24,670 bases of DNA, taken from IMG/VR virus record IMGVR_UViG_3300048837_000440, positions 1 through 24,670 of that record; one strand, written 5' to 3'. The position numbers and the translations under genes were made by a program. The notes beneath the pieces were generated by a model. The model was not told the DNA's origin, did no database searches, and saw only the letters and a program-made list of their open reading frames with translations. The stretch comes from a virus. This document shows, one piece after another, positions 1 to 24,670 of the stretch. Position 1 is the first letter of the stretch, and every line of letters begins with the position of its first letter.

Positions 1-175
1 GTGCTGCTGGCCGCGCCGCGGGTGCCCGTGCTGCTGGCCGCGCCGTAGTCGCCCGTGCTGCTGGCCGCGCCGTAGTAGCCCGTGCTGCTGGCCGCGCCGT
101 AGTCGCCCGTGCTGCTGGCCGCGCCGCGGGTGCCCGTGCTGCTGGCCGCGCCGCGGGTGCCCGTGCTGCTGGCCG
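1..175. repeat. 27-bp tandem repeat, six copies plus a partial
   Basis: Units start at 1, 28, 55, 82, 109, 136 and 163 (partial). Each begins GTGCTGCTGGCCGCGCCG and then has a variable block of CGGGTGCCC, TAGTCGCCC or TAGTAGCCC. Read on the minus strand in frame these give G-T-R, G-D-Y and G-Y-Y followed by GAASST. All differences fall in the two variable codons, so the array stays in frame. The window begins exactly at a unit boundary, so the true copy number is unknown. Confidence 0.95.
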
Positions 176-518
176 GCGATTCCTTGTCAATAGGAAGGCA
201 TCGCTCCGTCGTGTAGTAAATGGCAGCCTTCACAAGTCCGGCAATATCCAACTCTGCACCAATAGTTATTTTGGTGCTGGCGACCTTGGTATCTGCGCCG
301 TGCTTGCTGATTTCCCCTGCCTGCTCAACGTGGCAGAACCTGGAATCGGCCGGCGGGTAATACGAGAACACATCGAGTGGGTATTCGCAGGCATGGAATC
401 CTGACTCGCAGGCAACAGCGACATCGGTCGTGTATGTCTGTCCTACCTCGTACTGAAACCCTCGGCATTGAAGGTTCTTGTCGAACCCCTTGTAGGTTTT
501 GATTTTCTCGTCCGTCAT
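1..518 (-). CDS. DUF7666-like phage protein with GxxGAASST repeats, 3'-truncated
   Basis: The gene reads leftward off the window edge, so only the first 172 codons are seen. The N-terminal ~120 residues (KTYKGFDKNLQCRGFQYEVG, CESGFHACEYPLDVFSYYPP, KVASTKITIGAELDIAGLVK) match what I recall of the phage DUF7666 family, whose function is unknown. After SPAS the protein enters nine-residue repeats of the form G-[TR/DY/YY]-G-A-A-S-S-T, encoded by a 27-bp tandem repeat. Such regular Gly/Ala/Ser repeats often fold as extended solenoids or fibres, which is inference here. I chose the ATG at 518 because AGGAGAG lies about 8 bases upstream; an in-frame ATG at 548 is possible. It is the last visible gene of the leftward recombination operon. 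Base composition is less G+C-rich than its neighbours outside the repeat, which hints at separate acquisition. Confidence 0.75.
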   Translation of the reverse strand, partial: MTDEKIKTYKGFDKNLQCRGFQYEVGQTYTTDVAVACESGFHACEYPLDVFSYYPPADSRFCHVEQAGEISKHGADTKVASTKITIGAELDIAGLVKAAIYYTTERCLPIDKESPASSTGTRGAASSTGTRGAASSTGDYGAASSTGYYGAASSTGDYGAASSTGTRGAASS

Positions 519-550
519 CACACTCTCTCCTATAGGGCGCTCTTTCATGG

Positions 551-1228
551 TCAGCCCCCCACCAGGACGCGGATCACGAGCCAGAAGGTCCCTATGATGC
601 AAACAGCGGCCAGCGTCCCGCCGATGCCCCACATGATCCCGCACGCAGCGCCCAGGCCATCGGCATCGCCGTCGCGGTGCCCGTCCCACACCGGCACGGC
701 CGGCGTGGTCAGATCAAGCTGGCTGGCCAGCGGGTGCAGGAAGCTGTCGACATAGGCCTTCGAACTCGGCCATTCGGCGTCGAGCTTCGCTTTCACAACG
801 AGGCCGTCACCGCTGTCAGCCACCGACAGCACCTGGCCGGCCGGCTGCTCGTTGCCGGTGTGCGCCGGCTTCGGCAGGTCATCGAACGAAACCCTGACGG
901 CGCAGCCAGCCTTGCTGGCTTCGCGCGCCAAGTCCTCGATGGTGACCGGCTCGGCCTTCGCCGGCTTCGGCTTGCGCACGCGGCGCCATGCCATGATGTC
1001 TGCTCCGGCGATTTCCGAAGGCTTGCCGAGGATTGGCCATTCGAAATTCTCGGCCGTCCCGTCAATGACTTTGCCATTGCGCAGCCGCACCGCGACCCAC
1101 ACGTCGGGTGCGACAGGCATCTTCCCGCGGTTGCGGGTCCACTGCTGGGCCTTCGCCTTCTCGATCTTCACGGCCGCCTTGCCGGCGGGCTTCTTGGCCG
1201 AGCCCTTGGCGGGCTTCTTCGTTGCCAT
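551..1228 (-). CDS. Hypothetical phage protein, basic N-terminus and C-terminal membrane segment
   Basis: This 225-aa protein has no function I recognise. Residues 1-28 are rich in Lys/Ala. Residues 29-85 form a conserved-looking module (QQWTRNRGKMPV, V.VRLRNGK, ADIMAWRRVRKP). Residues about 194-220 are a strongly hydrophobic helix next to the C-terminus, suggesting a membrane-anchored protein with a cytoplasmic basic head. GGGGAGGAG lies upstream of the ATG, which supports the start. It has a clear paralogue at 23912-24643 that shares the N-terminal module and the C-terminal membrane segment; 77 bp are identical between the two. It sits between the 190-aa hypothetical protein and the DUF7666-like gene in the leftward operon. 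Confidence 0.8.
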   Translation of the reverse strand: MATKKPAKGSAKKPAGKAAVKIEKAKAQQWTRNRGKMPVAPDVWVAVRLRNGKVIDGTAENFEWPILGKPSEIAGADIMAWRRVRKPKPAKAEPVTIEDLAREASKAGCAVRVSFDDLPKPAHTGNEQPAGQVLSVADSGDGLVVKAKLDAEWPSSKAYVDSFLHPLASQLDLTTPAVPVWDGHRDGDADGLGAACGIMWGIGGTLAAVCIIGTFWLVIRVLVGG

Positions 1229-1266
1229 GGTGGTCTCCTCCCCTGCGGGATACTGTTAATTTCGGT

Positions 1267-1839
1267 TCAGGTCGTCTTCACGTCTACCTTGAGCTTCGCG
1301 GAGACCTCGGCGAGCTTCTGCTTCACCGTCTCCTGGAGGCCAATGACGATCACCTTGTTGGCATCTGTGATTGCCTGCTTCATGGCGGTATCGATGCTGT
1401 AGTGCAGGTGCTGGTGGACCATGTGGGTGACGCGGGTCTGCGTTCCGTTCCAGCCATACCCGCTGGTTTCAGACTTGCTCCTGCCCTGGAAGTCGACCTT
1501 TTCGGTGAGGTAATCCTCTGCGCGCTTCACCAGGTACTCGATGAACGTGACCGTGTTCCCGGTTTTTTCGCCCCACCTGTTGGTCTCGGTTAGGGTGAGG
1601 TTCTCGATGTACTGCGAGACGTTCGGCAGGACGTGCTGCTCGGCCATCGAAGCCACCGCTGCGTCGATGTGCGCCTTGAGTTTCTTGTCGAGCTCGCGGC
1701 GGAAAGTTGACTGCGATACGAAGCTGGCGCCGTCCTCGTCGGTCATGTTTGAGGTGAGGACCTCGTGCACGAGGCGATCGATGAGGCGCTCCTGCAGGTC
1801 TTCCTTCGTGAGGCCAAGTGCCTCGAGATCAATCGACAT
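1267..1839 (-). CDS. Hypothetical helical phage protein, 190 aa
   Basis: I do not recognise this protein. It starts MSIDLEALGLTKEDLQERL and appears mostly helical, with charged amphipathic stretches (RRELDKKLKAHIDAAVASMA) and no signal peptide, membrane segment or metal-binding motif. The middle (HMVHQHLHYSIDTAMKQ) is rich in His. GGAGGAG stands about 8 bases before the ATG and supports the start. It lies downstream of ssb in the leftward recombination/replication operon, so a DNA-metabolism role is possible, but only position suggests it. Its G+C content looks lower than that of the surrounding genes. Confidence 0.75.
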   Translation of the reverse strand: MSIDLEALGLTKEDLQERLIDRLVHEVLTSNMTDEDGASFVSQSTFRRELDKKLKAHIDAAVASMAEQHVLPNVSQYIENLTLTETNRWGEKTGNTVTFIEYLVKRAEDYLTEKVDFQGRSKSETSGYGWNGTQTRVTHMVHQHLHYSIDTAMKQAITDANKVIVIGLQETVKQKLAEVSAKLKVDVKTT

Positions 1840-1881
1840 GTTGGGTCTCCTCCACTGCGTGGATGTTGTGGTTTGTGCTGC

Positions 1882-2310
1882 TCAGAAAGGCACGTCTTGG
1901 TCGAAGCCCAGGCCGTCATCGGCCGGTGCGGCCGGTGCGGACGCCTGGCGCGCGGGCTGCGCCTGCGGCTCGCCGTCGGCCTTGCGCTCGAGGAACCGCA
2001 GCTCATCGGCGTGCAGCTCGGTCACGTAGCGCTTCTGGCCGTCCTTTTCGTACTCGCGGGTCTTGATCTTCCCAGACAGGTACACCAGGGAGCCCTTGCG
2101 CAGGTGCTCGCCGGCGATCTCGGCCTGCTTGCGGAACATGACGACGCGGAACCACTCGGTAGTCTCGCGGCGCTCGCCGGTGGTCTTGTCCTTCCAGCTC
2201 TCGGACACCGCGACCGACAGGTTGGCGACGGCGTCACCGTTGGGCATGTAGCGGACGTCCGGGTCTTTGCCCAGGCGGCCGATGATCTGGCAGAGGTTCA
2301 GGTTGCTCAT
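1882..2310 (-). CDS. ssb: Single-stranded DNA-binding protein
   Basis: This 142-aa protein is a bacterial/phage-type SSB. An OB fold spans residues 1-~105, with the family signatures [38 protein letters not shown] and [21 protein letters not shown] Pro/Ala-rich disordered linker follows, and the chain ends in the acidic tip [12 protein letters not shown], the usual docking peptide for partner proteins. It would coat single strands during phage replication and RecT-mediated annealing. The ATG at 2310 is preceded by GGAAGAAG. A longer reading to 2586 exists, but it overlaps the upstream gene in another frame and lacks family similarity. It follows the 108-aa gene with a two-base gap, as expected for a co-transcribed recombination cassette. 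Confidence 0.95.
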
Positions 2311-2312
2311 GG

Positions 2313-2639
2313 TCACTTCTTCCAGTGGTGGTAGCGGTTGCGGAGGCCGTAGTGCTTCTCGACGCGCTTGACGCACATGCGTGCAACTGCATGGATGTCC
2401 AGCGGGGCCGCGAATCCGTCCGGCGTGCCGGTCTTTTTCAGGTGCTCGGCCATGGCGAGCCAGTTGATGGCATCGACGCGCCGCTGCAGCAGCTCGATCT
2501 GCTTGGGGATGTCGATGAGGCGGTAGTGCGCAGGCATACGGCCGCGCTGGCGGCGCTGCATCCTGGCGGACTTCCGCTTGAGCCACCGCTCAGGGTGGCG
2601 GATCTCGCGGGGGGTGGCGTGTTTGTGCTGCTCGATCAT
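2313..2639 (-). CDS. Small basic hypothetical phage protein, 108 aa
   Basis: This is a strongly basic protein ([39 protein letters not shown]) with a helical centre ([20 protein letters not shown]) and a His/Lys-rich end ([13 protein letters not shown]). No known domain is recognised. The charge would suit nucleic-acid binding, but that is inference. AGGAGAA precedes the ATG. The gene lies directly upstream of ssb with a two-base gap, so the two are very likely translated from one message. Confidence 0.75.
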
Positions 2640-2661
2640 GTTGGCGTTCTCCTGGTGGTGG

Positions 2662-3390
2662 TTACTTCGTGGCGCGCGCGGCGATCACGTCCTTGGCGTA
2701 CACCCGGACGCCCGGGATCTTCGCGTCGGACTTCATCGCCTTGACGTAGGCGCGGATCTTCTTTTCGTCGATGGCCAGGTACTCGCGCGGGATCGCGGCC
2801 GGGTCGACGATCTCGAAGTCCCAGTCCTTGCGGGTGCTGACGCCGGCGAGCTTCTGCGGGGCCTCTACGACGGCCGGCGCCAGGTGCTCGACGACCTCGG
2901 CCTCGGCGGCCAGGACGACGGCCTTGGCCTGCGCCTCGGCAGCGGCGGACTCGTCACCGTCTGCAGCGGCTTGGCGTGCGGCCTCCTCGGCGGCCTTGCG
3001 CTCGGCATCGAGGCGCTCACGCTCGGCGCGGGCGACGGCTTCGGCTGCCCGGCGGGCTTCCTCGGCGCGCTGGTTCGCGAGCTGCTGCCACTTGCCGATG
3101 GCGCCCTTGATGGTCATCTCGGCCTTGGCCAGCAGATCCTGCGGGCCGCGGAACAGGTCCATGATGCGGGCCTTGGCCTCGTCGAGCGGGCGGGTCATCG
3201 ACTTGCGCAGCTCGTCGAGCTGCTTGGCCTTCGCCTTGATGGCGCCCAGCTCCTCGGCCGCTGCGGCGGCCATGTCGGGGCTGTCGATCTCGTAGGCTTG
3301 GGCGACCTCGAGGAGGGCCTGCGCCTCGCGCTCCTGGGCGGCGACGACGGCGCCGGTTTCGTTCTCGATGGTGGTGGTGTTGTCAGACAT
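2662..3390 (-). CDS. Coiled-coil phage protein of the RecT/exonuclease cassette
   Basis: The first ~165 residues of this 242-aa protein are a long helical, coiled-coil-like stretch rich in Ala, Glu and Arg (residues ~105-165 are almost pure A/E/R/Q). The C-terminal ~60 residues (GVSTRKDWDFEIVDPAAIPR, then KIPGVRVYAKDVIAAR) form a small domain that I recognise as recurring at the C-terminus of uncharacterised phage proteins beside RecT or Erf recombinases. No catalytic motif is visible. GGAGGTAG precedes the ATG. Its start overlaps the end of the exonuclease gene by 8 bases, so translation is probably coupled. A structural or loading role in recombination is plausible but unproven. Confidence 0.8.
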   Translation of the reverse strand: MSDNTTTIENETGAVVAAQEREAQALLEVAQAYEIDSPDMAAAAAEELGAIKAKAKQLDELRKSMTRPLDEAKARIMDLFRGPQDLLAKAEMTIKGAIGKWQQLANQRAEEARRAAEAVARAERERLDAERKAAEEAARQAAADGDESAAAEAQAKAVVLAAEAEVVEHLAPAVVEAPQKLAGVSTRKDWDFEIVDPAAIPREYLAIDEKKIRAYVKAMKSDAKIPGVRVYAKDVIAARATK

Positions 3391-4009
3391 GGGGTGCTAC
3401 CTCCGAAAGTTCGGCGCCATTTGCCCGGCACCATTGGGCGATCTTGAGCAGGCCCAGGAACGCGCCGAAGTCGCTGGCGTCCGTGATGGCCTTGTAGGGG
3501 TGGTAGTGGTACTTGCCGGCAGCCAGGCGCAGGGCCGCGCGCGAGATCTCGCGCTCGTCGATGCCCCTGGTCTCGGCGTAGGCCTTGCGGTAGGCGGCGG
3601 TCTGCAGGGCGACGGCAGGCGACAGGGCGGCGGTGCACTTCGTGTCCGCCAACACCAGCTTCTTGCCGATCTGCCCGAACAGGTCCAGCGTGCCGGCATA
3701 GCCCAGCGCCGAGTGGACGCGGGCCTCCGACTCAATGGGCTTGAATCCCGACTCGAGCTCCCACAGCAGGTACTGCTCGAAATACTCGGCCACCGGCCCC
3801 TCGAGCGAGCTGTAGAGCAGCCCGCCCTTGATGTGCAGGTCGATGGCCGTATGCACGGCGCTGCCGAGCGCGCGCTTGTATTCGAGGATGTCCTCGCGCA
3901 CAAACCGCAGGTCGCCGTAGAGCGGCTTGAGGATCTCGGTGACGGACGGCAGTCGCCGCCCGTCGAGCCGGTACTCGTGCCGCTCCTCGTCGAAGGCCAG
4001 GACGCTCAT
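3383..4009 (-). CDS. PD-(D/E)XK exonuclease, RecT partner
   Basis: This 208-aa protein has the layout of RecB/Cas4-like PD-(D/E)XK nucleases: GSAVH at residues 49-53, an acidic residue in EARV at 95-98, GTLD at 106-109, the catalytic pair in LADTK (D122, K124), and the QxxxY-type motif QTAAYRKAY from 136. In phage recombination cassettes such nucleases resect double-strand ends so that the annealing protein can load on the single strand. Its start overlaps the recT stop (4006-4009, ATGA type), and it overlaps the coiled-coil gene downstream, which supports a coupled exonuclease/annealase pair. The middle catalytic residue is Asp in D-x-K rather than the more common Glu. Confidence 0.85.
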   Translation of the reverse strand: MSVLAFDEERHEYRLDGRRLPSVTEILKPLYGDLRFVREDILEYKRALGSAVHTAIDLHIKGGLLYSSLEGPVAEYFEQYLLWELESGFKPIESEARVHSALGYAGTLDLFGQIGKKLVLADTKCTAALSPAVALQTAAYRKAYAETRGIDEREISRAALRLAAGKYHYHPYKAITDASDFGAFLGLLKIAQWCRANGAELSEVAPHV

Positions 4010-4899
4010 GCCTGACCTCGGGAGGCCGCGAAGGCCTTTATCTTGTCGAGCACCTCATTAACGCGGGCCGCCGGCAGGGCCTCGATTTTGTCGACGCCGA
4101 GCAGGTTTGCCAGCACAGAGTCGGTCATGCCGGCAGCGGCGCACTTCGCGCGAATCAGCTTGAGCTGGCTGGTGGACAGGCAGACAACGCCCTCGGCGAC
4201 CGGTGCGGCCGGCTGCTCCTCGGCAGGCTGGTCGCCGCCCTGCGCTGCCTTGTTGGCCTCGTCCTCCTGCCGGCCCAGCTCCTCGACAACTGCTGCGGTG
4301 GTCGGCGCGTCAGCGCGCGGCATGACGATCGCGGGCTTGCCGGCCGGCGGCGTGACGTCGACCTCGGCCGGGATGTCTTGGACCTCCTCGGCGATCTTGA
4401 AGCCGCGCATGGCGTCCGGGAACGCATCGCGCAGCGCGAAGCCCCGAGCGCGGAGCTGCAGCATGCGATCGGGGTACTGCGTCCACGGGCCGCCCTTGTT
4501 CCACAGGCCGGCCTTCGCGGCATCGGCGACCGAGAAGGTGCGCACAACAGGGGTCCGGCCGCGGCGCTTGATCGTGCACACGGCCTTCCGGTCGCTGCCG
4601 GTGCTGTCGATCTTTTCCTCGATGTCCTCGAATTCCGGGTGCGCCATGCAGACGGCCAGCGCGGCATCGCCCCAGATGGCCGGACGCCCGTTGATTACTG
4701 CGATGTTCTGCAGGGCCTGCAGCGGGGCAAGGCCGAGCTCCTGGCCCCATGCGATGGCCACGAATACGTTCTCGGGCTTGCCCTGGTAGTCCTTCGGTAC
4801 CAGCTGGGACGCCGACAGCGTCTTGCTGATCTTGACAGCGTCGTCGTAGTTCGCCGGGACCAGCGAAAAACGCGGTGCTTCGGTGAGCTCCTGGCTCAT
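4006..4899 (-). CDS. recT: RecT-family single-strand annealing protein
   Basis: This 297-aa protein carries the core signatures of RecT recombinases: GQELGLAPLQALQNIAVING with RPAIWGDA at residues ~52-79, and WTQYPDRMLQLRARGFALRDAFPDA with EEVQD at ~139-175. RecT proteins anneal complementary single strands in phage recombination. After a Pro/Ala/Glu-rich linker (~180-240) a short C-terminal helical module (STSQLKLIRAKCAAAG...LPAARVNEVLDKIKAF) is appended, as in several phage homologues. I start at the ATG at 4899 because GGAGGG lies upstream; an in-frame ATG at 4917 lacks one. It is the first gene of the leftward operon, and a probable promoter overlapping an operator-like repeat lies about 45 bases upstream. 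Confidence 0.95.
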   Translation of the reverse strand: MSQELTEAPRFSLVPANYDDAVKISKTLSASQLVPKDYQGKPENVFVAIAWGQELGLAPLQALQNIAVINGRPAIWGDAALAVCMAHPEFEDIEEKIDSTGSDRKAVCTIKRRGRTPVVRTFSVADAAKAGLWNKGGPWTQYPDRMLQLRARGFALRDAFPDAMRGFKIAEEVQDIPAEVDVTPPAGKPAIVMPRADAPTTAAVVEELGRQEDEANKAAQGGDQPAEEQPAAPVAEGVVCLSTSQLKLIRAKCAAAGMTDSVLANLLGVDKIEALPAARVNEVLDKIKAFAASRGQA

Positions 4900-4943
4900 G
4901 GGTGACCCTCCTGTCATGGCCGGGCGGAATGCCCGGTTGCGAC

Positions 4944-4972
4944 AATCTACTACTTCCGGTTGTAAACCGCAA
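4944..4972 (-). promoter_or_regulatory. Probable leftward early promoter with operator-like sequence
   Basis: Read on the minus strand, TTGCGG (4967-4972) and TAGATT (4944-4949) are separated by exactly 17 bases, a plausible sigma70 promoter for the recT operon. The spacer carries plus-strand TACTACTTCCGGTTGTAAAC (4948-4967). That sequence recurs almost unchanged as TACTACTCTCGGTTTAAAC at 5781-5799 in the repressor/Cro intergenic region. A sequence shared by two early promoters is what a common repressor operator would look like. The promoter call rests on consensus matching only. Confidence 0.5.
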
Positions 4973-4984
4973 CAGGAAATAGCA

Positions 4985-5010
4985 CGCCGCCCGTCGGCTG
5001 GCAGGCGGCG
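4985..5010 (-). terminator. GC-rich stem-loop, possible terminator of the repressor operon
   Basis: CGCCGCC (4985-4991) and GGCGGCG (5004-5010) form a perfect 7-bp stem with a 12-base loop. It lies just beyond the leftward repressor/membrane-protein transcript and just before the recT promoter, where a terminator would insulate the two units. In the leftward direction it is followed by TGCTATTT, not a strong T-run, so termination is uncertain. Confidence 0.3.
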
Positions 5011-5032
5011 CGAGGTGGGTCTATTCGGGGTG

Positions 5033-5059
5033 GGTCAACTGTTGACCATGCAGGTCAAC
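5033..5059. promoter_or_regulatory. GGTCAAC palindrome plus a third half-site
   Basis: GGTCAAC-T-GTTGACC is a perfect 7-bp inverted repeat with a one-base centre (5033-5047). A third copy, GGTCAAC, follows at 5053-5059. The element lies in the non-coding stretch 4900-5075, between recT and the small membrane-protein gene. It differs from the switch operator, so it may bind another regulator. No promoter could be assigned to it. Confidence 0.5.
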
Positions 5060-5075
5060 GGCGGGAGTGCCAGCC

Positions 5076-5297
5076 TCAGGGCTTGGCCGACGGCTGCGCG
5101 TTGGCCTGGTGCACGAATGGCCCCTGCAGCCCTATTGTCAGCTGGTATGGGACGGCAAGGCCAAGGCCAAGCCCGATTAGGAAGGCGCCGAACACTACCG
5201 CGAAACATGCGGCGCGCCTCTTTGAGGAGATCTTCTCGGTTTGGGCCTGGCGCACCAGCTCTGCGGCGCGCCCGCGGATGATGATGTCGTCGATCAT
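5076..5297 (-). CDS. Small membrane protein coupled to the repressor gene
   Basis: This 73-aa protein has a charged N-terminal third (MIDDIIIRGRAAELVRQAQT...SSKRR) followed by one hydrophobic segment at residues ~29-52 (ACFAVVFGAFLIGLGLGLAV) and a short polar tail. It is probably a single-pass inner-membrane protein. Its ATG overlaps the stop codon of the repressor gene (ATGA at 5294-5297), so it should be translated whenever the repressor is, that is, in the lysogen. Membrane proteins expressed with a prophage repressor often alter superinfection or host physiology; for this gene that is inference. I recognise no family. Confidence 0.7.
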   Translation of the reverse strand: MIDDIIIRGRAAELVRQAQTEKISSKRRAACFAVVFGAFLIGLGLGLAVPYQLTIGLQGPFVHQANAQPSAKP

Positions 5298-5740
5298 GTT
5301 GGTGGTCTCATGGCTTTCAACAACGCCGTCAGCGTAGAGGCCGACGGCACCTCGCCGCGGCGCGTCTCCTCGTAGAGCTGCGCCACGATCCGGGCGGCAT
5401 GGTCGGGGTCCAGCGAAATCCCCGACGCCGCCTCAGCGGCTCGCACCGCTTGCAAACACTGTTCCAAAACCACGACGTCAACATTGCCTGGCGCGACCGC
5501 CCCCCAAGCCAGCATCGCCGAGTCGACCCCCAGCCACTCGGCGATGGCCTCGATCACGTCCGGCCGGGGTAGGGCAATACCTTCGGCGTACCGCCTGGCC
5601 ATCTCGTAGGACACCTGCGCGCCCTTGGCCAGGGCGTTGACGTCCACCCCCGAGCGCCCCCTTCCGGTGAGCCCCTTGGCTGTCATGGCGGCCCGCAGGC
5701 GCTCCCCGAAGCGCCGAGCCTGATCGCTGTCCGTTGCCAT
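5294..5740 (-). CDS. CI-like HTH repressor without a peptidase domain
   Basis: This 148-aa protein has an N-terminal XRE/HTH_3-type domain: RFGERLRAAMTAKGL, then VNALAKGAQVSYEMARRYAEG and a third helix (PDVIEAIAEWLGV) at residues ~9-72. The C-terminal half (~80-148) is helical and lacks the S24/LexA Ser-Lys peptidase signatures, so RecA-stimulated self-cleavage is not expected and induction must work another way. It is transcribed divergently from a Cro-like gene across an 88-bp intergenic region with dyad symmetry, the standard arrangement of a lysis/lysogeny switch. A small membrane protein is translationally coupled downstream. Confidence 0.85.
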   Translation of the reverse strand: MATDSDQARRFGERLRAAMTAKGLTGRGRSGVDVNALAKGAQVSYEMARRYAEGIALPRPDVIEAIAEWLGVDSAMLAWGAVAPGNVDVVVLEQCLQAVRAAEAASGISLDPDHAARIVAQLYEETRRGEVPSASTLTALLKAMRPPT

Positions 5741-5754
5741 CTGTCCGCCCGGCA

Positions 5755-5805
5755 GTTTACAACAGGCCGGCCTTGTTGTTTACTACTCTCGGTTTAAACA
5801 AACAC
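5755..5805. promoter_or_regulatory. Divergent switch operators and promoters
   Basis: A near-perfect dyad spans 5755-5783: GTTTACAACAGGCC facing GGCCTTGTTGTTTAC, differing by one inserted base and one mismatch. It abuts TACTACTCTCGGTTTAAAC (5781-5799), the near copy of the sequence at the recT promoter. Toward the Cro-like gene, TTGTTG (5773-5778) and TAAACA (5795-5800) are spaced 16 bases. Toward the repressor, a -10-like TAAACA (minus strand, 5777-5782) has only a weak -35 (GTGTTT, 5800-5805), as maintenance promoters often do. The symmetry is seen; promoter assignments are consensus-based inference. Confidence 0.55.
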
Positions 5806-5828
5806 CAAAGCCCGGTAGGAGTCACAAC

Positions 5829-6080
5829 ATGGGCCGCCCAAGCCTCAAACAGCAAGAGATCGAAACCCGCTACAACATGGTCATCTGGCGCGCCATCAAG
5901 TGCGCGGGCGGATTCTCTGCGGTCGCTCGCCGCCTCGAAGTATCAGAAGCCACCCCCCGCGCCTGGGCTCGCCTCCCTGGCCACGTCCCTGAGCAGGAGC
6001 AGCGGGAGACCATCTGCGAGATGGGCGGCTGGGTGTTCAAACCCAGCCAGCTCACCTCACGGCAGGAGACCAGCGAGTGA
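5829..6080 (+). CDS. Cro/YdaS-like HTH regulator
   Basis: This 83-aa protein contains a short helix-turn-helix (AIKCAGGFSAVARRLEVSEA, residues ~22-41) followed by RAWARLPGHVPEQEQRETICE, a pattern like YdaS/Cro-type phage regulators in which the recognition helix is followed by a hairpin containing P-G-H-V-P. It is the first gene of the rightward operon, opposite the repressor, and is preceded by a clear ribosome site (GGTAGGAG). It should act as the early antirepressor-type DNA binder at the intergenic operators. Its stop overlaps the GTG start of the next gene. Confidence 0.8.
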   Translation: MGRPSLKQQEIETRYNMVIWRAIKCAGGFSAVARRLEVSEATPRAWARLPGHVPEQEQRETICEMGGWVFKPSQLTSRQETSE

Positions 6081-6919
6081 ATCACTACCCCCACCACATC
6101 GGGGACTTCAACAACGCCACGCGCCATCTAACGCGCGTTGAACGGTCGTTGTACAGGGATCTGCTCGACCTGTACTACGACAAGGAAGCGCCGTTGCCTC
6201 GCGATACCGACAGGCTCGCGCGCCTTGTGCTGGCCAGCAGTGCGGAGGAGCGAGACGCGCTGTCGGCGGTGTTGTCGGAGTTCTTCGAAGAACATGACGA
6301 CGGGTGGCACAACGCCCGCTGCGACCGCGAGATTGCCGCATATCGCGACAAGATCGAAGCCGCGTCCCGAGCAGGCAAGGCATCTGCAGAGCGCAGGTAT
6401 GGCGCACGTCAAACGACCCAGCAACAGGGGTGCATCGACGGAATAACGGTCGTTCAACAGCCGTTGAGCGACCGTGTAACCAACCAGAACCAGAACCAGA
6501 ACCAACATGTATCTCCTGACGGAGATACATCTCGCGTCTCGCGATCTGGTACCTACCCCCCCGAATTCGAGGAGGCGTGGCAGGCATACCCGCAACGCCC
6601 AGGGGCCAGCAAGAAAGACGCTCACAAGGCATGGGCTGCCCGCATCAAAGCCGGCGCCGACCACACCGTCATTCTGCAGGGCGTTATCCGCTACGCGGAA
6701 TTCTGCAGGGCATCGGGCACTGAGCCGCGCTACATCAAGCAGCCGACCACGTTCTTTGGACCGGGCGAGCACTACCTGGCCGACTGGTCTGCGCGAAACA
6801 CCGGAAATCAGCAGGGAGGGACCATCCATGACAAACGAGCAGCGACCATTGCCGCTCTCACCGGCAACAGCGGGGGGCGGGGAGCCACCATCGACTCCAC
6901 TGCCGAACGCCTGGATTGA
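6077..6919 (+). CDS. O-like phage replication protein, DUF1376 (YdaU type)
   Basis: This 280-aa protein starts at a GTG overlapping the Cro-like stop. Residues ~1-100 are DUF1376/YdaU-like (NHYPHHIGDFNNATRHL, VERSLYRDLLDLYYDKEAPL), a family found with phage replication genes. A low-complexity linker (~115-155, NQNQNQNQ) follows, then a C-terminal domain (FEEAWQAYPQRPGASKKDAH, then YAEFC...YIKQPTTFFG) common in phage replication proteins. With the downstream lambda P-like gene it makes an O/P-type initiator and helicase-loader pair. The linker coincides with a dense cluster of dyads and iterons in the DNA (6446-6530), just as lambda ori lies inside gene O. The last ~90 bases overlap the P-like gene in another frame. 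Confidence 0.85.
   Translation: MNHYPHHIGDFNNATRHLTRVERSLYRDLLDLYYDKEAPLPRDTDRLARLVLASSAEERDALSAVLSEFFEEHDDGWHNARCDREIAAYRDKIEAASRAGKASAERRYGARQTTQQQGCIDGITVVQQPLSDRVTNQNQNQNQHVSPDGDTSRVSRSGTYPPEFEEAWQAYPQRPGASKKDAHKAWAARIKAGADHTVILQGVIRYAEFCRASGTEPRYIKQPTTFFGPGEHYLADWSARNTGNQQGGTIHDKRAATIAALTGNSGGRGATIDSTAERLD
6446..6530. other. Probable replication origin inside the O-like gene
   Basis: Three structures follow one another. First, a 13-bp dyad: ACGGTCGTTCAAC (6446-6458) and GTTGAGCGACCGT (6463-6475), 12 of 13 pairs matching across a 4-base loop. Second, three exact copies of AACCAG plus a partial (6482-6504). Third, a perfect 10-bp hairpin, ATGTATCTCC and GGAGATACAT (6507-6530), with loop TGAC. 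A further copy of the 13-mer, GTTGAACGGTCGT, lies at 6137-6149 in the same gene. The stretch is visibly less G+C-rich than its surroundings. Iterons and an unwinding region inside an initiator gene are the known lambdoid arrangement; function here is inferred. Confidence 0.65.
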
Positions 6920-7508
6920 GCGCCTGTTCGGCAAGCTCGCGGCGTACTACGGCAAACACTTCGCCGACATGTGGGCTGGCGCCAACGTCGAGCAGGTCAA
7001 GGCCGTATGGGCGCAGGAGCTCGGAGCGCTGCGGCCTGAGCAGATCAAGCTGGGCGTCGACGCCTGCAGGGCCAGGCGCTTCCCGCCGACCCTTCCCGAG
7101 TTCCTCGAGCTGTGCCGGCCGACGGCCGACATGCTTGGCATCCCTCACTTCGAGGCGGCCTACCGGGAGGCACTTGACCTGGTGTGCAAGCGCAAGCGGC
7201 AGGACGAGTGTTCGCACCCGGTCGTCTGGCACGCCCTGGCCGAGGCCGGGCAGATCGGGATGATGCGCGACGAGGACGCCCGCAAGGTCTACCGGTCCTG
7301 CTACGACCAGACCGTGCGCATGGCGATCAACGGACAGCCGCTGCGCGAGATACCAAAGGCCCTGCCGGCACCGGAGGCGGCCACGCGGGCGCCCCTGAGC
7401 CCCGAGGAGCGCGCGCGCATCGCCGAGGAGGCCCTTGCCCGCCTGCGCAGCATCGGGATCAACGTAGGCGCCGCGGCGCGCCAGATACCACCGGAGGCGC
7501 CGGCATGA
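6828..7508 (+). CDS. Lambda P-like replication protein (helicase loader)
   Basis: This 226-aa protein matches the phage lambda P family: the signature IERLFGKLAAYYGKHFADMW at residues ~30-49, then VEQVKAVWAQELGALRPEQI and ACRARRFPPTLPEFLELCRP at ~79-98. P-type proteins bring the host DnaB helicase to the initiator-bound origin. I chose the ATG at 6828, preceded by GGGAGGG, because upstream in-frame sequence overlaps the O-like gene and does not resemble the family. It overlaps the O-like gene by 92 bases and the next gene by four (ATGA), so the replication genes are tightly coupled. Confidence 0.9.
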   Translation: MTNEQRPLPLSPATAGGGEPPSTPLPNAWIERLFGKLAAYYGKHFADMWAGANVEQVKAVWAQELGALRPEQIKLGVDACRARRFPPTLPEFLELCRPTADMLGIPHFEAAYREALDLVCKRKRQDECSHPVVWHALAEAGQIGMMRDEDARKVYRSCYDQTVRMAINGQPLREIPKALPAPEAATRAPLSPEERARIAEEALARLRSIGINVGAAARQIPPEAPA

Positions 7509-7783
7509 CGACGCACCCGAACGAGCAGCGCGGGCGCTCCCAGGCCGCGAAGATCCTCGACTACATCCGCGCACATGGCGCGATCACGCCCATCGACGCA
7601 CTGATCGAGATCGGCTGCTTCCGGCTTGGCGCGAGGATTTACGACCTCAAGCAGGATGGGCACCGCATCGAGACGCGCCTGGTCGAGGTCCGCACCCGCA
7701 CCGGTGGCACCGCGCGGGTGGCCGAGTATTACCTCGAGCGCTCGAAGCCGGCACCCACCGAGCAGCAGGGCCTCGCGCTGTGA
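7505..7783 (+). CDS. Winged-helix protein, HTH_39-like
   Basis: This 92-aa protein contains KILDYIRAHGAITPIDALIE and FRLGARIYDLKQDGHRIETR (residues ~16-60), the pattern of the phage HTH_39 winged-helix family. A beta-hairpin wing (VRTRTGGTARVAEYYLE) follows. It probably binds DNA, but its target is not evident. It begins inside the stop of the P-like gene (ATGA at 7505-7508) and its own stop overlaps the GTG of the VRR-NUC gene, placing it firmly in the replication operon. Confidence 0.85.
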   Translation: MTTHPNEQRGRSQAAKILDYIRAHGAITPIDALIEIGCFRLGARIYDLKQDGHRIETRLVEVRTRTGGTARVAEYYLERSKPAPTEQQGLAL

Positions 7784-8262
7784 CCCTGCGCCGGCGCGCA
7801 CCAGGCGCACCGCGCAAGCGGAAGAACAACATCGAGGACCAGCACCAGCGCGCCCTCATCAAGTGGGCTGCGCACGCGCGCCTGCCTGACCTGCCGCACA
7901 TTGAGCCTGGCAGCACGGTCGCCGACTACCTGTTCGCCATCCCGAACGGGGGCGGGCGCTCGAAGGTCGAGGCGGCGCTGCTCAAGGCAGGCGGCGTCAA
8001 GGCCGGCGTTTGGGATCTGCTGCTGCCGTTGCCGATGCACGGCTCGCCTGGGCTGTGGGTCGAGATGAAGGCCCCGGCCATGCCGGCCACGGACATCACC
8101 GCGGCCAGCGCCCGCGGAACGCCATCGAAGGATCAGATCGCATGGGGTAAGCGCATGGCCCTCGCCGGCTATGCCACCGCCATGTGCTGGAGCTGGGAAG
8201 CTGCCCGCAACTGCATCACCGCCTACATCAACGCGCGGCCTCTGCCGCAGGGGGAACCGTGA
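7780..8262 (+). CDS. VRR-NUC domain nuclease
   Basis: This 160-aa protein starts at a GTG overlapping the previous stop. After a basic N-terminus it shows the VRR-NUC core: E19 in NIEDQHQ, FAIPNGGGR at ~52-60, GVWDLLLP with D79, LWVEMKAP with E95 and K97, and SKDQIAWGKRMALAGYATAM at ~116-135. This PD-(D/E)XK-type fold is known from phage and FAN1-like nucleases acting on branched DNA, so a Holliday-junction or flap-resolving role in replication or packaging is likely. All expected catalytic residues are present. It lies between the winged-helix gene and the Mor-like activator with four-base overlaps on both sides. Confidence 0.9.
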   Translation: MTLRRRAPGAPRKRKNNIEDQHQRALIKWAAHARLPDLPHIEPGSTVADYLFAIPNGGGRSKVEAALLKAGGVKAGVWDLLLPLPMHGSPGLWVEMKAPAMPATDITAASARGTPSKDQIAWGKRMALAGYATAMCWSWEAARNCITAYINARPLPQGEP

Positions 8263-8621
8263 GCCGCACGCTTGACGATATCGTCGACCTAATCGGCATA
8301 CAGCCGACCATTGAGCTTGTGCGTCGGTACGGCGGCAGGATGATTCGCATCCCGGTCAAGGTCGGGGCTGAGCACGCCATTACTCTGTGCGTCGGCTTCG
8401 CTGCCTCCGAAAAGCTGGCTGCGGTCTACGGCGGAGAGGATCTGCGCGTTCCGGCAGAGCGGAACCTGCTCATACGCCTGCGCAACGAGCAGATCGTTAA
8501 GCGCTACACCGCGCCAGCACCGGGAAATTGGTCTGTCAACGCCCTATCGATCGAGTACGGCATCGACCGAAAGATGATCTACAACGTCCTCGAGCAGGCT
8601 GGCGTCAAGGCTCCCGAGTAG
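8259..8621 (+). CDS. Mor-family transcription activator
   Basis: This 120-aa protein has the layout of the Mu Mor/C family. The N-terminal dimerisation part has the repeated pattern IELVRRYGGRMIRIPVK (18-34) and EKLAAVYGGEDLRVP (51-65). A C-terminal HTH follows (NWSVNALSIEYGIDRKMIYN, ~90-109). In Mu, Mor and C turn on middle and late promoters with poor -35 elements. It is the last gene of the replication operon, starts at a GTG overlapping VRR-NUC, and is followed two bases later by a perfect dyad and then the lysis and head genes. It is therefore the best candidate for the late-gene activator. Confidence 0.85.
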   Translation: MSRTLDDIVDLIGIQPTIELVRRYGGRMIRIPVKVGAEHAITLCVGFAASEKLAAVYGGEDLRVPAERNLLIRLRNEQIVKRYTAPAPGNWSVNALSIEYGIDRKMIYNVLEQAGVKAPE

Positions 8622-8622
8622 C

Positions 8623-8648
8623 GGTCACAGGTTGCCCACCCTGTGACC
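8623..8648. promoter_or_regulatory. Perfect 9-bp dyad after the activator gene
   Basis: GGTCACAGG (8623-8631) and CCTGTGACC (8640-8648) are exact inverted copies around an 8-base centre. The element begins two bases after the Mor-like stop and precedes the lysis/packaging operon. No T-run follows, so it does not look like a simple terminator. A binding site for the Mor-like activator at the late promoter is an attractive reading. The left arm with its next three bases (GGTCACAGGTTG) recurs at 14031-14042 inside the large terminase gene, without the second arm. The symmetry is certain; the function is inferred. Confidence 0.6.
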
Positions 8649-8666
8649 ATCGTGCAGGTTCCCGTC

Positions 8667-9167
8667 ATGCAGACCTTGATCCTCAGGCGCACAACCTACT
8701 CGGACGCTGGCACGGTCGGCTACCTGTACCGTGGCCGCATCCCGGTGTGCTACACGCTCGAGCTGCCCTGGCGCGACAACGCCCCGGGGATCTCTTGCAT
8801 CCCGCCGGGCAGCTACCGCGGCGAGTACGAGCGCGAGGGGACCGAGGTGGACACCGAGGCGCCCTACCAGGTGCGCCACCTTGAGCGGTCTGCCTCGGGC
8901 AAATACCTGGACGTCTACCACGTCATCGACGTCCCGGGCCGGTCGGGCATCCTGATCCACCGTGGCAACTTCGCGGGTGACCGTACCCTCGGCATGCGCT
9001 CGGACGTCCTTGGCTGCATCCTGCCCGGCCGCCGGATCGGCCGGCTGCCGGTGGTCGGTGGCCTGCAGCTCGCCGTCATCGACTCGTTCGGCGGCCTGCA
9101 CGACCTGCACCTGGTGGCCGAGCGCCAACCCTTCCATCTCGAAGTCATCGGAGACCCCCCATGTTGA
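8667..9167 (+). CDS. DUF5675 family protein
   Basis: This 166-aa protein matches the DUF5675 pattern: TLILRRTTYSDAGTVGYLY at the start, CYTLELPWRDN at ~28-38, a CIPPGSYRG turn, ILIHRGNFAGD at ~95-105 and VLGCILPG at ~114-121. The family has no established function. The His-Gly-Asn segment (H98) followed by Gly-Cys (G116-C117) recalls the His and Gly-Cys positions of L,D-transpeptidases, which is only a resemblance. I chose the ATG at 8667 because the family begins near MxTLxL; a GTG at 8643 inside the dyad is possible. It opens the lysis-like block ahead of a holin-like gene. Confidence 0.75.
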   Translation: MQTLILRRTTYSDAGTVGYLYRGRIPVCYTLELPWRDNAPGISCIPPGSYRGEYEREGTEVDTEAPYQVRHLERSASGKYLDVYHVIDVPGRSGILIHRGNFAGDRTLGMRSDVLGCILPGRRIGRLPVVGGLQLAVIDSFGGLHDLHLVAERQPFHLEVIGDPPC

Positions 9168-9715
9168 ACGCGATCCTCGGCGCCGGCTCTGGCGTCCTGA
9201 CCGGCCTGCTCGGCACCGGCATGCAGGCCTTGTTCAAGTGGCTCGGGGACCGCCAGCGGTTCGCGCACGATCTGGCCATGCGCCGCATCGACATCGAGGC
9301 CATGCAGACCGAGCACACCCTGCGGCTCAAGGAGACCGAGGCGCAGTTTGCCGGCCAGGAGAAGATCGCCAGGGTGGACCTCGAGAAGGCTGAGGCCATC
9401 GCCGGAGCCGAGATCCGCGCGGCCAGTTACGCCAACGACCGGGCCAGTTACTACGACCGGGGCATGACCGGCTGGGTGGCCGCGGTGATGGCCATCGTCG
9501 ACGCCTTCCGCGGCTTCATGCGCCCCGGCATCACCGCCTACCTGCTCATCGTGACTTCTGTCATCGCGTTCGGGCTGCACCAGACACTGGAGGGCGCCAT
9601 CGCGCAGAACCCCGTCGACCTCTACAAGCAGGTCATCATGTCCGTCCTGTTCCTCACCGAGACCGCGGTGACCTGGTGGTTCGGCTCGCGCGCCTTGGCG
9701 CGCAAGGCAGCATGA
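9161..9715 (+). CDS. 3TM holin-like membrane protein
   Basis: This 184-aa protein has a hydrophobic N-terminal region (residues ~1-28), a charged helical or coiled-coil section (~30-90) and three hydrophobic segments near ~103-117, 121-140 and 155-175. The last ends in TWWFGSRALARKAA, resembling the WFG-R end of GTA/phage three-TM holins. A holin would permeabilise the inner membrane at lysis. It overlaps the DUF5675 gene by 7 bases and is followed by another membrane-anchored coiled-coil protein. No lysozyme, amidase or spanin pair is recognised in the window, so the lysis module may be incomplete or unusual. Confidence 0.7.
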   Translation: MLNAILGAGSGVLTGLLGTGMQALFKWLGDRQRFAHDLAMRRIDIEAMQTEHTLRLKETEAQFAGQEKIARVDLEKAEAIAGAEIRAASYANDRASYYDRGMTGWVAAVMAIVDAFRGFMRPGITAYLLIVTSVIAFGLHQTLEGAIAQNPVDLYKQVIMSVLFLTETAVTWWFGSRALARKAA

Positions 9716-9718
9716 CCG

Positions 9719-10096
9719 ATGGGCGAGGCATGCGCACAGTGCCCCAACGGGCAGCTCCACGAGCGGGTGGGGATGCTCGAGCAGCAGATGGCACGCCAGA
9801 CTGCGGTGCTTGAGAACCTCGACCGCAACGTCGGCCGGCTGGTCGACATCGGGGAGCGCCAGATCCGCATTGAGGAGCGGCAGGCAGAGCAGGGCAAGGC
9901 GATCGGGCGGGCGTTCGACGCCATCGACGATCATGCCAGCCAGTTCGACGTCGCCCTGGGCAAGCACGACACCCGCATCAAGGCCCTTGAGCAGCAGGCC
10001 CCGACCAACAAGCTCGCCTCCGGCTGGGTCATCCGGGGGGCCGAATGGGCCGTTGCCCTGACCATCGGCGGCGCACTGGTGAAGCTGCTGGCATGA
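9719..10096 (+). CDS. Coiled-coil protein with C-terminal membrane anchor
   Basis: This 125-aa protein has a helical, heptad-rich body (LHERVGMLEQQMARQTAVLE through FDVALGKHDTRIKALEQQAP, residues ~13-95) and one C-terminal hydrophobic helix (WVIRGAEWAVALTIGGALVK, ~103-122). This resembles the XhlA/hemolysin-like helper proteins found in phage lysis cassettes, but I cannot confirm family membership. It lies three bases after the holin-like gene, and its stop overlaps the ATG of the first ParB-like gene, so lysis and modification genes share a transcript. Confidence 0.7.
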   Translation: MGEACAQCPNGQLHERVGMLEQQMARQTAVLENLDRNVGRLVDIGERQIRIEERQAEQGKAIGRAFDAIDDHASQFDVALGKHDTRIKALEQQAPTNKLASGWVIRGAEWAVALTIGGALVKLLA

Positions 10097-10623
10097 CCGC
10101 CTGGCGCAACCGCATCGTCTCCCGGGGCGAGTCCGCCCCGGAGGACCTGCTCGCCAACCCGCACAACTGGCGCATCCATTCCGACCTGCAGGGCACCGTC
10201 CTCGAGGGCAGCCTCGACGAGGTGGGCTGGGTGCAGGACGTCATCGTCAACACCACCACCGGCAACATCGTCGACGGCCACCTGCGCGTCATGCGCGCCA
10301 TGCGCCGCAACGAGCCCAAGGTGCCGGTCACCTACGTCGAGCTCACCGAGGCCGAGGAGCGCCTCGCGCTGGCCACCCTCGACCCGATCACGGGCATGGC
10401 CACGTCCAACGCCCACATCTTCCGCCAGCTCCTCGAGCACGCGAACACCGGCAACGTCGCGCTCATGGAGTACCTCGACCGGTTCGCCCAGGAGATCGGG
10501 GCCGTCCCGACCGGCGAGGAGAAGCGGCAACAGGAACGGCCCGGCGCCACGGAACATGGCCAGGAAAACTTCACCGGCTTCGACCACACCTGCCCCTGCT
10601 GCGGCTTCCAGTTCGACACCTGA
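10093..10623 (+). CDS. ParB/Srx-like protein with C-terminal zinc knuckle (copy A)
   Basis: This 176-aa protein has a ParB N-terminal-type domain at residues ~1-110: NPHNWRIHSDLQ, VGWVQDVIVN, IVDGHLRVMRAMRR, then ELTEAEERLALATLDPITG. The DGHLR box is the ParB/Srx nucleotide-binding signature, which in phages often accompanies or is fused to DNA methyltransferases. A linker follows and the protein ends in CPCCGFQFDT, a small metal-binding knuckle. It is paralogous to 11686-12174, and the two flank a C5 methyltransferase. It begins inside the previous stop and overlaps the methyltransferase by 68 bases. Confidence 0.85.
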   Translation: MTAWRNRIVSRGESAPEDLLANPHNWRIHSDLQGTVLEGSLDEVGWVQDVIVNTTTGNIVDGHLRVMRAMRRNEPKVPVTYVELTEAEERLALATLDPITGMATSNAHIFRQLLEHANTGNVALMEYLDRFAQEIGAVPTGEEKRQQERPGATEHGQENFTGFDHTCPCCGFQFDT

Positions 10624-11689
10624 GATCCGGCCGGCCCGCTTCATCGGCCCATGGCGGCTCGCCGACCTTCCACGCATTGCCCGGCACGGCCGCACCGTGT
10701 TCTCCTGCTTCTGCTGCGGGGGCGGCTCGACCATGGGCTACAAGCTCGCCGGCTTCGACGTCCTCGGGGGCGTGGAGATAGACCCGGACATGATGCGCAT
10801 CTACCGCCAGAACCACCGGCCACGCCTCGCCTTCACGATGGGCGTGCAGGACTTCGCTGCCCTGCCCGACGCGGAGATCCCGCCCGAGCTGCGCGACCTG
10901 GACATACTGGATGGATCACCACCCTGCAGCGTGTTCTCGATGGCCGGTGCCCGGCAGCGCAAATGGGGCGTCACCGCTCACTTCCGCGAGGGACAGGTGG
11001 CCCAGCGCCTCGACGACCTGTTCCTGCACTTCATCGGACTGGCCGGCCGGCTGCGGCCGCGCCTGGTGGTGGCCGAGAACGTCAAGGGCCTCATCATGGG
11101 CAAGGCCCGGGGCTACGCCGCCGAGATCTTCGCGGCCTTCCGTGAGGCCGGCTATTCCGCCCAGCTGTTCCTGCTCAACGCCTCCCGCATGGGCGTCCCG
11201 CAGGCCCGGGAGCGGACCTTTTTCCTCGCCCGGCGCCTCGACCTGCACCTGCCGCCCTTCGTGCTCGACTTCGCCGAGCCCACCATCACGGTGCGCAACG
11301 CCTTCGCCGGCCTGCCGCCCCAGGAGGAGCAGCCGGCATCCCCAGGCATCCTGCGCTACCTGGTGCGCACCGCCCCGGGCGACTCGCTGTCATCGGTCCA
11401 CCCGAAGGGGTCCATGTTCAACCTGGTCAAGCTGCACCACGACCGACCGGCCAACACCGTCACCGCCACCTGCCCCATGTACCACCCCGAGGAGCCGCGC
11501 CGGATCTCAGGCGCCGAGGCCATGCGCCTGCAGACCTTCCCCGACGACTACGACGGCCTCGGCCAGGACATGCGCTACGTCTGCGGCATGTCCGTCCCGC
11601 CCTTCATGATGCAGCGCCTCGCCCTCGAGATCGGCCGGCAGGCCCTCGGCATCCCCTACGACCCCACCCGGAGAACATTGGACGCATGA
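10556..11689 (+). CDS. DNA cytosine-5 methyltransferase
   Basis: This 377-aa enzyme would transfer methyl from SAM to cytosine C5. Motif I is FSCFCCGGGSTMGYKLAGFD (residues ~49-68), an unusual form with extra Cys residues in place of the common FSGxGG. Motif IV is DGSPPCSVFS with catalytic C124. Motif VI is ENV (174-176) and motif VIII is PQARERTFF (215-223). A target-recognition region of about 90 residues lies at ~225-315, before RISGAEAMRLQTFPDDY and GMSVPP (IX/X). The ATG at 10556 overlaps ParB-like copy A, and no other good start precedes motif I. Its stop overlaps the ATG of ParB-like copy B. It probably protects phage DNA from restriction; the target sequence is unknown. Confidence 0.92.
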   Translation: MARKTSPASTTPAPAAASSSTPEIRPARFIGPWRLADLPRIARHGRTVFSCFCCGGGSTMGYKLAGFDVLGGVEIDPDMMRIYRQNHRPRLAFTMGVQDFAALPDAEIPPELRDLDILDGSPPCSVFSMAGARQRKWGVTAHFREGQVAQRLDDLFLHFIGLAGRLRPRLVVAENVKGLIMGKARGYAAEIFAAFREAGYSAQLFLLNASRMGVPQARERTFFLARRLDLHLPPFVLDFAEPTITVRNAFAGLPPQEEQPASPGILRYLVRTAPGDSLSSVHPKGSMFNLVKLHHDRPANTVTATCPMYHPEEPRRISGAEAMRLQTFPDDYDGLGQDMRYVCGMSVPPFMMQRLALEIGRQALGIPYDPTRRTLDA

Positions 11690-12174
11690 CCACCCGCAAC
11701 CGCATCGTCGGCTACGAGATCGTCGACGCCCGCACCCTCAACCCCAACCCCCTCAACTGGCGCGACCATCCCGAGCACCAGGCCACCGCCCTCGACCAGG
11801 CGCTCGACGCCATCGGCTGGGTCAAGGCGGTCATCGTCAACCGCCGCACCAACCGGATGATCGACGGCCACCTCCGGGTGGAGCGCGCGGCCGCACGCGG
11901 CGAGAAGGTACCCGTCCTGTACGTGAACCTCACCGAGCGCGAGGAGGCCCTGGTGCTCGCCACCCTCGACCCCATCGCCGGGGAGGCAGGCACCGACACC
12001 GAGAAGCTCGCCGAGCTGCTGGGCGACCTGCGCAACGAGTTCGAACAGCTCGACACCCTGCTGCGGGAAGTAGCATTGCAGGGGGGCGTCCGGCTAGACT
12101 CTGACGGAACGACCACCATGCCACCGGCATCGGGCGTGACATGCCCGCGCTGTGGGCACCAGTGGGACCAGTGA
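11686..12174 (+). CDS. ParB/Srx-like protein with C-terminal zinc knuckle (copy B)
   Basis: This 162-aa paralogue of 10093-10623 has NPNPLNWRDHPEHQATALDQ, IGWVKAVIVN, MIDGHLRVERAAARGEKVPV and NLTEREEALVLATLDPIAGE in the same order. It also ends in a zinc knuckle, CPRCGHQWDQ. The similarity covers nearly the whole ParB-like domain, while the linkers differ. Its ATG overlaps the methyltransferase stop by four bases. Two copies around one methyltransferase suggest a duplication, perhaps with the two proteins working as a heterodimer or with different DNA targets. That is inference. A DNA-binding, ATP/CTP-binding or nuclease role is possible for ParB-like folds and cannot be distinguished here. 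Confidence 0.85.
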   Translation: MTTRNRIVGYEIVDARTLNPNPLNWRDHPEHQATALDQALDAIGWVKAVIVNRRTNRMIDGHLRVERAAARGEKVPVLYVNLTEREEALVLATLDPIAGEAGTDTEKLAELLGDLRNEFEQLDTLLREVALQGGVRLDSDGTTTMPPASGVTCPRCGHQWDQ

Positions 12175-12194
12175 CAGACGTGGAGTGACAATCC

Positions 12195-12746
12195 GTGCCA
12201 GGCGAGAAGCGCACCAAGGCCCAGCGGCTTGCAGACCGGGAGCGGATTGCCGCCCTTCGGCTCAAGGCGTGGACCGTGCCCATGATCTGCAAGGAGACGG
12301 GCCTGTCCCCGTCCACCGTGCATCGTGAGCTGGCCGTGCTCACCCAGGAGTGGCGCGAGTCGGCCCGGGAGGAAATCGAGACCATCAAGGCGCGCGAGCT
12401 GCGCAAGCTGGACGACCTTGAGGCCGAGGCCAGGGCCGAGTGGGAGCGCAGCAAGCTCGACTGGCAGAAGCGGGTGGTCGAGGACAAGCCAGCAGGCTCC
12501 CGCGGCGGCGGCGGTCGCATGGCCAAGGTCGAGACAGGCGGCCAGTGCGGCGACCCGCGCTACCTGACCGTCATCCTCGAGATCCAGAAGCGCCGCGCCG
12601 CGCTGCTGGGCACGGACGCCCCGCAGAAGATCGCCCCGACCAACCCAGAAGGCACCGAGCCAGCCGCCGGCGCCGTCATCGTCGCCCTGCCACCGCAGAT
12701 GAGTCCTGAGGAATGGGCGCGAACCTTCGCGAAGCCGTCAGGCTAG
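12195..12746 (+). CDS. Terminase small subunit-like protein
   Basis: This 183-aa protein starts at a GTG with GTGGAGTGA upstream. Residues ~15-50 form a helix-turn-helix (IAALRLKAWTVPMICKETGL, SPSTVHRELAVL), followed by a long charged helix (~50-98) and a short C-terminal region. HTH plus oligomerising coiled coil is the usual plan of small terminases, which recognise the packaging site and guide the large subunit. Its end overlaps the start of the large terminase by 34 bases. The position directly ahead of that gene is the strongest evidence; family membership was not verified by search. Confidence 0.8.
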   Translation: MPGEKRTKAQRLADRERIAALRLKAWTVPMICKETGLSPSTVHRELAVLTQEWRESAREEIETIKARELRKLDDLEAEARAEWERSKLDWQKRVVEDKPAGSRGGGGRMAKVETGGQCGDPRYLTVILEIQKRRAALLGTDAPQKIAPTNPEGTEPAAGAVIVALPPQMSPEEWARTFAKPSG

Positions 12747-14101
12747 TCAACGACGGCGCGGCAATCGCCTACGCGCCGCAGCCAGGGCCACAGACTGCGC
12801 TGCTGTCCTGCCCGCTTCCCGACGTCCTGTTCGGAGGCGCGCGCGGCGGCGGCAAGACCTACGCCCTGCTCGGGGACTTCCTGCAGCACGCCACGCTATA
12901 CGGAAAGGGCGCGAAGGGAATCATGTTCCGCCGCACCTACGATGAGCTCGACGAGGTCAAGGCGCAGGCGCAGGACATCTACCCGCTGATTGGCGCAGTC
13001 TGGAAGGAGAGCAAGAGCACCTGGTACTTCCCGAACGGAGCCCAGCTCAAGCTGCGGTACCTGAAACGAGACGAGGACGCGAGCCACTACCAGGGCCACC
13101 AATACACATGGGTCGGCATCGACGAGGCCGGCAACTTCCCTAGCCCGGACCCGATCGACAAGCTGCGCGCGACCCTGCGCTCGAAGCTGGGCGTTCCGAC
13201 GTTCATGCGGCTCACCGCCAATCCTGGCGGCCCTGGGCATGCGTGGCTGAAGGCGCGCTACATCGACCCGGCGCCGCCCATGACGCCGCACCAATGCCAG
13301 ACCTCTGGCATCTGGCGCGTGTTCATCCCATCGCGGCTGGCAGACAACGCGATCCTATCGGCCAACGACCCGACCTACGAGCAACGCATCCGCGGCTCAG
13401 GCCCTGCGTGGCTGGTGCAGGCGTGGCTCATGGGGGACTGGAACGCGACCCCCGAGGGCGGGATCTGGAAAGCCGCATGGTTTAAGCGCTACGGCACGGC
13501 CCCGGCAGCGGGCGCGATCGTCATGTCGATCGACACGGCCTACAAGCCGAAGCAGGTCAACGACCCATCGGTGTGCACGGTATGGAAAATCACGCAGACC
13601 GGGTACTACCTGCTCGAGGTCTGGCGCGACCGTGTGGACTACCCGACTCTCAAGCATACGGTCGCCAACATCGCTGCAAAGTGGAATCCCGAGGCGGTGC
13701 TCATCGAGGACAAGGCCAGCGGCCAGTCGTTGATCCAGGAGCTGCGCGCGTCTACCCGCATCCCGTGCATCGCCATCGAGCCCGAGGGGGACAAGGTCAG
13801 CCGGGCAGTCGGGGTTGCCTCCACCTTCGAGGCTGGCCTGGTGTTCCTGCCCAAACTTGCCCCTTGGCTGCTGGACTACGAGATCGAGTGCACCATCTTC
13901 CCGCTTGCGCCGAACGACGACCAGGTCGACTCTACCTCGCAATTCCTCAAGTGGGCGCACAAGCACGTGCCGGCCATTCAGGCCGTCGGGGCAGGCCCAC
14001 GCGATTCCGGCAGTGCCTTCGGTGAGACCGGGTCACAGGTTGACGAGTCCCGGGGCTTCGGCACAGTACGTGGCAATACCGACTTCACCGGATTCAACTG
14101 A
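12713..14101 (+). CDS. terL: Terminase large subunit
   Basis: This 462-aa packaging motor has a Walker A GGARGGGKT (residues 41-49), Walker B WVGIDEAG (133-140, with D137 and catalytic E138), and TANPGG (168-173) as a likely coupling motif. A C-terminal RNase H-like nuclease domain has acidic residues in SIDTAYK (D274), IEDKASG (E332/D333) and NDDQVDST (D403, D406). It cuts concatemeric DNA and pumps it into the prohead through the portal encoded just downstream. It starts inside the small-subunit gene and ends one base before the portal ATG. The packaging type (cos, pac or other) cannot be decided from this sequence. Confidence 0.95.
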   Translation: MGANLREAVRLVNDGAAIAYAPQPGPQTALLSCPLPDVLFGGARGGGKTYALLGDFLQHATLYGKGAKGIMFRRTYDELDEVKAQAQDIYPLIGAVWKESKSTWYFPNGAQLKLRYLKRDEDASHYQGHQYTWVGIDEAGNFPSPDPIDKLRATLRSKLGVPTFMRLTANPGGPGHAWLKARYIDPAPPMTPHQCQTSGIWRVFIPSRLADNAILSANDPTYEQRIRGSGPAWLVQAWLMGDWNATPEGGIWKAAWFKRYGTAPAAGAIVMSIDTAYKPKQVNDPSVCTVWKITQTGYYLLEVWRDRVDYPTLKHTVANIAAKWNPEAVLIEDKASGQSLIQELRASTRIPCIAIEPEGDKVSRAVGVASTFEAGLVFLPKLAPWLLDYEIECTIFPLAPNDDQVDSTSQFLKWAHKHVPAIQAVGAGPRDSGSAFGETGSQVDESRGFGTVRGNTDFTGFN

Positions 14102-14102
14102 T

Positions 14103-15635
14103 ATGGCCGACGACCAGAAGCCCGTCCCCCAACCGTCCCTGCAGGAAGCCTCTCAGCACGGGAAGGGCGACGTCATCCCGGAGAACGTGTCCATCGGGAC
14201 CACGCTGGGCGGCTTCGTCGAGTACCTGACCCCCACCGACAGCGTCCTCAAGCAGAAGGGCGGCTCGCTCGCGGTCTACAAGGAGGTCCTGCGCGACGAC
14301 CAGGTGAAGTCGGTGTTCGAGCAGCGCCGGCGCGCCGTGGTGAGCGCGGACTGGATCGTCGAGCCGGGCGCGGATGATGCCGCCAGCAAGGCCGCCGCCG
14401 ATGCGCTGACCGAGAACCTCGACGAGATTGGCTGGGACCGCATCACAGACCGCCAGCTCTACGGCATCTTCTACGGCTACTCGGTGGCCGAGATCATGTG
14501 GGAGCCGCGCGACAACCTGGTGCGGTTCAAGGACATCAAGGTCCGCGACCGCTCCCGCTTCGTGTTCGACCGCGAGCACCACGTCTACCTCAAGGTCGAC
14601 GAGCGCTACGAGCGCATGCCCGACCGCAAGTTCTGGACGGTCAGCACTGGCGCCGACCACGACGACGAGCCGTATGGCCTTGGCCTCGGGCACTGGCTCT
14701 ACTGGCCGGTGTGGTTCAAGCGCAACGACATCAAGTTCTGGCTCGTGTTCCTCGAGAAGTTCGGCCAGCCCACGCCGACGGCGAAGATCCCGGCCGGCAA
14801 GATGGAGGACGCATCGTTCCGGGCGAAGGCGCTCAACGCGCTGCGCGCGATCACCACCGACTCGGCCGTGCTGCTGCCGGAAGGCGTCGAGGTCGATCTG
14901 CTCGAGGCCGCGCGCTCCGGCGCCGCGGACTACGAGGGCATGTGCAAGGCGATGGACGCCGCCATCGCCAAGATCATCCTCAGCCAGACCATGACCACCG
15001 ACAACGGGTCGAGCCGGTCGCAGGCCGAGGTGCACCAGGGCGTGGCCGACAAGGTCGTGAAGGCCGACGCAGACCTGGTGTGCGAGTCGTTCAACAACGG
15101 CCCGGTCAAGTGGTGGTGCGAGTGGAACTTCCCCGGCGCTCTTCCCCCGCGCGTGCGCCGCATCACAGAGCCGCCGGAGGACCTGAGCAAGCGCGCCGAC
15201 CGTGACGCGAAGATCAAGCAGCTCGGGTACGAGCCCACCGAGGAATACGTCCGCGAGACCTACGGCGACGGCTGGGTGAAGTCGCAGAACGCGGAGCGCA
15301 TGCTCGCGGCGCTCACCGGCGGCCCTCAAGGCGGTGCCGACGACAACGCCGACTTCGCGGAGACCGCATTGCTCGCCACCATCAAGGCGATCAACCGGAA
15401 CGACCAGCGGGCGCTAGTTGCTGCTGCCGGACGGCTGGCATCGCAGCACAGCGACGTGGTCGGCGGGCGGGTAATGGCGCTGCTGGCCGCCGCGGCTGAC
15501 TCGCAGGACTACAGCGAGTTCAAGGACAAGCTGATCGAGATGGCTGGCGAGGTGCCTGACCAGAAGGCGGTGGACAAAGTGCGCCACGCCAACATCTTCG
15601 CGCGCATGTTCGGGCGCTTCCGGGCACAGAAGTAA
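14103..15635 (+). CDS. Mu gp29-like portal protein (DUF935)
   Basis: This 510-aa protein matches the DUF935 portal family of Mu-like phages: VYKEVLRDDQVKSVFEQRRR with AVVSADWIVEPG at ~60-90, IFYGYSVAEIMWEP at ~120-135, then KFWLVFLEKFGQPTPTAKIP and ILSQTMTTDNGSSRSQAEVH. Portals form the dodecameric vertex ring through which DNA enters and leaves. I start at the ATG at 14103; a longer in-frame reading overlaps the terminase gene and looks non-coding. It is followed 12 bases later by the gpF-like head protein, as in Mu. Confidence 0.93.
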   Translation: MADDQKPVPQPSLQEASQHGKGDVIPENVSIGTTLGGFVEYLTPTDSVLKQKGGSLAVYKEVLRDDQVKSVFEQRRRAVVSADWIVEPGADDAASKAAADALTENLDEIGWDRITDRQLYGIFYGYSVAEIMWEPRDNLVRFKDIKVRDRSRFVFDREHHVYLKVDERYERMPDRKFWTVSTGADHDDEPYGLGLGHWLYWPVWFKRNDIKFWLVFLEKFGQPTPTAKIPAGKMEDASFRAKALNALRAITTDSAVLLPEGVEVDLLEAARSGAADYEGMCKAMDAAIAKIILSQTMTTDNGSSRSQAEVHQGVADKVVKADADLVCESFNNGPVKWWCEWNFPGALPPRVRRITEPPEDLSKRADRDAKIKQLGYEPTEEYVRETYGDGWVKSQNAERMLAALTGGPQGGADDNADFAETALLATIKAINRNDQRALVAAAGRLASQHSDVVGGRVMALLAAAADSQDYSEFKDKLIEMAGEVPDQKAVDKVRHANIFARMFGRFRAQK

Positions 15636-15647
15636 GGGAGGTCCCAC

Positions 15648-17087
15648 GTGGACCTGACTGACCTGTCACGAGGCCTCGACGCGCCGCGCGACGACGCATT
15701 CGACGTGACCCCGGAGGACGCCCTGCGCTACTGGCGCGGGAAGGGCCTGCGCACCACCTGGGGCTATGGCGACATGGCGGCCGATGAGCACCGGGTGGCC
15801 TTCACCGTGGCGAAGATGATGGACACGGACCTGCTCAAGGACGTGTACGACAGCCTCGACGAGGCAATCGCCCAGGGCGTGCCGTTCCGGCAATGGGCCG
15901 ACGAGATGATCCCGCTGCTGCGCACCCGCGGGTGGTATACCGACGGCATGGAGTCGGCAACTGGTCGCCCGTACAGGGTCGAGACCATCTTCCGCACCAA
16001 CCTGCAGAGCGCCTACGCCCAGGGCCAGTGGGATCTGATCGAAGCGCAGGCAGCCGAGGCGCCCTTCCTGCTCTACGACGCCGTCGACGACTTCCGCACG
16101 CGGCCCGAGCACGCAGCGTGGGATGGCACCGTCCTGCCGGTCACGTCGACCTGGTGGCGCACGCACACCCCGCCCTGCGGCTACAACTGCCGCTGCGGCG
16201 TGGTCCAGCTCGACCGAGACGACGTCGAGGCCCTTGGGCTTGAGGTGAAAGCCCGCTCGCCACGCGTCGAGTACCGCGACTGGAAGAACCCCCGCACCGG
16301 GCAGACCGAGCGAATCCCGGTCGGCGTTGACCCCGGCTTCGGGCAGGCGGCAGTCGAGCGGGTGGCGCGCATCGAGCGCCTGCACGGCGAGAAGATCCGG
16401 GCCATGACGCGCGAGCTGCGCCAGGCCGCACAAGCTGGGGCCGCTGCAACCGCAGTCGCCTGCTTGGCGGCGACTGCGGCTGTGGTGGCACGCGAGCGGG
16501 CCGAGCGGCTCGGGGATGCAGCCTCGGCCTATGTGCGGGAGAAGGGGGTCCAGGCAGGCAACAGCATCGAGTACGCGGTGGTGTTCGACGAGGACACGGG
16601 CGCCGAGATCCTGCGCAAGCGCGGCGGGAGGTCGCACGTCAACTTCAACGAGGAGCAGGTCGGCGCAATGCGGGCGGCGGGCGGCGCGGTCATGTACCAC
16701 AACCACCCGAGCGGCTACTCCCTGTCGTCTGCCGACCTCCTGTTCGGCAAATCCGCCGGCCTGCGGCGCATCGTGGCGGTGTCCAATGACCACAGCAGCG
16801 AGTACCACGCCAGCGAGTTCGGCGATGCCGACAGGATCAAGGCGGCCTCCAAGGCTGCAGATGCTTTCGTCTACGACCGTGTCGGAGAGCTGCACAGGCG
16901 CGGCCTGCTCAACAGCGAGCAGGCAAACCACCTGCATAGCCACCTGGTCAACGTCCTGATCGGCCAGACCGGGCTGGTCAAGTACGAGGCCCGCATCCTG
17001 CCGCCAGTCGTAAAGGACGCCATGCCCATCGCTGGCCTGCGCTACGATCAATGGCTTACCGAATGGAGGAAGTCATGGGCACCATAG
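15648..17087 (+). CDS. Mu gpF-like head morphogenesis protein fused to a JAMM-like domain
   Basis: This 479-aa protein starts at a GTG with GGGAGG upstream. Residues ~1-190 are the Mu gpF/SPP1 gp7-type minor head domain: ETIFRTNLQSAYAQGQW (112-128), RPEHAAWDGTVLPV (152-165) and the C-x3-C-x-C cluster PPCGYNCRCGV. After a helical, Ala-rich stretch (~245-290) a second domain begins (SIEYAVVFDEDTGAEI). It contains MYHNHPSGYSLSSADLL, with H351, H353, S360 and D363, close to the JAMM/MPN zinc-protease motif though the H-to-S spacing is one residue shorter than in RadC or Rpn11. gpF-type proteins enter the capsid, so this domain could be delivered with the DNA. C-terminal effector domains on gpF-like proteins are known (MuF polymorphic toxins). 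Confidence 0.88.
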   Translation: MDLTDLSRGLDAPRDDAFDVTPEDALRYWRGKGLRTTWGYGDMAADEHRVAFTVAKMMDTDLLKDVYDSLDEAIAQGVPFRQWADEMIPLLRTRGWYTDGMESATGRPYRVETIFRTNLQSAYAQGQWDLIEAQAAEAPFLLYDAVDDFRTRPEHAAWDGTVLPVTSTWWRTHTPPCGYNCRCGVVQLDRDDVEALGLEVKARSPRVEYRDWKNPRTGQTERIPVGVDPGFGQAAVERVARIERLHGEKIRAMTRELRQAAQAGAAATAVACLAATAAVVARERAERLGDAASAYVREKGVQAGNSIEYAVVFDEDTGAEILRKRGGRSHVNFNEEQVGAMRAAGGAVMYHNHPSGYSLSSADLLFGKSAGLRRIVAVSNDHSSEYHASEFGDADRIKAASKAADAFVYDRVGELHRRGLLNSEQANHLHSHLVNVLIGQTGLVKYEARILPPVVKDAMPIAGLRYDQWLTEWRKSWAP

Positions 17088-17239
17088 ACCTTGAGGTCGG
17101 CCCCTACGACACACCTGACGCGCTGCGCGCCGAGATCGAGCGCATCAAGGCGCTACCGCCAAGCCCCGAGCGCGAGCAGTCGCTCGCCGTCCTGCGGGAT
17201 TGGCTGAAACGAGCCACAGGCCAAGCCACCGGAGGCTGA
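17075..17239 (+). CDS. 54-aa hypothetical protein after the gpF-JAMM gene
   Basis: This small acidic/helical protein (MGTIDLEVGPYDTPDALRAE, then ERIKALPPSPEREQSLAVLR) has no recognised family. I choose the ATG at 17075 because GGAGGA stands directly upstream; an in-frame ATG at 17051 lacks such a site. It overlaps the end of the gpF-like gene by 13 bases. Small genes right after MuF-type effectors may encode immunity or chaperone proteins, but nothing in the sequence itself shows this. Confidence 0.6.
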   Translation: MGTIDLEVGPYDTPDALRAEIERIKALPPSPEREQSLAVLRDWLKRATGQATGG

Positions 17240-17241
17240 CC

Positions 17242-18273
17242 ATGCGTTGCCCGCACTGCGGATCTTCGAAATACGGCAAGCACAAGACCCTCCTATCGGG
17301 GACCGACCAGTTCAGGTGCAAGGCCAAGGAGTGCCGGCAGTTTTTCACCATCGACGCAAAATGCCACCAGGTCGGGCCGGGGGCCAAGAACCGCAAGCTA
17401 TCCGTGCAACACCCCCTCGATCCTGACCTGCCCGTCGAGGAGATCGTCCAGATCCGCAAGCGCCAGTTCGCCAAGCTCGCGCAGGCCGAGGAGTCCCGCA
17501 AGATCATCCCCGTCAAGGTCCCGATGTCCGGCCCCATCGGCATCCTGCACTACGGCGACCCGCACGTTGACGACGACGGCACCGACATCGCCGCGCTCGA
17601 GCGGCATGCCATCCTGGTGCGCGACACCGAGGGCCTGTTCGCCGGCAACGTAGGCGACACCACCAACAACTGGGTCGGACGACTCGCCCGCCTGTACGGC
17701 GAGCAGGGCACCACCGCGCGCATGGCCTGGAAGCTTGCCGAGTGGTGGATTAACCTGCAGAAGGACAAGTGGCTCTACATGATCGGCGGGAACCACGACT
17801 TGTGGTCCGGCGCCGGCGACCCGCTCAACTGGATCACCCGGCAGATCGGCGCCCTGTACCAGTCCAGCGAGGCGCGCATCGGCCTGCACCTGCCTGGCCT
17901 GCAGCGGCAGATCGTGGTCAACGTCCGGCACGACTTCAACGGCCATTCCATGTGGAACCCCGCGCACGGCGTGGGCCGGGCAATCCAGCAGGGCATGTGG
18001 GACGAGATCGCCATCTGCGGCCACCGGCACGTGAGCGGCTACATGATCCTCAAGTCCCCGACGGACGGCCGGGTATGCCACGCGATCCAGGTGGCATCCT
18101 ACAAGCTGTTCGACCGCTACGCCCGCGAGAAGGGCTTCCGCGACCAGAACGTGAGCCCCGCGGTGCTGACCATCATCAACCCGCTGGCGGCCACCGAGGC
18201 CGGACTCATCACGGTGTTTTGGGACATCGACGAGGGCGTGCGGTATCTCAAGTGGCTGAGGGCGAAACGGTGA
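17242..18273 (+). CDS. Calcineurin-like metallophosphoesterase with N-terminal zinc finger
   Basis: This 343-aa protein has an N-terminal zinc ribbon (C3, C6, C26, C31 in MRCPHCGSSK...FRCKAKEC). Its metallophosphoesterase core carries all the usual blocks: GDPH (D106, H108), GNVGD (D139), GGNHD (N184, H185) and GHRH (H261, H263). Such enzymes hydrolyse phosphomono- or diesters with two metal ions. In phages they range from nucleotide phosphatases to DNA-end-processing nucleases, so the substrate is open. GGAGG precedes the ATG. It leads a block with a deoxyribosyltransferase-like protein and a dNTP diphosphohydrolase-like protein, which favours a role in nucleotide or DNA-end metabolism. Confidence 0.88.
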   Translation: MRCPHCGSSKYGKHKTLLSGTDQFRCKAKECRQFFTIDAKCHQVGPGAKNRKLSVQHPLDPDLPVEEIVQIRKRQFAKLAQAEESRKIIPVKVPMSGPIGILHYGDPHVDDDGTDIAALERHAILVRDTEGLFAGNVGDTTNNWVGRLARLYGEQGTTARMAWKLAEWWINLQKDKWLYMIGGNHDLWSGAGDPLNWITRQIGALYQSSEARIGLHLPGLQRQIVVNVRHDFNGHSMWNPAHGVGRAIQQGMWDEIAICGHRHVSGYMILKSPTDGRVCHAIQVASYKLFDRYAREKGFRDQNVSPAVLTIINPLAATEAGLITVFWDIDEGVRYLKWLRAKR

Positions 18274-18632
18274 AGCTGATCTACGTCGCAGGCCCGTACC
18301 GCGGGCCGACCCGAGAGGCCGTCGAGCTCAACATCGCCACCGCGCGCCGCGTTGGCCTGCTGGTGGCCAAGGCCGGGCACGCCCCGGTCATCCCGCACGC
18401 GAACACCGCCGGCTTCGAGCACGTCGCCCACGACCTGCACGATGAATTCTGGCTCGACGCGACGATGGAGATGATGCGCCGGTGCGATGCCGTCGTCCTG
18501 TGTCCAGGGTGGGAGGACAGCAGCGGCACCCGTGCAGAGGTCGAGGAGGCCGGCAAGCTCGGCATCCCGGTCTACCTGTCGGTGACCGACATGCGGGCCG
18601 GGATGGCGCTGCCCGGGTTGGGTAAGGCATGA
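18270..18632 (+). CDS. Nucleoside 2-deoxyribosyltransferase-like protein (DUF4406 type)
   Basis: This 120-aa protein starts at a GTG overlapping the phosphoesterase stop. It shows the pattern of the DUF4406/nucleoside deoxyribosyltransferase group: IYVAGPYRGPTREAVELNIA at the N-terminus, VIPHANT, DEFWLDATMEMMRRCDAVVL at ~58-77 and PGWEDSSGTRAEVEEA at ~79-94, where the Glu pair and SxGTxxE loop are typical. Known relatives exchange or hydrolyse bases on deoxynucleosides or nucleotides. Its stop overlaps the ATG of the next gene, a dATP/dGTP diphosphohydrolase-like protein, suggesting joint action on the dNTP pool. Confidence 0.82.
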   Translation: MKLIYVAGPYRGPTREAVELNIATARRVGLLVAKAGHAPVIPHANTAGFEHVAHDLHDEFWLDATMEMMRRCDAVVLCPGWEDSSGTRAEVEEAGKLGIPVYLSVTDMRAGMALPGLGKA

Positions 18633-19120
18633 ACGACCTGCCGCCGCGCGCGCTCCCCGACGACCACGAGGCGCTGACCTTCGGCCCCATCGAGGTCCGC
18701 AAGGCCACAAACCCGAAGGACGCCATCGGCATCCGCAAGCTGGCGTTCTCGGTCCTGCCCTGGCGCGTCCTGACCGGCGTGGCGCTGGCCATGATGGAAG
18801 GTGCGGCCAAGTACGGCCGGCACAACTACCGCGCGAGCGGCGTGCGCGCCTCGGTCTACTTCGACGCCGTGGTCGCCCGCCACCTGTCCGACTGGTGGGA
18901 AGGCACCGACATCGACCCGGACTCGGGCCTGCACCACGTCGACAAGGCCATCGCCGGCCTCATGGTCATGCGCGACTCGATGCTGCAGGGCAATTTCGTG
19001 GACGACCGCCCACCGCGCGGCGGCCTGGACATGGCCGAGCTCAACCGGCAGGCGGCCGAGATCCTGGCGCAGCACGCCGACAAGCGCCCGCACCACTGGA
19101 CCATCAACGACGAGGTGTAG
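18629..19120 (+). CDS. dATP/dGTP diphosphohydrolase-like protein (DUF5664/MazZ-like)
   Basis: This 163-aa protein matches the phage family annotated as dATP/dGTP diphosphohydrolase N-terminal (DUF5664): NPKDAIGIRKLAFSVLPWRV (residues ~28-47), AMMEGAAKYGRHNYRASGVR with ASVYFDA, RHLSDWWEGTDIDPDSGLHH and a helix with VDKAIAGLMVMRDSM. The E-x2-K-Y-G and H-x-D-x-A pattern is MazG-like, as expected for metal-dependent removal of pyrophosphate from a purine dNTP. The related MazZ feeds dGMP to 2-aminoadenine synthesis in some phages. PurZ and DatZ are not in this window, so that pathway is not shown. It overlaps its upstream neighbour by four bases. Confidence 0.85.
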   Translation: MNDLPPRALPDDHEALTFGPIEVRKATNPKDAIGIRKLAFSVLPWRVLTGVALAMMEGAAKYGRHNYRASGVRASVYFDAVVARHLSDWWEGTDIDPDSGLHHVDKAIAGLMVMRDSMLQGNFVDDRPPRGGLDMAELNRQAAEILAQHADKRPHHWTINDEV

Positions 19121-19122
19121 CC

Positions 19123-19407
19123 ATGGCCAAGATCGTCCCCCTTGAGAGCGACCAGGCCGACCTGGTCGAGGTGCTCGAGGAGTTCCTCGAGCTCGCGCGC
19201 AAGGGCGAGATCATCGGGCTGGTCGGGGTCTACATCGAGCGCAACGACGGATTCTATGACCACCGTCCGCTCTACGCCGGCGACGTCGGTGCGGGCTGGC
19301 GAACAACCCGCGACCGACTTGCCGCCCTGCAGAAGAAGATCGCCCGCGACTGCGACCACGACGAGGAGTGGGACGAATTCCTCAGCGACGACGGCGAGGA
19401 GGAGTAG
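19123..19407 (+). CDS. Acidic hypothetical protein, 94 aa
   Basis: This small protein begins MAKIVPLESDQADLVEVLEE and ends in a very acidic tail (CDHDEEWDEFLSDDGEEE). The centre (GLVGVYIERNDGFYDHRP) could be a beta-hairpin. No family is recognised. GAGGTG, inside the previous stop region, serves as ribosome site. It is the last gene of the rightward operon; its final 26 bases overlap the end of the leftward gene 19382-19759 in tail-to-tail orientation, and no clear terminator separates the two transcription units. Confidence 0.75.
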   Translation: MAKIVPLESDQADLVEVLEEFLELARKGEIIGLVGVYIERNDGFYDHRPLYAGDVGAGWRTTRDRLAALQKKIARDCDHDEEWDEFLSDDGEEE

Positions 19408-19759
19408 GCGCCCGGGTCCGCCAGCTCGCCGGCTCCATGTCGCGCGCGTAGGTCTGCACGCGGTCGCCCTCGGCCCACACGCGTAGGTACCAGGCGTGCC
19501 GGTCGTGGTCGGCCTTCTGGATGCTGCCCTTAAAGTTCTGGTAGTCGATCTTGAGTGCGCGCTCGGACAACGCTTTCGACACATCCTCCCGCGCCACATG
19601 AGCCCGCCAGCGGTAGTCGGCCGTGTTGTCCTCCCACACCTGGGCCTCCGGGAACACCGCCTTGATGTCGCCGCGCAGCCGCGCGCGCACCAGGAGCGTG
19701 TCCTTGCACTCGCGGTGCGCAACGATCGACAGCATCGCATCTGACAAAAACACCCACAT
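19382..19759 (-). CDS. Conserved phage hypothetical protein, 125 aa
   Basis: The protein starts MWVFLSDAMLSIVAHRECKD and has ARLRGDIKAVFPEAQVWEDN, ADYRWRAHVAREDV, KIDYQNFKGSI and HAWYLRVWAEGD. I recognise this as a recurrent small phage protein of unknown function. The C-terminus is basic and Pro-rich (RTRAPTPPRRRR). GGAGGTG precedes the ATG at 19759. It is the last gene of the long leftward accessory operon, directly after the SGNH hydrolase, and converges on the rightward late operon with a 26-base overlap. Confidence 0.78.
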   Translation of the reverse strand: MWVFLSDAMLSIVAHRECKDTLLVRARLRGDIKAVFPEAQVWEDNTADYRWRAHVAREDVSKALSERALKIDYQNFKGSIQKADHDRHAWYLRVWAEGDRVQTYARDMEPASWRTRAPTPPRRRR

Positions 19760-19760
19760 A

Positions 19761-20447
19761 TCACACCTCCGGTCGGGCTTCGGCCCGCTGTTGTTGTTGG
19801 TTCGCGCGCTTGTATGCCGCGCGCAGGGCCTCGATCCAGATGGCATAGCCCGCGGCATTGGGGTGCACACCATCCACGAATAGTGCCGGGTCGGCAAGGG
19901 CCGCATGCGTGTCCACGTAGACGCACCCCGGCCGGCTCGCGCAGATCTCCCGGATCGCGCTGTTGGCCTCGAGGATGGCCACCGCGTCTGCCCGCTCAAC
20001 GTAGGCCGGCATGATGCCGCTCCACACCAGCGGCCGGTCGCTCGGGATGGCTGCGGAGATCTGGCGCAGTCGGTCCTCGAGGCCGGCTGTCTGCCCGCGC
20101 CCGATGTCATTGATGCCGACCAGGAGGAACACCACGCCGGCGCGGTCGAGCGACCGATAGGCCGGCAGGTTACCGAGCAGCTCGGACGTCGTTGCCGACC
20201 CGATCCCGTAGTTCACCGCATAGGGCGCCACCGCTGCGGTCGCCAGGCCCTGGGTAATGCTGTCGCCCAGGAAGATCGCGGCGCCGGCCGGCACGGAGGC
20301 GTCCATGGCCCGGTGGTAGATCATCATCCGCTCGCCGTGCTGATTCACCTGCGCCGGCTCGCTGGCCTCGGTTGGCCCTGCCTGGTGCAGCAGGACGGAC
20401 GCGGCCCACAGAGCGACGGCGAGCATGGACAGCAGCGCGCGCCTCAT
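19761..20447 (-). CDS. Exported SGNH/GDSL hydrolase
   Basis: This 228-aa protein has an N-terminal signal peptide (MRRALLSMLAVALWAASVLL, cleavage probably near residues 23-29). It then has the four SGNH blocks: GDSITQG with nucleophile S63, NYGIGSATTSELL (Gly block), VGINDIG with N113, and DGVHPNAAGY with D192 and H195. It should be a secreted esterase or acetylhydrolase acting in the periplasm or on the cell surface, for example on acetylated lipopolysaccharide or other glycans; the substrate is inference. Its ATG overlaps the stop of the upstream 106-aa gene. An exported surface-modifying enzyme in a phage accessory operon suggests lysogenic conversion, exclusion or receptor modification. 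Confidence 0.9.
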   Translation of the reverse strand: MRRALLSMLAVALWAASVLLHQAGPTEASEPAQVNQHGERMMIYHRAMDASVPAGAAIFLGDSITQGLATAAVAPYAVNYGIGSATTSELLGNLPAYRSLDRAGVVFLLVGINDIGRGQTAGLEDRLRQISAAIPSDRPLVWSGIMPAYVERADAVAILEANSAIREICASRPGCVYVDTHAALADPALFVDGVHPNAAGYAIWIEALRAAYKRANQQQQRAEARPEV

Positions 20448-20764
20448 CGCTGGCCGTCCTCATCGCTCGGGTACTCGGCCAGCTCGCACCACCGGCAGTG
20501 GTCGTCCCATGGCACGCCGTGGATGCAGGCGTGCTGGCTGGTGTCGGACTCGTCGAGGTCGTCCAGCAGGACAACCGCCGCGGCGGCCGGCTGCTGGGGC
20601 CGGGCGAGCGTGTCGCGCAGCGAGCACAGGCGGTTGATCGCCTCGGGGTGGCCATGCTTCCAGACCACGTCGTAGCACTCGGACACAACGGCCTCGGCGG
20701 CGCGGCGCAGCTCGGCGAGTTCCTTGGCGCGCGACTCCTCGGCCATCTCGTGCAGCGTGCTCAT
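20444..20764 (-). CDS. Hypothetical protein with C-terminal zinc knuckle, 106 aa
   Basis: The N-terminal half is helical and charged (HEMAEESRAKELAELRRAAE). Towards the C-terminus CIHGVPWDDHCRWCELAEY gives a C-x-H-x7-C-x2-C cluster, a zinc-binding pattern common in small phage proteins. Function unknown. The ATG at 20764 overlaps the stop of the LuxR-type gene (ATGA), and its stop overlaps the ATG of the SGNH hydrolase, so it lies within a fully coupled operon. Confidence 0.7.
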   Translation of the reverse strand: MSTLHEMAEESRAKELAELRRAAEAVVSECYDVVWKHGHPEAINRLCSLRDTLARPQQPAAAAVVLLDDLDESDTSQHACIHGVPWDDHCRWCELAEYPSDEDGQR

Positions 20765-21039
20765 GGCAGCAGCTCCTCCACGAAGCCCAGCGGGGCCAGA
20801 ATGTCGTCGGCGCCATCGACCAGAAGCCGCGCGCGCACGACCTCGATGGCCTCGGCAACGTACACCGCCAGCATCTGCGCGGCGCTGGTCACACCAAGGC
20901 GCCCCCATGCGTTGCCGCGGATCACGTCGACGGTCTTGACGTTGATGCCAAGCAGGGCCGCGACCTCGTGCCGCGTGTGCCCCTTCACGAGCAGGTCGCA
21001 CACCTCGCGCTGGCGGTCGGTCAGCTTGTCGAGTCTCAT
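20761..21039 (-). CDS. LuxR/GerE-type HTH protein
   Basis: This 92-aa protein is essentially a free-standing LuxR-type DNA-binding domain: LTDRQREVCDLLVKGHTRHE, VAALLGINVKTVDVIRGNAW and GRLGVTSAAQMLAVYVAEA cover residues ~6-65 and include the canonical four-helix pattern. A ~25-residue helical tail follows. No receiver or autoinducer domain is attached, so its control must come from expression level or a partner protein. Such phage-borne solo regulators could act on the accessory operon or on host promoters, which is inference. It overlaps both neighbours by four bases. Confidence 0.85.
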   Translation of the reverse strand: MRLDKLTDRQREVCDLLVKGHTRHEVAALLGINVKTVDVIRGNAWGRLGVTSAAQMLAVYVAEAIEVVRARLLVDGADDILAPLGFVEELLP

Positions 21040-21290
21040 GCGCCACCCCCTGCCCGCTGTGCGTCGAGGTAGGCGTGCAGCTCGGAGAAATACCGCTCGT
21101 GCGTCATCGTCGGGTCGGTCAGCAGCTCATAGATCCCGCCGTGGCGCGGCGAGCCATAGCACCCGACGGTCAGCTCGTTGCGGTCCACCTGGTCGGCCAG
21201 ATCGCGCAGCGCGTCGGCCATCCCTTCGCGCGTGTCGGCATCAAGTTTCAGGGTGAGCCGGAAGGCCCTCACCGGTGCGGTCGCGCTCAT
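21036..21290 (-). CDS. Hypothetical phage protein, 84 aa
   Basis: The protein begins MSATAPVRAFRLTLKLDADT. It has an alpha/beta look: a beta-strand (FRLTLKLDAD), a helix (REGMADALRDLADQVD) and the ending THERYFSELHAYLDAQRAGG. A segment like YELLTDPTMTHERY recurs in small phage proteins of unknown function. I start at 21290 because this ATG overlaps the stop of the upstream gene (ATGA); the longer reading to 21341 runs inside that gene. Function unknown. Confidence 0.68.
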   Translation of the reverse strand: MSATAPVRAFRLTLKLDADTREGMADALRDLADQVDRNELTVGCYGSPRHGGIYELLTDPTMTHERYFSELHAYLDAQRAGGGA

Positions 21291-21592
21291 GCCGTCACCC
21301 CCGCCGGCTGCCAGCCGGTCAGCTCCTCGATGCGATCCCACGACCCTGCCTCATCGGGCCGGCGCTTCCGGCGCAGGCAGCACGGGGGAACGCCACCGGA
21401 AAGCCCGCAAGGAGTCACGACCACGTACACAAGCAGGTCAGTACGCGGCGCTAGGTGTCGGCCCAGCGGCTTGGTTATGGTCATATCCGAGCCTGCGAGC
21501 CGCGCAGCTCGGGCGCTCTCTTGCGGCGTCATGTCTTTGTGCTGTCCGCAGGGGCAGAACACCACAACCTCGCCTACCTTGAATTCGCTCAC
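21287..21592 (-). CDS. Cys-rich hypothetical phage protein, 101 aa
   Basis: The protein starts MSEFKVGEVVVFCPCGQHKD, suggesting an SH3-like or beta-barrel opening. It has Cys pairs in CPCG and PPCC, and a basic stretch RRKRRPDEAGSWDRIEE near the end, a combination seen in small phage proteins without assigned function. The start overlaps the stop of the upstream HTH gene (21589-21592) and the end overlaps the next gene, as throughout this operon. Confidence 0.7.
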   Translation of the reverse strand: MSEFKVGEVVVFCPCGQHKDMTPQESARAARLAGSDMTITKPLGRHLAPRTDLLVYVVVTPCGLSGGVPPCCLRRKRRPDEAGSWDRIEELTGWQPAGVTA

Positions 21593-21804
21593 AGCTTCCC
21601 CTCCTGGATGGCCTTCTGCAGGCGCACCTCGATCAGTTCCAGACGATAGGCCGGGAGGGTCCGGTAGGACACCGCGCCCAGCGATGCCAGCCAGCCCTCG
21701 ACCGCCTTGATGCTCGTCCCAGCGCCTGCGAGCTCAGCCACCTTGGCGTAGGTCAGGCCGTGCTTGCGCACCAGGCCGCGGAGCTTCCTGTTGGTGGCGT
21801 CCAT
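21589..21804 (-). CDS. Small HTH-like phage protein, 71 aa
   Basis: The sequence LRGLVRKHGLTYAKVAELAG, AGTSIKAVEGWLASLGAVSY, RTLPAYRLELIEVRLQKA reads as a compact XRE-like helix-turn-helix: KVAELAG, then a turn, then IKAVEGWLA as probable recognition helix. It may be a small DNA-binding regulator within the accessory operon. I use the ATG at 21804, overlapping the stop of the upstream 43-aa membrane protein (TGATG); a TTG three bases earlier is also possible. No inducer or dimerisation domain is present. Confidence 0.65.
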   Translation of the reverse strand: MDATNRKLRGLVRKHGLTYAKVAELAGAGTSIKAVEGWLASLGAVSYRTLPAYRLELIEVRLQKAIQEGKL

Positions 21805-21935
21805 CAACCGCCCCCGATGTTGTAGCGGAGCACCATGGCGGCGAACCCGCAGAGGGCTGTGCCCACCAGGATCAGGGCCATGTAGAAGGCCACGCGGCGG
21901 TCGCGCTCGGCCTCCTCGTCGCGCCAGTCGCTCAT
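21804..21935 (-). CDS. Tiny single-pass membrane protein, 43 aa
   Basis: The protein has a charged N-terminus (MSDWRDEEAERDRRVAFY) followed by one hydrophobic helix (MALILVGTALCGFAAMVLRY) and the end NIGGG. Topology is most likely N-in, single pass. It starts within the stop region of the 34-aa gene and ends in a TGATG overlap with the HTH-like gene, which supports it as a real coupled gene despite its size. Function unknown. Confidence 0.6.
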   Translation of the reverse strand: MSDWRDEEAERDRRVAFYMALILVGTALCGFAAMVLRYNIGGG

Positions 21936-22036
21936 CGCAGCACCTCGGTGGTCAGGGAGTAGAGCCCCACCGCTACCAGCAGCAGGATGAACAGCAGCCC
22001 GGCATAGGCGCCGTAGTCGTCGTTGTTGTTGGCCAT
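21932..22036 (-). CDS. Tiny single-pass membrane protein, 34 aa
   Basis: The protein reads MANNNDDYGAYAGLLFILLL followed by VAVGLYSLTTEVLR: a polar start and one hydrophobic helix. Its ATG overlaps a TGA (TGATG at 22034-22038) that closes the frame running on from the amber-terminated 224-aa gene, and its stop overlaps the 43-aa gene. Two consecutive tiny membrane proteins may act as a pair, but no family is recognised. Confidence 0.55.
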   Translation of the reverse strand: MANNNDDYGAYAGLLFILLLVAVGLYSLTTEVLR

Positions 22037-22098
22037 CACGAATTACCCCCGATCAGGTCGTCGATGCTGACCTCGTCGTCCAGGTACCGGCGGCGCTA
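22036..22098 (-). other. Coding-looking tail after the amber codon
   Basis: In frame with the 224-aa gene, the 19 codons after TAG encode RRRYLDDEVSIDDLIGGNS and end in TGA. No ATG, GTG or TTG start lies between the two stops, so this is not an independent gene of normal type. The terminal TGA shares its last base with the ATG of the 34-aa gene, the coupling style used through this operon. That favours an ancestral longer gene now interrupted, or read through at low level. Confidence 0.45.
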
Positions 22099-22770
22099 GG
22101 CTTGCGCCTCCTTCGCCTGCTGGCTGGCGGCGAGCATGGCGAATATCTTCCAGCACCCGTAGAACCCACTGGCGAATCCAGTCTGGTATCGGTCGCCGCT
22201 CTTGTCGGCCCCAACCGCGTGACCAGATGCCGTGATTTCGACCTTCCGCACCGTTTCCTCGAACAACGACGCGAACGCTTCCGCCGCTTCCGCCGCATCC
22301 GCCGCTCCGGCCGATTCATCGTGGCGCGCCATGTGAAACTTGAACCCAGCGCCTTCCAGATACGACATGGCTTTTGCCGGCAGACCATTCGCCGGGTTTG
22401 CCTTCCGAAGCGCGTAGGACAGACGGCCGACCAGAGCGACCAGATTCTCGGTGACCTCATCATCCGCCGCCGTCGGCTTGGCCATGATGTAATTCCGGAT
22501 CACCTCCATGCTGTGCGCGTCGGCCATGGCCGTTTCGCTACTGGTCGGAAGGATGGAATCGTGCAGCGGCTCACACATGCGATCCAGCGCCGCCATGACA
22601 TCGGCTGGCACCGCCTCCCGCTTGGCGAGGGCTGCGCATACAGTGTCGATTGCCTTGGTGACCTCGCGCGGGACAGGCGCTGCGTCTGCGGCATCATCAG
22701 GAACGTGCGCGGCACCACACCGCCATGCGTTGAACCTGCGCAACAGTGCTACCGCTTCTTGTACGTCCAT
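22096..22770 (-). CDS. Hypothetical phage protein, 224 aa, ending at an in-frame amber codon
   Basis: The protein begins MDVQEAVALLRRFNAWRCGA. It is largely helical, with TKAIDTVCAALAKREAVPAD, a segment ENLVALVGRLSYALRKANP, an Ala/Glu-rich stretch and GFASGFYGCWKIFAMLAASQ near the end. No family is recognised. The ATG at 22770 overlaps the stop of the zinc-ribbon gene (TGATG); a GTG at 22773 is an alternative. It stops at TAG (22096-22098). The same frame then continues for 19 sense codons, RRRYLDDEVSIDDLIGGNS, to a TGA at 22036-22038 that overlaps the next start. The coding-like tail suggests a nonsense mutation or readthrough. G+C content appears lower than average for the window. Confidence 0.7.
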   Translation of the reverse strand: MDVQEAVALLRRFNAWRCGAAHVPDDAADAAPVPREVTKAIDTVCAALAKREAVPADVMAALDRMCEPLHDSILPTSSETAMADAHSMEVIRNYIMAKPTAADDEVTENLVALVGRLSYALRKANPANGLPAKAMSYLEGAGFKFHMARHDESAGAADAAEAAEAFASLFEETVRKVEITASGHAVGADKSGDRYQTGFASGFYGCWKIFAMLAASQQAKEAQA

Positions 22771-23000
22771 CACTCCTCCCCATTCCTGATCGAAAGTGCC
22801 TCGCGCAGCCTCTCGGTCAGCGCAATGGTGTAGTCGTGTTCTTCGCAGCGCTGAACAAACCTGTCAGCCGCCGCGTTAGCCGTATGGCCGTGCGCCACGA
22901 AAATCGCCCGGCAGTCTGCCGTCGGGCATTCCGCCGCGTAGCCGCGCACGACCGTGGCCACGGTCAGCGGTGCGCCGCAGTCAGGGCATGCCGTTGTCAT
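22770..23000 (-). CDS. Zinc-ribbon phage protein, 76 aa
   Basis: The N-terminal half is a zinc ribbon: CPDCG at residues 5-9 and C-x4-C in CPTADC near 25-30, with strands between (APLTVATVVRGYAAECP). The C-terminal half is helical (ANAAADRFVQRCEEHDYTIA). The GYAAECPTADCRAIF pattern resembles the Ogr/Delta zinc-finger group of P2-like late activators, but the spacing is not a full match and I leave function open. It overlaps the methyltransferase upstream (ATGA) and the 224-aa gene downstream (TGATG). Confidence 0.7.
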   Translation of the reverse strand: MTTACPDCGAPLTVATVVRGYAAECPTADCRAIFVAHGHTANAAADRFVQRCEEHDYTIALTERLREALSIRNGEE

Positions 23001-23719
23001 CGCGCTGCACTCCCAAGTAACTGCAAGAATGCGCTTGCAGCCACGACTGGAACCTGCCCGTCTCCAGTGGCTCGCACAGGCTCCATCCCGAAGGCCAGCC
23101 CATCAGCCACTCGTGGTTTGCATGGTTCGGTGCACCAAAAACTCGAGAAAACTCGCGCGCGCATTTCCACTTTTGCATAGATGGCGCGGAGTAGTTCGCG
23201 GTTGCTGTCGGGGTATGCAAGTAGCCAGTGTCGCTCCCGAATGTGGTCAGCACCCAGGTCAGCCGCCGACAAAGACATGCACTTGACGGAGTAACCCAAC
23301 GACTCGAGGTCGTCAGCGGCGAAGTCGATGGCTTCGCGCGTGACGTTCTCGGCAAATGCGAGAAGTGGAGCGACCTCTGAAACGATCCTGAGCATTTCAG
23401 GCCATAGGTTGACGGCGGTATTGTTGCCCCGAGCCGCGCGGCTGAATGCTTGGCAAGGGAAGCCTCCAGACACGAGATTAGCCACGCCGCGCCACGGTCT
23501 ACCGTCAAAGGAGCAAACGTCATCCCATATAGGGGCTGCTCCAATGTGTCCGTCATTTTGTCGCTGGCAAATAACCCGTCTACGATAGTCGTCGCGCTCG
23601 ACAATGCAAACCGGCCTGAATCCCAGAAGGTGCTCCGTTGCAAGCAGGCCTCCGCCAGCGCCAGCGAAAAGAGCCAGCTCATTCAATCCTCCTTCTCCGC
23701 AGTCAGGGCAGGCGGTCAT
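22997..23719 (-). CDS. DNA cytosine-5 methyltransferase, short phage form
   Basis: This 240-aa enzyme has motif I LALFAGAGGGLLATEHLLGF (15-34), motif IV SGGFPCQAFS with catalytic C89, motif VI FAENV (122-126) and motif VIII HIRERHWLLA (159-168). A very short target-recognition stretch follows, then RVADGL and GDGQVPVVAA (IX/X), where GDG replaces the usual GNG. It is small for a C5 methyltransferase but typical of compact phage versions. The N-terminus MTACPDCGEGG is unusual and nearly repeats the N-terminus of the next gene; 14 bp are identical. I use the ATG at 23719; a GTG at 23812 and a TTG just before NELALF are alternatives. The gene looks less G+C-rich than average, suggesting acquisition. 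Confidence 0.88.
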   Translation of the reverse strand: MTACPDCGEGGLNELALFAGAGGGLLATEHLLGFRPVCIVERDDYRRRVICQRQNDGHIGAAPIWDDVCSFDGRPWRGVANLVSGGFPCQAFSRAARGNNTAVNLWPEMLRIVSEVAPLLAFAENVTREAIDFAADDLESLGYSVKCMSLSAADLGADHIRERHWLLAYPDSNRELLRAIYAKVEMRARVFSSFWCTEPCKPRVADGLAFGMEPVRATGDGQVPVVAASAFLQLLGSAAR

Positions 23720-23801
23720 ACGAATGCCCCCATGGCGAGGTAGCGGATCAGGCCGGTGCGCGGGTGGTACTCGTTGACCCGTAACGCTCTGGCTGCCTCC
23801 G

Positions 23802-23909
23802 TTATTGCGCACGGTGGGCTGGCGCTTTGCTGCGGCGGCGCACCGTGTTACTTGCCGAGCGCGAACGGTGCACGGCGTCGATGAATTCGTCGTAGTGCTC
23901 GGGGGTCAT
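23802..23909 (-). CDS. 35-aa hypothetical protein
   Basis: The protein begins MTPEHYDEFIDAVHRSRSAS and continues NTVRRRSKAPAHRAQ. It has an acidic amphipathic helix followed by a basic tail. GGGGGCC lies upstream of the ATG, which sits two bases after the stop of the 243-aa gene. No family is recognised. Position inside a compact operon is the main support. The following 80 bases up to the methyltransferase start have a coding-looking frame but no normal start codon. Confidence 0.45.
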   Translation of the reverse strand: MTPEHYDEFIDAVHRSRSASNTVRRRSKAPAHRAQ

Positions 23910-23911
23910 GG

Positions 23912-24643
23912 TCAGGCCCCCATCTGGTGGCGGAGGAAGATCGCGGCCGCGGCCAGGACGATGACGACGATCAGCACGAACCCGATCCACCGGCCGGCGG
24001 TGAGGTCGCGCATGATCTCCTCCTCGCGCCAGCCTGTGGTGATCGGGCAATTCGGCGAGGTCGGGTCGAGCTGGTCGGCAACTGCATCGTCGGCAGGCTC
24101 GCCGTGGTAAGCGGCCGGCGACAGGCCGGTCATGCTGCGCGGCAGGTCGCCGTCCGCATGGCGATCGGCTGCGGCGATCGTATGTTCGCGCGGCCACGTC
24201 GCAATGTCGGCAGCCACGACACCGAGGCGGCCATCGCTGGCAGCCCGCACGTTGGCGTCGGTCTCCTCCAGCGTGTCGGCGAGGATGCGCTTGCGCTCGC
24301 CGCGCACGGCAGCAGCGTGCGTGGCCTCGCGTGGCCACGTCGCAAGGTCTGCGGCAGGCTTCTCGGGAATGGCCTCCGGCGGCATCGCCTTCGGCTGCCG
24401 CGGCTTGCGCACGCGGCGCCAGGCCATGATGTCGCGGTCGCCGCCGCAGGTGTCTGCGCCGTGGATCTTCCAGCGCAATTCGCCGGCCCGCATGGCGATG
24501 GTCTCCTGACCGTCGCGCCGCCGGCCGATGACCCACGTCTCACCGTCGACCGGCATCTTCCCGCGGTTGCGGGTCCACTGCTGGGCCTTCGCCTTCTCGA
24601 TCTTCACGGCCGCCTTGCCGGCGGGCTTTTTGTTCGCTGCCAT
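23912..24643 (-). CDS. Hypothetical phage protein, paralogue of 551-1228
   Basis: This 243-aa protein repeats the N-terminal module of 551-1228: a Lys/Ala-rich start, QQWTRNRGKMPV at 21-32, and DIMAWRRVRKPRQPK at 71-85. It also has a C-terminal membrane helix (WIGFVLIVVIVLAAAAIFLR, ~219-238). The middle differs and carries an internal repeat, AADLATWPREATHAAAVR (97-114) and AADIATWPREHTIAAADR (144-161). GAGGGA precedes the ATG. Function unknown; a membrane-anchored protein with a conserved cytoplasmic head is likely. It is the first complete gene of the leftward accessory operon in the window; the 27 bases upstream are too short to assign. Confidence 0.8.
   Translation of the reverse strand: MAANKKPAGKAAVKIEKAKAQQWTRNRGKMPVDGETWVIGRRRDGQETIAMRAGELRWKIHGADTCGGDRDIMAWRRVRKPRQPKAMPPEAIPEKPAADLATWPREATHAAAVRGERKRILADTLEETDANVRAASDGRLGVVAADIATWPREHTIAAADRHADGDLPRSMTGLSPAAYHGEPADDAVADQLDPTSPNCPITTGWREEEIMRDLTAGRWIGFVLIVVIVLAAAAIFLRHQMGA
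24552..24628. repeat. 77-bp direct repeat, second copy at 1116-1192
   Basis: This stretch, beginning GGCATCTTCCCGCGG and ending GGCGGGCTT, is identical to 1116-1192 in the same orientation. It encodes the shared KKPAGKAAVKIEKAK...GKMP part of the two paralogous membrane proteins. A further near-identical block (GCTTGCGCACGCGGCGCCA) is shared about 140 bp farther into each gene. Perfect identity at third codon positions implies recent duplication or gene conversion. Confidence 0.9.
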
Positions 24644-24670
24644 TGGATAGTCCCTCAGTGGGTGGTGATG

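Follow-up and report, generated by a model that had tools for sequence, protein, structure and literature searches.

The stretch of DNA analysed here (the window) is a 24,670-base virus record from IMG/VR and is a fragment, not a whole genome; megablast found no near relative of it among 50,697 phage records. It carries a 280-aa initiator-like gene whose product has a DUF1376 N-domain (PF07120, 8.5e-32, 109.8 bits against the curated Pfam cut-off of 30.1). The same protein matches the primosomal protein family phrog_9327 (9e-51), and its C half matches the replication/initiation proteins phrog_26426 and phrog_270. Judged from these profile matches, this gene and the helicase loader gene that follows it are an O/P-type replication pair (Table 1).

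Table 1. Features of the replication gene pair and of the DNA embedded in its first gene (window positions)
Feature	Position	Strand	Basis
280-aa initiator-like gene	6077..6919	+	DUF1376 (YdaU-type) N-domain, disordered linker (predicted), C-terminal replication-protein domain
Second iteron cluster, CATCTAACGCG / CGTTGAACGGT / CGTTGTACAGG	6125..6157	+	Synonymous conservation in the window's clade
Main iteron cluster, three 11-bp units, CGTTCAACAGC / CGTTGAGCGAC / CGTGTAACCAA	6451..6483	+	11-bp periodicity in relatives
AACCA array, words at 6478, 6482, 6488, 6494 and 6500	6478..6505	+	Among the least stable duplex of the gene
Perfect 10-bp stem-loop, TGAC loop	6507..6530		Directly after the array; stems enriched there in relatives
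Lambda-P-like helicase loader gene	6828..7508	+	PF06992, 4.4e-7; phrog_109 P-like helicase loader, 1.1e-26

Several other genes of the window were also recorded. A Mor-family late transcription activator lies at 8268-8621 (PF08765, phrog_836), so that a Mu-type regulator is combined with a lambda-type O/P replication pair in one phage. The ORF at 10556-11689 has, by eye, C5 cytosine methyltransferase-like motifs; on either side of it lie two mutually similar ORFs (10045-10623 and 11686-12174) resembling ParB-like nuclease-domain proteins. Close to the two ends of the record, the minus-strand proteins at 551-1228 and 23912-24643 have KPAGKAAVKIEKAKAQQWTRNRGKMPV in common and look like paralogues. 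The phage also seems to encode an SSB-like protein (by eye) and a RecT-like annealing protein (1882-2586 and 4009-4917, both on the minus strand). A turn of the GC skew near 5.4 kb was considered as an origin signal and rejected, since transcription diverges at the same place and the record is incomplete.

A three-part DNA element in the linker-coding part of DUF1376 genes

Within the linker-coding part of the 280-aa gene, the initial annotation had described an 85-bp cluster composed of a 13-bp dyad, three AACCAG repeats and a hairpin, and all of these are there. The arms of the dyad (6446-6458 and 6463-6475) are complementary at 12 of 13 positions around a 4-nt loop, AACCAG starts at 6482, 6488 and 6494 and two more AACCA words start at 6478 and 6500, and the hairpin ATGTATCTCC-TGAC-GGAGATACAT (6507-6530) is perfect over 10 bp. 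The region is also A+T-richer than its surroundings, as had been claimed: 6440-6530 has 49% GC against 65% on both sides, which is below all but 0.4% of the 91-bp stretches of the window. In duplex stability, a 30-mer at the array (48% GC against 65% in the flanks) ranks at the 0.7 percentile for the window. When the codons of the gene were shuffled synonymously 2,000 times, a perfect stem of at least 10 bp arose in 2.2% of the shuffles, a stem of at least 13 bp allowing one mismatch in 0.5%, and the two together in 0.05%. Folded as single strands, 101 nt of the locus gave z = -5.4 as DNA and -6.5 as RNA. The 24.7-kb window has no second AACCA array, and none occurred in 200 Markov sequences.

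We then collected relatives by protein similarity from viral contigs and bacterial genomes (122 genes, 74 after dereplication); loci L042-L161 were left out of the unbiased tallies because they had been gathered by the array itself. The linker DNA of these relatives follows one layout, namely short tandem repeats, then AACCA words, then often a stem-loop. The linker-coding DNA of DUF1376 phage genes thus holds, on comparison of these sequences, a three-part cis-element made of 11-bp iterons, an AACCA array and a stem-loop; it recurs in dozens of other phages, and the 85-bp cluster is one instance of it. The layout is found in the isolates Bordetella phage vB_BaM-IFTN2, Moraxella phage Mcat20, Methylophilaceae phage P19250A, Vibrio phage 1.184.A and Pseudomonas phage phPA-G; Acinetobacter phage Ab105-1phi and Xanthomonas phage Rb1 have degenerate or different arrays. 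One DUF1376 gene (L006, 3001-4197) carries a tandem duplication in its linker that includes a second unit of iterons, array and stem.

The array, that is, the part with the AACCAG repeats, comes out of this comparison as the most conserved part of the element. It is present in 116 of the 122 genes, and in 68 of the 74 dereplicated ones, in the linker between codons 120 and 221. Conserved proteins lacking an AACCA array as defined, the case named beforehand as contrary to an origin here, thus number only six of 74, some of which have degenerate arrays or other repeats. AACCA ranks first among all 1,024 pentamers tested for arrays. The words are spaced by 7 nt in 151 cases and by 6 nt in 105. 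At 6 nt the array stays in frame and is translated as NQNQ in the window, EPEP in the Achromobacter group and others, and TRTR in L013; single-base insertions switch the frame inside the array. At 7 nt the frame shifts at every copy, giving linkers such as TNQEPITNNHKP; in a Vibrio phage, seven AACCA words follow one another at intervals of exactly 7 nt and run through all frames. All three reading frames are used by the array in 38 of the 68 dereplicated genes that carry it, and therefore it is the DNA that has been kept and not the protein. Selection acting only on the protein would hardly explain such usage. Synonymous shuffling of genes already encoding NQ repeats recreated many 6-nt arrays (59 of 140), so the strong evidence lies in the 7-nt arrays and the frame changes. 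The array is kept in front of P-like (16 of 56), DnaC-like (13) and DnaB (3) genes alike, and is thus not tied to one loader.

Several other readings of the array were discarded. A CTG primase start (CTGGTT being the complement of AACCAG) and a Chi-like sequence were both rejected, as the 7-nt arrays AACCAAT and AACCATT have no CTG. Nor does (AACCAG)3 alone serve as a signature: only 17 of 120 sampled viral matches lay in DUF1376 genes by a strict profile. Many of the sampled matches outside such genes were Glu-Pro linkers, and several further ones fit other initiator or primosomal families.

In one respect the initial annotation was not borne out. It had taken the 13-bp dyad as the repeat unit; relatives show an 11-bp iteron instead, and the dyad (6446-6475) corresponds to the first two, partly palindromic, of three tandem units, which start at 6451, 6462 and 6473, plus flanks. 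Among the 68 dereplicated relatives, exact matches of at least 6 nt at a lag of 11 upstream of the array occur at 528 positions against 46 under codon shuffling (11-fold), and at a lag of 22 at 229 against 25 (9-fold); a control stretch taken from the N-domain shows neither peak. A period of 11 bp is about one helical turn and is not a multiple of three. The largest group has CGTTNAACG as its iteron core, a second group has GTCACG, and smaller groups have cores of their own; the CGTTNAACG core is palindromic in relatives and degenerate in the window. Iteron types cluster on the tree of the N-domain (15 changes against 20.3 when shuffled; 0 of 200 shuffles as low), as expected if the N-domain reads the iterons, although such clustering could also arise from physical linkage and nothing more.

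The third part, the stem-loop, is common and not universal. The best perfect stem within 60 nt after the array reaches at least 6 bp in 49% of genes, compared with 7% of other windows of the same genes (Mann-Whitney U-test, p = 7e-10), and a codon-shuffle test combined over genes gave p = 1e-4. Stem sequences vary by lineage (GGAGAC.TTC.GTCTCC, CCGATAC.TGAC.GTATCGG, or a C-run with a G-run), and unrelated stems share the short loops TTC(G), TGAC and TAAC, which may indicate that the stem acts as a folded single strand. Altogether, the expectation that the DNA would persist while the protein linker changes holds for the array, kept across frames as NQNQ, EPEP or TRTR, for the iterons as a layout with clade-specific sequences and for the recurring stem, whose sequence differs.

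A relative of the 13-mer had also been noted at 6137-6149, near the start of the gene. It is indeed present, not as a lone copy but as part of an 11-bp series starting at 6125, 6136 and 6147. This copy falls in the codons for a conserved VERSLYR motif, and coding constraint alone could have been its source. Within the clade of the window, however, the codons do not vary (V is always GTT and L always TTG), the eight-codon stretch has the highest synonymous conservation of the N-domain (0.93 against a median of 0.63), and residues 17-26 differ from the rest in synonymous conservation with p = 1.6e-4. The GTCACG clade has GTCACGG...CCGTGAC at the same place, in nearly invariant codons. Whether the 5' site is of the GTTGAACG or of the GTCACGG type agrees with the clade. 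The simplest reading of these patterns is a putative second initiator-binding site, probably for autoregulation or looping.

Genes with a related C half and another N-domain (L019, L040, L041, BcepMigl and PhiPLPE) have different linkers and lack the AACCA array, which is therefore widespread and not a feature of all phage origins. Some initiators with other N-domains have linker arrays of hexamers or 12-mers: AACCAG in L045 (741-1619), AACCGT in L019 (2503-3318) and a ACAGAGATTACT-like repeat in L041 (2494-3399). Linker-embedded arrays may be general in phage initiators.

Comparison with lambda, Rac and iteron plasmids

Bacteriophage lambda, which the initial annotation had offered as a parallel for an origin inside the initiator gene, proved to be an apt one. 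The annotated lambda iterons lie at 39034-39118 inside O and are followed by an A-rich tract and an inverted repeat, with P as the next gene. At both loci, direct repeats with internal dyad symmetry, a low-stability tract and an inverted repeat come in one order and one orientation where an initiator gene encodes its linker, and a helicase loader gene follows. They differ in the initiator, for which Pfam gives DUF1376 only in the window and not the lambda O N-domain, in the iterons, which in lambda are 18 bp long (class criterion 18-19 bp) and about 20-24 bp apart compared with a spacing of 11 bp in the window, and in the low-stability tract, an A-rich purine tract in lambda and the AACCA array here. 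The second iteron cluster near the gene start also sets the window apart from lambda ori. By analogy, the predicted origin of the window would work as lambda ori does. It falls outside the lambda origin family, since its initiator has another N-domain and its iterons another length. In lambda, the smallest unit that unwinds consists of two iterons and the A/T-rich tract, and single strands rich in A/T are bound by O (PMC7466680). By the same analogy, the part that melts and is kept single-stranded is most likely the AACCA array.

The Rac prophage of E. coli K-12 offers a second parallel. Its ydaU is a DUF1376 gene with repeats of the TGTTCAAACA type, an array and a stem in its linker, in the same order as in the window. 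The sequences of the iterons and of the array differ from those of the window: the array is AAAGAT/ACAGAT, no AACCA word occurs in ydaU, and the stem is of the C-run/G-run kind (CCCCCCC...GGGGG). It is followed by ydaV, whose annotation reads putative ATP-binding protein. An active origin, oriJ, is known in Rac (PMC3945230), and a plasmid study of oriJ is cited in PMC11014345; a search of the literature on Rac oriJ found no statement placing it in ydaU.

Iteron plasmid origins resemble the window in having repeats beside an unwinding region, the repeats being recognised in plasmids by a dedicated initiator. They usually lie outside the rep gene and have DnaA boxes, whereas the 6077-6919 gene has no DnaA-box match (TTWTNCACA), even with one mismatch allowed.

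A candidate origin embedded in its own initiator gene

Taken together, these features suggest that 6451-6530 is the candidate replication origin of the phage, placed within its own initiator gene where the linker is encoded, a reading to which we assign a probability of roughly 0.84. The layout in relatives, the P-like next gene and the same order in lambda and Rac ydaU support the origin originally predicted here, with an 11-bp unit in place of the 13-bp dyad. The best reading of the sequence data is a predicted initiator-embedded, lambda-like origin served by a different initiator family. Pfam states no function for DUF1376, and a literature search found no paper linking it to an origin. The predicted N-domain (mean pLDDT 91.6) consists of three helices and two beta-strands (helix-helix-helix-beta-beta) followed by a long helix; in the model its topology looks like a winged helix, and the linker is predicted to be disordered. 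Sequence and fold searches of the PDB gave no significant match to the N-domain, the best ones including many winged helices, and no significant structural match of DUF1376 to a known initiator.

From the arrangement of these parts we infer initiator binding, unwinding, loading and origin activity as follows. The DUF1376 N-domain, predicted to be winged-helix-like, would bind to the 11-bp iterons along one helical face and wrap or strain the DNA. The adjacent AACCA array would then open, one of its strands being held by the initiator or by a helicase that the initiator recruits. The C-terminal half would pass the site to the P-like loader of the next gene, which would bring host DnaB, and the stem-loop would bound the opened region or act as a folded single strand.

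The iterons could instead form an operator bound by the DUF1376 protein or another phage regulator, with the hairpin as a transcription pause or attenuator and the origin elsewhere. The presence of two iteron clusters in one gene would suit such a role, as would stem-loops with TTC(G) or TGAC loops, which fold well as RNA. We nevertheless consider it unlikely, as it leaves unexplained why there is an AACCA array, on one strand and always between the iterons and the stem, and likewise the match with the layouts of lambda and Rac; moreover, the clusters lie inside the gene, some 50 and 370 nt past its start codon, an unusual place for an operator. Another possibility is that the element is a recombination hotspot or crossover site for swapping the C-terminal half of the gene between phages. 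C-terminal halves are mosaic, and one C-terminal family occurs both with GTTGAAC and with GTCACG iterons (L003 and L023), but mosaicism at a shared origin sequence is expected anyway, and a hotspot predicts neither 11-bp iterons nor a downstream helicase-loader gene, which makes this explanation very improbable.

The linker repeats might also reflect low complexity at the protein level (NQ, PE, TR), arising by slippage or by selection for a flexible linker, and have no function as DNA. Although this idea fits the predicted disorder of the linker and the Glu-Pro linkers that make up most viral (AACCAG)3 matches elsewhere than in these genes, it is already contradicted by the frames, since a 7-nt period rotates the frame at each copy; the 11-nt period of the iterons, the lead of AACCA over all pentamers and the synonymous codons frozen at the 5' iteron site also speak against it, and we regard it as barely credible. 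It appears that the DNA signal, and not the protein, dictates this stretch of the linker.

If the origin reading is right, it would give DUF1376 proteins an initiator role, and a precise origin to many phages and prophages of Burkholderiales, Moraxellaceae, Vibrio and Pseudomonas. The same assignment would apply to Rac of E. coli K-12, and the location of oriJ would become testable. It would also be a clear case of cis-acting DNA dictating protein, the residues of the linker following the array in whichever frame applies. More tentatively, and at slightly under even odds, the AACCA array with its 6- or 7-nt period may be a general single-strand element of phage origins that is reused with different iterons, with different loaders (P, DnaC, DnaB) and with at least one other initiator family (L045, DnaD-like), being read by a conserved partner such as the C half of the initiator or DnaB. 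Were this true, the array would write itself into proteins as NQNQ, EPEP or TNQEPIT linkers, and many unrecognised phage origins could be read from gene sequence.
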